64,000 nucleotides of DNA from positions 1 through 64,000 of the forward strand of contig NZ_QOLA01000013.1 in assembly GCF_003324565.1 (NCBI RefSeq), written 5' to 3'. The notes beneath the pieces are model-generated. The model had not been told where the DNA came from and made no database searches. It saw only the letters and a list, made by a program, of their open reading frames with translations. Both the position numbers and the translations under genes were made by a program. Source of the DNA: Streptomyces sp. SDr-06 (GTDB taxonomy: Bacteria > Actinomycetota > Actinomycetes > Streptomycetales > Streptomycetaceae). The stretch's first letter is position 1. The number at the start of each line of letters is the position of its first letter. Shown piece after piece: positions 1 to 64,000 of the stretch.

Positions 1-59
1 CTTTCAGCGCCGATGGTACTGCAGGGGGGACCCTGTGGGAGAGTAGGACGCCGCCGAAC
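1..59 (+). rRNA. rrf: 5S ribosomal RNA, 3' part only
   Basis: The first bases match the 3' half of actinobacterial 5S rRNA, including the helix IV/V region with the GGGGGGACCC-type strand and the GAGAGUAGGACGCCGCC tail. The 5' half lies outside the window. A strong terminator follows directly, as expected at the end of an rrn operon. The exact 3' end is uncertain by a few bases. Confidence 0.9.
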
Positions 60-70
60 AAATTGTGGGG

Positions 71-121
71 AAAGCCCCGCACCGGATCTGTAGGAATACA
101 GGTCACGGTGCGGGGCTTTTT
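71..121 (+). terminator. rrn operon terminator
   Basis: A 14-bp perfect inverted repeat (71-84 with 106-119) starts AAAGCCCCGCACCG and ends in a T run (117-121). It lies just after the 5S rRNA, so it is read as the intrinsic terminator of the ribosomal operon. Confidence 0.9.
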
Positions 122-143
122 CGCGTTGTGGCAGTATCCCTCC

Positions 144-695
144 ATGGAACACGTCATACGCCCCGTGCGGGCCGATGAATGGCTCAAGGTCAAAGAGCTC
201 CGGCTTGCCTCGTTGCTGGACCCCGCAGCACCCGTCGCCTTTCTCGACACGTACGAAAGCGCGGTCGCCCGGCCCGATGCGTACTGGCAGGAGCGGGCGG
301 CCGGGGCTTCACAACAGGAGGGTTCCGTCCGGCAGTTCATCGCTGAGGGGCCCGACGGGGAGTGGGCCGGCCAGGTGGTGGTGCTGGTCGAGGCCGAGGG
401 TGATGACGACGTGTTCGGGAACAGGATCGCCGCACCGCAGGCCCACCTCGTGGGCGTGTTCGTACGGCCCGGGCACCGCGGGGTCGGGCTGACCGAGCGG
501 CTCTTCGCGGCCGCACTGGAATGGGCCTGGGCGCTGCCGGAGCCGCGCCTGCACCGGGTACGGCTCTTCGTGCACGAGAACAACCCGCGCGCCCAGGGCT
601 TCTACCGCAAGGCCGGCTTCGTGCCGACCGGGGTCACCGCGTTGCTGTCCGGGGACGGTTTCTACGACCTGGAGATGGAGATCGTCCGGCCGTAG
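144..695 (+). CDS. GNAT family N-acetyltransferase
   Basis: This 183-residue protein begins MEHVIRPVRADEW, a typical GNAT opening. The C-terminal half has the acetyl-CoA binding core: LVGVFVRPGHRGVGLTERL near residues 102-120 (motif A) and a VHENNPRAQGFYRKAGF motif B near 150-167. The ATG at 144 is preferred because an upstream ATG at 63 lies inside the rRNA terminator. The substrate cannot be told from sequence. It stands alone between the rRNA operon and the convergent secretion-like locus. Confidence 0.85.
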   Translation: MEHVIRPVRADEWLKVKELRLASLLDPAAPVAFLDTYESAVARPDAYWQERAAGASQQEGSVRQFIAEGPDGEWAGQVVVLVEAEGDDDVFGNRIAAPQAHLVGVFVRPGHRGVGLTERLFAAALEWAWALPEPRLHRVRLFVHENNPRAQGFYRKAGFVPTGVTALLSGDGFYDLEMEIVRP

Positions 696-720
696 CCGTA
701 CGGGAGCGTACCGGCGTCAG

Positions 721-2295
721 TCAGGCGAGGGTCTCGGTCCAGCGGGCCCGGGCCTGTTCGGGGGAGCGGAGCAGGGCCAGGGTGGGCATGCCCAGGTTCT
801 GGCCGGTCGACAGCAGCTCGGGGAGCCTGGGCAGCGGGGCCACGGCCGCGACGTCGTCCAGGACGAGTGTCATTGGTGGGTCGAGGCGACCGTCAGATGA
901 CCGTTCGGCCATGCGGCGGCCGCGCTCGACCACGTCTGAGGCGAGTGCCGTGAGCAGGGGCATCGCGGCGGGATGGGACCGGGGGTCCTCGATCGCTTCA
1001 CCCACCACATAAAGGGTGCCCCCCTCGTTCACAAATGATTCCAGCGCGAGCGAATCCGCTCGGTTCGGGTTGCAGGCGTCGCGGATATGGATCGAGGAGA
1101 GACAGGCCAGAGCCCGGGCCGTCAACTGCTGGGCGATTTCCCGGCGTTCGGGGTAGGCGGTGAGGGCGGACTCCAGGAGCCCGGCGCCGCCGCTCTGGGC
1201 CTTGGGGTGGGTGCGGAGGATGCGTACCGCCTCCTGGGCGGACGTCCCCTGTGACCAGCGGTGCAGCTGCTTCATGGCCTTGCCGTCGCGGCTCTCCAGG
1301 GCGGCGGCGTGCAGCCAGCAGCGCAGGAGGGTTTCCGCGGTGTCCGCCATGGCGGCGTCCACGCGGGCCTGCGGGCGGACCGGGGCCAGGAGCGCGGCGG
1401 CCCGCGCGGCGGCGGTGTCGGGGTCTTCGCAGCCGGCGGTGGGGGACCAGTGCAGCCTGGCGGGGGTGTCGCAGCGGTGGGTCGGGTCGTAGACGTGTAC
1501 GGGGCCGAGCTTTGCCCGGGCGTCCTTCGTCTCCGCCCACAGGACGGGGTCCGAGGTGACCACCAGGGCCGGGCCCTCCGCGTCCTGGATCGCCTGGAGG
1601 GCGGTGGGTCTTCTCGCTTCCGGGGCGCCGAAGAGGAGGCGGGGGGCCTGCTGTTCCGCCCGGGGGGCGGGGAGCTGTTCCCACGTGGCGGGGGCGGGCT
1701 CGCTCACGGGCGCGGGGTGCGGGTGTTCTTGCGGTGGTGCGGGGCTGGGTGCGACCGGCTGCGCGGGAGCGGCGAGCGGGGCTCCGGCGGGTGCCCGCTG
1801 TGTCCGCTCTTCCCCGAGGTCTCGGCTTCGCTCGGCCGGGGGAGGCCCCAGCAGCCCCGCGGAACGTTCGTCGACGCCCACGGGCGAGGGGAGTTCAGGG
1901 GAGGCACCCGCGACCCGGCTCGGCGCGTGCTTCGCTCTCGATCGCACCGCTCGCCAGCGGGTGAACGTGCCCAGGGCGAAGATCGTCAGGACGATCAGGA
2001 CGAGGAGTTCGCCGATCAGGAGGCCCCAGAAGAGGCCGTAGCCCGAGAGAGCGGTCGGCGGGGTGTCGGGCCAGGCGGCCGGCAGGTCGTGGGGGGCGGT
2101 CACCAGGGAGCGCAGGGCCATCGGGCTGTGCGTGAACGATACGCCGGGGGGCCAGGCCCCCTGGGTGAAGAGGCCCGCCAGACCCGTGGCCGTCCACACC
2201 AGGACCGTGAGGCCAAGCAGGAAGGCCAGCAGGCCGATCAGGAGTCCGTCCGGGATGCCGCGCTGGTCGCCTCTCGGTGTGCCGGTTCCGCTCAC
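721..2295 (-). CDS. TraG/VirD4-like coupling protein homologue with degraded P-loop
   Basis: This 524-residue protein has two membrane segments near residues 18-44 and 87-110, a Pro/Ala-rich linker (about 125-220) and a C-terminal domain resembling T4SS coupling ATPases. The stretch ALVVTSDPVLW (about 243-253) followed by LGPVHVYDP matches what follows the P-loop in VirD4/TraG. VLDDVAAVAPLPRLPEL (about 478-494) resembles their Walker B region. Where GxxGxGKT should stand it reads LLFGAPEARRPTA, so the Walker A lysine is absent. It is the last gene of the minus-strand cluster, one base after the VirB4-like gene. Streptomyces homologues are often labelled 'type VI secretion protein', which is misleading. 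Family placement is inference. Confidence 0.7.
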   Translation of the reverse strand: MSGTGTPRGDQRGIPDGLLIGLLAFLLGLTVLVWTATGLAGLFTQGAWPPGVSFTHSPMALRSLVTAPHDLPAAWPDTPPTALSGYGLFWGLLIGELLVLIVLTIFALGTFTRWRAVRSRAKHAPSRVAGASPELPSPVGVDERSAGLLGPPPAERSRDLGEERTQRAPAGAPLAAPAQPVAPSPAPPQEHPHPAPVSEPAPATWEQLPAPRAEQQAPRLLFGAPEARRPTALQAIQDAEGPALVVTSDPVLWAETKDARAKLGPVHVYDPTHRCDTPARLHWSPTAGCEDPDTAAARAAALLAPVRPQARVDAAMADTAETLLRCWLHAAALESRDGKAMKQLHRWSQGTSAQEAVRILRTHPKAQSGGAGLLESALTAYPERREIAQQLTARALACLSSIHIRDACNPNRADSLALESFVNEGGTLYVVGEAIEDPRSHPAAMPLLTALASDVVERGRRMAERSSDGRLDPPMTLVLDDVAAVAPLPRLPELLSTGQNLGMPTLALLRSPEQARARWTETLA

Positions 2296-2296
2296 G

Positions 2297-3715
2297 TCAG
2301 GCCACCGTGGACTCGGACGAGCCGGACAGTTGCTGTTCGATGAGCGCGGCGCGGCGTTCCGCCTCCGATTCGAGCTGGGAGTCCAGCTCCGAGGCCAGGA
2401 TGTCGTCCGTGGCGGCGGACTCGGTCATGGCGCGGTCGGTGAAGACCAGCGGCCGTTCGCGTTCCGTGATCAGGTGTTTGACGACCTGGACGTTGCCGTT
2501 GACGTCCCAGACGGCGATGCCCGGGGTGAGGGTGGGGATGATCTCGACCGCCCAGCGGGGCAGGCCGAGGACGCGGCCCGTCGCCCTGGCCTCGTCGGCC
2601 TTCTGGGCGTAGATCGTCCTGGTCGAGGCCATCTTGAGGATCGCCGCCGCTTCCCTCGCCGCCGCTCCGTCCACGACGTCGGAGAGGTGGTGGACCACCG
2701 CCACGAAGGACAGGCCGAGACGTCGGCCGAACTTCAGGAGGCGCTGGAAGAGCTGGGCCACGAAGGGGCTGTTGATGATGTGCCAGGCCTCCTCGACCAG
2801 GAAGATGCGCTTCTTCCGGTCGGGGCGGATCCAGGTGTGCTCCAGCCAGACGCCCACGATCGCCATCAGGATCGGCATCGCGATCGAGTTGCGGTCGATG
2901 TGCGAAAGGTCGAAGACGATCAGGGGCGCGTCCAGGTCGATGCCCACCGTGGTCGGGCCGTCGAACATGCCGCGCAGGTCGCCGTCGACCAGACGGTCGA
3001 GCACCAGGGCGACGTCCAGGCCCCAGGCCCGTACGTCGTCTATGTCGACGTTCATCGCCTCGGCCGACTCGGCCTCGGGGTGGCGGAGTTGCTCGACGAT
3101 GTCGGTCAGGACCGGCTGGCGGTCCGTGATCGTCCCGTTGACGTAGGCGTGCGCGACCTTGAGAGCGAAACCCGATCGTTCGTCCAGGCCGTGACCCATC
3201 GCGACTTCGATGATCGTTCGAAGCAGGGCGAGCTGGCCGGTCGTGGTGATCGCCGGGTCCAGTGGGTTGAGCCGGATGCCGCCGTCCATCGCGGTCATCG
3301 GGTCGAGCCGGATGGGAGTTATCCCCAGCTCGCGCGCGATGAGGTTCCATTCGCCGACGCCGTCCTCGCCCTGGGCGTCGAGCACGACCACCTGCCGGTC
3401 GCGGAACCTCAACTGCCGCAGCACATAGGTCTTCTCCAGGGCCGACTTGCCGTTGCCGGACTCGCCGAGGACCAGCCAGTGCGGGGCCGGGAGCTGCTGT
3501 CCGTACAGCTGGAACGGGTCGTAGATGTAGCCCTTGCCGCTGTACACCTCGCGCCCGATGATCACGCCGGAGTCGCCGAGGCCGGGGGCGGCGGTCGGCA
3601 GGTAGACGGCCTGGGCCTGGCCCGTGGAGGTGCGGACGGGAAGGCGGGTGGTCTCCACCTTGCCGAAGAGCAGGGCGGTGAAGGCGTCGGTGACGAGAGA
3701 CAGCGGATCTCGCAT
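2297..3715 (-). CDS. VirB4/TraC-like ATPase of type IV secretion
   Basis: This 472-residue ATPase has Walker A GESGNGKSA at residues 84-92 and Walker B RIFLVEEAWHII around 300-312, the usual VirB4 form. VirB4 proteins energise assembly of type IV secretion channels at the inner membrane face. At 472 residues it covers only the ATPase half of a normal VirB4 (about 800). The missing N-terminal part may be in the upstream gene (3735-5282). It follows that gene after 19 bp, so translation is probably linked. Confidence 0.82.
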   Translation of the reverse strand: MRDPLSLVTDAFTALLFGKVETTRLPVRTSTGQAQAVYLPTAAPGLGDSGVIIGREVYSGKGYIYDPFQLYGQQLPAPHWLVLGESGNGKSALEKTYVLRQLRFRDRQVVVLDAQGEDGVGEWNLIARELGITPIRLDPMTAMDGGIRLNPLDPAITTTGQLALLRTIIEVAMGHGLDERSGFALKVAHAYVNGTITDRQPVLTDIVEQLRHPEAESAEAMNVDIDDVRAWGLDVALVLDRLVDGDLRGMFDGPTTVGIDLDAPLIVFDLSHIDRNSIAMPILMAIVGVWLEHTWIRPDRKKRIFLVEEAWHIINSPFVAQLFQRLLKFGRRLGLSFVAVVHHLSDVVDGAAAREAAAILKMASTRTIYAQKADEARATGRVLGLPRWAVEIIPTLTPGIAVWDVNGNVQVVKHLITERERPLVFTDRAMTESAATDDILASELDSQLESEAERRAALIEQQLSGSSESTVA

Positions 3716-3734
3716 GGCGGGTACTGCCTCTCAA

Positions 3735-5282
3735 CTAGCGGCGGATGCCGGTCGCGAACGGCAAGGTGTTGACGAAGGCCCGATGGTGCTCGCGGTCGCA
3801 CCACTCCAGCTTCAGGTACGACTTGCCGGCGGAGGCCCTGATGGTCCGCTTGTCGCGGGCCAGGGCCTCCGGCGAGCGCGAGGACACCGTGATGTAGCCG
3901 ACCAGGTTGACGCCGGCGGCCCCGCTCGCGAGGTCCTCGCCGCGCTGGTCGAGGCGGCCGTGGGCGGCGATGTCGCGCGGGTCGACCGTGCGGTTCATCT
4001 TGGCCGCGCGGGACGCCTCCGCCTCGTCGTTGGTCTTCTCGGTGAGCATGCGCTCGATCGCGACCTCGGTGGGTTCGAGGTCCATGCAGACCGCCACCGT
4101 GCGGATCACGTCCGGCGTGTGGACGAGCAGCGGGGCCAGGAAGTTGACGCCGACCGGGGTCATCGGCCACTCCTTCACCCACGCCGTGGCGTGGCACCAG
4201 GGGGCCCGCGTCGAGGACTCGCGGGTCTTGGCCTGGAGGTAGGTGGGCTCCACGGCGTCGAGCTCGGCGGGCCAGGCGTTGCGCTTGGTCATGGCCTGGA
4301 TGTGGTCGATGGGGTGGTCCGGGTCGTACATGGAGTGCACGAGCGAGGCGAGACGGCTCTGGCCGAGCGGCTGGCGTACCCGGATGTCGGCCTCCGCCAA
4401 CCGGGCGCAGATGTCGGTCAGTTCGCGGGCCATGACGACCGCGAGGCCGGCGTCGCGGTCGAGCTTGCGGCCGTGGGGGTTGGCGGCGCGGGCCATGGCG
4501 TGGGCCTCGGCGGCGAGCTCGCGGCTGTACTGCATGCAGGCCACGAGGTAGGCGCGGTGCTGCTCGCTGGAGGTGGACACCATGGACTGGAGCTGCTCGT
4601 ACGACTCCTGGAGCCAGGCCGGGGCGTTCTTGTCGCCGCGCTGGGCGACGTCCTTGGCGTGCGCGTCGGGGTCGGCGGGCAGGGTGCGGGCCAGCATCTG
4701 GAGCCTCGTCACGAAGCCGTCGCCGTTGGCGACGTGCTTGAGTAGCGTGCCGAAACGGTCGACCAGGGCTTCCTGGTCCTCACTGTCGCGCAGGCCGACG
4801 CCCGGTCCCTCGATCTCGATCGCGGCCGTCACGGTACGCCGGTCGGCGTGCAGCAGGACCGCGATCTCGTCGGGACCGAAGGGAGCCGCGAGCCAGTTGA
4901 TGTGGCCGATGCCGGGCGGCGGCCCGACCTCGACCTCGCGCCCGTCGAGCCGCACCCCGGCCTCGGGCGCCCCCGAGCGGAAGGCGGTGCCGCGCCGGAG
5001 CGACCGCTTGTAACTGCGGTTGATCTCGAACCACTTGTAGAACGTGCGGTGCTTGTACGGCAGGTACACCGCGGCGAGCGCCAGGAACGGGAAGCCCATC
5101 AGGAGCACGATCCGCAGGGACAGGACGGGGACGAGCAGCCCGCACATCATGCCGAGGAAGGCGCCGCCGATGATCAGTACGATCTCGCCGGTCTCGCGGT
5201 TCTTGCCGACGACGGCCGACGGCCGGGCACGGCCGATCAGATACGTACGGCGGGGCGCGACCGGCTGGGACTGGGTCGTCAA
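3735..5282 (-). CDS. SCO6880/PrgI-family protein (VirB3 plus VirB4 N-domain-like)
   Basis: The 515-residue product starts MTTQSQPVAPRRTYLIGRA and has two close membrane helices (about residues 34-75), as in PrgI/VirB3 proteins. A long soluble domain follows, with AVLLHADRRTVTAAIEIEG and helical stretches like the N-terminal domain of VirB4. Taken with the next gene, it could form a VirB3-VirB4 unit split in two; this is inference. The ATG overlaps the stop of the TrbL-like gene by four bases (5279-5282), showing translational coupling. Confidence 0.75.
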   Translation of the reverse strand: MTTQSQPVAPRRTYLIGRARPSAVVGKNRETGEIVLIIGGAFLGMMCGLLVPVLSLRIVLLMGFPFLALAAVYLPYKHRTFYKWFEINRSYKRSLRRGTAFRSGAPEAGVRLDGREVEVGPPPGIGHINWLAAPFGPDEIAVLLHADRRTVTAAIEIEGPGVGLRDSEDQEALVDRFGTLLKHVANGDGFVTRLQMLARTLPADPDAHAKDVAQRGDKNAPAWLQESYEQLQSMVSTSSEQHRAYLVACMQYSRELAAEAHAMARAANPHGRKLDRDAGLAVVMARELTDICARLAEADIRVRQPLGQSRLASLVHSMYDPDHPIDHIQAMTKRNAWPAELDAVEPTYLQAKTRESSTRAPWCHATAWVKEWPMTPVGVNFLAPLLVHTPDVIRTVAVCMDLEPTEVAIERMLTEKTNDEAEASRAAKMNRTVDPRDIAAHGRLDQRGEDLASGAAGVNLVGYITVSSRSPEALARDKRTIRASAGKSYLKLEWCDREHHRAFVNTLPFATGIRR

Positions 5283-6631
5283 CGCCCTCCACCTCCAGTG
5301 TTCTTGTTACCTGTGTTGCGGCGGTGAGTGTGCGGCGTGCCCGACGTGGGAGCGGAGCCGCTGCGCGGCGTGGGTGCGGCGGAGGGGACAGTTCCGCCGC
5401 CGACCCCGCCGCCGGAGCCCCGGCTGCTGTGGGCGGACATGCCGCCGGACACGGCGTTCGCGGGGCGCGCCTGGGTGGCTCCGCCCCCCTGGTTGCCCCG
5501 TCCGCTGTGGGTCTTGATGCCCTGGGAGACGAGGGCGGCGGGCGAGGAGATGAGGGCGGCGGCCTGGGAGCCGTCGGTGGCCTGCTTGCGGTTGGTGCGG
5601 GCGGAGGCGATCTCGTCGCCGAAGCCGGGCACGAAGCGGTAGATCATCGCCGAGGCGAAGATCGCGAGCAGGATGATGGCCAGGCCCGAGACGACTGCCG
5701 AGAACGAGTCCGGGCCCTTGCCGGAAGAGAGCGCCCCGGCGAGCCCGAGCACGATCACGATGACCGGTTTCACCATGATCACGGCGATCATGATGCCCGC
5801 CCAGCGGCGTACGTGGCCCCACATGTTCTTGTCGACGAGCCCCGCGTACACGACGGTGCCGAGCAGCGCGCCGACGTACAACAGGGCGGCGCGGATGACC
5901 AGTTCGAGGAAGAGGACGCCCGCGGCCAGGATCGAGACGAGCGCGACGACGATCAGCATGATCGGCCCGCCGCCGATGTCCGTGCCCTTCTTGAGCGCGG
6001 CCGAGAACGACCCGAAGAACACGTCCGACTGGTTGCCGGTCGCGTTCGCGATGGCCTCCGTGACGGCGTCGGTCGCCGATACGACGGTGTAGAGGATCAG
6101 CGGCGTGAACGCGGAGGCGAGGACCGTCAGCCACAGGAAGCCGACGGCCTCCGAGATCGCCGTCGACAGCGGCACCCCGCGGATGGCCCGTTTGGCCACG
6201 GCCAAGAGCCACAGGACGAGGGTGAGGAAGGTCGCGGCGGCGAAGACCACGGCGTACTGGGTGCGGAAGCTGGGGTTGGTGAAGTCGACCGTCGCCGTCG
6301 ACTTCACCGCGTCGGAGAGCTTGCCGACGATCCAGGCGGCCGCGTCGGCACAGCCCTTCGCCAGGGAGGTCAGGGGGTCGGCGGATTGGGTATCGGGTGG
6401 CGGGGTGGCTCCGCCCTTGCTGGAACCGGATTCGCAGTAGTCCCTGGCGGGGCCACGAATGAGGTCGCAGGCGTTGTTGCTCGGGCTCGGGCTCGGACTG
6501 CTGCCCGGTGACCCGCTCGGAGTGGGAGTCGGGGCAGCGTACGCCCTGGTCGCGAGCAGGATGGCCGCCGTCTGGACGGCCGTGAACGCGGCGGCGATCG
6601 AGAAGGCGCGGTGGGGCGGCTTACCGGGCAT
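5279..6631 (-). CDS. TrbL/VirB6-like polytopic membrane protein
   Basis: This 450-residue protein has an N-terminal signal or anchor (MPGKPPHRAFSIAAAFTAVQ), a Pro/Ser-rich spacer, and a short cysteine-containing stretch. At least six hydrophobic helices follow between about residues 130 and 360. The C-tail is rich in Gly, Ser and Pro. The profile matches TrbL/VirB6, the inner-membrane channel part of type IV secretion. The start at 6631 is chosen because it overlaps the stop of the previous gene by 11 bp. The upstream extension to 6871 is low-complexity Arg/Ser/Pro and belongs to another frame. Confidence 0.75.
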   Translation of the reverse strand: MPGKPPHRAFSIAAAFTAVQTAAILLATRAYAAPTPTPSGSPGSSPSPSPSNNACDLIRGPARDYCESGSSKGGATPPPDTQSADPLTSLAKGCADAAAWIVGKLSDAVKSTATVDFTNPSFRTQYAVVFAAATFLTLVLWLLAVAKRAIRGVPLSTAISEAVGFLWLTVLASAFTPLILYTVVSATDAVTEAIANATGNQSDVFFGSFSAALKKGTDIGGGPIMLIVVALVSILAAGVLFLELVIRAALLYVGALLGTVVYAGLVDKNMWGHVRRWAGIMIAVIMVKPVIVIVLGLAGALSSGKGPDSFSAVVSGLAIILLAIFASAMIYRFVPGFGDEIASARTNRKQATDGSQAAALISSPAALVSQGIKTHSGRGNQGGGATQARPANAVSGGMSAHSSRGSGGGVGGGTVPSAAPTPRSGSAPTSGTPHTHRRNTGNKNTGGGGR

Positions 6632-7487
6632 ACGTGAACCCTCCGTACTGCTCCACGGCGTCGGACATGTCCTTGGCGGGAGCGGCGGCCTGGTCACGGC
6701 CGACGGGTGCCGGGCCGTCCTTCTGCGTAAAGTCGGTGATCTTCCAGTCCCCGCCGGTCCACTTGAGCTGGAACGTGTTCGTGAACCAGCTCTCCGACAC
6801 TGGGTTCTTGGAGCCCTCACCAGCCATCCCGAACAGTGCCGAGTACCAGACCGACACGGTCGCGGTGGCACCGTCGAACTTGTCCGCCTTGGAGCCGACC
6901 GGGTTGAACCGGGAGATGAACGTCTGCCCAGCGGGCGCCGTGCCGTCCGGGTTGAGGCCGATGCGGGTCAGGAAATCCTTGCCGGAGTAGGCCTTGTCGA
7001 GGTCGCTCTGCCGGGCCGCCGCGACATCCGGGGCGTACACCGTGCCCACGATTTCGTGACGGCGGTTCGTGCTGTACATGCCGTCGGAGCCCAGCGCCAC
7101 CAGGTAGTTGACGGCAGCCGACTGTGCCCCCTGCTCGTTCTGGGGGAAGCCGGAGGCGATGCCGGATTGTTTGCCCGGTACCGGCTTCGTGCCGGTGGCC
7201 GCCGTCGACTGGCCGTCCGGCTTCTTCGCGTTCTGGCCGTCCGCCGAGGCGCCGGAGTCGCCGCCCCGGTTCGCGAAGGCGATCGCGGCCACCAGCAGGA
7301 CCACGACGCCCACCACCATGACGAGCGAGCGGCTGTTGCGCGGGGGGCGGCGGGTGCCGCCGTAGCTGTCGCCGGAGCCTTCCGGGAGGCGGGTGCGGGT
7401 CTGGCGGGTGCCGCCGAGCGTGCTGAAGCGGTCGTCGCCCGGGCCCGGGGCACCCCCGCCGTGGCCCGGCTCGTCGTCGAAACTCAT
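6621..7487 (-). CDS. membrane-anchored conjugation-like protein (VirB8/TcpC-like candidate)
   Basis: The 288-residue product has a cytoplasmic Gly/Arg-rich N-terminus, one membrane helix (SLVMVVGVVVLLVAAIAFA, about residues 73-91) and an external domain of about 190 residues. That domain resembles an NTF2-like fold (KWTGGDWKITDF near the end). This layout matches VirB8/TcpC proteins, which scaffold Gram-positive type IV channels. No signature residue proves it. The start MSFDDEPG at 7487 is preferred over an upstream extension. Confidence 0.6.
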   Translation of the reverse strand: MSFDDEPGHGGGAPGPGDDRFSTLGGTRQTRTRLPEGSGDSYGGTRRPPRNSRSLVMVVGVVVLLVAAIAFANRGGDSGASADGQNAKKPDGQSTAATGTKPVPGKQSGIASGFPQNEQGAQSAAVNYLVALGSDGMYSTNRRHEIVGTVYAPDVAAARQSDLDKAYSGKDFLTRIGLNPDGTAPAGQTFISRFNPVGSKADKFDGATATVSVWYSALFGMAGEGSKNPVSESWFTNTFQLKWTGGDWKITDFTQKDGPAPVGRDQAAAPAKDMSDAVEQYGGFTYAR

Positions 7488-7671
7488 GCCTGCGCCCCCT
7501 CGACCGTTGGCGGTTCCGCGTAGTACGACGGTAGCCGTGCTGGTACCCGCGCGGGCGCGGTGTAATGACTCGACATCAGGGAGACGCAACCTCTGCCGTT
7601 GGGCACGACGGACGGGTGGTGTGAGGGGGACAGAAGAACAGAAAGAGGGGAGCGGATCGGCTGACGTGAGG

Positions 7672-7989
7672 TCAGACGGCCATCCCGTACACGATGGTGA
7701 AGAGCGTGCCGAGTGAGCCGATGATGAAGACTCCGGTCAGGCCCGCCACGATCAGGCCCTTGCCCTGCTCGGCGCTGAACGTGTCGCGCAGCGCCGTCGC
7801 TCCGATCCGCTGTTTGGCCGCACCCCATACCGCGATGCCGAGGCAGAGAAGGATGGCGACCGCCATCACCACCTCCACCATGATGCGGGCCTCGTTGCCG
7901 AGCGTCCCGAACGGCCCCCAGTTGGGGGCGATTCCGCCGATGATGGTGGTGATGTCGCCTTTTCCGGCTGCCAGGTACATGTAACTCAC
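7672..7989 (-). CDS. small two-helix membrane protein, VirB2/TrbC-size
   Basis: The 105-residue protein has two hydrophobic helices (about residues 38-58 and 78-100) joined by a basic loop (AAKQRIGATALRDTF). Size, topology and its place as first gene of the cluster fit a VirB2/TrbC pilin-like component, but no conserved signature is visible. The start could be the GTG at 7989 or the ATG at 7980. A 184-bp gap to the next gene holds nothing recognisable. Confidence 0.55.
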   Translation of the reverse strand: MSYMYLAAGKGDITTIIGGIAPNWGPFGTLGNEARIMVEVVMAVAILLCLGIAVWGAAKQRIGATALRDTFSAEQGKGLIVAGLTGVFIIGSLGTLFTIVYGMAV

Positions 7990-8390
7990 CGCCCCTGTCG
8001 GGTAGTTCGAAGCCCCTGCCCCATGGCATGGGTCAGGTTCTATCTTCGCTGATGAAACCGGCGGAGTAGGACGCCTTGGCGCCTCTCTTTACCCGCCCCC
8101 GCACGCCAGTGCCGGTCGCACCGCCCTGACCTGCGGTGAACCGGTTGTATGCGGGAAACGCGTATGGTCACTCTGTGTATCACGCAGGGTGACTCCGGGC
8201 AATGACTGTCGTTGTTACACCCTTGGGCCGCTTGTCGTGTCGGCGGTCCGGGTACGGGTGCCCAGGCGACGGGCCGCTTCATAGAAACTTCTCAGAAAAG
8301 GTTCATGGTCGTTCTCAGCGGGGCCCGCGAGAGTCAGAGTGTTCGCAGTAGTCAGCAAGCAGGCCCGCCGACCACCAGGAGACGCACCGT
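7990..8390. other. divergent promoter region of the secretion locus and protease
   Basis: This 401-bp gap separates the minus-strand secretion cluster from the plus-strand protease gene. It holds a short palindrome at 8020-8032 (CCCATG-G-CATGGG) near the minus-strand gene and the paired BldD-type boxes at 8168-8192. I tested the minus-strand leader for known riboswitch motifs by eye and found none. Confidence 0.6.
8168..8192. promoter_or_regulatory. two abutting BldD-type boxes
   Basis: TCACGCAGGGTGA (8180-8192) fits the published BldD core TNACNCWGNGTNA at every fixed position. TCACTCTGTGTAT (8168-8180) fits all but the last. Together they form a 27-bp dyad (8167-8193) with 10 of 12 arm positions paired. 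BldD is a c-di-GMP-responsive repressor of developmental genes. The location between divergent genes suggests control of one or both. Confidence 0.65.
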
Positions 8391-9296
8391 ATGAAGCGCA
8401 CTGGCATCTCCGGGATGAAGTTCGCATCCAGGCGCGGACGGTTCAGCGCGCTCTCGGCCGCGGCGGTGCTGCTGGTCATACCCGCGTACGGGGACCATGA
8501 CGTGGCGTCCAGGAATCTGACCGAGGCGGCACCGGCCACGGCGGCCAACGCCCGGGTGGGCGCCCTGTTCAAGGGGGACCTCGACGGCGGGCACTACTGC
8601 ACCGCATCGGTGGTGCACAGCTCGGGCCACGACCTCATCGTCACCGCCGCGCACTGCCTTCCCCCGGACGAGTCGGAGGACGGCAAGGCGGTGTTCGTGC
8701 CCGCCTACCGGGACGGTTCGGCGCCGTACGGGACCTGGCCGGTGCAGTCGGTGTACGCGGACGACAGCTGGAACGAGGACGGCGACCAGGACAGCGACGT
8801 GGCCTTCGCGGTGCTCGGGCCCGGTTCGGACGGCGGCAAGAAGGTGGAGGACGTGGTGGGCGCCGCGCCGCTGTTCGCGGGCCGCACGACCGGGCAGTCC
8901 GTGACCATCACCGGCTACCCGGGCGACACCGAGGCCCCGCAGGTCTGCACGAACACGTCCATCGCGTACGGCGACACCCAGCAGCGCGTCGACTGCCCCG
9001 ACTTCCCGGGCGGCACCAGCGGCAGCCCGTGGGTCGTGGCGGGCGGGGCGGTCGCGGGGGTGATCGGCGGGTACGAGTTCGGCGGCGACGACCCCGACGT
9101 CTCGTACAGCATCGTCTTCGGGCAGCACACCAAGTCGCTGTTCAAGCTGGCGGAGTCGGCGGGCGATCCGAAGCCTTCGGCGCCGATGGCGGCCATCAGC
9201 CCCCAACCCGTCGCCAGCAGTACGCCGCTGACGTCCGGTCAGCAGGCCGCCCAGCCGACGAGTCAGACGATTGCGTGCGCCTGCCTCCTTCCTTGA
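8391..9296 (+). CDS. secreted trypsin-like serine protease
   Basis: This 301-residue protein has an N-terminal signal segment and a chymotrypsin-fold domain. The triad is visible: His in VTAAHCLP, Asp in DSDVAFAVL and Ser in GGTSGSPWV. The C-terminal 50 residues are Pro/Ser/Gln-rich and end in a cysteine pair (ACACLLP), which is unusual. It is probably exported and may act at the envelope. It diverges from the secretion cluster and precedes a peptidoglycan hydrolase. Confidence 0.85.
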   Translation: MKRTGISGMKFASRRGRFSALSAAAVLLVIPAYGDHDVASRNLTEAAPATAANARVGALFKGDLDGGHYCTASVVHSSGHDLIVTAAHCLPPDESEDGKAVFVPAYRDGSAPYGTWPVQSVYADDSWNEDGDQDSDVAFAVLGPGSDGGKKVEDVVGAAPLFAGRTTGQSVTITGYPGDTEAPQVCTNTSIAYGDTQQRVDCPDFPGGTSGSPWVVAGGAVAGVIGGYEFGGDDPDVSYSIVFGQHTKSLFKLAESAGDPKPSAPMAAISPQPVASSTPLTSGQQAAQPTSQTIACACLLP

Positions 9297-9515
9297 TCAT
9301 GCTGGACATCCCCGCCGCTCGGCGTTCGCGCCGGGGGCGGCGATCGCGTGCGCGGCGACCGGGCGGCCGCCCTTCGGGGACGGGCCCGGTGGATGCGGTG
9401 TCGTACGGGGTGATCCGGGCCCGGTGCGACGGATTCATGGCCGGATGAGCATGGCCCCGACACGAGTGCGGGCGAAGTGGCGGTGAACCCGGCCTTGATG
9501 GGGGAGGGTTGAGGG

Positions 9516-10523
9516 GTGCGCAGAGTCTGGGTGATCGGCGGGGTCGGGTTCGGGGTGTGCCTGAGCTTCGTCGCGCTGCTCGTGGTCGGTACGTACTCGG
9601 CCGCCGCCGGGCTGGCTTCGAAGGCGGGCGGGGCGGTCGGGCTGGCCAAGGGCGCCGTCCCGGCCGTCTACCAGCCCCTCGTGCAGAAGTGGGGCAACCT
9701 CTGTCCCAGTCTCAACCCGGCGATGCTCGCCGCCCAGCTCTACTCGGAGAGCGGCTGGAAGCCCAATGCCGTGAGCCCCGTCAACGCGCAGGGCATCGCC
9801 CAGTTCATGCCCGACACCTGGGCGAGCCACGGCATCGACGGCAACGGTGACGGCAAACGGGACATCTGGGACCCGGCGGATGCCATTCCGTCAGCAGCCT
9901 CGTACGACTGTGAATTGGCCAAATACGTCAAGGACGTGCCGGGCGACGCGAGCGACAACATGCTGGCGGCGTACAACGCGGGCGCGTACGCGGTCATCAA
10001 GTACAAGGGCGTCCCTCCGTACGCGGAGACCCAGGGCTACGTGAAGACCATCCGCTCGCTTGCGAAGAGCTTCGCCGCGCCCGTGGGCCGGGTGCAGCCC
10101 TCCCAGCAGGCGGCCGGGGCCATCTACTACGCGCAGCAGAAGCTGGGCACGCCGTACCTCTGGGGCGGGGAGGGGACGCCCGAGCAAGGGGGGCGGTTCG
10201 ACTGCTCGGGGCTTACGCAGGCCGCGTACCAGAGCGTCGGGATCACGCTGCCGCGCGTCGCCAACGACCAGTACAACGCCGGCCCGCACCCCGCCCGCAA
10301 CGAACTGCTCCCCGGGGACCTGGTGTTCTTCTCGACCGACCTCAGCAACTCGCGGGCCATCCACCACGTCGGCCTGTACGTCGGTGGCGGGTACATGATC
10401 AACGCGCCCTACACCGGTGCCGTCATCCGCTTCGACAAGATCGACGCGCCCGACTACTTCGGCGCGACCCGGGTCACCAAGGACGGCGCGGCGGCGCTGC
10501 CCAGCTTCAAACCGGGGGCTTGA
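9516..10523 (+). CDS. bifunctional cell-wall hydrolase: lytic transglycosylase plus NlpC/P60
   Basis: The 335-residue protein starts at a GTG, with an N-terminal membrane anchor (residues about 5-30). A transglycosylase domain follows (AAQLYSESGWKPNAV with catalytic Glu, then GIAQFMPDTW and YNAGA). The C-terminal NlpC/P60 domain has Cys in RFDCSGLTQAAY and His in IHHVGLYVG. Enzymes of this layout open peptidoglycan in Gram-positive conjugation systems, doing the job of VirB1. Its position next to the VirB-like cluster suggests the same role here. Confidence 0.88.
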   Translation: MRRVWVIGGVGFGVCLSFVALLVVGTYSAAAGLASKAGGAVGLAKGAVPAVYQPLVQKWGNLCPSLNPAMLAAQLYSESGWKPNAVSPVNAQGIAQFMPDTWASHGIDGNGDGKRDIWDPADAIPSAASYDCELAKYVKDVPGDASDNMLAAYNAGAYAVIKYKGVPPYAETQGYVKTIRSLAKSFAAPVGRVQPSQQAAGAIYYAQQKLGTPYLWGGEGTPEQGGRFDCSGLTQAAYQSVGITLPRVANDQYNAGPHPARNELLPGDLVFFSTDLSNSRAIHHVGLYVGGGYMINAPYTGAVIRFDKIDAPDYFGATRVTKDGAAALPSFKPGA

Positions 10524-10725
10524 AAAAGTCCACCCAGTGGCTGGAACTCTCCGTGAAGCCAAGGCCCTGAGCTGCGACGATGAGTCACTCTTCGATAACG
10601 TCGTCGTGATCATTCGGTGGAGAGTGGAACGCGGCGGCCGTGGAGGGCGTTCCCTGGACAGTGATTGATGTACGTACTGACCACGGGGGTTGGTAGCAGG
10701 ACGGATCAAGGCAAGGGGCCGCAGC

Positions 10726-11430
10726 ATGGCTGGACTCGCATTCGACGGAGCGAATCCCGATGTCAGCGTGCTCTACGACATCAACGGACTCGCCAAGGAC
10801 GCCCCGTCCTGGTTCGACCGCGCCATGGCGTTCGTCGGGGAGTACGGGATCCTGCTCGGCCTGGTGCTCGTCGTGCTGTGGTGCTGGTGGACCGTGCGGC
10901 GCGGGGAGGACCGCCAGTCGGCGGTCACGTCCGTGGCCGGGATCGTGTGGGGCCCGCTGGCCGCTGGGATCGCCGTCCTGGTCAACATCCCGATCCGGGG
11001 CTTCGTGCACCGCCCGAGGCCCTTCCTCGACCACAAGGGCCTCGACGTCCTGGTCGAGGGGAAGACCGACTTCTCGTTCGTCAGCGACCACGCCACCCTC
11101 GCCATGGCGCTGGCGGCCGGACTCTTCGTGGCCAACCGGAAGTTCGGCCTCGTCGCCCTCGGCCTCGCCCTGTTCGAGGGGTTCTGCCGGGTCTACATGG
11201 GCGTGCACTACCCGACCGACGTCGTGGGCGGGTTCGCGCTCGGCACCGCCGTCGCGCTGCTGCTCGCCCCGCTCGCCCAGATGCTGCTCACCCCGCTGGT
11301 CGCGGCCGTCGCCCGCTCGCCGCGGCTCGGCCGCCTGGTGCACTCGCGCAAAGCGCTGACGGTGGTTCCGGCCGCGGCCGGCGGCCCGGTCGAGCACCCG
11401 GGGCCCGAGGAGCGCGACCTCGCGGCCTGA
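10726..11430 (+). CDS. PAP2-family membrane phosphatase
   Basis: A 234-residue membrane protein with the PAP2 signature in three parts: an RPRPFLD-type motif in FVHRPRPFLDHKG, SDHATLAMALA (central SxxH form) and RVYMGVHYPTDVVGGF. The family removes phosphate from lipid phosphates such as undecaprenyl pyrophosphate or phosphatidic acid. The ATG at 10726 follows AAGGGG, a good ribosome binding site. It is convergent with the flavin oxidase gene, leaving only 7 bp between them. Confidence 0.85.
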   Translation: MAGLAFDGANPDVSVLYDINGLAKDAPSWFDRAMAFVGEYGILLGLVLVVLWCWWTVRRGEDRQSAVTSVAGIVWGPLAAGIAVLVNIPIRGFVHRPRPFLDHKGLDVLVEGKTDFSFVSDHATLAMALAAGLFVANRKFGLVALGLALFEGFCRVYMGVHYPTDVVGGFALGTAVALLLAPLAQMLLTPLVAAVARSPRLGRLVHSRKALTVVPAAAGGPVEHPGPEERDLAA

Positions 11431-11437
11431 CCGGCCG

Positions 11438-12979
11438 TCAGAGAGCTTGCGGGAAGTCGAAGAGCCGGGCCGGGTCGTACCGCTTCTTGAGCTCCGCAAG
11501 GCGTGGCGCGGCCGAACCGTAGTAGGCCGTACGCCAGTCGGCGAGGGACGGGTCCGGGTAGTTCTGGTAGGCGGCGCCCGACGCGTACGGGCGCATCGCC
11601 TCGTGCGTCCGGGCGAGCCAGGCCTGCTGCGTCGCCCCCGAGGTGCCAGGCCGCCAGGACGCGATGTACTGGACGAGCACCCGCGAGGTGCGGTGCACGA
11701 AGGCGGTGGCGTCCGGTGCGACCCGGTTGATCGCGCCGCCGAGCGCGGTGAGCACCACGGTGCCGCCGCCCCCGTTGTCCGCCGCCGCGATACGGGTGAA
11801 CTCCTCGGCCCGGGTGAGGAGTTGGCGTACTCCGGCTGACGGGAGCGCCTCGGTGAAGAAGTCGGACCTCGCGGCGTACGTCTCGCGCTGGAGCACTCCT
11901 TGCGGGGAGCGGCCGGGAGTGCGGCCCGGCAGGTGGCACTGGTCCTGGCCGAACGTGGCGCACCCCGCGTACAGGAGCATCGCGTCCTGGAAGCCGGTGC
12001 GGTGCAGGGACACCGAGGAGGCGGGGGCGCCCGCGCGGTCGGCGAGGCGGTCGAGCGCGTTCTGCAGGTCGTCGTACGAACCGATCGAGAACGCCGCCAC
12101 GTTGACGGTCGGGGCGGCGCCGCCCGCCGCGCCCGCCACATGGGCGGCGGACCAGATCTCGTCCGCCTGGTCCGGCCCCCACGCCTGCCAGGCCTCGATC
12201 ACGCCCTGCGCCTGCCGCCAGGGCCAGGTCAGGTACGCGGTCACGCCCCGCGGAGCCTCGTGCGTACGGAAGGTGAGGCTCGTGACCACCCCGAAGTTGC
12301 CGTTGCCCGCGCCGCGCAGGGCCCAGAAGAGGTCCGCGTTCTGCTGGTCGTTCGCGGTCAGACTCCGGCCGTCGGCCGTGACGAGGGTCGCGGAGGTCAG
12401 GCTGTCGCAGGTCAGCCCGTACGCGCGGGCCGTGACGCCGTGTCCGCCGCCCAGGGTCAGGCCCGAGACGGCGACGGTGGGGCACGAGCCGCCCGGGATG
12501 GCGCGGCCGTTCTTGGCGAGGCCCGTGTAGACGTCGACGAGCCGGGCCCCCGCGCCCACGGTGCCGTCCCCCGCCACGCCGTTCAGCCGCGACACGTCGA
12601 CGACGAGGCGGCCGGTGCCCGAGGACCAGCCCGCGTAGTCGTGGCCGCCGCTGCGGACGGCGAGCGGGGTGCGGTGGGCGCGGGCGTAGGCCAGGCACTC
12701 CTGTACGTCCGCCTCGTGGGCCACGTAGGCGACGGCGTCCGGCTTCTGGTCGTCGTAGCGGGTGTTGTAGAGCTGGCGGGCGGTGGCGTAGTCGGCGTCC
12801 CCGGGGCGCACCAGCTTGCCCTCCAGGGAGTGGGCCAGCGCGTTCCAGTCCGCGGGCGCCGACGCGGAGGGGCTGCGGGAGGGGGTGGCGCTGGGCCGGG
12901 GCGTGTGCTTGCCGGTGCCGTCGCAGGCGGTCGCGGTGAACGCGGTGGCGGCTGCGGTCAGGAGGGTGCGGCGGCGCAT
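11438..12979 (-). CDS. Tat-exported FAD-linked oxidase (BBE family)
   Basis: The 513-residue protein opens with a twin-arginine signal ending in a possible lipobox (MRRRTLLTAAATAFTATAC). An FAD-binding PCMH domain follows with RSGGHDYAGWS, where His typically binds FAD covalently, and GGSCPTVAVSGLTLGGG, whose Cys is the usual second link. The BBE domain closes the protein (YQNYPDPSLADW). Such enzymes oxidise sugars or secondary metabolites; the substrate is unknown. Confidence 0.87.
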   Translation of the reverse strand: MRRRTLLTAAATAFTATACDGTGKHTPRPSATPSRSPSASAPADWNALAHSLEGKLVRPGDADYATARQLYNTRYDDQKPDAVAYVAHEADVQECLAYARAHRTPLAVRSGGHDYAGWSSGTGRLVVDVSRLNGVAGDGTVGAGARLVDVYTGLAKNGRAIPGGSCPTVAVSGLTLGGGHGVTARAYGLTCDSLTSATLVTADGRSLTANDQQNADLFWALRGAGNGNFGVVTSLTFRTHEAPRGVTAYLTWPWRQAQGVIEAWQAWGPDQADEIWSAAHVAGAAGGAAPTVNVAAFSIGSYDDLQNALDRLADRAGAPASSVSLHRTGFQDAMLLYAGCATFGQDQCHLPGRTPGRSPQGVLQRETYAARSDFFTEALPSAGVRQLLTRAEEFTRIAAADNGGGGTVVLTALGGAINRVAPDATAFVHRTSRVLVQYIASWRPGTSGATQQAWLARTHEAMRPYASGAAYQNYPDPSLADWRTAYYGSAAPRLAELKKRYDPARLFDFPQAL

Positions 12980-13070
12980 GAGGGGCTCCCGGGGGCGTGT
13001 GGGGCGCTGCGCTGGCTATTGCCCGCCCCGCCCGCTCCCGAACCGGGAGCCGCGCCCCGGGCGCCGGGAC

Positions 13071-13223
13071 TCAGTGGGCGGGGTCGGTCGAGAGCTGGGG
13101 GTTGTGGGCCCGGGCGTCGGTGCGGGCCCGGTCACGGCTGCGGCGGGCCGGGCCCGTCCAGCCGCAGGAGCAACGGGCGATCGCGAAGCTGCCGCGTTCC
13201 GTGATGGTGGTCTGGTGGGGCAC
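13071..13223 (-). CDS. small conserved Arg-rich protein
   Basis: A 50-codon gene begins at GTG (13223) with MPHQTTITERGS and contains FAIARCSCGWTGPARR followed by an Arg/Asp/Ala-rich tail. The CxCGW core followed by an Arg-rich helix recurs in small Streptomyces proteins, as far as I recall. Two cysteines could bind metal. It fills the gap between two larger genes. Function unknown; the start is uncertain as several GTG codons are adjacent. Confidence 0.55.
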   Translation of the reverse strand: MPHQTTITERGSFAIARCSCGWTGPARRSRDRARTDARAHNPQLSTDPAH

Positions 13224-13312
13224 CTCACCACCGTACTGCGGGCGTGACGGGGGCCGTACCGGAGTCGTTAGGAGTGCGGGCTAGGCCAGTGGGCGTTGGG
13301 GGTTTGGCGACG

Positions 13313-14104
13313 ATGGTGGTGCAACGGCACGGAGCCGGACGAGCGGGTGCGATCGCGGCCGCCGCGCTGGTGGGCGGGGTGATCGCGACCGTCGCCGGAT
13401 GCGGCGCGGACGACGTGGAGGTCGCGGGCGGCGCCCAGGCCGACCCGGCGGCGATGGTGCGGATGGCGGCCGACCGCCTGGTGGCGGCGGGGACTTCGCA
13501 GGCCACCACCTCCATGGAGATGGCCACCGGGGGCACCCGGGTGACGATCCGCGGCCAGGGCACGTACGACTTCCGGCGCAGGACGGGGCAGTTGACGGTG
13601 GTGCTGCCCAAGGACGCGGCCGGGGCGGACGAGCGCCGCCCGATCACCGAGCTCCTCGCGCCCGGCGCGCTCTACATGAAGAACCGGGGCGCGGGGGTGC
13701 CCGCCGACAAGTGGGTACGGGTCGACACCGCCACCCTCGCCGACGGCAACCTGGTCACGGGCGGCGTCACCGACCCGTACACGGCCGCCGAACTCCTGCG
13801 CGGCGCCCACGGCGTGAACTACGTCGGCGACGAGGAACTCGCCGGGGTGAAGGTGCGCCACTACCGGGGCAGTGCCGCATTGCCCGCGAAGGTGGCGAAA
13901 GGGTTCTCCACGGGGGCGGTGCCCTTCGACGCGTACCTCGACGAAGCGGGGCGACTGTGCAAGGTCCGCCAGCAGTTCAGCTACGTCAACCGTGGCCGGC
14001 CCGTGGCGGTCGCCTCGACGACGCTGCTTTACGGGTTCGGGGCGCCGGTGAACGTGCGGCTGCCGGACGCGCGGGACATCTTCGCCGGGAAGATCCAGCC
14101 GTAA
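13313..14104 (+). CDS. LppX/LprG-like lipoprotein
   Basis: The 263-residue protein has an export signal ending in the lipobox IATVAGC (Cys near residue 30). A single domain follows with alternating strands, as in LppX/LprG-type lipid-carrier lipoproteins (GTYDFRRRTGQLTVVLP, YMKNRGAGVPADKWVRVD, DAYLDEAGRLCKVRQQFSY). It would sit on the outer face of the membrane. The ATG at 13313 puts the signal at the N-terminus; an in-frame upstream extension to 13244 has no signal character. Confidence 0.75.
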   Translation: MVVQRHGAGRAGAIAAAALVGGVIATVAGCGADDVEVAGGAQADPAAMVRMAADRLVAAGTSQATTSMEMATGGTRVTIRGQGTYDFRRRTGQLTVVLPKDAAGADERRPITELLAPGALYMKNRGAGVPADKWVRVDTATLADGNLVTGGVTDPYTAAELLRGAHGVNYVGDEELAGVKVRHYRGSAALPAKVAKGFSTGAVPFDAYLDEAGRLCKVRQQFSYVNRGRPVAVASTTLLYGFGAPVNVRLPDARDIFAGKIQP

Positions 14105-14287
14105 TCAGCCAGAAATGGCCCCCTCGGGCGGGGCTGTGGTGGCGGAAATGGTCCGTCCGTGCCATGCGCGGTCCGTGTCCCCCTCCCTACGCTAGGAAGC
14201 CGACGATGGCGAGCAGACCGAGCGAACAGTCCGAGCCGGGCGGACAGACCCGGCGGACGACGGCGGGAAGAGGTCGAGGAAGAGGTG

Positions 14288-14503
14288 ATGTGCGTGGCTT
14301 CGCTTCGCGGTGCGACCGTCCAGGACCACGTGGCCCTCGTCGAGATCGAGCTGTGCGGTGACCTGATGATCGCGGCCTCCGCCGCGGAGGGGGACCGGCT
14401 CAGCCCGGACCTCATCGACGAGGTGCTGAACGTGGGGCGACCCGGCCCCGCCGAACCGCCGGAACGGTCCGCCATCTGGGCCGGCCGCGACGACTGGGTC
14501 TAG
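14288..14503 (+). CDS. small conserved Streptomyces protein
   Basis: A 71-residue product begins MCVASLRGATVQDHVALVEIELCGDLMIAASAAEGDRLSPDLIDEVL in short segments typical of an intact small acidic protein. I recognise it as conserved among Streptomyces but know of no function. The ATG at 14288 follows GAGAGG-type sequence. A hairpin lies 14 bp after the stop. It is convergent with csoR. Confidence 0.65.
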   Translation: MCVASLRGATVQDHVALVEIELCGDLMIAASAAEGDRLSPDLIDEVLNVGRPGPAEPPERSAIWAGRDDWV

Positions 14504-14517
14504 CACGGGGACTTGAG

Positions 14518-14546
14518 GGCGCGGCGGGTCTTCCTTCCGCCGCGCC
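14518..14546 (+). terminator. hairpin between convergent genes
   Basis: A perfect 10-bp stem GGCGCGGCGG / CCGCCGCGCC with a 9-base loop lies after the gene ending at 14503 and downstream of csoR on the other strand. There is no T tract, as is common in Streptomyces. Confidence 0.55.
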
Positions 14547-14669
14547 CCGCCCGCATCCGTCACGTCTGCCGCGACACGCCCGTGCCGGGAGGTCCTTGCG
14601 GGTGCGGCTGTCCGGGGTACGCCGCGTCCGGGCCCGTACGTTCGGGAAGGCGTGAGGCGCGGGGCTGCC

Positions 14670-15014
14670 TCACGTGCGCATCATGCGGGCGATCGCCTTG
14701 GTGGCTTCCTCCACCTTGGCGTCGATCTCGTCGCCGCCCTTGACCGCCGCGTCCGCCACGCAGTGCCGCAGGTGCTCCTCCAGGAGCTGGAGCGCGAAGG
14801 ACTGCAGGGCCTTCGTGGACGCGGAGACCTGGGTGAGTATGTCGATGCAGTAGACGTCCTCGTCGACCATCCGTTGCAGGCCGCGGATCTGGCCCTCGAT
14901 GCGGCGCAGCCGCTTGAGGTGCTCGTCCTTCTGCTTGTGGTAGCCGTGCACGCCGTGGTCGTGGTCGGTCAGGGGGGGCTCGACCGGGGGACCGGCTGCC
15001 TCGGTGGTCGTCAT
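14670..15014 (-). CDS. csoR: copper-sensing repressor CsoR
   Basis: The 114-residue DUF156 protein carries Cys56, His81 and Cys85, with the C-x24-H-x3-C spacing that binds Cu(I) in CsoR. The flanking helices (LKRLRRIEGQIRGLQRMV) are the DNA-contact region of the family. CsoR represses copper export genes and often its own gene until Cu(I) binds. An N-terminal His-rich extension (DHDHGVHGYH) is present. Synteny with SCO4136, recalled as csoR, supports the call. An operator-like palindrome stands upstream at 15074-15090. Confidence 0.92.
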   Translation of the reverse strand: MTTTEAAGPPVEPPLTDHDHGVHGYHKQKDEHLKRLRRIEGQIRGLQRMVDEDVYCIDILTQVSASTKALQSFALQLLEEHLRHCVADAAVKGGDEIDAKVEEATKAIARMMRT

Positions 15015-15073
15015 CGCGTCCTCCCGTTGTCTGCCATGTGCCTCGCGGCCTGCCCTGTGAGGCAAGGGGTTCG

Positions 15074-15090
15074 ATACCCCTCATGGGTAT
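15074..15090 (-). promoter_or_regulatory. CsoR operator candidate
   Basis: ATACCC-CTCAT-GGGTAT is a perfect 6-5-6 palindrome located 60 bp upstream of csoR. CsoR operators are typically a TACCC-type inverted repeat with a short centre, so autoregulation is likely. Confidence 0.75.
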
Positions 15091-15235
15091 ATGGTAACGA
15101 ATTTCCGGCTCCCTGGCGGGGGCCCGTGCTGATCACTGTGCCTGATGGGCGACACTGAAGAACGCCGGTTAGCCGTGGCCGGATGATGCGCCTAGCATCA
15201 GCCTGACCGAATCCCAAGCACTCCGAGGACCCCAC

Positions 15236-15856
15236 GTGCGCTTTCGTCTGACCCCCAGGGAGACGAGCTTCTACGACATGTTCTCCGCATCCGCGGACAA
15301 CATCGTCACCGGCTCGAAGCTCCTCATGGAACTGCTCGGAGCGGACTCCGCGTCCCGGGCCGAGATCGCGGAGCGCATGCGGGCAGCGGAGCACGCGGGG
15401 GACGATGCCACCCACGCGATCTTCCACCAGCTGAACTCCTCCTTCATCACGCCGTTCGACCGCGAGGACATCTACTCCCTCGCCTCGTCGCTCGACGACA
15501 TCATGGACTTCATGGAGGAGGCCGTCGACCTGGTCGTCCTCTACAACGTGGAGGAACTGCCCAAGGGCGTCGAGCAGCAGATCGAGGTGCTCAACCGGGC
15601 GGCCGTGCTGACCGCCGAGGCGATGCCGAACCTGCGGACGATGTCCAATCTGACCGAGTACTGGATCGAGGTCAACCGCCTGGAGAACCAGGCCGACCAG
15701 ATCCACCGCAAGCTGCTCGCCCACCTCTTCAACGGCAAGTACGACGCCATCGAGGTGCTCAAGCTGAAGCAGATCGTGGACGTTCTCGAAGAGGCGGCGG
15801 ACGCGTTCGAGCACGTGGCGAACACGGTGGAGACCATCGCCGTCAAGGAGTCCTGA
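15236..15856 (+). CDS. DUF47/PhoU-like phosphate transport accessory protein
   Basis: This 206-residue all-helical protein has the DUF47 pattern (FYDMFSASADNIVTGSKLL, FDREDIYSLASSLDDIMDFMEEAVD). Such proteins are encoded directly before Pit transporters and are thought to regulate them. Here the gene ends 7 bp before the Pit gene. Translation starts at GTG 15236, with a GAGGA ribosome site just upstream. It matches SCO4137 from memory. Confidence 0.9.
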   Translation: MRFRLTPRETSFYDMFSASADNIVTGSKLLMELLGADSASRAEIAERMRAAEHAGDDATHAIFHQLNSSFITPFDREDIYSLASSLDDIMDFMEEAVDLVVLYNVEELPKGVEQQIEVLNRAAVLTAEAMPNLRTMSNLTEYWIEVNRLENQADQIHRKLLAHLFNGKYDAIEVLKLKQIVDVLEEAADAFEHVANTVETIAVKES

Positions 15857-15863
15857 CCCAGTC

Positions 15864-16862
15864 ATGGACACCTTTGCGTTGATCGTGACCATCGGGGTCG
15901 CGCTCGGATTCACATATACGAACGGCTTCCACGACTCGGCGAACGCCATCGCCACGTCGGTGTCCACGCGGGCACTGACGCCGCGGGCCGCGCTCGCCAT
16001 GGCCGCCGTCATGAACCTCGCCGGTGCCTTCCTCGGCAGCGGTGTCGCCAAGACCGTGAGCAAGGGGCTCATCTCCACGCCCGAGGGCAACAAGGGGATG
16101 GGCATCCTGTTCGCGGCGCTGGTCGGCGCGATCATCTGGAACCTGGTCACCTGGTACTTCGGGCTGCCCTCGTCCTCCTCGCACGCCCTGTTCGGCGGCA
16201 TGGTCGGGGCGGCGCTCGCGGGCGGGATCACGGTGTACTGGTCCGGCGTGCTCGACAAGATCGTCATCCCGATGTTCCTCTCGCCGGTGGTCGGCCTGAT
16301 CGTCGGCTACCTCGTCATGTGCGCGATCCTGTGGATGTTCCGCAAGGCCAATCCGCACAAGGCCAAGCGCGGGTTCCGCATCGCGCAGACCGTCTCGGCG
16401 GCCGGCATGGCGCTCGGCCACGGCCTCCAGGACGCGCAGAAGACCATGGGCATCGTGGTGATGGCGCTGACCATCGCCGACGTTCAGTCCGCCGGTGACG
16501 AGATCCCGATCTGGGTCAAGATCGCGTGCGCGGCGATGCTGTCGCTCGGTACGTACGCGGGTGGCTGGCGGATCATGCGGACGCTGGGGCGGAAGATCAT
16601 CGAGCTGGACCCGCCGCAGGGGTTCGCCGCCGAGGCGACGGGTGCCTCGATCATGTTCGGGTCCTCGTTCCTCTTCCAGGCGCCCATCTCCACGACGCAT
16701 GTGATCACCTCGGCGATCATGGGTGTGGGGGCGACCAAGCGGGTCAACGCGGTGCGGTGGGGGGTCGCGAAGAACATCATCCTGGGGTGGTTCATCACGA
16801 TGCCTGCGGCTGCGTTGGTGGCGGCGGGGAGCTATCTGGTGGTGCGGCTGTTCTTCGGCTAG
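15864..16862 (+). CDS. pitH: low-affinity inorganic phosphate transporter (Pit family)
   Basis: The 332-residue membrane protein has both Pit repeats: TNGFHDSANAIATSVSTRAL near the N-terminus and GMALGHGLQDAQKTMG near residue 175. About ten membrane helices are visible. Pit carriers take up metal-phosphate with protons at high phosphate. It is translated with the DUF47 gene. The 3' side faces a long repeat-filled gap and the convergent pst operon. Confidence 0.93.
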   Translation: MDTFALIVTIGVALGFTYTNGFHDSANAIATSVSTRALTPRAALAMAAVMNLAGAFLGSGVAKTVSKGLISTPEGNKGMGILFAALVGAIIWNLVTWYFGLPSSSSHALFGGMVGAALAGGITVYWSGVLDKIVIPMFLSPVVGLIVGYLVMCAILWMFRKANPHKAKRGFRIAQTVSAAGMALGHGLQDAQKTMGIVVMALTIADVQSAGDEIPIWVKIACAAMLSLGTYAGGWRIMRTLGRKIIELDPPQGFAAEATGASIMFGSSFLFQAPISTTHVITSAIMGVGATKRVNAVRWGVAKNIILGWFITMPAAALVAAGSYLVVRLFFG

Positions 16863-17048
16863 GCGTGTCGTCCGGCCGGGTCTTGTGCCCCACCCCGCCC
16901 CTTCCCCAAACCCTCCGGGGGCGGGAGGGGGCGGCGCCGTTTCCGGAGCCCCGCCGTTTCCGGGCCCCGCCCGGGAGGCCCTCCGCCGACGAGCACCCCG
17001 GGCCACCCGCGCCCGGCCCCCATTCATCCACAGGCTGTGGACGCCACT

Positions 17049-17333
17049 CGCACAGTTCCCCGCGCCCCTCGACCCCGGTGTCTTCTGCGCGCCGCGGACG
17101 GCTGTCCGCGCAGTTCCCCGCGCCCCTGAATGCGCCTTCGTCCGCGCGCCGCGTGTGGCTTGTCGCGCAGTTGCCCGCGCCCCTTTCAGACCGTCCTTCG
17201 GCTGGCGACCGTGCGTGGTTGTTCGCGCAGTTCCCCGCGCCCCCGGCAGGGTTGCTGCCGGACACCCTGCATTCGTGAGACCCGCCTTCGTCCGCGGACC
17301 GTGCCCGCTTCTCGCGCAGTTCCCCGCGCCCCT
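17049..17333 (+). repeat. five copies of a 21-bp GC-rich module, 57-89 bp apart
   Basis: The module CGCGCAGTTCCCCGCGCCCCT, or a one- to two-base variant, starts at 17049, 17107, 17164, 17224 and 17313. The first four are spaced 58, 57 and 60 bp. The DNA between copies is also similar (GCGCGCCGCG-type blocks before each copy), so the true unit is about 58 bp. The same module recurs at 29318-29394 and 38541-38824. Confidence 0.85.
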
Positions 17334-17396
17334 AACTGCACCGGTGCTGGCCAGCACCGGGCACCTCAGCCCGTCATGGGGGTCCCCCCTGGCCCT

Positions 17397-17700
17397 TAAG
17401 GCCTTGGGGGAGTTTGAGGACGAGCGCCGTTCAGGCGCGAACGGGGTGTGGGGGCGGAGCCCCCGCCGGGGTTCGAGGGGCGGAGCCCCTCGGGGGGTCT
17501 GGGGCGCAGCCCCAGGGGCCGGACCATCCAACCCCGCGCAACGGGCGGGCGGGTGGGCAGGCCCGCCGGGGTCCGAGGGGCGGAGCCCCTCGAGGGGGTT
17601 TGGGGGCGCAGCCCCCAAGGCTCAGCCATCCACCCCCCGCACGGGCGGGCGGGTGGGAAAACCCCCGGGGTCTGGGGCGGAGCCCCAGGGGGCGGCTCCA
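17397..17700. repeat. composite intergenic repeat with GGGGC/GCCCC inverted elements
   Basis: A block beginning TTGAGGACGAGCGCCGTTCA is followed by several small palindromes such as GGGGCGGAGCCCCT and TGGGGCGCAGCCCCA. The same block, in the opposite orientation, occurs twice at 38443-38738. These are dispersed Streptomyces intergenic repeats, not coding DNA. Confidence 0.75.
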
Positions 17701-17719
17701 ACCGGCGTAACCGAAAAGT

Positions 17720-17752
17720 GGGCCCGCCCCCTGGTTCGCAAGGGGCGGGCCC
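17720..17752 (-). terminator. pst operon terminator
   Basis: An 11-bp perfect stem GGGCCCGCCCC / GGGGCGGGCCC with an 11-base loop is followed on the minus strand by CACTTTTCGG. It lies 57 bp after the pstB stop, so it most likely ends the pst transcript. Confidence 0.85.
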
Positions 17753-17808
17753 GTCGTCTTGCGGTGGCACCGCCATGCAGCACCGCAGACGTCTGGGGGA
17801 GGCGGGGC

Positions 17809-18585
17809 CTAGCCGAAGCGGCCCGAGATGTAGTCCTCCGTGGCCTGGACGGACGGGTTGGAGAAGATCCGCTCGGTCTCGTCGATCTCGATGAGCTTGC
17901 CGGGCTGGCCGACCGCCGCGAGGTTGAAGAAGGCCGTACGGTCCGAGACACGCGCGGCCTGCTGCATGTTGTGCGTCACGATGACGATCGTGAAGCGCTC
18001 CTTGAGCTCGCCGATCAGGTCCTCGATCGCGAGGGTGGAGATCGGGTCGAGGGCGGAGCACGGCTCGTCCATGAGCAGGACGTCCGGCTCCACGGCGATG
18101 GCCCGCGCGATGCACAGACGCTGCTGCTGGCCGCCGGAGAGACCCGAACCGGGCTTGTTGAGGCGGTCCTTGACCTCGTTCCAGAGGTTCGCGCCCTTGA
18201 GCGACTTCTCGACGACGTCGGCCAGTTCGTTCTTCTTGAACTTGCCGTTCAGCCGCAGCCCCGCCGCCACGTTGTCGAAGATCGACATCGTGGGGAACGG
18301 GTTGGGGCGCTGGAAGACCATGCCGACCGTACGGCGCACGGCCACCGGGTCGACCGCGGAGCCGTACAGGTTCTCGTCGTCCAGGAGCACCTTGCCCTCG
18401 ACCCGGCCGCCGGGGGTCACCTCGTGCATGCGGTTGAGGGTGCGCAGGAACGTGGACTTGCCGCAGCCGGACGGGCCGATGAAGGCGGTCACCGAGCGCG
18501 GCTCGACCGTCATCGAGATGTCGTCGATCGCCTTGTGGGCGCCGTAGTAGGCGGAGAGGCCCGATACGTCGATTCGCTTGGCCAT
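17809..18585 (-). CDS. pstB: phosphate ABC transporter ATPase PstB
   Basis: The 258-residue ATPase has Walker [10 protein letters not shown] at 37-45, the ABC signature LSGGQQQR, Walker [14 protein letters not shown] and the switch His in IVIVTHNM. It powers high-affinity phosphate uptake through PstC/PstA. The start MAKRIDVSG at 18585 is preferred over a codon three residues upstream. It is the last gene of pstSCAB, 53 bp after pstA. Confidence 0.97.
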
Positions 18586-18638
18586 AACAATCACTGCTTC
18601 TTTCGAGCGTGCGAGAAGGGGTCGCTGAGATGGCCGCG

Positions 18639-19715
18639 TCAGCGACCGTGCTTGGGGGCCTTCCAGCGGGCGATGCCGCGAGCCACCAGGTTGAGGATCA
18701 TGACGAAGGCGATCAGGACCAGGGCGGCGGCCCAGGCGCGGTCGTACGACGCGTCGCTGCCGACCCGGTACTGCTCCCAGATGTAGAAGGGGAGCGAGGA
18801 CTGAGCACCCGCGAAGGGGTTCGTGTTGATCAGCTGGCTGCCGAAGACGAGCAGCATGATCGGGGCGGTCTCACCGGCGATGCGGGCGATGGCGAGCATG
18901 ACGCCCGTGGTGATGCCGCCGATCGCGGTCGGGATGACCACCTTCAGGATGGTGCGCCACTTCGGTACGCCCAGGGCGAGGGAGGCCTCGCGCAGCTCGT
19001 TCGGGACGAGCTTGAGCATCTCCTCGGTGGAGCGGACCACGACCGGCATCATCAGGATCGCGAGGGCGAGCGAGCCCATGAACCCGGACGGCTGGAGGTC
19101 GAACATCAGCATCAGGGTCAGGATGAAGAGCCCGGCCACGATGGACGGGATGCCCGTCATGACGTCGACGAAGAAGGTGACGGCCCGGGCGAGGGCGCCC
19201 TTGCCGTACTCCACCAGGTAGACCGCGGTGAGCAGGCCGAGCGGCGCGGAGATCAGGGTGGCCAGGCCCACCTGCTCCAGGGTGCCGATCAGCGCGTGGT
19301 AGACGCCGCCGCCCGGCTCGAAGCCGGGGACACCGGCCATCGAGTGGGACAGGAAGTATCCGTTGAGGACCCGGGTGCCGCGGCTGATGGTCGTCCAGAG
19401 CAGCGAGAACAGCGGGATCACGGCGAGGACGAAGCAGACCCAGACCAGGGAGGTCGCCACCCGGTCCTTGGCCTGCCGCTTGTTCTCGACGGCCGAGGTG
19501 ACCGCGTACGAGACGAGGATGAAGAGCAGGGCCGCGATCAGGCCCCACTGGACCTTGCTCGACAGGCCGAAGGCGAGGCCGATCCCGACGGCGAGGGCGA
19601 TCGCGACGAGCGCGAAGGCGGCGCCGGCCCAGCGGGGCAGGGCGCGGTGGCTGAGGCTGCCCCTGCCGGGGGCCGGAGCGGCCGGCCGGGCGTCCTGAAC
19701 GGCTGCGTGGCTCAT
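18639..19715 (-). CDS. pstA: phosphate ABC transporter permease PstA
   Basis: The 358-residue permease has six or seven membrane helices and the EAA-type loop ([21 protein letters not shown]) that contacts PstB. The N-terminal 40 residues are cytoplasmic and Pro/Ala-rich. It forms the membrane channel with PstC. The gap to pstC is 52 bp. Confidence 0.96.
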
Positions 19716-19767
19716 GCGAGGCTCCCTTCGGGGGCTGCGGTACGGAGGCTGCGGGAAGGCACGGTGC

Positions 19768-20766
19768 TCATGCGTTGGCTCCCGAGTACTCCTTGCGGCG
19801 CGCGATGATCATGCGTGCGGCGCCGTTGACCAGCAGGGTGAGCACGAAGAGGACCAGGCCGGAGGCGATCAGCGCGTCCCGGCCGAGCTGGTTGGACTCG
19901 TCGAACTTCGCGGCGATGTTCTGCGCGAAGGTGCCGCCGCCCGGGTTGAGCAGGTGCAGCGAGACGATGTAGCTCGGGGAGAGGACCGTGGCGACGGCCA
20001 TGGTCTCGCCGAGCGCGCGGCCCAGGCCCAGCATCGAGGCGGAGATCACGCCCGAGCGGCCGAAGGGCAGCACCGAGAGGCGGATGACCTCCCAGCGGGT
20101 CGCGCCGAGGGCCAGGGCGGCCTCCTCGTTCATGCGCGGGACCTGGAGGAACACCTCGCGGCTGACGCTGGTCACGATCGGCAGGATCATGATCGCGAGC
20201 AGGATGCCGACGGTGAAGATGGAGCGGGCGACGCCGACCTCGGTCTTCTCGAAGACGTAGGTCCAGCCCAGGTAGGTGTCGAGCCACTCGTTGAAGCCGC
20301 CGAGGTAGGGCACGAGGAACAGGGCGCCCCAGATGCCGTAGACGATCGACGGGACGGCGGCGAGCAGGTCGACGACGTACGCGAGCGGCGCGGCCAGCTT
20401 GCGCGGCGCGTAGTGCGAGATGAACAGGGCGATGCCGACGGCGATCGGGACCGCGATGGCCATCGCGACGACCGAGCTGACGACGGTGCCGAAGAGCAGG
20501 ACGGCGATGCCGAACGCGGGGGGGCTGCCGGCCGGGTTCCAGTCGAAGGTGGTCAGGAAGTTGCCCTGGTCCTTCGAGATCGCGATGCCGGCCCGGACAC
20601 TGAGGAAGACGGCGATGGCCGCCATGACGACGAGCAGGAAGATGCCCGAGCCCCGCGAGAGTCCGAGGAAGATCTTGTCGCCCGCGCGGCCGGTGGACTG
20701 CTTGCGGCGCGCTGCCGGGGCGGGAGCGGGAGGTGGTGGGGTGTCCGTTGCTATGGAAGAAGCCAT
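19768..20766 (-). CDS. pstC: phosphate ABC transporter permease PstC
   Basis: A 332-residue permease beginning MASSIATDTPPPPAPA, with six membrane helices and the EAA loop (MNEEAALALGATRWEVIRLSV). The frame stays open far upstream through pstS, but that is an antisense-type artefact of GC bias. The ATG at 20766 gives the normal family length. It follows pstS after a 134-bp gap that holds a strong hairpin. Confidence 0.95.
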   Translation of the reverse strand: MASSIATDTPPPPAPAPAARRKQSTGRAGDKIFLGLSRGSGIFLLVVMAAIAVFLSVRAGIAISKDQGNFLTTFDWNPAGSPPAFGIAVLLFGTVVSSVVAMAIAVPIAVGIALFISHYAPRKLAAPLAYVVDLLAAVPSIVYGIWGALFLVPYLGGFNEWLDTYLGWTYVFEKTEVGVARSIFTVGILLAIMILPIVTSVSREVFLQVPRMNEEAALALGATRWEVIRLSVLPFGRSGVISASMLGLGRALGETMAVATVLSPSYIVSLHLLNPGGGTFAQNIAAKFDESNQLGRDALIASGLVLFVLTLLVNGAARMIIARRKEYSGANA

Positions 20767-20828
20767 GATCTTTCCGGTCTGTGGGCGGGGCCCGAGGGTC
20801 CCTGGCGGCGGTGCACCGGATGGTGTGC

Positions 20829-20855
20829 GGCGGGGGCCGGATCGGGGCCCCCGCC
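20829..20855 (-). terminator. pstS-pstC intercistronic hairpin
   Basis: A perfect 10-bp stem GGCGGGGGCC / GGCCCCCGCC with a 7-base loop lies between pstS and pstC, without a T run. It probably causes partial termination or shields the pstS 3' end, so that the binding protein is made in excess of the permeases. Confidence 0.65.
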
Positions 20856-20900
20856 CCACGCGAGCCGTCGGGTCTTCGGCCCGGCGGCTCAACTGGTCTG

Positions 20901-22046
20901 CTACTGGAGCTCGTTGATGGTCGAGACGACCTTGGAGTTGATCTCGGCCGGGATGGGCGCGTAGCTGGCGTCGGTGAGCAGCTTCTGCCCGTCGGCGCCG
21001 GCGGCGTAGGAGAGGAAGGACTTGACCGTGCCGAGGGTGGCCGGCTTGTTGCCCTTGTCGCAGACGACCTCGTACGTCACGAGGACGATCGGGTAGGCGT
21101 TGTCGGCCTTGGTCGTGTAGTCCAGCTTCAGCGCCAGGTCCTTGCCGGTGCCGGCGATCTTCGCGGCGGCGATGGCGGTGGAGGCGTTGGCGGAGCTGGC
21201 CTTGACCGGGGCGGACGCGCCGGTGTTGATGTCGACGGTCTTGATCGACTGCGAGGAGGCGTACGAGAGCTCGAAGTAGCCGATCGCGCCGTTGGTCTGC
21301 TTGACCTGGGCGGCGACGCCGGCCGAGCCGGACGCGGCCTGGCCGCCGGGCGCGGCCCACTTCTTGGCGGGCGCGTACGACCAGTCGGCCTTGGCCGTGG
21401 CGCTGAGGTACTTGGTGAGGTTCTCGGTGGTGCCGGAGTCCTCGGAGCGGTGGAAGGCCTGGATCGCCAGGTCGGGGAGCTTGGCGCTCGGGTTCAGCTT
21501 GGCGATGGCCTCGTCGTTCCACTTGGTGATCTTGCCGTTGAAGATCTTCGCGAGCGTCGAGGCGTCCAGGACGAGGTTGTCGACGCCCTCCACGTGGAAG
21601 CCGATCGCGATCGGGCCGCCGACCATGGGCAGGTTGATGCCCTGGCCGCCGCCGGTGCAGACCTTCTTGGAGTCCTCCACCTGCTGGGCGTTGAGCGGGG
21701 AGTCGGAGCCGGCGAAGCCGACCGTGCCCTGGGTGAAGGCGACGATGCCTTCGCCGGAGGACGAGGACTTGTAGTTGATCTGCGCGTCCTTGCAGGCCGC
21801 CATGTAGTTCTTGACCCACAGGTCCATGGCGTTCTTCTGCGCGGAGGAGCCGGAGGCCAGGAGCTGGCCCTTGGCGCCGTCGCACTTCACGTTGGAGGCG
21901 GCCCCGGTGGTCTTGTCGCCGCTGCCGCCCGTGCTCCCGCCGCCGCTGTTGTTGTCGCTGCCGCACGCCGTGAGGGCCAGGGCGCTGGACACGGCGATGA
22001 CGCCGAGGGCGGTGGCGCGGAGCCGGTTCTTGCGCTGAAGCTTCAC
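20901..22046 (-). CDS. pstS: phosphate-binding lipoprotein PstS
   Basis: The 381-residue protein has a lipoprotein signal with lipobox ALTAC (Cys28), a Gly/Ser-rich linker (GSDNNSGGGSTGGSG), and the PstS domain (LASGSSAQKNAMDLW, FAGSDSPLNAQQV, FHRSEDSGTTENLTKYL). It captures phosphate outside the membrane for PstCAB. A PHO box lies upstream at 22180-22201, so PhoP activation under phosphate limitation is expected. Confidence 0.97.
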   Translation of the reverse strand: MKLQRKNRLRATALGVIAVSSALALTACGSDNNSGGGSTGGSGDKTTGAASNVKCDGAKGQLLASGSSAQKNAMDLWVKNYMAACKDAQINYKSSSSGEGIVAFTQGTVGFAGSDSPLNAQQVEDSKKVCTGGGQGINLPMVGGPIAIGFHVEGVDNLVLDASTLAKIFNGKITKWNDEAIAKLNPSAKLPDLAIQAFHRSEDSGTTENLTKYLSATAKADWSYAPAKKWAAPGGQAASGSAGVAAQVKQTNGAIGYFELSYASSQSIKTVDINTGASAPVKASSANASTAIAAAKIAGTGKDLALKLDYTTKADNAYPIVLVTYEVVCDKGNKPATLGTVKSFLSYAAGADGQKLLTDASYAPIPAEINSKVVSTINELQ

Positions 22047-22146
22047 TTTCGGGTGTTCCTTCCGGGAGCCGCCGGTTTCCGTTCGTTGTACGGCGGCGTG
22101 CGTGGTGAGGCGGTGAGGGCGGGATGCCGTGCACCGTGTAAGGCCG

Positions 22147-22201
22147 AAATTAGGCAGAACAGGTGAAGCGGTCGACGGGGGAGAGTTAACGGAAGGTGAA
22201 C
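22147..22201 (-). promoter_or_regulatory. pstS promoter with PHO box
   Basis: On the minus strand two 11-bp direct repeat units stand side by side: GTTCACCTTCC (22191-22201) and GTTAACTCTCC (22180-22190). This is the Streptomyces PhoP-binding layout. A further TTCACC lies at about 22164-22169 and a TAATTT -10 candidate at 22147-22152. The start codon is 100 bp downstream. Confidence 0.85.
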
Positions 22202-22315
22202 CGTGGCGGGCAGTGCGGTGCCGACCGTTACCGGTTCGTGTTCAGGTGGCATACGGAAACGGCTCCGCGCCCGGGGAACACCGCGGCGGGCCCGGATTCC
22301 GGCGGCGCCGCGGGG

Positions 22316-22744
22316 TCAGGCGGAGTGGAGCGCGTCGAGGAGCGCGAGGACCAGCTGGCGGTCGCGGGGCTCGGTGAGGCGGTGGTGGGCGGCCGCGGGG
22401 GGCAGCCAGAGCAGCCGGTCGACCTCGGAGTTCGAGCGGAAGCGGCCCTCGCCCGCCTCGGCGGCCCAGTAGTCCACCCGCTTGGGGCGGCCCTGGCCGT
22501 CGGTGTAGTGCACGGTGGGCAGCGCGGCGCCGGGCGTGCACTGGTGCCCGGTCTCCTCCAGCACCTCGCGCAGCGCGCCCGCGAGCGCGTCCTCGCCCCG
22601 CTTCAGCTTGCCCTTGGGGTGGGACCAGTCGTCGTACTTGGGCCGGTGGACGAGGCAGACCTCCAGCCCGCCGTCCCCCCAGGGGGAGCGGCGCCACAGG
22701 ACGCATCCCGCGGCGAGGACGGTTCCGTCGGGTGCGGTACTCAT
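22316..22744 (-). CDS. Nudix hydrolase (MutT-like)
   Basis: A 142-residue protein with a complete Nudix box, from GKLKRGEDALAGALREV through LEETGH. Nudix enzymes cleave nucleoside diphosphate-X compounds. In this position it may act on nucleotides, diadenosine polyphosphates or inositol pyrophosphates; the substrate is not determined. Its ATG overlaps the TGA of the CHAD gene by four bases, so it is the third gene of a ppk-CHAD-Nudix operon. It corresponds to SCO4143 from memory. Confidence 0.9.
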   Translation of the reverse strand: MSTAPDGTVLAAGCVLWRRSPWGDGGLEVCLVHRPKYDDWSHPKGKLKRGEDALAGALREVLEETGHQCTPGAALPTVHYTDGQGRPKRVDYWAAEAGEGRFRSNSEVDRLLWLPPAAAHHRLTEPRDRQLVLALLDALHSA

Positions 22745-23748
22745 GGGGCGGCCGTGGTGGCCGGGGGTGCGGTGCTCACCGCCACAGGCTGCCAGACCCG
22801 CTGGAAGGCGAAGCGGGCCGCCTCCACGTCGTGCCGCTGGTCGGCGTGGAGCACCCCGAGCGCGTACGCCGTGGCCGGGGCGATCCGCGGGGTGCGGGCC
22901 GCCGCCGAGGCGGCGGCCGCGGCCTCGGCGGCGTCCCGGTGCCGGTCGAGGGCGCGCCCGGCGGCGAGCAGGCGCTCGCAGGGAGCCGTGTCGCCGAGCC
23001 CGTGGCGCAGCACCTCCTGGGCGTACCGGTGCAGCCGCAGGAGCAGCCGGACCTGGTGCCAGGGGCTGTCCTGGCTCTCGCTCTCCTGGACCAGTGCCTC
23101 CGCGTTGTACGGGCGGGCGGCGCGGGCCAGCGGCAGCGCGGCCACCGCCCGCTCCAGGCGGTCCTCGGCGTCCAGGGCCGCGGGCGTGAGCACCTCGCAG
23201 GCGTGGGTGGCGGCCGCGGACGTCAGCGGCACCTCGCTGGCCAGCAGCGCGACCGCGTCCGCCACGGCGTGGAACCGGGAGGAGCCGAGCGCCTGGAGCG
23301 CCGCCGAGTGGGCCCGGGTGCGGGCCAGCGTCAGCTGCCGGTCGAGCAGCGCGCCCGCCCGGGCGGCGCCCACCGTGAGGCTGCCCGCGTCCCCGCGCTG
23401 CGGCGGCACCTGGCTGCCGGAGAGCCGGTGCAGGGCGTCCAGGAGCCGGGTGAGCCGGGCGGCGGTGGCGTGCTCGCCCGCCAACGTGCCGGACAGCCAC
23501 GCCAGTTCGGTGCGCAGCGGGTCGGCCCACGCCGCGTCGAGCAGCGGGCGGAAGGTGTGCAGGGTGCCGCTGATGCGGCGGGCGGCCGCGCGCAGGGCGC
23601 GGGCGGCCTCCTCGCTGGTGTGGTTGTCGGGCCCCGCCTCGCGGTGGAGGCGGAGACTGCGCAGGAATTCCCCCGCCTGCGCGTGGAGGTAGGGGGCCAG
23701 GACCTCGCCCGCCAGCTCCTGTCCGGCGATGTTCTCAGGGCGTTGCAC
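22741..23748 (-). CDS. CHAD-domain polyphosphate-associated protein
   Basis: The 335-residue helical protein is rich in Arg, His and Ala, and carries the CHAD pattern with repeated conserved His and Arg ([32 protein letters not shown]). CHAD domains bind inorganic polyphosphate. Its start overlaps the 3' end of ppk by 14 bp, which fits a role in handling the Ppk product. It also overlaps the Nudix gene downstream. Confidence 0.9.
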
Positions 23749-26005
23749 GCCGGCGCCTCCGGGCGTCTATCAGCATCTCCTGTACGTTGCGCAGCGGCTG
23801 TCCCTCGGCGTCGGTCGAGTGCCGGGTCCAGTTCCCGTCGGCGCCCAGGTGCCAGGACGAGGTCGTGTCCGACATCCCGGTCTCCAGGAGCCGGCTCAGG
23901 GCCGCGCGGTGGGCCGGGTCGGCGACCCGGACCAGTGCCTCGATGCGTCGGTCGAGGTTGCGGTGCATCATGTCGGCGCTGCCGAACCAGACTTCGGGCT
24001 CGCCGCCGTTGCCGAAGGCGAAGACCCGCGAGTGCTCCAGGAAGCGGCCGAGGATCGAACGGACCCGGATGTTCTCCGAGAGGCCGGTCACCCCCGGGCG
24101 TACGGCGCAGATGCCGCGTACCCAGATGTCGACCGGTACGCCCGCCTGGGAGGCCCGGTAGCAGGCGTCGATGACGGCCTCGTCGACCATCGAGTTGACC
24201 TTGATGCGGACGTAGGCGGGCCGCCCGGCGTGCTGGTGGGCGATCTCCTTGTTGATCCGCGAGACCAGGCCGTCCCGCAGGGACTTGGGGGCGACCAGCA
24301 GCCGCCGGTAGGTCTCCCGGCGGGAGTACCCGGACAGCCGGTTGAAGAGGTCCGAGAGGTCGGCGCCGACCTGCGGGTCGGCGGTCAGCAGCCCCAGGTC
24401 CTCGTAGAGGCGGGCCGTCTTGGGGTGGTAGTTGCCGGTCCCCACGTGCGAGTAGCGGCGCAGCGTGTCGCCCTCCTGGCGCACCACCAGGGAGAGCTTG
24501 CAGTGCGTCTTGAGGCCGACGAGCCCGTAGACCACGTGGCAGCCGGACTCCTCCAGCTTGCGCGCCCACTTGATGTTGGCCTGCTCGTCGAAGCGGGCCT
24601 TGATCTCGACGAGGACGAGCACCTGCTTGCCCGACTCGGCCGCGTCTATCAGCGCGTCCACGATCGGTGAGTCGCCCGAAGTCCGGTACAGGGTCTGCTT
24701 GATGGCCAGCACGTCCGGGTCGGACGCGGCCTGTTCCAGGAAGGCCTGCACCGAGGTGGAGAACGAGTCGTACGGGTGGTGGAGCAGGACGTCGCGCTCG
24801 CGGACGGCGGCGAAGATGTCGGGCGCGGAGGCGGACTCGACCTCGGCGAGGTCGCGGTGGGTGCCCGCGACGAACTTGGGGAACTTCAGCTCCGGCCGGT
24901 CGAGCGCGGAGATCCCGAACAGGCCGGTCAGGTCGAGCGGGCCGGGCAGCGGGTAGACCTCGGCGTCCGAGATCTTCAACTCCCGTACGAGCAGGTCGAG
25001 TACGTACGGGTCGATGGACTCCTCGACCTCCAGGCGCACCGGCGGGCCGAAGCGGCGCCGCATGAGTTCCTTCTCCAGGGCCTGGAGCAGGTTCTCGGCG
25101 TCGTCCTCCTCGACTTCGAGGTCCTCGTTGCGCGTCACCCGGAACATGTGGTGCGCGAGCACCTCCATGCCGGGAAAGAGCTCCTCCAGGTGTGCCGCGA
25201 TGACGTCCTCCAGCGGCACGTAGCGCTGCGGCGAGGCCTCAAGGAAGCGAGAGAGCAGCGGCGGGACCTTCACCCGCGCGAAGTGGCGGTGGCCCGAGAC
25301 CGGGTTGCGCACCACCACGGCGAGGTTGAGCGAGAGCCCCGAGATGTACGGGAAGGGGTGCGCGGGGTCCACGGCCAGCGGGGTCAGGACCGGGAAGATC
25401 CGCTGCCGGAACAGGGTGAAGAGGCGGGCCTGCTCCTTCTCGGTGAGCTCCGGCCAGCGGATCAGGTGGATGCCGTCGTCGGCCAGGGCGGGCGCCACGT
25501 CCTGCTGGTAGCAGGCGGCGTGCCGGGCCATGAGCTCGCGCGAGCGCGTCCAGATCAGGTCCAGGACCTCGCGCGGCTGGAGACCGGAGGCGGAGCGGGT
25601 GGCGACGCCGGTGGCGATGCGGCGCTTGAGTCCGGCCACCCGGACCATGAAGAACTCGTCCAGGTTCGAGGCGAAGATCGCCAGGAAGTTGGCCCGTTCG
25701 AGCAGCGGGGTCGCCGGGTCCTCGGCGAGCTCCAGAACGCGCTCGTTGAACGCGAGCCAGCTGCGTTCGCGGTCCAGGAAACGGCCCGAGGGAAGCTCGT
25801 CGCCCTCGCCCTCGCTCTCGTCCTCGTAGGCGTCCAGGTCCGCGTCGATGTCCGGCTCCAGGGCGATGGGGGCCCCTCCCTGCTCGAACGAAGTTGAGAG
25901 CTCGGGGGAGGCGGCCGCGAGGGTGTGCGGCCGGTGCGCGGCTATGGAGCCGACGGACGGCTGGGCGGGCTGGAGCGGGACCTCGGCGCTGGGCTGCTGG
26001 CTCAT
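23735..26005 (-). CDS. ppk: polyphosphate kinase
   Basis: The 756-residue Ppk1 has its four domains: an N-terminal region after a variable 110-residue leader, then [19 protein letters not shown], the catalytic domain with [22 protein letters not shown] (phospho-His region, split here as [12 protein letters not shown] then [10 protein letters not shown]) and the second His motif [14 protein letters not shown]. It reversibly makes polyphosphate from ATP. The start MSQQPSAEV at 26005 is preceded by GGGGAC. ppk is a PhoP target in S. lividans, from the literature as I recall, but no strong PHO box was evident. Confidence 0.95.
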
Positions 26006-26294
26006 GTCCCCATTGTTCCGCGCGTCGGGGCTGTCCAGCGCGTCGGAGAGGGCGGGGGTCAGGGCCCGGGGGGTTCTCGCGGGGGGAACTGTTCCGTTCC
26101 GGGTGGCGGGCGCCGGCGGCTTCATTACGCGAGCGTCGCAAGCGTGTCTGAATGGCTGGTTACGAGGACATGACGTAAGGGCAAGCGAACCCCGGCCCCC
26201 GGGCGTCGCCCAGGGGGCCGGTCGGCCGGTCGGCCCGTCTGCGGGGCGCGGCCACCAGCATGCGGCGGCCCGCCGGGCCGGGGCAAGGGGCGGG

Positions 26295-27218
26295 TCAGGA
26301 CTCCGCGCGGTACATCAGGTCGACCTCGTGCGTGGTGAAGCCGAGGCGCTCGTACACCGTGACGGCCGCCGTGTTGTCGGCGTCGACGTACAGCATCGCG
26401 GTGGGCAGGCCCTCGGCGGCGAGGTGGCGCAGGCCCGTCGCGGTCAGCGCCTTGCCGAGGCCGCCGCCCTGCGCGTCGGGCCGGATCCCGACGACGTACA
26501 CCTCGCCGAGCCGCTCCTCGGCGTGCACCTTGGTCCAGTGGAAGCCGACGAGTTCGCCGTCCTTCTCCGCGAGGAAGAAGCCCTTCGGGTCGAACCACGG
26601 CTCGGCCTTGCGGTCGTCCAGGTCGCGCTGGGTCAGCGAGCCCTGCTCGGGGTGGTGCGCGAAGGCGGCCGCGTTCACCGCGAGCCAGGCCGCGTCGTCC
26701 TCGCCCGGCGTGAACGTGCGCACGGTGACGCCCTCGGGCCAGACGGGCTCGGCGATGTCGAGCGGGCTCAACGGGCGCCGCAGCTGGCGCAGTTCGCGGA
26801 ACAGGGTCAGGCCCAGAACCTGGGCGAGGTGGCGGGCCGCCGAGTGGCCGCCGTGCGCCCACACCCGCAGCCGCTTGCCGGTCGCGCCGAGCAGCGCGCT
26901 GCCGAGCGCGCGGCCGTGCCCGTGGCCCCGGTACGCGGGGTGCACCACCAGCTCGGCGGCGGGCGCCTCCACCGGGTCGGTGTCCTCCAGCTGGGCGTAC
27001 CCGACCAGCGCATCGCCCACCGTCAGCAGGAAGTGCCGCACGCCGTCGCGGCGGCCCCCGCGCAACTGGAGCCGCCCCTGCTCGGAAACGGCCTGCTGCC
27101 CGTCGCCGCGGGCGGCTTCGGCGAGGAGGCCGAGGACGGCCTGCGCCTGGGAGTGACTGAGCTCGTCGAGCGTCTGGATCTCACGGGTGGACGGGGCGGG
27201 GGCGGCTGCGTCTGTCAT
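26295..27218 (-). CDS. mshD: mycothiol synthase MshD
   Basis: The 307-residue protein consists of two tandem GNAT domains, the second ending with GVRRDPAQGG-like acetyl-CoA loop ([19 protein letters not shown]) and [17 protein letters not shown]. MshD acetylates Cys-GlcN-Ins, the last step of mycothiol synthesis. The start at 27218 has TACTCT exactly seven bases upstream, so the mRNA is probably leaderless. mshA lies elsewhere in the window (55881). Confidence 0.93.
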
Positions 27219-27344
27219 GCCTACGAGAGTACGGCGGGGGGCCTCGCGGCCGGGGTGGGCCGGGCGTCCGCGATCAACGGCAACCAGCTCGTGACCCGCC
27301 ACCCCCTGTTGCGCTACGCGCGTTGACCATAGGCTGCGCCGGGA

Positions 27345-27377
27345 ATTCACCGGACACTCACAGGGGACTCAAAGACC
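27345..27377 (+). promoter_or_regulatory. PHO-like 11-bp direct repeats before the 5'-nucleotidase
   Basis: ATTCACCGGAC, ACTCACAGGGG and ACTCAAAGACC follow each other with exact 11-bp period. Only the first is close to the GTTCACC consensus. They lie right before the start codon, downstream of a TAGGCT -10 candidate (27330-27335), which is unusual for an activator. Confidence 0.45.
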
Positions 27378-27379
27378 AG

Positions 27380-29188
27380 ATGCCAGCGAAACCCCACATG
27401 AAGCGTGCCGCCACACGAATGTGGGCGGGGGCCGCCGGACTTGCCACCGTCGGAGCGCTCGTCGCCGCGATGCCGGCCGACGCGCACGACCACGGGCACC
27501 ACCCGAAGCCGGACCGCACCGTCGACGTACAGCTGCTGTCCTTCAACGACCTGCACGGCAACCTGGAGCCCCCGGCCGGATCGGCGGGCGCGGTGACGGA
27601 GCGTCAGGCGGACGGGATCACCAAGTCCGTTCCGGCGGGCGGCATGGAGTACCTCGCCACCTCGCTGCGCACCGCCCGCCAGGGCCACCCGTACTCGATC
27701 ACCGCGGCCGGCGGCGACATGATCGGCGCGAGCCCCCTGCTCTCCGGGCTCTTCCACGACGAGCCGACCATCGAGGCGCTCAACAAGCTGAAGCTGGACG
27801 TCACGGCCGTGGGCAACCACGAGTTCGACGAGGGTGCCACCGAGCTCGCCCGGATGCAGCACGGCGGCTGCCACCCGACCGAGGGCTGCTACGAGAAGGG
27901 CAAGAAGTTCCGCGGCGCCGACTTCCCCTACCTCGCGGCCAACGTGACGAGCGAGAAGACCGGCAGGCCGATCCTCAAGCCGTACACGGTGTGGCGGAAG
28001 AACGGCGTCAAGATCGGCTTCATCGGCGTGACCCTGAAGGGCACCCCGAACGTCGTGACCGCGGCCGGGGTCAAGGGCCTCAAGTTCGCGGACGAGATCG
28101 AGACGATCAACAAGTACGCCAAGGAACTGGACCGCCAGGGCGTCAAGTCGATCGTCGCGCTGATCCACGAGGGCGGCATGCCGTCCACCAACGCGTACAA
28201 CGACAGCTGCGACAGCCAGGGCCCCGGCAGCGGGATCTCCGGGCCCATCGTCGACATAGCCAAGGGCGTCTCGCCCAAGGTGGACGCGCTCATCACCGGC
28301 CACACCCACCAGGCGTACGTGTGCACCATCCCGGACCCGGCGGGCAACCCGCGCATGGTCACCTCGGCGGCCTCCTTCGGCAAGCTGTACACCGACACGA
28401 CGCTCACCTACGACCGGCGCACCAACGACATCGTGCGTACGGCGGTGAAGTCGCCGAAGTCCGCGAACCACATCGTCCGCCGGGACCAGCCCAAGGCCGC
28501 CGACATGTCCGAACTGATCGCCCGCTGGGGCAAGTTGGCGGCGCCGGTGGCCAACCGGCCGCAGGGCTACATCTCCGCCGACATCAACGGCCGCGGCTCC
28601 GACGCCCCCGAGAAGCCGCTCGGCGACCTGATCGCCGACGCCCAGCTGGCGGGTCTCTCCGCGCCGGACAAGGGCGGCGCGCAGATCGCCTTCATGAACC
28701 CGGGCGGCATCCGCTCCGACCTCGTGTACAAGGCGTCCGGCGGTGAGGGCGACGGGGTCGTGACGTACGGCGAGGCCTTCACGGTGCAGCCCTTCACCAA
28801 CATGATGAACGTGGTCGACCTGACCGGCGCGAAGATCATCTCCGCCCTTCAGCAGCAGGTCAGCGGCCCGAACCAGGCCGACCCGAAGATCCTCCAGGTC
28901 TCGAAGGGCCTGACCTACACCCTGGACATGACGAAGTCGGGGGCGGCCCGGGTGCTGACCGACACGGTGAAGCTGAACGGGGTGCCGCTCGACCCCGCGA
29001 AGACCTATCGCGTAGCCATGAACGAGTTCCTCGCCGGGGGCGGGGACGGGTTCCCGGCGCTGGTCGGCACGAACAAGGTCGTCGGGGCGTCGGACCTCGA
29101 CGTCTTCGACGCGTACCTGACGGCGAACTCGTCGCCTTCGAACCCGCTGGCTCCGCCGGCTTCGGGACGCATCACCGTGCTGAAGTAG
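27380..29188 (+). CDS. secreted 5'-nucleotidase / metallophosphatase (UshA-like)
   Basis: The 602-residue exported protein has the metallophosphatase motifs SFNDLHGNLEPP, GGDMIGASP, GNHEFDEG and ITGHTHQ, and a C-terminal 5'-nucleotidase domain (FMNPGGIRSDLVY, EAFTVQPFTNMM). It scavenges phosphate from nucleotides outside the cell, in line with its pst/ppk neighbours. The signal follows a short basic region; the start could also be the ATG at 27398. Three 11-bp PHO-like repeats lie just upstream (27345-27377). Confidence 0.93.
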   Translation: MPAKPHMKRAATRMWAGAAGLATVGALVAAMPADAHDHGHHPKPDRTVDVQLLSFNDLHGNLEPPAGSAGAVTERQADGITKSVPAGGMEYLATSLRTARQGHPYSITAAGGDMIGASPLLSGLFHDEPTIEALNKLKLDVTAVGNHEFDEGATELARMQHGGCHPTEGCYEKGKKFRGADFPYLAANVTSEKTGRPILKPYTVWRKNGVKIGFIGVTLKGTPNVVTAAGVKGLKFADEIETINKYAKELDRQGVKSIVALIHEGGMPSTNAYNDSCDSQGPGSGISGPIVDIAKGVSPKVDALITGHTHQAYVCTIPDPAGNPRMVTSAASFGKLYTDTTLTYDRRTNDIVRTAVKSPKSANHIVRRDQPKAADMSELIARWGKLAAPVANRPQGYISADINGRGSDAPEKPLGDLIADAQLAGLSAPDKGGAQIAFMNPGGIRSDLVYKASGGEGDGVVTYGEAFTVQPFTNMMNVVDLTGAKIISALQQQVSGPNQADPKILQVSKGLTYTLDMTKSGAARVLTDTVKLNGVPLDPAKTYRVAMNEFLAGGGDGFPALVGTNKVVGASDLDVFDAYLTANSSPSNPLAPPASGRITVLK

Positions 29189-29209
29189 CGGCGCCCTGCG
29201 CCGCGTTGA

Positions 29210-29237
29210 GGGGGCGGGCCTTTTTCGGCCCGCCCCC
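29210..29237 (+). terminator. terminator of the 5'-nucleotidase gene
   Basis: A perfect 11-bp stem GGGGGCGGGCC / GGCCCGCCCCC encloses a TTTTTC loop 21 bp after the stop codon and is followed by TTCGTGTCTTCT. It may work in both directions, since the next gene is convergent. Confidence 0.85.
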
Positions 29238-29317
29238 CTTCGTGTCTTCTGCCACTCCGTGCCGGGCGCTTTCGGCACTCCGTGCCGGGGTTCGACTGCG
29301 GCCCGGTGGGGGCTGGT

Positions 29318-29394
29318 CGCGCGGTTCCTCGCGCCCCTCACCCCTTGTCCGCCGCGGGCCGTGCGTGGCTGGTCGCGCGGTTCCCCGCGCCCCT
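29318..29394 (+). repeat. two copies of the GC-rich intergenic module
   Basis: CGCGCGGTTCCTCGCGCCCCT (29318-29338) and CGCGCGGTTCCCCGCGCCCCT (29374-29394) lie 56 bp apart in the convergent gap between the 5'-nucleotidase and the histidine kinase. They are variants of the module at 17049-17333. Confidence 0.8.
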
Positions 29395-29424
29395 GGCCGC
29401 CTAATCCGCCGCGGGGTTTCGGGT

Positions 29425-30834
29425 TCAGGGGGTTTCTGGGGGTGGGGTTGGGGCGCCTGGGAGGGTGATGGTGGCCAGGGTGCCGCCGCCCGTGGCCGCG
29501 GCCAGGGTGACCTGGCCGCCCGCGTGCTGGACCGTGCGGGCCACGATGGACAGCCCCAGACCGGAGCCGGGCAGGGCCCGCGCCGACGGAGAGCGCCAGA
29601 AGCGTTCGAAGACGTGCGGGAGCTCCTCGGCGGGAATGCCGGGCCCCTGGTCGCGGACCGTCAGGACCCCGCGGTCCAGGGCCACCGTGATCGTGCCACG
29701 GGGCGGACTGAACTTCACCGCGTTGTCGAGCACGTTCACCACCGCCCGCTGCAACGCCGCCGGCTCGGCCCGTACGTACCAGGGCGCGAGCTGTGCCGTG
29801 ATCGTCAGCTCGGGCCCGCGCAGCCGCGCCCGGTCGAGCGCGACCCGGGTGATGTCGTGCAGGCCGACCACCTCCAGCGGACCCTCGCGCACCGCGTCCG
29901 GCCGGGACAGCTCCTGCAAGTCCCCGATGAGGGAGGCCAGTTCGGACATCTGGGCCGTCACGGACGTCATCAGCGCCTTGCGGTCGGCGGGCGGGATGGC
30001 CCGCCCCGTCTCGTCGCTGCGGGCGAGCAGCTCGATGTTGGTACGCAGCGAGGTGAGCGGCGTGCGCAGCTCGTGCCCGGCGTCCGCGATGAGCTGCGCC
30101 TGCCGGTCCCGGGAGGAGGCGAGCGCGGCGGTCATCGCGTTGAACGAGCGCGAGAGCCGGGCGATCTCGTCCTCCCCCTCGACGGGGATGCGGACGGTGA
30201 GGTCCTCGGTCCGCGCCACGTGCTCGACGGCCCCGGTCAGCTTGTCCACGGGCCGCAGCCCGGTCCGCGCGACCCAGAGCCCGGCGGCACCGGCCGCGAC
30301 CACGCCGATGCCCGCGAGGCCGGTCAGCAGGAGGGCGAGGCGATTGAGCGCGGAGTCGACCTCGGTGAGCGGCCGGGACAGCGAGACGGTGGCCCACCTG
30401 CCGTCGAAGTCCTGACGCTGGGTGTGCACCCGCACGTCCATCCCGCCGTCGGTCGTGCTGCTGTGCAGGGCTTCGGCCTTCAGGCTGAGGCTGCGGGCCA
30501 CCGCGATGTCCTGGGGCGTGACCCGTACGGCCGGGGAGTCCGGAGCCACACAGCGGGTGCCGTCCGGCAGGACGACCTGGATGTAGGCGAACGGCTTCTT
30601 CCCCGGCGGCAGATTGCCCTCCGACAGACAGGACTGGAGCGCGGCCTGCACCAGGCTGGTGGGGGCGCTGGTGTTGCGCAGCGTGGTGTCGAGCTCGGCG
30701 CGCAACTGGGCCCGGGTCAGCAGCCAGCAGGTGACGGCGACCGCGGCCACCGCGACCGCGACCGCCGTCGCGACCAGCATGGCCAGCCGGGACCGCAGCG
30801 GCATCGCGTGGTACCGGCGCAGTGCTCGGTTCAC
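29425..30834 (-). CDS. membrane sensor histidine kinase
   Basis: The 469-residue kinase has a first membrane helix (about residues 18-40), an external domain of about 125 residues, a second helix with HAMP, and the transmitter. The transmitter shows the H-box [17 protein letters not shown], the N-box [16 protein letters not shown] and the G-boxes [13 protein letters not shown] and [12 protein letters not shown]. It overlaps the response regulator gene by four bases at a GTG start. It resembles SCO4155 and MprB-type kinases. Confidence 0.93.
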
Positions 30835-31562
30835 TCCGCGCCGCCCGGCCGCAGGGCGTACCCCACGCCCCGCACCGTGTGCACGAGGCGGGGCTCGCCG
30901 CCCGCCTCCGTCTTGCGGCGCAGGTACATCACGTACACGTCGAGCGAGTTGGACGACGGCTCGAAGTCGAAGCCCCAGACCGCCTTGAGGATCTGCTCAC
31001 GGGTGAGCACCTGCCGGGGGTGGGTCAGGAACATTTCGAGCAGGGTGAACTCGGTGCGGGTCAGTTCCACCACGCGGTCGCCGCGGGTGACCTCGCGCGT
31101 GGAGAGGTCCATCCTGAGGTCCGCGAAGCTGAGGACGTTCCCGGCGTCCTGCCCGGCCGCCCCCGCGTCGACGGCGTACGAGCTGCGGCGCAGCAACGCC
31201 CGGATGCGGGCGAAGAGTTCGTCGAGCTCGAACGGCTTGACCAGGTAGTCGTCGGCGCCCGCGTCGAGCCCGGTGACGCGGTCGCCGACCGTGTCGCGCG
31301 CCGTCAGCATCAGGATGGGCGTGGTGGAGCCCGCCGCGCGCAGCCGGCGGGCCGCGGTGAGCCCGTCCATCCTCGGCATCTGGATGTCGAGCACGATGAG
31401 CTCGGGCCGGTAGGCCTCCGCCTTGGCGAGGGCGTCGAGGCCGTCCACGGCGACCTCGGTGCCGTATCCCTCGAAGGCGAGACTGCGTTGCAGCGCCTCG
31501 CGGACGGCGGGCTCGTCGTCGACGATCAGGATGCGCTGCGTTTCGTCCTCGGCGGGGCTCAT
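30831..31562 (-). CDS. OmpR/PhoB-family response regulator
   Basis: A 243-residue regulator with the acidic pair in [10 protein letters not shown], phospho-acceptor Asp in [14 protein letters not shown], the conserved Lys in [12 protein letters not shown], and a winged-helix domain ending [15 protein letters not shown]. It is co-translated with the histidine kinase that follows. MprA of mycobacteria is the closest well-known relative by layout. The adjacent HtrA-like protease gene starts 1.35 kb upstream on the same strand and may be a target. Confidence 0.93.
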
Positions 31563-31655
31563 GAGCGGGTTCCTTCTTCTGCTTCGTGCGGCTCGGTGAA
31601 CATCAGCCTCGCATGTGGACGGTGCGGCGCGGGGCGGCTCGCTGCCCCGCGCGGA

Positions 31656-32912
31656 TCAGTAGCTGCCGCCGAAGCCGCCGCCGCTGTTCCCGCCCTGGCT
31701 GCTGTCGCCGCCGCCGGTGTTCGCGCCGCCGCTGCCGCCGCCCCGCAGGCTGGCGAGGTCGGACTTGACGGTGTTGATCGGGATGGCGAAGCCGAGCCCG
31801 ACACTGCCCGCCGTCGAACCGCCCTGGCCGCTCGAACTCGGCGAGTACATCGCGGAGTTGATGCCGATGATGTTGCCGTTCATGTCGATGAGCGCGCCGC
31901 CGGAGTTGCCGGGGTTGAGCGAGGCGTCGGTCTGGAGCGCCTTGTACGTGGTCTTCGACGAGCCGGTGTCGCCGTTGAACTGCTGCCCGCCGAACTCGAA
32001 CGGCCAGCCGCCGCTGCCGCGACCCTGCCCCTGACCCTGGTTGCCCTGCTCCTTGGCGACGGTGACGTCGCGGTCGAGGGCGGAGATGATGCCGGAGGTG
32101 ACGGTGCCGGTGAGACCCTCGGGGGAGCCGATGGCGACGACCTGGTCGCCGACCGCGATCTTGCCGGAGTCGCCGAGACTGGCGGGCTTGAGGCCGCTCG
32201 CCCCGTCCAGCTTGATCAGCGCGAGGTCCTTGTCGGGGTCGGTGCCGACGACCTTGGCGGTGTAGCTCTTGCCGTTGCTGAGCTTCACCTTGACCGAGGT
32301 CGCCCCCGAGATGACGTGGTTGTTGGTGATGATCTCGCCCTTGGACGTGATGATCACGCCCGCGCCGGTCGACTCGCCCGAGCCGGACGCCGCGTTGATC
32401 TCGACGATGCTCGGCATGACGGCCTTGGCGACGCCGGAGACCGTGCCGTTGGTGCTGTTGGACGCGTTGGTGCCGCTCACCCCGGCGCTGACACTGCTGC
32501 CGTTGTCGGACACGTAGTGCTCGACGAGGCTCGCGGTGCCGCCGCCTATCGCCGCCGCGATGATGGCGACCGCCGCGAGGAGGCCGACCGAGCGCTTGGC
32601 GCGCCTGGGCCGGGGGGCGCCCGCCGCACCGCCGGCGGGGTGGGCGGTCCCGCCGCCGTCACCGCCGCCGTGGAACCCGGCGACCCCGGGCTCGGCGTGG
32701 GCGGCCGGGGCGCCCGGCCACACGGTGGTGCCGGGGCCGGTGGTCACCGGGGTGGTCGGCTGGTACGGGGGCGGCGGCGGATAGGCGGCCGCGTAGGCCT
32801 CGGCCTCTCGCCGCGCGTCGTCCTTGGCTCGCTGCCAGGACTCGTCCGCGGAGGCGGAGTGCTGAGGCTGCTGCTCGGGGTACTCGCCGCTGTGGCGGGG
32901 GCTCTCGGTCAT
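31656..32912 (-). CDS. membrane-anchored HtrA-like serine protease without PDZ domain
   Basis: The 418-residue protein has a Pro-rich cytoplasmic N-terminus, one membrane helix (VGLLAAVAIIAAAIGGG, about residues 108-124), and an S1C protease domain. The triad is His in NNHVISG, Asp in DPDKDLALIKL and Ser in LNPGNSGGALIDM. Usual HtrA/PepD proteins continue into a PDZ domain; here the chain ends in a Gly/Ser-rich tail (GGGSGGANTGGGDSS). It acts outside the membrane, probably on misfolded envelope proteins. It corresponds to SCO4157 from memory. Confidence 0.9.
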   Translation of the reverse strand: MTESPRHSGEYPEQQPQHSASADESWQRAKDDARREAEAYAAAYPPPPPYQPTTPVTTGPGTTVWPGAPAAHAEPGVAGFHGGGDGGGTAHPAGGAAGAPRPRRAKRSVGLLAAVAIIAAAIGGGTASLVEHYVSDNGSSVSAGVSGTNASNSTNGTVSGVAKAVMPSIVEINAASGSGESTGAGVIITSKGEIITNNHVISGATSVKVKLSNGKSYTAKVVGTDPDKDLALIKLDGASGLKPASLGDSGKIAVGDQVVAIGSPEGLTGTVTSGIISALDRDVTVAKEQGNQGQGQGRGSGGWPFEFGGQQFNGDTGSSKTTYKALQTDASLNPGNSGGALIDMNGNIIGINSAMYSPSSSGQGGSTAGSVGLGFAIPINTVKSDLASLRGGGSGGANTGGGDSSQGGNSGGGFGGSY

Positions 32913-33024
32913 GTCTATGACCTTCGCGAGCCTTCATGAGAGCAGTCTGAGGACCACTTAAGAAGCCCGGCAGAACCGTGTTTGCCCGAAATAAAGGCGC
33001 CTCGCGCGGCGCCGGGCGGACGGC

Positions 33025-34047
33025 TCAGCCGCAGCCGCAGGACCGGCGCACGACCAGCCGCGAGGGGAACTGCTTGAGGCGTTCGCGGCGCGAGCCCGCC
33101 ACCCGCAGCCCGTCGTCCAGGACCAGGTCCACCGCGGCCCGCGCCATCGCGGGCCGGTCGGAGGCGATCGTGGTGAGCGGCGGATCGGTCAGGGCCGCCT
33201 CCTTCACGTCGTCGAAGCCCGCCACGGCGAGCTCGCCCGGCACGTCGATGCGCAGCTCGCGGGCGGCCCGCAGCACGCCGATCGCCTGGTCGTCGGTGGC
33301 GCAGAAGATGGCGGGCGGCCGCTGCGGCCCGGCGAGGATCTCCAGCGCCACCTGGTAGGCGTCGTACCGGTTGTACGGGGCCTGGAAGAGGCGGCCTTCG
33401 AGGGAGCGGCCGGACTCCAGCATGGCCCGGCGCCAGCCCTCGACGTGGTCGGCCACCGGGTCGCCGACCGCCGGGGTCGACTCGATGCCGCCGAGGCAGG
33501 CGACGTACTCGTGGCCGTGTTCGAGCAGGTGGCGGGTGGCGAGCTGGGCGCCGCCGATGTCGTCGGTCACCACCGCCACGTCGTCGATCGCCTCGGGCCG
33601 CTCGTGCAGCAGCACCACCCGGGCGTCCCACGCGTCGATCTCGGCCGCGGCCCGCTCGCTGGGGCCCTGGCTGACCAGGATCAGCCCGGCGACCCGCATG
33701 CCGAGGAAGGCCCGCAGATAGTGGACCTCGCGGTCGTCGATGTAGTCGGAGTTGCCGACCAGGACCATTTTCCCGCGCTCGGACGCCGCCTGCTCGACCG
33801 CGTGCGCCATCTCCGCGAAGAACGGCTGGCGGGCGTCCGGGACGATCATTCCTATGAGGTCGGTGCGCCGCGAGGCCATCGCCTGGGCGACCCGGTCGGG
33901 CCGGTACCCCAGCTCCTTGATCGCGGCGAGGACACGCTCGCGCGTGGCCGGGGCGACCGGCCGGGGTCCGTTGTTGATGACGTAACTGACGACGGCGGTC
34001 GAAGTACCCGCAAGTCGTGCCACGTCGTCCCGCGTCACCTTGGCCAC
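33025..34047 (-). CDS. LacI-family transcriptional regulator
   Basis: The 340-residue regulator has the LacI helix-turn-helix and hinge ([24 protein letters not shown], read as [13 protein letters not shown] then [11 protein letters not shown]) and a periplasmic-binding-type ligand domain ending in a cysteine pair (RRSCGCG). The ligand and targets are unknown. Its GTG start at 34047 has TAGACT seven bases upstream, so the mRNA appears leaderless. It corresponds to SCO4158 from memory. Confidence 0.9.
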
Positions 34048-34128
34048 GCGCGGCAGTCTACGCGGGGTGACCCCCCTCTGGGCAGGCCGTATCGCAGGTC
34101 GTACCCCAGGCGTGATCTACCGTTCGGG

Positions 34129-34896
34129 TTACGACTTCGAGGAGCGCGCCGCCGCTTCCTTCGCCTCGGCGGTGGCCGCGTCCACGACCGCCTTCGCCTT
34201 GGCGTCCTCGGCCGAGCGCTCGGGCTTCTCGGGCGTCACGAAGCGGTAGCCGACATTGCGGACGGTGCCGATCAGCGACTCGTGCTCGGGGCCGAGCTTG
34301 GCCCGCAGCCGCCGTACGTGCACATCGACGGTGCGGGTGCCGCCGAAGTAGTCGTAGCCCCAGACCTCCTGGAGCAGCTGGGCTCGGGTGAAGACCCGGC
34401 CCGGGTGCTGGGCGAGGTACTTGAGCAGCTCGAACTCCTTGAAGGTCAGGTCGAGGACCCGCCCCTTGAGCTTGGCGCTGTAGGTGGCCTCGTCCACGGA
34501 GAGGTCGCCGTTGCGGATCTCCATGGGGGAGTCGTCCGAGGTGGCCTGCGCCCGGCCGGTGGCGAGCCGCAGCCGCGCCTCGACCTCGGCCGGCCCCGCG
34601 GTGTCGAGCAGCACGTCGTCGATGCCCCAGTCGGCGGTGACGGCGGCCAGACCGCCCTCGGTCACGACCAGGACCAGCGGGCAGCCCGGACCGGTGGAGC
34701 GGAGCAGCTGGCACAGCGACCGCACGTGCGGCAGGTCGCGGCGGCCGTCGATCAGGATGACGTCGGCACCCGGGGTGTCGACGAGCGCGGGCCCCTCGGC
34801 GGGGGCCACCCGGACGGTGTGCAGGAGCAGGCCGAGCGCGGGCAGCACCTCCGTCGACGGCTGGAGGGCGTTGGTCAGGAGCAGCAGAGAGCTCAT
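34129..34896 (-). CDS. glnR: nitrogen response regulator GlnR
   Basis: The 255-residue protein starts [19 protein letters not shown], as in known Streptomyces GlnR, and has an atypical receiver ([13 protein letters not shown]) and a winged-helix domain ([20 protein letters not shown]). GlnR is an orphan regulator without a cognate kinase that controls glnA, glnII, amtB and nitrate assimilation. The start at 34896 is chosen from that conserved opening; the frame continues to 35130 but is low-complexity. The tail is Ala/Lys-rich. Confidence 0.96.
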
Positions 34897-35198
34897 CGCG
34901 ACCCTCCCCCGGGCTTTCGGCTTCGATCGAGCGGGGGATGCCCCCATGCCCGGGTCGTCCGTTTCGGGTCCTGCTCGGTTCGCTCGCCCATAACGTCGGT
35001 TCCTCCTCGGTCCCTGCGGAGGGGGGTCCCCCTGCTCCGGGAGAGCTCGGGGGCGTTGCGGCACTGCTTCGTACATGTCAGGACCCGGCTGCGGATCCCT
35101 TGTGAGCGTTTGTTCACCCGTCCGTAACAACGACCGGGAAACACAAAAGGACCCGGGGGCTACGGTGCCCGGATCCTCTGCCTAGGAGAATAGCCCAC
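34897..35198. other. divergent gap between glnR and a hydrolase gene
   Basis: The 302-bp gap holds no gene. A GTTCACC at 35112-35118 and a weaker unit 11 bp later (35123-35129) could be a PhoP site; PhoP competition at the glnR promoter is known in S. coelicolor. A TTGTTC/AACAACG imperfect dyad overlaps it. Confidence 0.45.
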
Positions 35199-36017
35199 AT
35201 GAATGCCGGGGCAGAGGACCGATTTCACACTTCAGCTGTTTCCTCGATCACTCCCGGACCCCGGCGCGCCATCCTGCGTACGTCGGACGGTGTCCGGATC
35301 GAGGCGGTTTACGAGCCCTGCGCGCGGGGCGCCGCCGACACCGCGATCGTGGTCGCGCACGGGTTCACGGGATCGGCCGACCGGCCCGCAGTGCGCCGGG
35401 CCGCGGGGGTGTTCGCGCAGTACGCGGCCGTGATCACCTTCTCGTTCCGCGGGCACGGGCGGTCCGGCGGGCGCTCGACCGTCGGCGACCGCGAGGTGCT
35501 CGACCTCGCTGCGGCCGTGGAGTGGGCGAGATCACTCGGGTACGCACGGGTGGTGACCGTCGGCTTCTCGATGGGCGGCTCCGTGGTGCTGCGGCACGCG
35601 GCGACCCATCAGGGGGGAGCACGGGGGCGCACCGAAGCAGTGGCGGCGGTCAGCGCGCCCGCCCGCTGGTACTACCGGGGCACGGCCCCGATGCGGCGGG
35701 TGCACTGGCTGGTGACCCGGCCCGCCGGGCGGCTCGTCGGCCGCTTCGGCTTCGCGACGCGCATCCACACCGAGGACTGGGACCCGGTGCCGCTGTCGCC
35801 CGTCGAGGCGGTCCCGCTGATCGCGCCCACCCCGCTGCTCATCGTGCACGGCGACCGCGACCCGTACTTCCCGGTGGACCACCCGCGGATGCTGGCGGCA
35901 GCCGGACCTGCGCAGTTGTGGCTCGAGCCGGGCATGGGGCACGCCGAGAACGCGGCCGACGACGAACTGCTCGGGCGGATCGCGGGCTGGCTCATCGCCG
36001 CGCGGCCCGCCGCGTAG
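35199..36017 (+). CDS. alpha/beta hydrolase
   Basis: A 272-residue hydrolase with the oxyanion region VVAHGFTGSADRP, the nucleophile elbow VGFSMGGSVVL (Ser), the acid in IVHGDRDPYFP and the catalytic His in GMGHAENAA. The substrate is unknown; esterase or lipase-like activity is likely. TAGGAGAA before the ATG is a good ribosome site. The gene diverges from glnR and is followed 33 bp later by a MoaD-like gene. Confidence 0.9.
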   Translation: MNAGAEDRFHTSAVSSITPGPRRAILRTSDGVRIEAVYEPCARGAADTAIVVAHGFTGSADRPAVRRAAGVFAQYAAVITFSFRGHGRSGGRSTVGDREVLDLAAAVEWARSLGYARVVTVGFSMGGSVVLRHAATHQGGARGRTEAVAAVSAPARWYYRGTAPMRRVHWLVTRPAGRLVGRFGFATRIHTEDWDPVPLSPVEAVPLIAPTPLLIVHGDRDPYFPVDHPRMLAAAGPAQLWLEPGMGHAENAADDELLGRIAGWLIAARPAA

Positions 36018-36050
36018 CCCATCATGGAGGGCGACGAAAGGAGCCACACC

Positions 36051-36305
36051 ATGGCAGCGGGAACCATCCGCTTCTGGGCCGCGGCCAAGTCCGCCGCCGG
36101 TGTCGGCGAGGAGCCGTACGCCGCCGGGACACTGGCCGAGGCCCTCGACGCGGTGCGCGAACGGCACCCCGGAGAGCTCACGCGCGTACTGCAGAGGTGT
36201 TCGTTCCTGGTCGACGGTGACCCCGTCGGGAAGCGGAACCATGAGACCGTACGCCTTGCCGAGGGCGGCACGGTCGAGGTGCTCCCGCCGTTCGCAGGAG
36301 GGTGA
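36051..36305 (+). CDS. MoaD/ThiS-like sulfur carrier protein
   Basis: An 84-residue ubiquitin-fold protein ends in ...PPFAGG. The free C-terminal Gly-Gly is the site of thiocarboxylate formation in MoaD/ThiS. An E1-like partner is not seen nearby. The ATG at 36051 follows AAAGGAG. It sits 10 bp ahead of a membrane protein gene. Later in the window is a sulfurtransferase block, so a sulfur-transfer role outside molybdopterin is possible. Confidence 0.85.
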   Translation: MAAGTIRFWAAAKSAAGVGEEPYAAGTLAEALDAVRERHPGELTRVLQRCSFLVDGDPVGKRNHETVRLAEGGTVEVLPPFAGG

Positions 36306-36315
36306 CCCCCACGTC

Positions 36316-37533
36316 ATGAGCGAGCAGTACCCGTATCAGCAGCAGCCCCAGTACGACCAGTACGGGCAGCCCGTGCAGCCCCAGCCGCCGTTCCCGTACG
36401 AGCCGTACCAGGACCAGCAGCAGTACACGCAGACCTGGGAGGGGCAGACCTGGGACACCCAGTACCAGCCCACGATCCCGCCCGTGCAGCAGCCCGCGGA
36501 GCCCGCGCCGCGCCGGGGGCGCCACGCGCAGCCCGCGCCCGACCAGCCCTGGCAGGAGAGCGCGGCCGACGCGGCGTACGCGGCCGACACGGCCTACCTG
36601 CCGCCGCAGAGCGCCCCCCGGCACGGCCCGGGGACCGCCTCGGTGCCGCTGCCGCCGGAGGTCCCGATGGCGCCCGCGCCCGCCCCGGCGCCGGTGTACG
36701 AACCGGCCGCGGCCCCGGCGTCCGCGCCCGCCGACGGCCCGGCGTACAGCTCGCCCACCACCGTCGGCAACACCCGCATCACCGACGCCCAGCGCGCCCG
36801 TGCCGAGGGCCGGTCGCCGATCATCGCGCCCGGGATGCGGCCCGCCGCGCTCACCGCCGTGCTCGCCCTGCTGCTCGCGGTGGCCGCGCCCGTCGGCCCC
36901 TACGCGCTCGCCGTGCCGCTCGTCCTCCTCCAGGCCGTCACGGCCGCGGGCTGGTTCCGGCTCAACGGCATGTGGCCGGCCCGCCAGGGCATCGCGCTCG
37001 CCTTCGCGGGCGGCCTCGTCGCGGACGTCGCCCTGCTGGCGCTCGGACGTGAGGACGCGCCCGCCGCGATCCTGGGCACGCTCGGGGTCTGGGTGCTGCT
37101 CACGCTCGTCCTCCAGTTGCGTTCGCACGCCGACCCCGACGAGCGGATGTACGGCCTGATGGCGACCGTCGCCTCGGCGGCCCTCGCGATCCTGGCCGGC
37201 GGATTCCTCGCGGCGCCGCCGCACGCGGTGTCCGTCGGCGCCGCCGCGGTGGCCGTCGCCGCCCTCGCGCGGGCGCTGCCGCTGCCGTCGGCCGCCTCGG
37301 TCGTGGTCGCGCTGCTCGCGGCGGCGGGCGTGGGCATCGCGGTGGGCGGCCTTGTCGGCATCGGCGCGAGCGGCGCCCTGCTCGGCCTCGCGGCCGGGGG
37401 CTGCGCGCTGATCGGGCTGCGGGTGGCCTCGTACGACTACCCGTCCCGGTTCGTCCACATGACGGCGGGCGTCGCCCTGCCGCTGACCGCGGCCGTCCCT
37501 GTGCTGTATCTCATCGGTCGCGCCGTGGCGTAG
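36316..37533 (+). CDS. Pro/Gln-rich polytopic membrane protein
   Basis: The 405-residue product begins with a Tyr/Gln/Pro-rich cytoplasmic region of about 170 residues (MSEQYPYQQQPQYDQYGQ), followed by about eight hydrophobic helices rich in Ala, Leu, Val and Gly. I recognise the type as a conserved Streptomyces membrane protein (near SCO4162) but know no function. It is probably co-transcribed with the MoaD-like gene. Confidence 0.8.
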   Translation: MSEQYPYQQQPQYDQYGQPVQPQPPFPYEPYQDQQQYTQTWEGQTWDTQYQPTIPPVQQPAEPAPRRGRHAQPAPDQPWQESAADAAYAADTAYLPPQSAPRHGPGTASVPLPPEVPMAPAPAPAPVYEPAAAPASAPADGPAYSSPTTVGNTRITDAQRARAEGRSPIIAPGMRPAALTAVLALLLAVAAPVGPYALAVPLVLLQAVTAAGWFRLNGMWPARQGIALAFAGGLVADVALLALGREDAPAAILGTLGVWVLLTLVLQLRSHADPDERMYGLMATVASAALAILAGGFLAAPPHAVSVGAAAVAVAALARALPLPSAASVVVALLAAAGVGIAVGGLVGIGASGALLGLAAGGCALIGLRVASYDYPSRFVHMTAGVALPLTAAVPVLYLIGRAVA

Positions 37534-37667
37534 GGAACCGCGGTTAGGGTCGAGATCGTCATTCCGGAGGATCAATCACTGAAGACCGATCTTCCGGATC
37601 TTCGGCTTCGAAGACATGATCGACGACATCGAGGGTCGACGGCCGACCGGTGGGGGACACGTAGGCA

Positions 37668-38417
37668 ATGCGCGCACTGCGAATACTTCTGATCATCGCG
37701 ATCGTTCTCGGCGGCATCTTCGTCGCCGCGGACCGCATCGCGGTGAACATCGCCGAGTCCAAGACGGCCGACAAGATCAAGAGCAGCCAGCGGCTCAGTT
37801 CGACGCCGGATGTCAGCATCAAGGGCTTCCCCTTCCTGACCCAGGTGGTCGCCAAGGAGCTGGACGAGGTCGACGTCTCGCTGTCCGGGGTCACCGCGAC
37901 GGCCGGGGGCCACTCGGTCAACGTCACCGAGGTGACGGCCGAGCTGCACGCCGTGAAGATCGACAGCAGCTTCTCCTCGGCGGTGGCTGGGCGGGCCGAG
38001 GGTGCGGCGCAGATCTCGTACGCGGACCTGTCCAAGGCCGCGCCCAAGGGGGCGACGGTCGGCTACGCCGGTGCGGACCGGGCGGCCAAGGGCCAGGTCA
38101 AGGTGACCGGCCCGCTCACCGACCTCCTGGAGGGCCAGGGCGTGTCGCTGCCCGCCCCGGTCAAGGCGCTGCTCCAGGGACGGACGGTGTCGGCGTACAG
38201 CACGGTGAGTCTGAACGGGTCGGGGTCGGTGCAGTTGCGGGCGGAGGCTCTGCCGAAGCTGCCGGTGCCGGGGTTTGAGCAGCGGTTGCGCAAGGCGGTC
38301 GACTACGACCTGAAGATCGACGGGATGCCGTCGAGCATCAAGCTGAACAAGGTCACGGCCACGGAGGCCGGGCTCCGCTTCTCGGGAGAGGGCACGGAGG
38401 TCCGCCTGGCGGGCTGA
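37668..38417 (+). CDS. LmeA-like (DUF2993) phospholipid-binding protein
   Basis: The 249-residue protein has an N-terminal membrane anchor or signal (MRALRILLIIAIVLGGIFVAA) and a DUF2993 domain with repeated beta strands (VSIKGFPFLTQVVAKELDEV, DYDLKIDGMPSSIKLNKVT). In mycobacteria LmeA binds phospholipids in the periplasm and supports lipomannan elongation. The GTAGGC-rich leader gives no clear promoter. It precedes a repeat-filled gap. Confidence 0.85.
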   Translation: MRALRILLIIAIVLGGIFVAADRIAVNIAESKTADKIKSSQRLSSTPDVSIKGFPFLTQVVAKELDEVDVSLSGVTATAGGHSVNVTEVTAELHAVKIDSSFSSAVAGRAEGAAQISYADLSKAAPKGATVGYAGADRAAKGQVKVTGPLTDLLEGQGVSLPAPVKALLQGRTVSAYSTVSLNGSGSVQLRAEALPKLPVPGFEQRLRKAVDYDLKIDGMPSSIKLNKVTATEAGLRFSGEGTEVRLAG

Positions 38418-38442
38418 GTCCCCCACCCCGCTGTGACCCTCC

Positions 38443-38824
38443 GGGGCTCCGCCCCAGACCCCGTTTCGCGCCTGAACGGCGCTCGTCCTCAAACGCCGGA
38501 CGGGCTGAGGTTGCCCATGCGGGCCAGCACGATGCCGCCAAGGGGCGCGGGGAACGGCGCGATAAGCCCCGCACGGTCCGCAGGCGCCCTGGGGCTCCGC
38601 CCCAGACCCCGTGTCGCGCCTGAACGGCGCTCGTCCTCAATCGCCGGACGGGCTGAAGATGCCCGTGCGGGCCAGCACGATGCCGCCAAGGGGCGCGGGG
38701 AACGGCGCGAGGAGCGGGCACGGTCCGCAGGTGAACGAGGGTTTTGGGGGCGCGGGGAACTGCGCGAGGGGGTACGCACGGTCCGCAGATCGAAGGGGGT
38801 TTTGGGGGCGCGGGGAACTGCGCG
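38443..38824 (-). repeat. tandem 148-bp intergenic module and four GC-rich boxes
   Basis: The block starting GGGGCTCCGCCCCAGACCCC at 38443 is repeated at 38591, immediately adjacent, and each copy includes CCTGAACGGCGCTCGTCCTCAA. The reverse form of the GC-rich box (AGGGGCGCGGGGAACGGCGCG or variants) starts at 38541, 38689, 38746 and 38804. The last three are spaced 57 and 58 bp, as in the array at 17049-17333. Confidence 0.8.
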
Positions 38825-39017
38825 AGGGGGTACGCACGGTCTGCGGGCGAGGGTGTTGAGAGGCCCGGGCGGGGCCGTGGGTGCCGGATAGTGAGACGGG
38901 GTGTCCGGTGGGCAGGAGGCCGGGCCCGGAGGGCGACGGCGGGGAGGGGCCCGCGGGCCCCGGAGGACGCCCACGTACCAGCATGCGGATGATCGAGTCT
39001 CAGCATGCGACACACCG

Positions 39018-39047
39018 GTGACACGCCCCGGTATGCGTCCCTACGAT
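39018..39047 (+). promoter_or_regulatory. promoter of the leader peptide
   Basis: GTGACA (39018-39023) and TACGAT (39042-39047) are separated by 18 bp. The -10 end is seven bases before the ATG at 39055, so transcription should start at the start codon itself. Confidence 0.7.
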
Positions 39048-39054
39048 CGGACGC

Positions 39055-39135
39055 ATGAAGCGACAGGCGGACCTCACGAAGCGGCGGGCAGTAGACCTGT
39101 GCCGCGTCGCCGCCATGCTCTGTCGCCCCTTCTGA
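39055..39135 (+). CDS. cysteine-containing leader peptide, likely attenuator of the sulfur operon
   Basis: This 26-residue peptide (MKRQADLTKRRAVDL then CRVAAMLCRPF) ends 142 bp before the sulfurtransferase gene. It matches the 'putative leader peptide' recurring before sulfur genes in actinomycetes, with conserved RRAVDLCRVAAMLCR. In mycobacteria, cysteine-rich leaderless upstream reading frames act as cysteine-responsive attenuators. Two Cys codons are present here. The promoter geometry indicates a leaderless mRNA. Confidence 0.75.
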   Translation: MKRQADLTKRRAVDLCRVAAMLCRPF

Positions 39136-39277
39136 GCGGGACGCTCAACTCCCGCATTCCCCGGGCCACTTGGCCTCCCTCAGGCCGCCCAGGCCCACCC
39201 CGTGCCGCGTACGCGCGCCGCAGACGCGTACCCGCACACCTGCACCGCCCCCGCAGACTGCCCCGGAGGAGAAGAAC

Positions 39278-40123
39278 ATGAGCCGCAGCGACGTCCTGGT
39301 AGACGCCGACTGGGTCGAGGCCCACATCGACGACCCGAAGGTCGCCATCGTCGAGGTCGACGAGGACACCTCGGCGTACGAGAAGAACCACATCAAGAAC
39401 GCGATCCGGATCGACTGGACCAAGGACCTCCAGGACCCGGTCCGCCGCGACTTCATCGACCAGGAGGGCTTCGAGAAGCTCCTCTCGGCCAAGGGCATCG
39501 CCAACGACACCACCGTCGTCCTCTACGGCGGCAACAACAACTGGTTCGCCTCGTACGCCTTCTGGTACTTCAAGCTCTACGGTCACCAGGACGTGAAGCT
39601 CCTCGACGGCGGCCGCAAGAAGTGGGAGCTCGACTCCCGCGACCTGGTGGACGGCGACCAGGTTCCCAGCCGCCCGGCCACCCAGTACAAGGCCAAGCCG
39701 CAGGACGCCTCCATCCGCGCCTTCCGCGACGACGTCGTGAACGCGATCGGCACCAAGAACCTCGTCGACGTGCGCTCGCCCGACGAGTTCTCCGGCAAGC
39801 TGCTCGCCCCGGCCCACCTCCCGCAGGAGCAGTCGCAGCGCCCGGGCCACGTCCCGTCCGCCCGCAACATCCCGTGGTCGAAGAACGCCAACGACGACGG
39901 CACCTTCAAGTCGGACGAGGAGCTCAAGGCCCTCTACGAGGCCGAGCAGGTCGACCTCGCGAAGGACACCATCGCGTACTGCCGCATCGGTGAGCGCTCG
40001 GCCCTGACCTGGTTCGTGCTGCACGAGCTGCTCGGCCAGACCAACGTCAAGAACTACGACGGTTCGTGGACCGAGTACGGCTCCCTCGTCGGCGTGCCGA
40101 TCGAGCTCGGCGCCAACAAGTAA
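39278..40123 (+). CDS. thiosulfate/3-mercaptopyruvate sulfurtransferase
   Basis: A 281-residue protein with two rhodanese domains. The first is inactive; the second has the active loop IAYCRIGERSALTW, with Cys starting CRxGxR. It starts MSRSDVLVDADWVEAHI at 39278 after GGAGGAG. It moves sulfane sulfur to acceptors such as cyanide or thiols and supports sulfur supply. DUF1416 follows 49 bp later. It corresponds to SCO4164 from memory. Confidence 0.94.
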   Translation: MSRSDVLVDADWVEAHIDDPKVAIVEVDEDTSAYEKNHIKNAIRIDWTKDLQDPVRRDFIDQEGFEKLLSAKGIANDTTVVLYGGNNNWFASYAFWYFKLYGHQDVKLLDGGRKKWELDSRDLVDGDQVPSRPATQYKAKPQDASIRAFRDDVVNAIGTKNLVDVRSPDEFSGKLLAPAHLPQEQSQRPGHVPSARNIPWSKNANDDGTFKSDEELKALYEAEQVDLAKDTIAYCRIGERSALTWFVLHELLGQTNVKNYDGSWTEYGSLVGVPIELGANK

Positions 40124-40172
40124 CCCGCGCAGCCCCCAGCCGTACCAGACCGTAAACCGTAAGGAAGAGCCC

Positions 40173-40460
40173 ATGTGTGGAGCGAAGGCCGGCGGCCCCG
40201 ACGCCTCGACGATCAAGCCCGGTGAGACCACCATCCAGGGCCAGGTGACCCGCGACGGCGAGCCCGTCACCGGTTACGTGCGCCTGCTCGACTCGACCGG
40301 CGAGTTCACCGCCGAGGTCCCGACCTCGGCCACCGGACAGTTCCGCTTCTACGCGGCCGAGGGCACGTGGACCGTGCGCGCCCTGGTGCCGGGCGGCAGC
40401 GCGGACCGTACGGTCGTCGCCCGGACCGGTGGCCTCGCCGAGGTCGCCATCGCCGTCTGA
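40173..40460 (+). CDS. DUF1416 protein
   Basis: The 95-residue product begins MCGAKAGGPDAST and forms a small all-beta domain resembling transthyretin or carboxypeptidase-regulatory folds (TTIQGQVTRDGEPVTGYVRLLD). DUF1416 genes are linked to sulfurtransferase genes across actinomycetes. The Cys at position 2 is conserved, and may carry sulfur; that is inference. A strong terminator follows. Confidence 0.88.
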   Translation: MCGAKAGGPDASTIKPGETTIQGQVTRDGEPVTGYVRLLDSTGEFTAEVPTSATGQFRFYAAEGTWTVRALVPGGSADRTVVARTGGLAEVAIAV

Positions 40461-40485
40461 CCGACGGCGGCACGCAGGACCGGCC

Positions 40486-40536
40486 GGAGGGCCGCACCCC
40501 GGGGGTTGGACGCCTTGGAATGGGGTGCGGCCCTCC
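40486..40536 (+). terminator. terminator of the sulfurtransferase operon
   Basis: A 15-bp perfect stem GGAGGGCCGCACCCC (40486-40500) pairs with 40522-40536, with a 21-base loop. It begins 26 bp after DUF1416. There is no T run. Confidence 0.75.
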
Positions 40537-40621
40537 GTGCCGTCCGCCGGGCGCCGCAGCGGCCCCGCCCGGTCGGCCTCGTACCGTTTCCGGGCCGGGC
40601 CGGTGGTCGTACGCTGGATCT

Positions 40622-40882
40622 ATGTTGGCCCGGCGTCGGCGTGGCTACTTCTGGATGATGGGCGGCTGCATCCTGCTCTTCGTGTCCGCCTGGGGCTTCG
40701 TGCGCCTGTGGTCGGTCCCGGTGGCGGTGGGCATGTGCGTGGTCGCCATGGTGATCCCGCCGGTCGCCGCGATGGTCGCCAACCGGCGCGGCCCCGACGA
40801 CCGCTGGTGGGACGATCCGTCGGGCGACCCGAAGTCGGACGAGTGGTGGGACGAGCTGGACGGCAAGCGGCGCCGCCCGTGA
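40622..40882 (+). CDS. DUF3099-like small membrane protein
   Basis: An 86-residue protein has a basic start (MLARRRRGYFWMMGG), two membrane helices (about residues 13-31 and 36-54) and an acidic Trp-rich tail (DDRWWDDPSGDPKSDEWWDE). The arrangement fits DUF3099. TACGCT lies six bases before the ATG, so the mRNA may be leaderless. Function unknown. Confidence 0.75.
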   Translation: MLARRRRGYFWMMGGCILLFVSAWGFVRLWSVPVAVGMCVVAMVIPPVAAMVANRRGPDDRWWDDPSGDPKSDEWWDELDGKRRRP

Positions 40883-40930
40883 GCGGCTGAACCCCGCCCG
40901 CCGGGGCCCGCCCGCCCGGCTCGGACGCGG

Positions 40931-41296
40931 CTAGTAGACGAGCGCCTGTACGCCGTCGGCCATGACCTCCTGCACGAAGACCTGCGCGCCCGCGATCCGT
41001 ACGCCGTCCAGCACGTCCTTCTCGGTGATCTCCCGGCGGGTCGCGCACTGCGTGCACAGCGTGATCCGCCCGGCCGCCTGGATCGACTCGATGAGGTCGG
41101 GCAGCGGCGCGGCGTGCGGGAGCGAGAACTCGGCGGCCCGGCCCGGCAGGGCGAACCAGGACGCTTCGCCCGTCAGCCACAGCGAGACCTCCACCCCGCT
41201 GGCCGCCGCCACGGCCGCGACGGTGAACGCCTGCGAGCACCGCTCGGGCGCGTCGGCACCGGCGGTCACCTTGATCACGAGCTTCTTGTTCGGCAT
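40931..41296 (-). CDS. DsrE-family sulfur relay-like protein
   Basis: A 121-residue DsrE/F-like protein beginning MPNKKLVIKVTAGADAPER, with a Cys-rich loop ITLCTQCATRREI in the position used by sulfur-accepting Cys residues in this family. It may receive sulfur from the nearby sulfurtransferase. The start at 41296 is chosen over an upstream ATG at 41323 because the family normally begins here. Confidence 0.8.
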   Translation of the reverse strand: MPNKKLVIKVTAGADAPERCSQAFTVAAVAAASGVEVSLWLTGEASWFALPGRAAEFSLPHAAPLPDLIESIQAAGRITLCTQCATRREITEKDVLDGVRIAGAQVFVQEVMADGVQALVY

Positions 41297-41400
41297 ATGC
41301 CGAACTGTAATCCGCCGCGCCACAACCTCCCCCCGCCGCTATGGGTCTGCTGTGTGCCGCGGATGACGGAATCCGCGCTTCAAGTCCTGTGGGGGGACAC

Positions 41401-42248
41401 GTGAGTTCAACGACAGAGCCACCCGGCGCGTCCGGGCCCGGCCCCGCCTCGCCGGTCGCGCAGGGCCCGCCGGCCCCGGCCGATCCCTTGGCGGGCGCCG
41501 AGAACCCGGCCTCCGTCCCCGTACGCCCCGGCGCCCCCGGCGCCGCACCGCCCTGATCGTCGCGGGCGCGGCCCTGCTCGGGGTGCTGGCGGGGACGGTC
41601 ACCGGGTACGCCGTCCAGTACCAGCGCGGGCCGACGCCGCTCGGCCCGCTCGCGCAGCAGGGACTCGCGGAGTCGAGGACCGCTCCGGCGGACCGGAACA
41701 CGACGGCGCGGGGCGTCTCGGTCAACCGCTGGGACGAGAAGTCCGACGGCGACCTGCGCCGCCTCCTCCTCGCCAAGCCGGACGCGGCGAAGACCGAGAC
41801 GCAGCCCACCTGGCAGGACCTGCTGCTCGCGTCGGCCGACTACGAGCATCCCGACGGCGCCTTCGCCCGCTTCCTGCGCGACGGGTTCCGGCGCAGCGCG
41901 ACGACGACCTGGTCGCAGGACGGCAAGGTCTACGTCACCGTGACGCTGACCCAGTTCCGCGACGACACCGCGGTCAAGTCCAAGGACTACGCGCGGCAGC
42001 AGCAGAAGTACCTGCCCGAGGAGGCGTTCGCGGGCAACTACGGCAAGCCGGTCCCGGGCAGCGACAACGGGCGCACCTACGTGTTCGACAAGCCGCACAC
42101 CGAGGCCGGGTACGAGCCGCTCTACGAGGGCCGGGCGCTGGCCTGGCGCAACGGGATCTTCATGGAGATCCAGTACAACGACAACTCGGGCCCCGTCTCG
42201 GAACCGGCCCTCCAGGCCCTGGCCAAGCAGCAGTTGGAGCGCCTGTGA
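41401..42248 (+). pseudogene. membrane-anchored protein gene with a one-base frameshift
   Basis: The gene begins at GTG 41401 (SSTTEPPGASG) after GGGGGGACA, and reads into TGA at 41554-41556. In another frame the sequence runs on as TPRRPRRRTALIVAGAALLG, a membrane helix, then an external domain to 42248 (from 41583: MLAGTVTGYAVQYQRGPTPL). The break lies by an imperfect tandem CGCCCCGG-CGCCCCCGG (41524-41540): the first copy has one C fewer. Adding one C restores a single 282-residue frame. It could be a sequencing error, a true mutation or a slippage site. It heads a three-gene overlapping operon. Confidence 0.7.
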
Positions 42249-43051
42249 ACGAGCCCGTGGAACCTGCCGACGCGCAGACCGTCCCCGCTCCGGCCGGTGG
42301 GGCCGAGCCCGAGGCGACGGCGGCCGGAGCCCCGTCCCGCCGCCGTGTCGTCCCGCTCGTCTGCGGCGCCGTGGCGCTCCTCGCCGTGGCCGGGGGCGCC
42401 GCCCTCGGGCTCGGGGCGCTGGCGGACGCGGACCGCGGCTCACCGACCGTCGTGTGGGCGGAGCCCAGCGGATCGCCCGCCACCGCGCCCAAGGCCGGGG
42501 CCGCCCCGCTCGCCGGGCTCGGCGGCAAACTGCTTCCGCTGCCCCCGGGCTATCAACTCGGCCCGGACATCGGCGAGTTCGGCAATGACTCGGTCCTCGG
42601 CGCCCAGCAGGCCGCCGCGCTCCTGAAGGAGGGCGCCCGCGGGCTGCCCGCCGGTGAGCGCGAGAAGAACGACAAGGCGGTCGACGGACTGAAGGTCCAG
42701 GGCATCGCCCTGCGCAGCTACACCGACGGCACCTTCGTCACCGAGATGCGGCTCTCCCGGATGGAGAACACCGAGGCGATCAAGAAGCTGAACGCGTTCC
42801 AGGGCGAGCTCTCGCACGCGCTCAAGGCGCTCCGCGCGGGCCCCAGGATCGACGGCCACGCCAACGCCGTGTGCTTCCTGCTGCCCAAGGACGACAAGCT
42901 CAAGCTCGACGCGATGTTCTGCAACGCCTACGAGGGCGACGTCATGGTCAGCACGTACACCTACGCCCCCGCCCCGCTGGACACCAGCCGCGCGGCCGGG
43001 CTGCTGCGCAAGCAGCTCGACCTCATCAAGTCCCCCGGGGAGTCCGTGTGA
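42245..43051 (+). CDS. membrane-anchored extracytoplasmic protein, unknown family
   Basis: The 268-residue product has a Pro/Ala-rich cytoplasmic start, one membrane helix (VVPLVCGAVALLAVAGGAALGL split as VVPLVCGAVALLAVA and GGAALGL, about residues 35-56) and an external domain with two Cys (AVCFLLPKDDKLKLDAMFCNAYEG) that may form a disulfide. Its GTG overlaps the preceding stop (GTGA), and its own stop overlaps the next start in the same way. I do not recognise the family. Confidence 0.75.
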   Translation: MNEPVEPADAQTVPAPAGGAEPEATAAGAPSRRRVVPLVCGAVALLAVAGGAALGLGALADADRGSPTVVWAEPSGSPATAPKAGAAPLAGLGGKLLPLPPGYQLGPDIGEFGNDSVLGAQQAAALLKEGARGLPAGEREKNDKAVDGLKVQGIALRSYTDGTFVTEMRLSRMENTEAIKKLNAFQGELSHALKALRAGPRIDGHANAVCFLLPKDDKLKLDAMFCNAYEGDVMVSTYTYAPAPLDTSRAAGLLRKQLDLIKSPGESV

Positions 43052-43890
43052 GCGACCTGACCGACCTGACAGCCCCCGCCGGGCAGAGCCCCGCCGAGGA
43101 CCCGCCCGCGCCCACCGCGCGCAAGGAGCGCCGGGTGCTCCGCGCGGTCCTGCGCTGGACGTCGGCCGTGGCCGTGTTCGGGGTGCTCGGCAGCGGGGTC
43201 GCGTACGGCATCGCGGCCCAGGAGCGTACCGACGTGCCGGGGCTCTCCACCAGGAACGACGGACGCTGGGCCTACCCGAAGCTGGTGAAGCCCGCGCTCC
43301 CGGCGGGAGCCGCGCTGCCGTACGCCGCCGACAACCCCGGCATGATCCACTACGCCGACCTGGAGCAGCTGCTGCTGCCGGCCCCGGCGGGGTCCACCCC
43401 CGATCCCACGCTGAAGGGCGACCGGAGCCGGATCACCGCCGACCGGTTCCTCCAGGAGTTCGGCGCCGACAACCGGGTCTCCAGCATGCGCCAGGACCTC
43501 GCCCAGGGCGGGCTGCGGCAGATCGCGGCCCGCGGCTGGACCATGCCGGACGGCACGGCCACCCGCATCTACCTGGTGCGCTTCCACAGCTCCGGCTACC
43601 AGAACGCGTTCACCACGCTGTACTTCTCCAACACGGGCAGCGCCCCGAGGCGCCTGTCGGACATCGAGGGCGAGTCCTCGCTCGACGAGGGCTACATCTC
43701 CGGCAACGGCATCCCGCACGTGCGGCACGACGTGTACGTCGAGGCGGCGCCGAGCGGGCCCGTGCAGGTCCGGCACGCCTACATCGCGGCCGGGGACATC
43801 GTGGCGCTGGTCGTCCAGTCGAGGAAGGGCTCCGCCGCCGCGGTCCCCTTCCACCAGACCACGGTCCTCCAGGAGCAGCTCCTCGGCTGA
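43048..43890 (+). CDS. membrane-anchored extracytoplasmic protein, unknown family
   Basis: A 280-residue protein with the same layout as its two upstream neighbours: cytoplasmic Pro/Ala tail, one helix (TSAVAVFGVLGSGVAYGIAA, about residues 35-54) and an external domain (RFHSSGYQNAFTTLYFSN, HAYIAAGDIVALVVQS). The start GTG at 43048 overlaps the preceding TGA. The three proteins probably act together at the cell surface; no family name is available. Confidence 0.75.
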   Translation: MSDLTDLTAPAGQSPAEDPPAPTARKERRVLRAVLRWTSAVAVFGVLGSGVAYGIAAQERTDVPGLSTRNDGRWAYPKLVKPALPAGAALPYAADNPGMIHYADLEQLLLPAPAGSTPDPTLKGDRSRITADRFLQEFGADNRVSSMRQDLAQGGLRQIAARGWTMPDGTATRIYLVRFHSSGYQNAFTTLYFSNTGSAPRRLSDIEGESSLDEGYISGNGIPHVRHDVYVEAAPSGPVQVRHAYIAAGDIVALVVQSRKGSAAAVPFHQTTVLQEQLLG

Positions 43891-44026
43891 GCCGCGCGCG
43901 GCCCGCGGCGCCGTACGACGGGGCGCGCCACCGGCGGCGTACCTCACAGAGAGGGCCGGGCCCCCACCCATTAGGCTGGGGGCCGGCCCCGTCCGCCCCT
44001 ACACCCGCTCATGCGAGGAGCCCCCC

Positions 44027-44128
44027 GTGCTTGAGGCTGTTTTCTCCACCCTCCTTGTCCTGGTCTGCGTCGGCGTCCTCGCGTTCGCCGGGCTGACCGT
44101 CAAGAAGCTCTACCAGGGCCAGCGCTGA
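44027..44128 (+). CDS. 33-residue single-helix membrane peptide
   Basis: A GTG-started gene encodes MLEAVFSTLLVLVCVGVLAF plus AGLTVKKLYQGQR: one membrane helix followed by a basic tail. GAGGAG stands eight bases before the GTG, an excellent ribosome site. It ends 43 bp before the nitrobindin gene. The helix with a basic end and the strong ribosome site argue that it is expressed. Function unknown. Confidence 0.7.
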   Translation: MLEAVFSTLLVLVCVGVLAFAGLTVKKLYQGQR

Positions 44129-44171
44129 CCCCGACGCTCGCCTCGACCGCAACGAAGAGATCGCAGCCCTC

Positions 44172-44744
44172 ATGATCGAGATTCCGTCCGACCTGCACCC
44201 CGACCTCGTGCCCCTCGTCTTCCTCCTCGGTACGTGGGAGGGCGCCGGCGTGACCGACTTCCCGGGCGCCGAGAAGGCGAACTTCGGGCAGTCCGTGACC
44301 TTCTCCCACGACGGCCGTGACTTCCTGGAGTACGTCTCGCACTCCTGGATCCTGGACGCCGAGGGCAACAAGGTGAAGCCGCTGGAGTCCGAGTCCGGCT
44401 ACTGGCGCATCGACAAGGACCGCAAGGTCGAGGTCGTCATGGTCCGCGACCAGGGCATCGTCGAGGTCTGGTACGGCGAGCTCGCCCACCAGAAGCCGCA
44501 GATCGACCTGGTCACCGACGCCGTCGCCCGCACCGCGGCCTCCGGCCCGTACACCGGCGGCAAGCGCCTGTACGGCTACGTCAAGAGCGACCTGATGTGG
44601 GTCGGCGAGAAGGCGACCCCCGACGTCGAGCTCCGCCCCTACATGTCGGCGCACCTGAAGAAGGTCGTCACGCCGGAAGAGGTCGCGGAGATGGCGCGGG
44701 GCCTGGGCGACCTGCCGGACGACGGCATCGCCTTCTTCAAGTAG
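44172..44744 (+). CDS. nitrobindin-like heme-binding beta-barrel protein
   Basis: A 190-residue FABP-like beta-barrel with the nitrobindin motif GTWEGAG at 20-26 and a C-terminal helix-rich end (MSAHLKKVVTPEEVAEMARG). Nitrobindins bind heme and react with peroxynitrite or nitrate. It precedes the nickel regulator gene. It corresponds to SCO4179 from memory. Confidence 0.88.
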   Translation: MIEIPSDLHPDLVPLVFLLGTWEGAGVTDFPGAEKANFGQSVTFSHDGRDFLEYVSHSWILDAEGNKVKPLESESGYWRIDKDRKVEVVMVRDQGIVEVWYGELAHQKPQIDLVTDAVARTAASGPYTGGKRLYGYVKSDLMWVGEKATPDVELRPYMSAHLKKVVTPEEVAEMARGLGDLPDDGIAFFK

Positions 44745-44866
44745 GACGAGGGCTCGGCCGGGTGGGCCGGTGCGGTGCCGCGCCCCGAGGGGCGCGGCCG
44801 CCCCGACCGGCGCGCACCCGGCGCACTCACCCTCCCGCCCGGCGCGTTCGCTCCTACACTGGGAGC

Positions 44867-45304
44867 GTGGTGACCACCGACTGGCAGAGCGACCTCCGCA
44901 GGCGCGGGTACCGGCTGACCCCCCAGCGACAGCTCGTCCTGGAGGCTGTCGACGTGCTCGAACACGCGACGCCCGACGACATCCTCACCGAGGTGCGCAA
45001 GACGGCGGGCGGCGTGAACATCTCCACCGTGTACCGGACCCTTGAGCTCCTGGAGGAGCTGGGCCTGGTCTCGCACGCCCACCTCGGGCACGGCGCCCCG
45101 ACGTACCACCTGGCCGACCGGCACCACCACCTCCACCTGGTGTGCCGCGACTGCACCGAGGTGATCGAGGCCGACGTCGAGGTGGCCGCCGACTTCACCG
45201 CGAAGCTCCGGCGCGACTTCGGCTTCGAGACGGACATGAAGCACTTCGCGATTTTCGGGCGCTGCGACAGCTGCGCCCGGAAGGCTCCGAGCACCGAGTC
45301 GTAG
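44867..45304 (+). CDS. nur: nickel-responsive Fur-family regulator Nur
   Basis: The 145-residue Fur-type regulator has winged-helix DNA-binding and dimerisation domains. With the GTG at 44867 as residue 1, His70 and His72 (nickel site) and His33, His86, His88 and His90 (second metal site) fall exactly where I recall them in S. coelicolor Nur. Length also agrees. Cys93, Cys96 and a C-terminal CDSC pair are present. Nur represses nickel uptake and sodF when nickel is bound. TACACT six bases upstream suggests a leaderless mRNA. Confidence 0.88.
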   Translation: MVTTDWQSDLRRRGYRLTPQRQLVLEAVDVLEHATPDDILTEVRKTAGGVNISTVYRTLELLEELGLVSHAHLGHGAPTYHLADRHHHLHLVCRDCTEVIEADVEVAADFTAKLRRDFGFETDMKHFAIFGRCDSCARKAPSTES

Positions 45305-45314
45305 GCTTGCCCGC

Positions 45315-46280
45315 ATGAAGAGCCCTCTGCTGTCCCAGCCCGGCGCCGTCCCCGCCGAGGGGCGCGACGAAGGAGTCGCGGCGCACTACGGCGACCTGTT
45401 CCGCGAGCAGCGCGCGCTCGCCGGCGGCACCGGCCTCGTCGACCTCTCGCACCGCGGTGTCGTCACCGTCACCGGCGACGACCGGCTGAGCTGGCTGCAC
45501 CTGCTGCTCACCCAGCACGTCAGCGAGCTGCCCGCCGGGCAGGCCGCCGAAGCGCTGGTGCTGTCCGCGCACGGTCATGTCGAGCACGCCCTGTACCTCG
45601 TCGACGACGGCACCACGGTGTGGATCCACGTCGAGCCCGGCACCGAGGGCGAGCTGATCGCCTATCTGGAGTCGATGAAGTTCTTCTACCGGGTCGAAGT
45701 CGCCGACCGCACCGCGGAGTTCGCGGTCGTCCACCTGCCCGCCGGGTCCATCGCGGAGGTGCCGGACGGGGTGGTGGTGCGCGAGACGGCGTACGGCCGC
45801 GATCTCTTCCTGCCCCGCGCCGACCTGGAGAAGTACGCCGTACAGGCGGGCCCCCTCGTCGGGATCCTGGCGTACGAGGCGCTCCGCGTGGAGGCGCACC
45901 GGCCGCGGCTCGGCTTCGAGACCGACCACCGGACGATCCCGCACGAGGTGGGCTGGATCGGCTCGGCCGTTCACCTCCAGAAGGGCTGCTACCGGGGCCA
46001 GGAGACCGTCGCGCGCGTCCACAACCTGGGCAAGCCCCCGCGCCGCCTGGTCTTCCTGCACCTGGACGGCAGCGAGGTGCTGCTGCCCGGCTCCGGCACG
46101 CCGGTCCGGCTCGCGGCCGACGGTCCCGAGGGCCGCCAGCTCGGCTTCATCACGACCTCGGCCCGCCACCACGAGCTGGGCCCGATCGCGCTGGCCCTGG
46201 TCAAGCGGAACGTCCCGGTGGACGCGGAGCTGCTCGCGGGCAGCACCGCGGCGGCCCAGGAGGTCGTGGTCGAGCCGTAG
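45315..46280 (+). CDS. ygfZ: YgfZ/GcvT-like folate-binding protein
   Basis: This 321-residue tetrahydrofolate-binding protein has the family signature QKGCYRGQETVARVHNLGK with its conserved Cys (near residue 226). YgfZ proteins assist iron-sulfur cluster enzymes. The ATG at 45315 has TAGGCT seven bases upstream, so the gene, although only 10 bp after nur, has its own leaderless-type promoter inside the end of nur. Confidence 0.92.
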   Translation: MKSPLLSQPGAVPAEGRDEGVAAHYGDLFREQRALAGGTGLVDLSHRGVVTVTGDDRLSWLHLLLTQHVSELPAGQAAEALVLSAHGHVEHALYLVDDGTTVWIHVEPGTEGELIAYLESMKFFYRVEVADRTAEFAVVHLPAGSIAEVPDGVVVRETAYGRDLFLPRADLEKYAVQAGPLVGILAYEALRVEAHRPRLGFETDHRTIPHEVGWIGSAVHLQKGCYRGQETVARVHNLGKPPRRLVFLHLDGSEVLLPGSGTPVRLAADGPEGRQLGFITTSARHHELGPIALALVKRNVPVDAELLAGSTAAAQEVVVEP

Positions 46281-46283
46281 GGC

Positions 46284-46709
46284 TCAGACGTCGACGACGA
46301 TCGTGAACGGGCCGTGGTTGGTGAGGGACACCCGCATGTCCGCGCCGAAGCGGCCCGTCTCCACGTGCGCGCCCAGCGCCCGCAGCCGGGCCACGACCTC
46401 GTCGACCAGGGGCTCGGCCACCTCGCCCGGGGCCGCCGCGTTCCAGGTGGGGCGGCGACCCTTGCGGGCGTCCCCGTAGAGAGTGAACTGCGAAATCGCC
46501 AGCAAGGGCGCATTCACGTCCGAGCAGGACTTCTCGCCCTCAAGGATGCGAACCGACCACAGCTTGCGGGCGAGCTGCGCCGCCTTGTCCGGATTGTCCC
46601 CGTGGGTGACTCCGACCAGGACACACAGCCCCTCGCCCGCGATCTCGCCGACCGTCTCACCGTCCACGACGACCTTCGCGCCGTCGACTCTCTGCACCAC
46701 CGCTCGCAT
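46284..46709 (-). CDS. dtd: D-aminoacyl-tRNA deacylase
   Basis: The 141-residue Dtd has both active-site motifs: [15 protein letters not shown] and [11 protein letters not shown] (Gly-cisPro loop). It removes D-amino acids (and Gly from tRNA-Ala) mischarged on tRNA. It ends 3 bp from the end of convergent ygfZ. TAGGTT lies seven bases upstream of the ATG, so the mRNA is probably leaderless. Confidence 0.95.
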
Positions 46710-46758
46710 GCGCCCCAACCTATGACACCGTCCCGTCCGATTTCCGAGCGGCTGAACG

Positions 46759-46771
46759 GGTGCAGTGCACC
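46759..46771. promoter_or_regulatory. 13-bp palindrome between dtd and rsiG
   Basis: GGTGCA-G-TGCACC is a perfect 6-1-6 palindrome in the divergent gap, 107 bp before rsiG. No protein is assigned to it. Confidence 0.4.
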
Positions 46772-46877
46772 TGCACGTGCCGTACCCGGAGTGGCACGAT
46801 GCGTACAGGCGGTGCTTCCCCTCGGCCCTTCGGGCCCGGGGAGACCCCATGCACCGGTCGAGGGGACGGAAAGACGC

Positions 46878-47471
46878 ATGACCACACCAGGCGCCGGGCA
46901 GTCGCCCGGTCCCGTATCGCTGACCCGGACCAGCCCGCGTACCGCCGTGCGGCCGCCCGTGCAGCGGGCCGGTGGCACCCTGCCGCCCCAGCGCGACCAC
47001 GATCTGGCCTCGCTCCGGCTCGCCGAGCTGCGCACCCTGCGACGGCAGTCGCAGCGCGACGAGGCCGACCTCAGCTATGTGCGGCGGCTGCTGCACGGCC
47101 GGATCGACATCCTGCGGGCCGAGCTGGCCCGGCGCACCGGGCCGCAGGCGCCGGTGGTGGAGCGGCTCGCCGAGATCCTCACCGACGCCCCGTCCTCGCA
47201 CCGCGCCTCGGCCCGGCACGTCACGCTGTCGGCGCCGCGCAGCGAGGAGTACCGCATGCTGGCGGCGGAGATGGACGCCGAGGTCGAGCTGTCCGACCTG
47301 GCCGCCCGTACGGACGAGGAGCTGCACACCGCGACCGGGCGCCTGATCCGCTACGAGCAGCAGGTCTCGCGGCGCCGTCAGCAGCTCCAGCGCACCGCCG
47401 ACGATTGCAGTGCCGAGATCGCCCGCAGGTACCGTGATGGTGAAGCACAAGTAGACGATCTGCTCACCTGA
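46878..47471 (+). CDS. rsiG: anti-sigma factor RsiG (c-di-GMP-dependent partner of WhiG)
   Basis: A 197-residue protein whose core is two long helices, the antiparallel coiled coil known for RsiG. The c-di-GMP motif E(X)3S(X)2R(X)3Q(X)3D appears exactly in helix 2 ([16 protein letters not shown]). Helix 1 has the same spacing with His for Gln ([16 protein letters not shown]). RsiG holds sigma-WhiG inactive when c-di-GMP is high, blocking sporulation. The N-terminal 45 residues are Pro/Thr-rich. The ATG at 46878 follows AGGGGACGGAAAGA. Confidence 0.9.
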
Positions 47472-47532
47472 CCCGCCCGCACCGGAAGCGACCCCTCCGG
47501 GGCAGGTCACCTGTCCGGAAGGCCGCACCGCC

Positions 47533-48498
47533 ATGACCGCCGTGTCCCCGACGTCCCCGATACCCCCGGTCCTCGCCGAAGTCGTCCGTTCCGGATTCGT
47601 CGAGGGCCATCACCGGGGTTCGCTGGTGGTGCTGGCGGCCGACGGCAGTGTCGAGTTCGCGCTCGGCGACCCGTCCGCGCCCGTCTTCCCGCGCTCGTCC
47701 AACAAGCCGATGCAGGCGGCCGCCGTGCTGCGGGCCGGTCTTGAGCTGTCCGGCGAGCGCCTGGCCATCGCCGCCGCCAGCCACTCGGGCGAGGGCTTCC
47801 ACCTCGATCTCGTACGCAAGATGCTGGCCGAGCACGGCCTGACCCCGGACGACCTCCAGACGCCGCCCGACCTGCCGCTGGACCCGGCCGAGGCCGAGAC
47901 GTACCTGGCGGCGGGCCACGTGCGCGAGCGGCTCACCATGAACTGCTCGGGCAAGCACGCGGCCATGCTCGCGGCCTGCAAGCTGAACGGCTGGGACGCC
48001 CGCGGCTACCTCGACCCGGCGCACCCGCTCCAGCGGCTGGTCCTGGAGTCCGTGGAGGCGGCCGCCGGCGAGCGGGTCGTCTCGGTCGGCACCGACGGCT
48101 GCGGGGCGCCGCTCATGGCGATCAGCCTGACCGGCCTCGCGCGGGCCTTCCGCACCTTCGCGACGGCCGGGGCGGACTCGGTCGAGGGCCGGGTCGCCGA
48201 GGCGATGCGCACGCACCCCGAGTACGTGGCCGGCACCCGGCGGCCCGACACCTGGCTGATGCGCGAGGTGCCCGGGACGCTGTCGAAGATGGGCGCCGAG
48301 GCCGTGCAGGCGGTGGCGCTCGCCGACGGCCGCGCGCTCGCCTTCAAGGTCGACGACGGCGCGACCCGTTCGCTCGGCCCGATCCTGGCCCGCGCGCTCC
48401 GGCTCCTGGGCGTGGACGGCCCGGTGGTGACCCGGATCGGCCGGGCGCCGCTGTTCGGCGGGGCCGCCGAGGTCGGGGAGATCCGCGCGACCTTCTGA
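47533..48498 (+). CDS. L-asparaginase II family protein
   Basis: A 321-residue member of the asparaginase II family (PF06089), with the opening [46 protein letters not shown] and VGTDGCGAP. The family resembles the R. etli thermolabile asparaginase and converts asparagine to aspartate and ammonia. It lies 61 bp after rsiG in the same direction. The adjacent gene is convergent. Confidence 0.9.
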
Positions 48499-48526
48499 GC
48501 CGGGGCCGCCCGGCCCGGCCCCCGGG

Positions 48527-49498
48527 TCAGGGCGTGAGCAGCACCTTGCCGACGAGGCCGCGCCCCTCGATCGCGGCGTGCGCCTCGGCGGCGCGCTCCA
48601 GCGGGAACACCGCGCCGATCACCGGCCGCAGCCGCCCGGCCGCCGCGTCCGCAAGGACCCGGCCGAGCAGTTCGGTACGGCGCCGCGGCGTCAGCTGTAC
48701 GTCGCGGATGCCGACCAGGGTGACGCCGCGCCGCCGGGCCTCGTCCGGGTCGACGGCCGCGAAGCCGTTTCCGGTGGGGGCGCCGTGCGCGGAGAAGCGG
48801 CCGCCGTCGGCGGTCAACGCGTAGGCGGTCAGGCCGAGTCGGCCTCCCACGCCGTCCAGGACGAGATCGGCGCCGCCCTCGCCCAGCGCGGCCCGGGCGT
48901 GCCGTCCCCACTCCGGGTCGGTCGCGTCGACGACGTGGTCGGCGCCCAACTCCCGTACCAGCGCGGTCTTTTCGGGCCCGCGCGCCACCCCCACCACCCG
49001 GGCGCCGAGCGCACGGGCGAACTGGACGAGCAGGGTGCCCATGCCGCCGGACGCGCCGGTGATCAGGACGGTCTCGCCCGGCTTGAGCGCGGTGGTGTCG
49101 AGCAGCGCGAGGGCGGTCACCCCGTCGTGGACGAGGGCGGCCGCCTCGCGCGTCCCGACGCCGTCGGGGACGGGGGAGAGGTGGTCGGCGGGGGCCGCCA
49201 GGAGTTCGGCGTAGCTGTCGGCCCGGCCGGACACGGCCACCCGGCGGCCCAGCCAGGCCGGGTCCGTGCCGGGGCCGGTGGCGGTGACCGTGCCGGACAC
49301 GCCGCCGGAGGGTACATAGGGCGGGGTGACGTCGAAGTACTCGCCGAACACCCCCGCGCGGATCTGGGTCTGCACGAAGAGGGTGTCGATGTGGTCGACC
49401 GCCACGACGGCCTCGCCCGGCCCGGCGACCGGATCCGGCACCTCCGCCGCGACCAGTACCTCGGGCCCGCCGAACTCCCTGACCTGTGCCACCCGCAT
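48527..49498 (-). CDS. zinc-free NADPH:quinone oxidoreductase (MDR superfamily)
   Basis: A 323-residue reductase with a GroES-like N-domain and a Rossmann fold (VLITGASGGMGTLLVQFARALGARVVGVA split as VLITGASGGMGTLLV and QFARALGARVVGVA). The zinc ligands of alcohol dehydrogenases are missing, which marks quinone reductases. It diverges from a TetR regulator. A MerR-type promoter, TTGACT-19 bp-AAGACT, stands upstream at 49549-49579. Confidence 0.9.
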   Translation of the reverse strand: MRVAQVREFGGPEVLVAAEVPDPVAGPGEAVVAVDHIDTLFVQTQIRAGVFGEYFDVTPPYVPSGGVSGTVTATGPGTDPAWLGRRVAVSGRADSYAELLAAPADHLSPVPDGVGTREAAALVHDGVTALALLDTTALKPGETVLITGASGGMGTLLVQFARALGARVVGVARGPEKTALVRELGADHVVDATDPEWGRHARAALGEGGADLVLDGVGGRLGLTAYALTADGGRFSAHGAPTGNGFAAVDPDEARRRGVTLVGIRDVQLTPRRRTELLGRVLADAAAGRLRPVIGAVFPLERAAEAHAAIEGRGLVGKVLLTP

Positions 49499-49548
49499 GT
49501 CGACCACTCCCGCCCGTTGTCCGCGCCGGTGCGCGGTCCGTACGGCGA

Positions 49549-49579
49549 GTCTTCAACCTCGACCAGGCTTGAAGTCAAG
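49549..49579 (-). promoter_or_regulatory. MerR-type promoter with 19-bp spacer
   Basis: On the minus strand TTGACT (49574-49579) and AAGACT (49549-49554) are 19 bp apart. A dyad CTTCAA ... TTGAAG (49552-49575) fills the spacer. A long spacer over a dyad is the hallmark of promoters twisted into shape by MerR-family activators. The predicted start lies about 43 bp before the quinone reductase gene. Confidence 0.6.
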
Positions 49580-49674
49580 GGTGATCCCGCACGGCCCGTA
49601 CTAACGGTGCCGGGATGCCCTTAGGGTGAGGGCGGCGCGTCGGACGCCGGGTCGGACGAGAAACGGGAGTCGCG

Positions 49675-50292
49675 GTGGCGGGCGTGGAACCGGGGACGGT
49701 ACGGCCGGGCGGGCGGACCGCGCGGGTGCGGGCGGCCGTGCTCCGGGCGGCCGGTGACGCACTGGCGGAGCACGGCTTCGACCGGCTGGACCTGGCCGAC
49801 GTCGCCCGGCGGGCGGAGGTCGGCAAGACGACCGTCTACCGCCGCTGGTCCACCCCCGCGGGCCTGGTCGCCGACCTCCTGGACGACATGGCCGAGCAGT
49901 CCTCGCCCCGGGCGGACACCGGCTCGCTCGACGGCGACCTGCTGGCGAACGCCCGCCTCGTCGTCGGGACGCTGACCGATCCCCGGCAGGGCGCCTTGTT
50001 CAAGGCGGTCATCGCCGCGGCCACCTGCGACGACCGCGCGGCCCGCGCCCTGCGCCGCTTCTACGCCACCCGCATCGAGGAGTGGGCCCCCTGCGTGACC
50101 CGGGCCGCCGACCGCGGCGAACTCCCGCCGGGCACCGACCCGGCGGAAGTGATCCGATCGGTCTCGGCCCCGCTCTACTACCGCTTCCTGGTGAGCGGCG
50201 ACCCCCTGGACGACACCGCGGCGACCCGCGCGGCCGCGGCCGCCGCGGCGGCGGCCAGGGCGGGGGCGTACCGGGTGCAACAGGGCGATTAG
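49675..50292 (+). CDS. TetR-family regulator
   Basis: A 205-residue regulator with the TetR helix-turn-helix (LDLADVARRAEVGKTTVYRRW) near residues 38-58 and an Ala-rich C-terminus. It is transcribed away from the quinone oxidoreductase, its most likely target. The start codon is GTG at 49675. The gene ends just before the palindrome of the next operon. Confidence 0.88.
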   Translation: MAGVEPGTVRPGGRTARVRAAVLRAAGDALAEHGFDRLDLADVARRAEVGKTTVYRRWSTPAGLVADLLDDMAEQSSPRADTGSLDGDLLANARLVVGTLTDPRQGALFKAVIAAATCDDRAARALRRFYATRIEEWAPCVTRAADRGELPPGTDPAEVIRSVSAPLYYRFLVSGDPLDDTAATRAAAAAAAAARAGAYRVQQGD

Positions 50293-50318
50293 GCCCATCG
50301 CCCACGTGGCGCGGCACA

Positions 50319-50344
50319 CTATTGCAAGCGTCTGCTTGCAATAG
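50319..50344. promoter_or_regulatory. perfect dyad upstream of the XRE-HBHA operon
   Basis: CTATTGCAAGC (50319-50329) and GCTTGCAATAG (50334-50344) are exact inverted repeats around GTCT. TTGCAAT-AG-TTAGCAA continues the pattern to the right. It lies 28 bp before the XRE gene and is a strong candidate for its own operator. Confidence 0.7.
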
Positions 50345-50371
50345 TTAGCAACATGGGTGCACCATCGGGGT

Positions 50372-50794
50372 ATGGCATCGCTCAACGTCGGCAATCTCGG
50401 CGAGTATCTGCGCGAGCAGCGGCGCAACGCGCAGCTGTCGCTGCGGCAGCTCGCCGATGCCGCCGGGGTGTCCAATCCGTATCTGAGTCAGATCGAGCGC
50501 GGGCTGCGCAAGCCGAGCGCGGACATTCTGCAGCAGCTCGCGAAGGCGCTGCGGATCTCCGCCGAGACGCTGTACGTGCAGGCCGGGATTCTCGACGAGC
50601 GGTCCCCCGAGGCCGCGGGCACGCGGAGCGTCATTCTGGCCGACCCCTCGCTCAGCGAGCGCCAGAAGCAGGTTCTGCTCCAGATCTACGAGTCCTTCCG
50701 CAAGGAGAACGGGCTCGACGCCGACACGGACGACACGGACACAGACAGCGCCGCCGACGGCAGTGATGCCGACCACCCTCAAGCGAGCAACTGA
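50372..50794 (+). CDS. XRE-family transcriptional regulator
   Basis: A 140-residue regulator with an N-terminal helix-turn-helix (LSLRQLADAAGVSNPYLSQI, about residues 23-42), a following helix pair, and an acidic Asp-rich tail (DADTDDTDTDSAADGSD). It starts MASLNVGNLGEYLREQRR; an ATG 15 bp upstream is possible. The order XRE, HBHA-like, DUF2516 is the same as M. tuberculosis Rv0474-Rv0475-Rv0476. A perfect dyad precedes it. Confidence 0.88.
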   Translation: MASLNVGNLGEYLREQRRNAQLSLRQLADAAGVSNPYLSQIERGLRKPSADILQQLAKALRISAETLYVQAGILDERSPEAAGTRSVILADPSLSERQKQVLLQIYESFRKENGLDADTDDTDTDSAADGSDADHPQASN

Positions 50795-50816
50795 GCACTG
50801 ATCCGGGAGGACAGTC

Positions 50817-51401
50817 ATGGCCATCACCGATGACCTGCGCAAGACCCTCACCGACCCCACCCCCCTCTACTTCCTCGCCGGTACGGCGGACTACGCGGGG
50901 CAGCAGGCCAAGAAGGTCCCGGCGCTGATCGAGAAGATCCAGACCGAGGCGCCCGAGCGCATCGAGGCGGTGCGCCGCACCGACCCCAAGGCCGTGCAGG
51001 AGAAGGCCACCGCCCGCGTCAAGGAGGTCCAGGCCGCCGTCACCACCCGTGCGAACGACCTGTTCGCCGCCCTCGACGGGGACTTCAAGAAGCTGGGCGA
51101 GGGTGCCCAGGACCTGGCGCTGCGCGGCGTGGGCGTGCTCGCGGAGTACGCCGTCAAGGCCCGCGAGGGCTACGACTCGGTCGCCGAGCACGGCCAGGAG
51201 GTCGTCAAGCAGTGGCGCGGTGAGGCCGCCGACGAGATCGTCGAGATCGCCGGCGCCGTGGAGCCCACGGGCGACGCCAAGGCTGACGCGCCCGCTCAGG
51301 GCGAGCCCGCCGCGGCCGACGCCGACGACAAGCCCGCCGCGAAGAAGGCCGCCCCGCGCAGGGCCCCGGCGAAGAAGACCGCCGCCAAGTCCGCGGAGTA
51401 G
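50817..51401 (+). CDS. heparin-binding hemagglutinin (HBHA)-like protein
   Basis: A 194-residue protein with a long helical N-terminal region (residues about 15-140) and a C-terminal Lys/Ala/Pro repeat tail (KKAAPRRAPAKKTAAKSAE). Both features match mycobacterial HbhA, whose Lys-rich tail binds heparan sulfate and also links to lipid-body biology. The tail here is shorter. In a non-pathogen its role is probably different. It starts 22 bp after the XRE gene. Confidence 0.85.
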   Translation: MAITDDLRKTLTDPTPLYFLAGTADYAGQQAKKVPALIEKIQTEAPERIEAVRRTDPKAVQEKATARVKEVQAAVTTRANDLFAALDGDFKKLGEGAQDLALRGVGVLAEYAVKAREGYDSVAEHGQEVVKQWRGEAADEIVEIAGAVEPTGDAKADAPAQGEPAAADADDKPAAKKAAPRRAPAKKTAAKSAE

Positions 51402-51532
51402 CACGCCACGCACCCCGGCTTCTCCCACTAGGTCGCGGGGCGGGCACCTTCGCGGTGGCCGCCTCGTTGGACTAGTACCTTGGCCGCGAGACGCTCTCCG
51501 TACTCATCAGGACCTTCAGGACTCACTAGGCG

Positions 51533-51886
51533 GTGCACGGCATGTTGCTCACGGGATTCAGCCTTCTCACGTCGCTGCTCTATCTCGCGATGCTCGTCAT
51601 CGCCGTGGTGGCGCTGGTCTTCGCCGTCGTGGCCCGTGAGGACGCGTACCGCGCGGCCGACAAGCAGACCAAGCCGTTCTGGCTGATCATCCTCGGCATC
51701 ACGGTCGTGGTGAACCTGGTCGTGCCGGTGCTGTTCCTGCAGCTCGCCGGGCTCGTCGCGTCGATCGTGTTCATGGTCGACGTGCGGCCCGCGCTCCGGC
51801 AGGTCTCCGGCGGTGGCCGGGGCGGCCGCCGCGGCGGCGGCTCCAGCAGCGACGGTCCGTACGGGCCCTACAACGGCGGGCGGTAG
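51533..51886 (+). CDS. DUF2516 membrane protein
   Basis: A 117-residue protein with two membrane helices (about residues 8-33 and 48-82, the second region bipartite) and a Gly/Arg-rich tail (GGGRGGRRGGGSSSDG). DUF2516 proteins follow HBHA genes in actinobacteria. The start may be GTG 51533 or ATG 51542. It lies 131 bp after HBHA and is convergent with a phosphatase gene. Confidence 0.82.
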   Translation: MHGMLLTGFSLLTSLLYLAMLVIAVVALVFAVVAREDAYRAADKQTKPFWLIILGITVVVNLVVPVLFLQLAGLVASIVFMVDVRPALRQVSGGGRGGRRGGGSSSDGPYGPYNGGR

Positions 51887-51890
51887 CCCC

Positions 51891-53147
51891 TCAGGCGGGG
51901 AGCCCGGCCCGGTCCGCGCGCTTGCGCTCCAGCAGGACCACCGCCACGTCGTCCGTCAGCTCGCCGCCGTTGAGCTCGCGGGCCCGGGTCACCGCCGCTT
52001 CGAGCAGTGACTCGCCGCGCAGCCCGGACGCCAGCTGGCTGTTGATCATCTCCAGCATGCCGTCCTGCCCCAGCCGTCGGCTGCCCTCGCCGGTGCGGCC
52101 CTCGATGAGGCCGTCGGTGTACATCAACAGGCCCCACTCCCGGCCGAGTTCGACCTGGCGGCGCGGCCAGCGGGCGCGCGGCAGCAGGCCGAGGGCCGGG
52201 CCGCCGTTCTCGTACGGGAGCAGCTGCGCCCGGCCGTCGAGCGCGATCAGCGGCGAGGGGTGCCCGGCCAGGCACAGGCCCGCGCTGCGGCCGTCGGGGG
52301 CGATGTCGACGGTGCACAGCGTCGCGAATATCTCCTCGCTGTCGCGCTCGTGCTCCAGCACCTCCTGAAGCGTCGAGAGCAGCTCGTCGCCGCACAGCCC
52401 CGCGAGGGTCAACGCCCGCCAGGCAATGCGCAGTTCGACCCCGAGCGCCGCCTCGTCGGGCCCGTGGCCGCAGACGTCGCCGATCATCGCGTGGACGGTC
52501 CCGTCGGGCGTGCGCACCGTGTCGTAGAAGTCGCCGCCGAGCAGCGCCCGCGAGCGGCCGGGGCGGTAGCGGGCCGCGAAGCGCAGGTCCGAGCCGTCGA
52601 GCAGCGGGGTCGGCAGCAGACCGCGCTCCAGGCGGGCGTTCTCCTGGGCGCGCAGCCGCGACTCGGCCAGCTTGTACTGGGCGGTGTCCGCGCGCTTGCG
52701 CTCCACCGCGTACCGGATGGCGCGGCTGAGCAGCCTGCCGTCCAGCTCGTCGCGGAACAGATAGTCCTGCGCGCCGACCCGGACCGCCTCCGCCGCCCGT
52801 TCCGCGTGGGTGGACGGGGTGAGGGCCAGCACGGCGTGGCGCGGGGCGAGGAGGAGCAGATGGCGCAGGGCGTCGAGCTCGTCGTCCGGGTCGCGGCCGG
52901 GCAGCGCCAGGTCGAGCAGGATGCAGTGGATGTCGTCGGTGAGCAGCCGCTCGGCCTCGGTGAGGTTGCGGGCGGTGCGGATGCGGACCCGGGTGCCCGC
53001 CGAGTCGAGGAGCTCGTGCACGGTGAAGGTGCCCGTCGGGTCGTCCTCGATGACCAGCAGGTTGAGCGGGGTGTCTGCCGCGCTGCCCGTGGGGGCCTCC
53101 GGTGCGGCTCGCTGGTGCGGTACGGGTACGTGCTGGGATGCGGGCAT
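51891..53147 (-). CDS. response-regulator PP2C (SpoIIE/RsbU-type) phosphatase
   Basis: The 418-residue protein has a receiver domain (LLVIEDDPTGTFTVHEL; phospho-acceptor Asp in CILLDLALPG; the conserved Lys is replaced, FRDELDG) and a PP2C domain with GGDFYDTV, GDVCGHGPDEA and DDVAVVLL metal-binding motifs. Such enzymes dephosphorylate anti-sigma antagonists. The missing receiver Lys suggests altered control. The upstream 328 bp are gene-free. Confidence 0.9.
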   Translation of the reverse strand: MPASQHVPVPHQRAAPEAPTGSAADTPLNLLVIEDDPTGTFTVHELLDSAGTRVRIRTARNLTEAERLLTDDIHCILLDLALPGRDPDDELDALRHLLLLAPRHAVLALTPSTHAERAAEAVRVGAQDYLFRDELDGRLLSRAIRYAVERKRADTAQYKLAESRLRAQENARLERGLLPTPLLDGSDLRFAARYRPGRSRALLGGDFYDTVRTPDGTVHAMIGDVCGHGPDEAALGVELRIAWRALTLAGLCGDELLSTLQEVLEHERDSEEIFATLCTVDIAPDGRSAGLCLAGHPSPLIALDGRAQLLPYENGGPALGLLPRARWPRRQVELGREWGLLMYTDGLIEGRTGEGSRRLGQDGMLEMINSQLASGLRGESLLEAAVTRARELNGGELTDDVAVVLLERKRADRAGLPA

Positions 53148-53475
53148 CGTCGGTTCCGGAATCCTTCCCTCCCCCCGAGGGCGCGGGGAGCGCCGGTCGG
53201 CGCCCCACCAGCCGGGACCCTAGCGTCATCCAGGGGCGGGACGGAATGGCGTTCGACACGTGATCGGCGGAGGCCGGTTGGCATATGCCTCATGCCTCAT
53301 TTGTCCGGGCCCCAGGAAGTTGCGGGTTGCCCGTACCGCCGGTACGGAACTGCCCGCCCGGTCGCCCCGGAACTGCCCGCCCGGACGCGCCGGACGGCCC
53401 GGCCGACGGCGCGGCGCCCGGACGGGCGCGGCGCGCGGCGGGACGCGGATGCCCGGCTTGTCCGCTATGGGGTGG
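53148..53475. other. 328-bp gene-free stretch
   Basis: It holds a 17-bp dyad CCGTACC-GCC-GGTACGG (53331-53347) and a direct repeat GGAACTGCCCGCCCGG at 53346 and 53369 (23-bp period). The rest is GC-rich without a credible frame. A TAGGGT -10 candidate for the phosphatase gene is at about 53217-53222. Confidence 0.5.
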
Positions 53476-54534
53476 CTACTTGTCGGGGCGTACGACGCCG
53501 AGGATCGGCATGGTGCCCGCTCCCGTGATCGTCACGTTCCGGCCGGGCCGGGGGGAGTGGACGATCGCGCCGTCGCCGATGTACATCCCGACGTGGGTCG
53601 CGTCGGCGAAGTAGATGATGAGGTCGCCGGGGCGCATGTCCTTGATCGCGACGTGCGGCAGCTGTGCCCACTGCTCCTGCGAGGTCCGCGGGATCGGGTG
53701 CCCGGCCGCGAGCCAGGCCTGCGAGGTGAGCCCCGAGCAGTCGAAGGTGTCGGGACCCGCGGCTCCCCAGACGTACGCCTTGCCGATCTGGTCGGTCGCG
53801 AACTTGACGGCCTTCTTGCCCTGCTCGCTCGCGCCGGCGTTGATCTCCTTCAGTATCCCCGTGCTCAGCCAGGCCGTCTGGGAGTCGAACTCCTTCTTCC
53901 GCTCCAGCTCGGCCAGGCGCTGCTTCTCCTGCTCCTTGAGCTGGGACTGGAGCTTCTCGGCCGCCGCGATCTTCTCGGTGATGTCCTTCTTCGCGGCTTC
54001 CTTCTTGACCCGGTTGTCCTCCAGGTTCTTCCACTGGGCGGTGGCGTCCTTGCTGTACGCCGCCAGGTCGGCCTGGGTGCGGTTCAGCTCGCCCAGCAGG
54101 CCCTGGGCCGCCTGCTGGCCCTGGCGCAGCGCGTCGGCTCCGTCGAGGAAGGTCTCGGGGTCGCCGCTGAGCATCATCTGCGCGCCGGGCGGCAGGCCGC
54201 CGTTGCGGTACTGCATCCGCGCGGTGGCGCCCGCCTGGTCCTTCAGGCGCTTGATCTTCTCCTGGCCCTTCACGATCTCCTGGGCCAGCTGGACGATCTG
54301 CGCGGACTGCTGCTTGGTCTGCTCCTCGGCGAGGTTGTACGCGTCGGTGGCGGTGGCCGCCTGGCGGTAGAGGTCGTCGATCTCCTTGCCCACCTCGTCC
54401 AGCGTCCGCGGCTGCGCCGGCGCCGTGGCCGACGCGTTGGGCGTCGGGTCGGCGAACGCCGTGCCCGGCGCGGCCAGCGCCGTCAAGGCGCACACCAAGG
54501 CGATCGCGGCCGCCAACCGGCGTTTCTTCAGCAC
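53476..54534 (-). CDS. secreted NlpC/P60 endopeptidase with coiled coil
   Basis: A 352-residue RipA-like enzyme has a signal peptide (VLKKRRLAAAIALVCALTAL), a long coiled coil of about 185 residues, and a C-terminal NlpC/P60 domain with Cys in TFDCSGLTSQAW and His in ATHVGMYIGDG. It cuts peptide stems in peptidoglycan, usually gated by the coiled coil. The start GTG at 54534 is preceded by GGAGGGGGAG. A 24-bp dyad lies upstream. Confidence 0.92.
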   Translation of the reverse strand: MLKKRRLAAAIALVCALTALAAPGTAFADPTPNASATAPAQPRTLDEVGKEIDDLYRQAATATDAYNLAEEQTKQQSAQIVQLAQEIVKGQEKIKRLKDQAGATARMQYRNGGLPPGAQMMLSGDPETFLDGADALRQGQQAAQGLLGELNRTQADLAAYSKDATAQWKNLEDNRVKKEAAKKDITEKIAAAEKLQSQLKEQEKQRLAELERKKEFDSQTAWLSTGILKEINAGASEQGKKAVKFATDQIGKAYVWGAAGPDTFDCSGLTSQAWLAAGHPIPRTSQEQWAQLPHVAIKDMRPGDLIIYFADATHVGMYIGDGAIVHSPRPGRNVTITGAGTMPILGVVRPDK

Positions 54535-54836
54535 TGTCAACTCCCCCTCCAGCCAACCCCGGCCCCACACCGGAACACCGGTCAGTCTGGATGTGATTTA
54601 CCGTCAGTAACATCACACCGTGTCCGCGATGCTGCCACGGCCTCCGTCAAAACGACAGAGGCGCAAGGGCACCGGAGCGGGCACATCCCCCTGCGCGTTC
54701 CTCCGCGCATCCCTCTCGTGTGACGAACGCGGAGCTCCACGCGTTCCACCGGCCACGGGAGTTCACTCGTACGACGACGCGAACAAGGCCCGCTGCGGCG
54801 CCGGTCGGAACGTGGGCCTTGGGCGCAACGGCGGGC
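54535..54836. other. 302-bp gap upstream of the endopeptidase gene
   Basis: The gap has no gene. An AT-richer dyad GTGATTTAC / GTAACATCAC (54593-54616, one-base bulge) contains TTAC-N5-GTAA and lies 59-82 bp before the start codon. No regulator is assigned. Confidence 0.45.
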
Positions 54837-55634
54837 TCAACGGGGCGCGAGCGCAGCCCAGTTCACCGTGATCTCACCCTGGCGCCAGCGCCGTACGCCG
54901 TCCACCACCGGCCAGTCGGCCGAGAGATCCCGTACGGACCTGATCCACCGCTGCCGCGCACCGAGCGAGGCGTACGGGGCGGCCGCCGCCCACGCCCGGT
55001 CGAAGTCCCGCAGGAAGGCGTGCACCGGCTCGCCCGGCACATTGCGGTGGATCAGCGCCTTCGGCAGCCGCTCGGCCAGGTCGGAGGGGCGCTCCAGGGA
55101 GCCGAGCCGGGTCGCGAAGGTCACGGTGCGCGGGCCCGAGCGGTCCAGGGCGACCCATACGTGGCGGCGCCCGATCTCGTCGCAGGTGCCCTCGACCAGC
55201 AGCCCGCCGGGCGCGAGCCGCGCGCACAGCCGGGCCCAGACGGCGGCCACCTCGGCCTCGTCGTACTGGCGCAGCACGTTGGCCGCGCGGATCAGCATCG
55301 GGGGCTCGGCCAGCGGCACCTCGAAGCCGCCGTGGCGGAAGGTGAGGCCCTCGCGCTCGTACGGCCGGGCGGCGGCGACCCGGGCCGGCTCGATCTCGAT
55401 GCCGACCACCGAGATGGCGGGGGCCGCGGTGCGCAGGCGCTGGAGCAGTTCCACCGCGGTCCAGGGGGCGGCCCCGTACCCGAGGTCGACGGCGACCGGG
55501 GCGGCCGCGCGGCGCAGCGCGGCCCCGTGTGCGTCGGCGATCCAGCGGTCCATGCGGCGCAGCCGGTTCGGGTTGGTGGTGCCGCGGGTGACGGTGCCGA
55601 CGGGGCGCTTCGCGGGCGGGGCGGGTGGAGCCAT
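54837..55634 (-). CDS. class I SAM-dependent methyltransferase
   Basis: The 265-residue enzyme has the SAM-binding motif [17 protein letters not shown] (about residues 49-65) and the acidic partner [14 protein letters not shown]. The substrate is unknown. TACCCT sits six bases before the ATG, suggesting a leaderless mRNA. The frame stays open far upstream across mshA but only in low-complexity antisense. The gene diverges from mshA. Confidence 0.88.
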
Positions 55635-55777
55635 GGAACGAGGGTAGGCGCCGGGGCCGCCGCCCCGCCCCGCCCCGCCCACCTGCGGCGACGCCGCGCC
55701 GCCGGGTCCCGTCCCTCGACGACGGACGCCGCCCCGAAAAGGCCTGGCCGAGGGATCCGGCAACATTTTGGCAAAGT

Positions 55778-55804
55778 GGAAATGAAAGGGCGGATTCCGG
55801 TGTT
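55778..55804 (+). promoter_or_regulatory. SigR-like promoter of mshA
   Basis: GGAAA (55778-55782), a 19-bp spacer and GTT (55802-55804) are close to the SigR consensus GGAAT-N18/19-GTT. SigR control of mshA is reported in S. coelicolor as I recall. The site lies 77 bp upstream of the chosen start. Confidence 0.6.
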
Positions 55805-55880
55805 CGGGGCTTTGGAGGGGCGTGTTCGCGTGCCCGCTCCACGTCCGAAGGCAGTGCCCCGAGCCGAGGAGGGCCTCGAC

Positions 55881-57221
55881 GTGAGCCAGTACGTGTCCCG
55901 GTTCGCCGGCACCCTGGCGGGGCCGCCCAGGCTCCGGCTGCCCGGCGGCCACCGCAAGCCGCGCCGGGTCGCCATGCTCAGCGTGCACACCTCCCCGCTG
56001 CACCAGCCGGGGACGGGCGACGCGGGCGGCATGAACGTGTACATCGTCGAGCTCGCCAAGCGACTGGCCGCGATCAACATCGAGGTCGAGATCTTCACCC
56101 GGGCCACCACGGGCGGCCTCGCGCCCGCCGTGGAGATGGCGCCCGGGGTGCTCGTCCGGCACGTGGACGCGGGGCCCTACGAAGGGCTCGCCAAGGAGGA
56201 GCTGCCCGCCCAGCTCTGTGCCTTCACCCATGGCGTCATGCAGGCCTGGGCCCACCACCGGCCCGGCTACTACGACCTGGTCCACTCCCACTACTGGCTC
56301 TCGGGCCACGTGGGCTGGCTCGCCGCCGAACGCTGGGGGGTGCCGCTCGTCCATGCCATGCACACCATGGCCAAGGTCAAGAACGCGGCGCTCGCCGAGG
56401 GCGACACCCCGGAGCCGAGCGCGCGGGTCATCGGCGAGACGCAGATCGTGAACGCGGCGGACCGGCTGATCGCCAACACCGCCGAGGAGGCCGACGAACT
56501 CGTCCGCTTCTACGACGCCGACCCCGGCAAGGTCGCCGTCGTCCATCCCGGCGTCAACCTCGACCGCTTCCGCCCGGCGGACGGCAGGACCGCTGCCCGG
56601 GACCGGCTCGGGCTGCCGCGCGACGCGTTCATCCCGCTCTTCGCGGGCCGCATACAGCCGCTGAAGGCGCCGGACATCCTGCTGCGCGCGGCGGCCGAAC
56701 TCCTTGAGCGGGACCCCTCGCTGCGTACGCGGATGATCGTGCCGATCGTGGGCGGGCCGTCCGGGAGCGGCCTGGCCAAGCCGGAGGGGCTGCAGAAGCT
56801 GGCGGCCAAGCTCGGCATCAGTGACGTCGTACGGTTCAAGCCACCCGTCGGCCAGGACCGGCTCGCGGACTGGTTCCGGGCGGCGTCCGTCCTGGTCATG
56901 CCCTCGTACAGCGAGTCGTTCGGGCTGGTCGCGATCGAGGCGCAGGCGGCCGGCACGCCGGTGGTCGCGGCGTCGGTCGGCGGCCTGCCGGTGGCGGTGC
57001 GGGACGGCTCGACCGGCTTCCTGGTGCGGGGCCACGACCCGAAGGACTACGCGAGCGCGCTGCACCGCTTCGTGCGGGACCCCGAGCTGGTCCGGCGGAT
57101 GGGCGACGCGGCCGCCCGGCACGCCCAGTCCTTCGGCTGGGGCACGGCCGCCGCGGCGACGGCGGACGTGTACACGGCGGCGATGCAGGAGCACCGGCGG
57201 CGGGTGCGCTCGCACGGCTGA
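55881..57221 (+). CDS. mshA: D-inositol-3-phosphate glycosyltransferase MshA
   Basis: The 446-residue GT-B enzyme begins (as GTG) [12 protein letters not shown], followed by [20 protein letters not shown], the nucleotide-sugar loop [12 protein letters not shown] and the acidic [13 protein letters not shown]. It joins UDP-GlcNAc to inositol phosphate, the first step of mycothiol synthesis. The start at 55881 follows GAGGAGGG and matches known MshA openings; an ATG at 55782 lies within the putative promoter. YbjN follows 43 bp later. Confidence 0.95.
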
Positions 57222-57264
57222 GGCGGCTCCGGCCGGGCCGGGGGGCTTCGCGTAGGCTCGCGTC

Positions 57265-57768
57265 ATGGCTGACGTGCGGCAGGTCATCGAAGCGGCTCTC
57301 AAGGACGCGGAGCTCTCGTGGGAGTCCCCGGAGCCCGGAACGTATGTCCTGACCCTGCCGGGCACACGCAAGCTCTCGACCACCTGCTCGCTGCGGGTCG
57401 GCCGCCACTCCCTCTCCGTGAACGCCTTCGTGGTGCGCCATCCCGACGAGAACGAGCCGGCCGTCCACCGCTGGCTCCTCGAACGCAACCTCCGCCTGTA
57501 CGGGGTGAGTTACGCGGTCGACCAGCTCGGGGACGTGTACCTGGCGGGCAAGCTCCCGCTCTCCTCCGTCACCCCGGACGAACTCGACCGGCTGCTCGGG
57601 GTCGTCCTGGAGGAGGCGGACGGCGCCTTCAACACCCTGCTTGAGCTGGGGTTCGCCTCCGCCATCAAGCGGGAGTACGCATGGCGGGTGTCGCGGGGCG
57701 AGTCCACGCGGAACCTGGAGGCGTTCGGGCGGCTGACGGGCGGGGCGGAGCAGACCCCCCGCCCGTGA
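57265..57768 (+). CDS. YbjN-domain protein
   Basis: A 167-residue protein with the YbjN/T3SS-chaperone-like fold (VIEAALKDAELSWESPEPG, LERNLRLYGVSYAVDQLGDV). YbjN genes follow mshA in Streptomyces. TAGGCT six bases before the ATG suggests leaderless transcription. Function unclear; in E. coli YbjN affects motility and stress. Confidence 0.88.
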   Translation: MADVRQVIEAALKDAELSWESPEPGTYVLTLPGTRKLSTTCSLRVGRHSLSVNAFVVRHPDENEPAVHRWLLERNLRLYGVSYAVDQLGDVYLAGKLPLSSVTPDELDRLLGVVLEEADGAFNTLLELGFASAIKREYAWRVSRGESTRNLEAFGRLTGGAEQTPRP

Positions 57769-57787
57769 GCGCGGGCCGCCCGCCCCT

Positions 57788-57831
57788 TCACACCGCCGAA
57801 TCCGCGCGCTCCCTCACACCGCCGAATCCGC
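57788..57831. repeat. 26-bp tandem duplication at the MFS gene end
   Basis: TCACACCGCCGAATCCGC occurs at 57788-57805 and again at 57814-57831. The second copy contains the stop and last residues (ADSAV) of the MFS gene; the first copy repeats them beyond the stop. Confidence 0.8.
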
Positions 57832-59091
57832 CCGGACCTCGACCCGCCCGGCAGCCGTGTCCGCGTTCTGCTCCCCGGCCGACGGCTGGTCCGGGGACAG
57901 GCCGCGCATCAGGAGCCAGTACCCCAGGGCCGCCGCCGTACCCAGGACCGCGCACGCCGCCCACAGCCACTGACCGCCGAAGTGGTCGATCACGTACCCC
58001 GACATCAGCGGAGCGACCAGTGCCGCCACCGACCACGACATCGTGTAGACGCCCTGGTAGCGCCCCCGGCCGTGGACGGGGGAGAGGCGGACCACCAGGC
58101 CTGTCTGGGTGGGGGCGTTGACGATCTCCGCCAGGGTCCAGACGCAGATCGTCAGGGCGTACACCGCGACCGAACCCGCGAACGCCGTCAGGCCGAAGCC
58201 GTAGCCCGCGAGCAGCGCCGAGACGATCAGCAGGCGGCGCGGGTCGCGGTGCTGGATGAAGCGGGTGATGGGGATCTGCACCGCCACGATGAGGACGCCG
58301 TTCACCGCGATCGCCAGGCCGAAGTCCGCGCTGGAGAAGCCGTCCGTGCCCATCGCGACCGGCAGTCCCACGTAACCCTGCTGGAAGATCAGGGAGATGA
58401 GGAAGGACAGGCCGACCACGCCCATGAACCGGCCGTCCCTCAGCACCGTGCCGATGCCGATCGGCGGTTCGGCCGCCTTCTCCACCGCGGTCCGCACGGG
58501 GCGGGACTCCGGCAGCTTGAGGAACACCACGATCGCGCAGACCAGCGTGAGCGTCGCCTCGCCGAGGAAGCCCGCCAGGTAGCTGTACTGCGCGATGAAG
58601 CCCGCCGTCGTCGACGAGACGGCGAAACCCAGGTTGATGGCCCAGTAGTTGAGGGAGAACGCGCGGACGCGGTCCTCGGGCTTCACGATGTCCGCCATCA
58701 TCGCCTGCACCGCGGGCCGCGACGCGTTGCTCGCCATGCCGACGAGGAAGGCCACCCCCGCGATCGCCACCGGATCCGTCATGAAGCCGAGCAGCGCGAC
58801 CGAGAAGGCCGTCGAGGTCTGGGCGATGACGAGGGTGGGGCGGCGGCCGAGCCGGTCGGTCATGATGCCGCCGCCGATCGACGAGACGACCCCGCCGAGC
58901 CCGTGCAGGGAGGCCACAAGTCCCGCGTACGAGGCCGAATAGCCCCGGTCCAGGGTGAGGTAGAGCGCCATGAAAGTGGCGACGAAAGCCCCGAGCCGGT
59001 TGATCAGCGTGCTGGTCCACAGCCACCAGAACTCTCGGGGCAGACCCGAGACGGACTCTCGTGCGGCGCGCCTCAGACGGTCGACGGACAT
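57814..59091 (-). CDS. MFS transporter
   Basis: The 425-residue protein has twelve membrane helices and the MFS loop motif GGGIMTDRLGRRPTLV (about residues 72-87), as in drug:proton antiporters. The substrate is unknown. Both ends are intact. It ends at the tandem duplication and diverges from gpm. Confidence 0.9.
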   Translation of the reverse strand: MSVDRLRRAARESVSGLPREFWWLWTSTLINRLGAFVATFMALYLTLDRGYSASYAGLVASLHGLGGVVSSIGGGIMTDRLGRRPTLVIAQTSTAFSVALLGFMTDPVAIAGVAFLVGMASNASRPAVQAMMADIVKPEDRVRAFSLNYWAINLGFAVSSTTAGFIAQYSYLAGFLGEATLTLVCAIVVFLKLPESRPVRTAVEKAAEPPIGIGTVLRDGRFMGVVGLSFLISLIFQQGYVGLPVAMGTDGFSSADFGLAIAVNGVLIVAVQIPITRFIQHRDPRRLLIVSALLAGYGFGLTAFAGSVAVYALTICVWTLAEIVNAPTQTGLVVRLSPVHGRGRYQGVYTMSWSVAALVAPLMSGYVIDHFGGQWLWAACAVLGTAAALGYWLLMRGLSPDQPSAGEQNADTAAGRVEVRADSAV

Positions 59092-59264
59092 GCGGCTTCC
59101 CCCGGAACTGTGTCACTCGCGTAAGTGGTGCTGCTGATGGCCGCACGTTACAAGTGGCCCGTTCCCGGGGGCCACTGAATTGACGGCGTCCGTCAATCGA
59201 GACGGGTCGGGACCTGTGTCCCCGCGCGCGCGGGGGCCGCGGAACGTCGATTAGGCTCGGACGC

Positions 59265-60026
59265 ATGGCCGACGCACCGTACAAGCTGATCCTCCTCCGC
59301 CACGGCGAGAGCGAGTGGAACGAGAAGAACCTGTTCACCGGGTGGGTGGACGTCAACCTCACCCCGAAGGGCGAGAAGGAGGCGGCGCGCGGCGGTGAGC
59401 TGCTCAAGGACGCCGGCCTGCTCCCCGACGTGCTGCACACCTCCCTCCAGAAGCGCGCCATCCGCACCGCCCAGCTCGCGCTGGAGTCCGCGGACCGCCA
59501 CTGGATCCCGGTGCACCGCAGCTGGCGCCTGAACGAGCGCCACTACGGCGCCCTCCAGGGCAAGGACAAGGCGCAGACGCTCGCCGAGTTCGGCGAGGAG
59601 CAGTTCATGCTGTGGCGCCGCTCGTACGACACCCCGCCGCCCGCCCTCGAGGACGGCACGGAGTTCTCGCAGAGCGACGACGCCCGATACGCGACGATCC
59701 CGCCGGAGCTGCGCCCGCGGACCGAGTGCCTCAAGGACGTCGTCACGCGCATGCTGCCGTACTGGTACGACGGCATCGTCCCCGACCTGCTCGACGGCAA
59801 GACCGTCCTGATCGCCGCCCACGGCAACTCGCTGCGCGCGCTGGTCAAGCACCTCGACGGCATCTCGGACGCCGACATCGCGGGCCTGAACATCCCGACC
59901 GGCATCCCGCTCGTGTACGAGCTCGACGCCGACTTCAAGCCGGTCAAGCCGGGCGGCACCTACCTGGACCCCGACGCGGCCGCCGCCGCGATCGAGGCCG
60001 TGAAGAACCAGGGCAAGAAGAAGTAA
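59265..60026 (+). CDS. gpmA: 2,3-bisphosphoglycerate-dependent phosphoglycerate mutase
   Basis: The 253-residue glycolytic enzyme has [18 protein letters not shown] with the catalytic His, and the second His in [12 protein letters not shown]. It interconverts 3- and 2-phosphoglycerate. TAGGCT seven bases before the ATG predicts a leaderless mRNA. A nested hairpin terminates it. Confidence 0.96.
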
Positions 60027-60055
60027 CGCCCCGGTACGCCCCGACGTGCCCCACG

Positions 60056-60091
60056 CCCCCCGCCTGCGGTTTTCCGCGGTGCGGGGGGTTT
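60056..60091 (+). terminator. gpm terminator with nested stem
   Basis: Outer stem CCCCCCGC / GCGGGGGG (60056-60063, 60081-60088) contains an inner GCGG-TTTT-CCGC stem, followed by TTTCG. It lies 29 bp after gpm. Confidence 0.75.
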
Positions 60092-60255
60092 CGCGTTACG
60101 CACCGTAGTGGGCCGCACCCTCTCCGGTCGCCATCTGCGCGCACCGTGGATAGCCTCGAAAGGCGCATTTCGCCCACCGCGAGCACCTACCCCTTCCGGC
60201 TCCGGGCGGCGAACCGCGCATCACCTGGGGGAGTCCGCCAAGACAGGAGACCAAC

Positions 60256-60681
60256 GTGAAAGCCACCCTGCGCAGCCGTTGTGCCCGGACGTTCGCGGCC
60301 GGTGCGCTGTCCGCCGCCCTGCTGACCGCCGGCGCGGCCGGCACCGTCGCCTCGGCCGCCACCAGCGCCAAGCCGAGCCCGTCCGCGTCCGCGTCCGCTT
60401 CCAAGTCGACCGCCTCGATCACCGTGAAGGCGACGCCGACGTCGGTGAAGGCCGGCGACAAGGTGACGTTCACCGGCCGCACCAAGGGCATGCCCATAGG
60501 CAGCAAGCTCGTGCTGCAGCACAAGAAGGGCAACAAGTGGACGACCCTGCAGGCCAGCACCACGGTCAAGCAGGGCAGCAGCTACTCGCTCGACGCCAAG
60601 CTCAACGACAAGGGCAAGCAGGAGCTGCGGGTCAAGTACGACGAGGTCACCTCGCCGACGGTCACCGTCACGGTGAAGTGA
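60256..60681 (+). CDS. small secreted Ig-like protein
   Basis: A 141-residue exported protein has a signal peptide (residues 1-34, LLTAGAAGTVASAA), a Ser/Ala/Lys spacer (PSPSASASASKSTAS) and one beta-sandwich domain (TVKATPTSVKAGDKVTFTGR). Such domains are common on secreted Streptomyces proteins and bind or spacer other parts. Start codon GTG at 60256, with AGGAGA upstream. Function unknown. Confidence 0.82.
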   Translation: MKATLRSRCARTFAAGALSAALLTAGAAGTVASAATSAKPSPSASASASKSTASITVKATPTSVKAGDKVTFTGRTKGMPIGSKLVLQHKKGNKWTTLQASTTVKQGSSYSLDAKLNDKGKQELRVKYDEVTSPTVTVTVK

Positions 60682-60736
60682 CCCGGTCGAAACCTTGAGG
60701 CCCTGAGGCCCCTGAGGTCATGAGGCCCCTGAGGTC

Positions 60737-60780
60737 ATGAGGAAGGGCCCCGCCCGACCGTGGGCGGGGCCCTTCCTCAT
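60737..60780. terminator. 19-bp perfect bidirectional terminator
   Basis: A 19-bp perfect stem (60737-60755 with 60762-60780, loop GACCGT) starts ATGAGGAAGGGCCCC. It lies between the convergent secreted protein and cysteine-rich peptide genes. It is preceded by direct repeats of GAGGCCCCTGAGGTCAT. Confidence 0.9.
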
Positions 60781-60790
60781 GCTCAAAACA

Positions 60791-60958
60791 GCGCGTTCAG
60801 CCGCCGCACTGGCAGGGTGCGCCCGACTGGCAGCCGCAGCCGCAGCCCGAGCCGCAGCCGCAGGCGCCGATCAGGCGCGTTCAGCCGCCGCACTGGCAGG
60901 GTGCGCCCGACTGGCAGCCGCAGCCGCAGCCCGAGCCGCAGCCGCAGGCGCCGATCAG
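60791..60958. repeat. perfect 84-bp tandem duplication
   Basis: Copy 1 is 60791-60874 and copy 2 is 60875-60958; each begins GCGCGTTCAGCCGCCGCACT and ends CCGATCAG, identical throughout. Copy 2 encodes the last 26 codons of the cysteine-rich peptide and its stop; copy 1 lies beyond the stop. The length is a multiple of three. Confidence 0.95.
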
Positions 60959-61030
60959 GGGCAGCCGGACCACTTCGACGGGGGTGACGGGTGCTTCCTG
61001 CCGCGGTTCGGTCGTGGGCGAATCGGCCAT
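60881..61030 (-). CDS. 49-residue Cys/Gly-rich peptide
   Basis: The peptide begins MADSPTTEPRQEAPVTPVEV and ends in a tail of alternating Gly and Cys with seven Cys in about 20 residues (GACGCGSGCGCG... CQCGG). Such a tail could bind metal, in the manner of metallothionein. The start at 61030 has GGGAGGGACC-like sequence before it. An exact 84-bp duplication covers the 3' end. It is next to phoU. Function unknown; a short RiPP-type precursor is possible but no modification genes are near. Confidence 0.7.
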   Translation of the reverse strand: MADSPTTEPRQEAPVTPVEVVRLPLIGACGCGSGCGCGCQSGAPCQCGG

Positions 61031-61194
61031 GGGTCCCTCCCGGGGGTAGGCAGACGCAAGGAGCCTTCGCTCATTGCATGCCCACGGGAGCGGGCGCGTC
61101 AACGGCGCATGCGTGCAAGCCTGTTGGAGCTCCGGGCCGGTCGGCGCGGGCGGGCGCGTTCAGCCGCGTACGGCCGCACCCGCCGCCCCCGGGG

Positions 61195-61872
61195 TCAGGC
61201 CCCCTCGACCTGCGGGGCCGCCTGGAGCTCGTCGGCGTGTTCGCCGGTGACCAGGTAGACCACGCGCTTGGCGACGGACACCGCGTGGTCCGCGAAGCGC
61301 TCGTAGTAGCGGCCGAGCAGGGTCACGTCCACCGCGGTCTCGATGCCGTGCTTCCAGCGGTCGTCCATCAGGTGCTGGAAGAGCGTGCGGTGCAGCAGGT
61401 CCATCTCGTCGTCGTCCTGCTCCAGCTGGAGGGCCAGGTCGACGTCCTTGGTGATGATGACCTCGGCGGCCTTCGCCATCAGGCGCTGGGCGAGCTGGCC
61501 CATCTCCAGGATGGTGGCGTGCAGGTCGTGCGGCACGGCGCGCTCCGGATAGCGCAGCCGGGTCAGCTTGGCCACGTGCTGGGCGAGGTCGCCCGAGCGC
61601 TCCAGGTCGGCGCTCATGCGCAGGGAGGTCACCACGATGCGCAGATCGGTGGCGACCGGCTGCTGGCGGGCCAGCAGGGCTATGGCCCTGGCCTCCAGGT
61701 CGTGCTGGAGATCGTCGACCTTCTGGTCGGCCGCGATCACGCTCTCGGCGAGCTTCAGGTCGGCGTCGAGCATGGCCGTGGTGGCGCGCCCGATCGCCGA
61801 CCCGACAAGGCGGGCCATTTCGACCAGGCCCTCGCCGATCGAGTCAAGTTCCTCGTGGTACGCGTCCCGCAT
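61195..61872 (-). CDS. phoU: phosphate signalling protein PhoU
   Basis: A 225-residue all-helical protein made of two PhoU repeats (MRDAYHEELDSIGEGLVEMA; RYYERFADHAVSVAKRVVYL). It moderates PhoR and Pst activity. It diverges from phoR, with a PHO box between them, so PhoP is expected to control both. It corresponds to SCO4228 from memory. Confidence 0.95.
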   Translation of the reverse strand: MRDAYHEELDSIGEGLVEMARLVGSAIGRATTAMLDADLKLAESVIAADQKVDDLQHDLEARAIALLARQQPVATDLRIVVTSLRMSADLERSGDLAQHVAKLTRLRYPERAVPHDLHATILEMGQLAQRLMAKAAEVIITKDVDLALQLEQDDDEMDLLHRTLFQHLMDDRWKHGIETAVDVTLLGRYYERFADHAVSVAKRVVYLVTGEHADELQAAPQVEGA

Positions 61873-61940
61873 GGGTGTCCCTCTCTACAACGTCTCCGGG
61901 GGCCGGGGGTGCCTGTGAACCCCACGCTCCCACGTTCCGT

Positions 61941-61997
61941 CCGTTACGCGTCCGATTCGGCCATAGGAAGTGAACCGTCCCTATCACCTCGGTGAAC
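61941..61997 (-). promoter_or_regulatory. PHO box and phoU promoter
   Basis: On the minus strand three 11-bp units stand in a row: GTTCACCGAGG, TGATAGGGACG and GTTCACTTCCT (61965-61997). The first and third match the PhoP consensus well. A TAACGG -10 candidate (61941-61946) follows 18 bp later toward phoU. Confidence 0.85.
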
Positions 61998-62058
61998 TCT
62001 GGGCGACGAACGTTCGAGCGGCCACCCATTTGGCTGGGAGAGTGTCGGCGCGGCCGCA

Positions 62059-62064
62059 TAACCT
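62059..62064 (+). promoter_or_regulatory. phoR -10 box (leaderless)
   Basis: TAACCT ends seven bases before the phoR ATG. The PHO box lies 62-94 bp upstream on the other side of the gap. Confidence 0.55.
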
Positions 62065-62070
62065 GGGTGC

Positions 62071-63347
<1,277 letters not shown>

Positions 63348-63351
<4 letters not shown>

Positions 63352-64000
63352 CCCGAGTGCTCGTCGTCGAGGATGAGGAATCCTTCAGCGACGCCCTGTC
63401 CTACATGCTCCGCAAGGAGGGGTTCGAGGTCGCGGTGGCGGCCACCGGACCCGACGGTCTGGACGAGTTCGAGCGCAACGGCGCCGACCTGGTCCTGCTC
63501 GACCTGATGCTGCCCGGCCTGCCCGGCACCGAGGTCTGCCGTCAGCTGCGCGGCCGCTCCAACGTCCCGGTCATCATGGTGACCGCCAAGGACAGCGAGA
63601 TCGACAAGGTCGTGGGCCTGGAAATAGGAGCCGACGACTACGTCACCAAGCCGTTCTCCTCGCGCGAGCTGGTCGCCCGCATCCGTGCCGTGCTGCGCCG
63701 CCGCGGCGAGCCGGAGGAGGTCACCCCGGCCGCCCTGGAGGCGGGCCCGGTCCGCATGGACGTCGACCGCCACGTGGTCACGGTCTCGGGCGGCAAGGTC
63801 GACCTGCCGCTGAAGGAGTTCGACCTCCTGGAGATGCTCCTGCGCAACGCGGGCCGCGTGCTGACGCGTATGCAGCTCATCGACCGGGTGTGGGGCGCGG
63901 ACTACGTGGGCGACACCAAGACCCTCGACGTCCACGTCAAGCGCCTGCGCGCCAAGATCGAGCCGGACCCGGGCGCGCCGCGCTACCTGGTGACGGTCCG
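63348..64000 (+). CDS. phoP: phosphate response regulator PhoP, truncated by the window end
   Basis: The frame from GTG 63348 gives TRVLVVEDEESFSDALSYML, phospho-acceptor Asp in LVLLDLMLPGLPG, Lys in DDYVTKPFSSREL, and the winged helix ending DTKTLDVHVKRLRAKIE. About 217 residues are present and no stop is reached; S. coelicolor PhoP has 223. PhoP binds PHO boxes at pstS, phoU/phoR and other genes in this window. Confidence 0.96.

Follow-up and report, generated by a model that had tools for sequence, protein, structure and literature searches.

The TraG/VirD4-like protein of 524 aa that is encoded on the minus strand at positions 721 to 2295 of the window (the whole stretch of 64,000 nucleotides of Streptomyces DNA that was analyzed) is probably a domesticated, catalytically dead coupling protein of the VirD4/TraG type, which has been kept as a noncatalytic membrane subunit of the Cmd machine. 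Genus-wide loss of the ATPase site, combined with preservation of the remainder of the protein, suggests that CmdA is now a noncatalytic part of a machine for spore formation. The cmd operon itself is already known, and the new part is the nature of CmdA as a dead coupling protein. In its accessible text, the study of the operon describes CmdA only as a "membrane protein" and mentions neither a coupling-protein ancestry nor a dead ATPase site (PMC2782261). No report of CmdA as a dead coupling protein was found in the searchable literature, and a search of the openly accessible literature retrieved no coupling protein that lacks Walker A.

Synteny and the cmdB primers make it almost certain that this protein is CmdA (SCO4126), encoded by the published cmdABCDEF operon. 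The gene order around cmdA matched the SCO4126-SCO4142 map of Streptomyces coelicolor, and this identity follows from the fit of that order, of a two-TM gene, and of tgdA-type and pstS-position genes to the map. The operon consisted of six minus-strand genes in the published order, with cmdA next to cmdB. CmdB (positions 2297 to 3715, minus strand; 472 aa) is a VirB4-like ATPase, recognized by AAA_10 and TraG P-loop matches, by a match to the VirB4 structure 4ag5, and by the cmdB primers; apart from it and CmdA, the operon encodes no ATPase-type protein. Its Walker A motif GESGNGKS with K90 (3443 to 3466, minus strand) was intact and was kept in every Streptomyces-type CmdB whose sequence covers the motif (109 loci); in cmd-type loci without this P-loop, the end of the locus falls before the motif. 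The published cmdB mutagenesis primers matched the window at 3433 (4 mismatches in 31 positions) and at 2463 (3 mismatches in 31). As given in the accessible part of the publication, these primers look swapped: "K404A" fits the K90 codon (3433 to 3463) and "K90A" fits the distal lysine (2463 to 2493), and the text there states that the mutated lysines were changed to arginine, despite the "A" in the primer names (PMC2782261).

CmdC (3735 to 5282, minus strand) is a protein of the SCO6880 family with two TM helices (NF042935, 187.9 bits). CmdD (5279 to 6631, minus strand, with an inferred start at 6631) is a polytopic membrane protein with several hydrophobic segments; it is VirB6-like only by position and topology, and family searches gave no convincing match. 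CmdE (6621 to 7589, minus strand), an open reading frame with one TM helix by hydropathy, is VirB8-like only by position and showed no convincing family or PDB match. CmdF (7672 to 7989, minus strand; 105 aa) has two TM helices by hydropathy, and SCO4131 is likewise listed with two TM domains (PMC2000904). Divergent from the operon, a TgdA/SCO4132-type cell wall hydrolase with Pfam SLT and NLPC_P60 domains is encoded on the plus strand (9516 to 10523) and is probably a VirB1-like part of the cmd machine. A phosphate-binding-type gene (PBP_like_2; 20904 to 22046) occupies the position of SCO4142, which has been named pstS (PMC6585502). At the start of the window, positions 1 to 60 resemble by eye the 3′-terminal (5S) part of an rRNA operon, a place where many draft contigs with the cmd locus end; an Rfam search gave no match above the threshold.

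CmdA comprises two N-terminal TM helices, a Pro/Ala-rich linker, a RecA-like core with an inserted all-alpha domain, and a truncated C terminus. The membrane anchor (helices at about residues 13 to 31 and 82 to 100, with a conserved loop between them; 1996 to 2259, minus strand) was delineated by hydropathy, profile-profile alignment, and invariant columns. Whole-length profile-profile alignment with intact coupling proteins reached a probability of 100% across the TM helices and the domain, and the anchor is homologous to that of the intact proteins. The linker (residues 126 to 214; 1654 to 1920, minus strand) was variable, with a mean majority frequency of 0.40, a pN/pS of 0.62, and a low pLDDT, while the all-alpha insert (residues ~292 to 423; 1027 to 1422, minus strand) has been retained, as indicated by the helices of the model, the coverage of TrwB residues 125 to 404, and conserved HAAA and W motifs. 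Pfam matches of CmdA were weak: TrwB_AAD_bind was matched in part, and TraG-D_C (PF12696) scored 17.7 bits, below its cutoff of 22, and covered only positions 1 to 48 of 126; the same family scored 82 to 96 bits in intact relatives and reached position 124 to 125. PDB sequence searches with CmdA gave no meaningful match, and a comparison of folds was used in their place.

At residues 220 to 232, where a P-loop would be expected, CmdA carries LLFGAPEARRPTA (1638 to 1600, minus strand), exactly as the preliminary description of this DNA had stated from the letters. Neither G-x4-GK nor GK[ST] occurred anywhere in the 524 aa, the sole GK being located at residue 338 inside the helical domain, and [GA]-x4-GK[ST] was absent from every frame of both strands of the cmdA stretch. 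A P-loop elsewhere in the protein was thus looked for and not found. A displaced P-loop or a frame error was ruled out, as the motif was present in no frame and the state was conserved over more than 100 genomes. In the orthologue alignment that had been proposed as a check, none of the 118 Streptomyces-type CmdA proteins had G-x4-GK at the P-loop position, which excludes chance or a sequencing artifact, and only 4 of the 118 had any lysine within residues 222 to 233. Related actinobacterial coupling proteins showed the aligned motif [GA]PPRxGK and kept the DE and LQ motifs as well. The Walker B strand of CmdA is TLVLDDV (residues 476 to 482; 850 to 870, minus strand), with Asp481 in place of the catalytic Glu, and Arg510 (766 to 768, minus strand) replaces the motif III glutamine (LQS to LRS). 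The claim that the Walker B region is recognizable therefore held for the strand and for the first Asp, which was kept in 94% of the CmdA sequences, but not for the catalytic Glu, which was Asp in 114 of 114, nor for the glutamine of motif III, which was Arg in the same 114 of 114. CmdA ended 5 to 12 residues past a conserved ARW, whereas its relatives run 108 to 132 residues further, so that about 110 C-terminal residues are missing. Among the 74 near-invariant positions of intact relatives, CmdA kept 35 and lost 39, the latter including the Gly and Lys of the P-loop, the Walker B Glu, the motif III Gln, and the missing C-terminal positions.

The AlphaFold model of the CmdA domain (54 sequences) had a pLDDT of 89.1 and a pTM of 0.90; it was used instead of a full-length model, which was poor (pTM of 0.41, with low pLDDT in the linker). 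At the former P-loop, the model showed a strand (residues 220 to 222), a two-residue turn (GA), and a helix starting at residue 225, and therefore no phosphate-binding loop. The best fold match was TrwB (Z score of 19.8 and rmsd of 3.0 over 264 residues; TrwB residues 125 to 404), which was on top in both the Foldseek and the VIA-align comparisons, followed by Cag-beta and the Legionella coupling complex. Structure prediction, the other check proposed at the outset, thus returned a TrwB fold that was kept with a P-loop that had shrunk to two residues. Taken with the motif losses, CmdA would neither bind nor hydrolyze ATP in the canonical way, and CmdB alone would energize the Cmd machine. There is good support for the corresponding interpretation in the preliminary description, that the coupling protein cannot use ATP normally and leaves the VirB4-like protein as the only motor; the further step to an adaptor or scaffold role of CmdA is an inference.

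A cmdA match was present in 22 of 22 and 25 of 25 same-genus genomes of two listings, 8 further cmdB genomes had an adjoining cmdA, and none of the Streptomyces genomes in which the gene was sought lacked it. At an E value of 1e-120, CmdB was detected in 40 same-genus genomes plus one other among 395 genomes of the class. A distant genome of the class (G007, locus L187) contains cmdB to cmdF, with a CmdB of 78% identity, and the position of cmdA lies beyond its contig end. In a tree of CmdA homologues that was built after the motif columns had been removed, decay was arranged in a series from intact proteins through locus L134 and a group of four (L060, L080, L085, and L088) to Streptomyces. 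An intact P-loop was found in no Streptomyces orthologue; the nearest outside the genus is that of L134 (GPARSGKA), but this protein already lacks the Glu and the Gln (LDD and LRS) and has a tail of 87 residues. The branch leading to L134 is long (support of 96/67), and the L134 genome has the whole cmd operon with a CmdB of 83% identity. The group of four shows APRSDKGKR or similar, in which the lysine is retained and the second Gly is replaced, and tails of 20 to 33 residues. Streptomyces CmdA forms the end of the series, with the P-loop gone and a tail of 5 to 12 residues. Within this sample, loss of the catalytic Glu and the Gln preceded that of the P-loop and the C terminus. Decay has continued in some Streptomyces strains: the second Walker B residue was altered again in L177 and L178 (LDT and LDQ), and in L184 and L185 CmdA is cut off ahead of Walker B or inside it (ahead of it in L184).

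Pooled over 30 pairs picked among close relatives, pN/pS was 0.138 for the CmdA domain, 0.28 for the TM region, and 0.62 for the linker, compared to 0.076 for CmdB; the former P-loop segment gave 0.54, a value obtained from only ~15 codons. More than 100 columns were invariant among 36 CmdA proteins. CmdA as a whole is maintained by purifying selection, and the phosphate loop is not. This clear selection is in contradiction with the absence of a laboratory phenotype of the cmdA null mutant. According to the accessible text of PMC2782261, sporulation is poor in cmdB to cmdF null mutants, while the cmdA null mutant sporulates as well as the wild type and makes no excess actinorhodin; chromosomes are missegregated in the cmdB and whole-operon null mutants; CmdB variants mutated at K90 or K404 do not complement in S. 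coelicolor; and transfer of an SLP2-derived plasmid is unaffected by deletion of the operon. Transposon insertions that raise actinorhodin levels have been reported in cmdB to cmdF and tgdA and not in cmdA, and tgdA mutants resemble cmdBCDEF mutants in overproducing actinorhodin and prodigiosin (PMC6585502). Together, the phenotypes of both papers assign the motor role to CmdB and an accessory role to CmdA. Given the wild-type-like null mutant and the missing transposon hits, any scaffold role of CmdA would have to be accessory or conditional.

The same phenotypes would be expected if CmdA were merely vestigial, a relic of a coupling protein that is no longer used and slowly decays on the chromosome without a function, and the shortened L184 protein and the LDT and LDQ variants point in this direction as well. 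We consider this unlikely in view of the pN/pS of 0.14 in the domain, the more than 100 invariant columns, and the presence of cmdA in all Streptomyces genomes that were checked. Arg510 and Asp481 were fixed in 114 of 114 sequences, which is not the random pattern of pure decay, and pseudo-ATPase subunits inside ATPase rings are a known theme. CmdA could therefore assemble with CmdB into a mixed ring or stack and act in trans, binding no ATP of its own but supplying a residue, Arg510 or a different one, that completes or regulates the active site of CmdB. This is a special case of the dead-coupling-protein explanation, with which it shares part of its likelihood. It appears somewhat less improbable than a relic but still doubtful, because the CmdB-dependent phenotype is intact in the cmdA null mutant and the C-terminal part of the CmdA domain is missing. 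That CmdA is still a motor which binds ATP noncanonically would agree with the predicted fold and the widely kept first Walker B Asp; however, CmdA has lost the Lys, the catalytic Glu, and the motif III Gln together with the phosphate loop, and the segment of the former P-loop is highly variable, which makes this reading very improbable.

For the favored explanation, a dead coupling protein kept as a subunit, the simplest history would be that a conjugation operon was fixed on the chromosome and its coupling ATPase was then disarmed. The ancestral actinobacterial operon would have encoded small membrane proteins, a VirB6-like protein, an SCO6880-type protein, a VirB4 ATPase, and a VirD4 coupling ATPase, and would have become a fixed chromosomal operon serving aerial growth and sporulation. 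After fixation, the feeding of DNA by the coupling ATPase would no longer have been required, and CmdA may persist as a membrane-anchored noncatalytic subunit docked to the Cmd complex, which it would modulate in certain circumstances. The substrate that is exported by a type IV secretion machine is defined by its coupling protein. A more far-reaching idea, which we offer tentatively, is that a conjugation machine has turned into a developmental envelope machine in which dead CmdA gates or receives a non-DNA substrate or the CmdB motor, with Arg510 and Asp481 forming a new functional site and not a scar. A genus-wide coupling protein without an ATPase site, situated in a sporulation operon and with relatives at intermediate stages of loss, constitutes a natural experiment. 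The series could separate the structural role of a coupling protein from its motor role and could show how a DNA transfer machine was reused in development.

CmdA of this genome corresponds to SCO4126 of S. coelicolor in its place beside CmdB, in being a predicted membrane protein, and in synteny to SCO4132 (tgdA) and SCO4142 (pstS). Searches of the genome of the window for another coupling protein, with CmdB and an intact homologue as queries, gave only the cmd locus. In the SCO6871-6884 cluster of S. coelicolor, SCO6878, SCO6880, and SCO6881 are relatives of CmdB, CmdC, and CmdD; unlike cmdB to cmdF null mutants, SCO6878 and SCO6881 null mutants show no sporulation or pigment phenotype in the accessible account (PMC2782261). 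Giant linear plasmids of Streptomyces and Actinacidiphila (L141, L142, L144, L145, and L146) carry operons of matching gene order whose coupling protein is intact, and PLSDB types these plasmids as nonmobilizable. The TraM-recognition-domain coupling proteins of actinobacterial plasmids (L141 to L146) belong to the fold family of CmdA at ~31 to 35% identity but differ from it in their intact [GA]PPRxGK, DE, and Q motifs and their full-length C terminus. Compared to TrwB of R388, VirD4, and TraG, CmdA is alike in its two TM anchors and its RecA-like core with an all-alpha insert, and it is distinguished by the lack of Walker A, the E-to-D and Q-to-R exchanges, and the missing C-terminal part of the domain.

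Follow-up and report, generated by a model that had tools for sequence, protein, structure and literature searches.

The locus considered here raises the question of why the end of a small Cys/Gly-rich peptide gene in Streptomyces sp. SDr-06 occurs twice in immediate succession, and what, if anything, the second copy does. In the window, by which we mean the whole 64,000-nucleotide stretch that was analysed, Tandem Repeats Finder assigned positions 60791-60959 a period of 84, 2.0 copies, a 100% match and a score of 338, the top score in the 64 kb. A direct string test showed that 60791-60874 is identical to 60875-60958, head-to-tail, with 0 of 84 sites differing, so the exact 84-bp tandem duplication given in the preliminary description holds. 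A copy of this kind cannot be chance. On the minus strand the unit consists of the last 25 codons of the gene (codons 25-49), its TGA and 6 bases of 3′ flank, and its length, 28 codons as originally described, is a multiple of three. The first (5′) copy, 60875-60958, is coding; the second (3′) copy, 60791-60874, lies in frame behind the TGA and is predicted to be untranslated. The end of the gene, in other words, was copied once, directly behind its own stop codon.

The gene itself proved to be familiar. The minus-strand open reading frame from 61030 to 60881 has a good start, ends at a TGA at 60881-60883 and translates as MADSPTTEPRQEAPVTPVEVVRLPLIGACGCGSGCGCGCQSGAPCQCGG; GGGAGG provides a plausible ribosome-binding site (GGGAGGGACCC-ATG). 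The 49-residue product is Cys/Gly-rich, with 7 Cys in the motifs CGC, CGCGC and CQC. Synteny and published gene order identify it as mtpA (S. coelicolor SCO4227); that the gene already had a name and is spread across the genus had not been recognised in the preliminary description. It lies directly downstream of phoU (61195-61872, minus strand; TIGR02135, E 3.7e-57) and is read in the same direction; phoR flanks phoU on the far side and is divergent. The same arrangement of phoU, upstream of mtpA on the same strand at a distance of 100-384 bp, was found in 54 of 54 fetched named loci, and phoR was present in all 54. Across its full length the peptide resembles the mtpA homologues of the phoU-phoRP locus (best non-self E 5.3e-21; 70-92% identity by alignment), and the homologues listed are 46-53 residues long, all ending alike in CQCG or CQCGG(C..). 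Judged by this alignment, the window MtpA is a normal family member of normal length, which the duplication has left unchanged.

At a threshold of E <= 0.001, 276 of 296 Streptomyces genomes contained a match to the mtpA peptide, and an mtpA profile search was positive in 14 of 17 Streptomycetaceae genera (112 of 121 genomes). When 296 genomes from across the phylum were sampled, only one match fell outside Streptomyces, and its E value of 9.3e-4 was borderline. The gene is thus near universal in Streptomycetaceae and scarcely found in the rest of the phylum sample. The SDr-06 genome carries another gene for a Cys-rich peptide, MIPEQPVPPATPPPPPFAMPGPATAQPLRAANCSCGPSCQCGCQSGGPCQCGGAVPC (locus L003, 1486-1665, minus strand; contig C11, ~180909-181079), which is likely a diverged mtpA paralogue. 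Its convergent neighbour, judged by sequence, is a D-Ala-D-Ala carboxypeptidase-like gene, and a genus search returned mostly mtpA itself.

That the peptide may bind metal, as first proposed, is right as annotation, since the gene is known as that of a metallothionein-like or small metal-binding protein beside phoU (PMC2267785, PMC7866108, PMC11019849). From its composition and this published annotation, MtpA presumably binds metal through CxC thiolates; a literature search of limited reach found no direct test of this. No curated Pfam or NCBIfam model matched the peptide above cut-off (Metallothio_5 reached E 0.039 with 14.5 bits, where 25 are required), and its profile had no match among solved structures. 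MtpA resembles SmtA of Synechococcus and MymT of Mycobacterium in being short, cytosolic-type and Cys-rich with CxC motifs; it matched none of the bacterial metallothionein models of Pfam and NCBIfam, however, nor any solved structure. Published work places mtpA/SCO4227 in the phosphate-starvation response (PMC2267785) and describes it as PhoRP-regulated and lowered in oxidative stress via HbpS-SenS-SenR (PMC4991794). In Streptomyces sp. WAC07094 most of its transcription comes from its own promoter and is supplemented by readthrough from phoU, its level rises with magnesium, and its loss left the antibiotic phenotype under study unchanged (PMC11019849). A role for MtpA and PhoU in oxidative-stress sensing has been published as a hypothesis only (PMC7866108).

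The surroundings of the gene are likewise those of an mtpA locus. An alignment of 21 Streptomyces loci revealed a conserved block, ATGCGCCGTTGACGCGCCCG...TGGGCATGCAATGAG, ~20-85 bp upstream of mtpA (61050-61115, minus strand). This block is probably the gene's own promoter; for another Streptomyces, RNA-seq together with a gfp fusion has demonstrated such a promoter (PMC11019849). The block contains TGCGCCGTTGATGCGCCC, in which GCGCC is repeated with 11-bp spacing and which is conserved in diverse Streptomyces (loci L038-L091). It fits the PHO-box consensus poorly and could be the site of another response regulator. A scan for PHO units, with the consensus taken from PMC11019849, gave a candidate PHO box of three 11-nt units, GTTCACCGAGG-TGATAGGGACG-GTTCACTTCCT, in the phoU/phoR gap (61966-61998, minus strand). 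On its other side mtpA adjoins a plus-strand gene (60256-60681) whose product has a signal-peptide-like N-terminus, so that the neighbours originally named, a secreted protein and phoU, are both in place. This gene lies near mtpA in 4 of the 54 loci, the four nearest relatives only, and its product had no convincing Pfam or NCBIfam match. Between the two genes, RNA folding and an inverted self-match identified a long inverted repeat (60736-60781; stem of 20 bp), a probable bidirectional terminator, which a simple terminator scan missed because it lacks a T-run. An Rfam scan of the 64-kb window returned no RNA family. Plus-strand open reading frames through the repeats (e.g. 60737-61258) encode Ala/Gly/Arg-rich products and were rejected as chance frames of GC-rich DNA. 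Compared with mtpA of S. coelicolor/lividans and WAC07094, the window locus is alike in its mtpA-phoU-phoRP order, with a gene for a small Cys-rich peptide following phoU directly in the same orientation, phoRP divergent, and a conserved promoter block of its own; the one difference is the additional 84 bp that follow the stop.

Copy number in relatives, earlier proposed as a check, bears directly on the age of this extra copy. The four closest loci, from S. xanthochromogenes (L038), CB01201 (L039), WM6378 (L040) and ASQP_92 (L041), have a phoU 94-98% identical to that of the window at the DNA level, and each carries a single copy. When 393 Streptomyces genomes were searched for a pattern of two tail motifs spaced by one repeat length, that of SDr-06 alone gave a match; the pattern was anchored on an exact 12-mer that 88 of the 120 fetched loci contain, and it therefore catches about three quarters of cases and misses about a quarter. 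None of the homologues read through continued into a second Cys domain after its stop. Second mtpA matches occurred in 19 Streptomyces genomes, none of them a neighbouring copy; nearly all were weak and elsewhere, mostly inside long open frames. Since the relatives are single-copy, the pattern is unique and no homologue has a second domain, these comparisons indicate that the duplicate is derived, private to the SDr-06 genome and young. The window mtpA differs by ~7% from its nearest relatives while its two copies are 0% apart, which suggests that the duplication is younger than the splits from those relatives. Gene conversion could have allowed identical copies to persist, in which case the true age would be older. 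The preliminary description had offered "recent or maintained" as alternatives. Recent is borne out by the single-copy relatives and the absence of differences, whereas maintained is not, as the copy occurs in no other Streptomyces genome searched, lacks a start and lies behind a stop.

Together these results make it likely, in our judgement, that the locus is an ordinary mtpA of the phoU-phoRP type whose last 84 bp were recently duplicated once, exactly and in tandem. The explanation that competes best is an assembly error, in which a single copy in the strain was doubled by the assembler within a GC-rich, internally repetitive (GGCTGC)n stretch. We consider this unlikely, although several facts speak for it: the duplication is known from one draft assembly of one strain, that draft consists of 76 contigs, the region is GC-rich and strongly folding, and no other genome searched has the duplication. 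Against it, the site lies deep within a 225-kb contig, and the border between the copies is clean and does not fall at the GGCTGC repeats. Exact tandem duplications with a period of at least 50 are also rare: a census of 864 kb, comprising the 64-kb window and forty 20-kb stretches (800 kb) of the SDr-06 genome, found three others, all intergenic-type repeat elements. Because there were so few, all of that type, the assembly shows no visible tendency to false duplications, and errors of this kind appear to be uncommon in it. The rate was similarly low in two other Streptomyces genomes, sampled at 200 kb each. The duplication is thus probably real. Tandem intergenic-type elements of ~57-58 bp containing TCGCGCAGTTCCCCGCGCCCCT lie at 17048-17243 and 38690-38841 of the window, and the TCGCGCAGTTCCCCGCGCCCCT element recurs elsewhere in the SDr-06 genome (L157, L176).

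If the ordinary gene with a recent duplication is what the locus contains, the second copy would most likely be strain-specific and partial, with little or no effect. The two copies share 1 bp of homology at the join (a run of 85 at a period of 84), which is in keeping with an accident rather than recombination between older repeats, and we propose a single event of replication slippage or end-joining. The original mtpA retains its start, full length and stop, leaving the peptide as it was. The extra copy sits between the mtpA stop and the terminator hairpin, where it would be transcribed as 3′ untranslated RNA and not translated. Beyond the first TGA the frame continues for 27 codons, TRLIGACGCGSGCGCGCQSGAPCQCGG, to a second TGA, and, with no ATG, GTG or TTG among those codons, the copy offers no conventional site at which translation could begin. 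The copy is in frame and open, and loss of the first stop would indeed add a second Cys-rich tail, as first pointed out.

An RNA role for the copy, as a strong 3′ hairpin that alters the stability or termination of the mtpA transcript, seems to us improbable. For the 155-nt 3′ part the predicted folding energy is -111.7 kcal/mol, with a z-score of -7.05, and the second copy makes its own long hairpin ahead of that of the terminator. However, the z-score may come mostly from the 20-bp terminator stem, which is present regardless of the duplication, the hairpin of the second copy is folded coding sequence, and no such element is conserved in relatives. A small effect on mtpA mRNA stability is possible on the strength of the predicted fold. 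We give hardly any credence to readthrough or recoding of the UGA to yield a 77-residue, two-domain, 14-Cys peptide beside the 49-residue form: the copy is in frame, open and ends at its own stop, in a unit divisible by three, but in-frame placement is a one-in-three chance, no homologue has a second domain behind its stop, the sequence holds no recoding signal, and the UGA is followed by A, to our knowledge not a leaky context.

The favoured reading, an intact mtpA with an inert partial copy, also separates this locus from known metallothionein duplications. It shares tandem duplication of metallothionein sequence with the yeast CUP1 arrays, which arose by non-homologous recombination (PMC4232551), and with domain-duplicated fungal metallothioneins (PMC12508003). 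In those cases, however, whole genes or translated domains are doubled, whereas in SDr-06 it is only a startless 3′ fragment behind a stop. The duplication has not produced a two-domain metallothionein here, as a TGA separates the copies and the second lacks a start. That it is a nascent one, giving the 77-residue, 14-Cys peptide by readthrough or one later mutation, strikes us as very improbable.

As it stands, the duplication matters little: the peptide is the known MtpA, and the copy occurs in a single genome, where it lies beyond the reading frame. Of more use is the finding that mtpA, although carried by almost all Streptomycetaceae, scores above cut-off for no Pfam or NCBIfam model. If verified by reads, the duplication would be a clean case of a partial copy of very recent date, with a single stop codon standing between it and a doubled Cys domain. 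Were the nascent two-domain reading true, SDr-06 would be displaying how the doubling of a metallothionein domain begins in bacteria.
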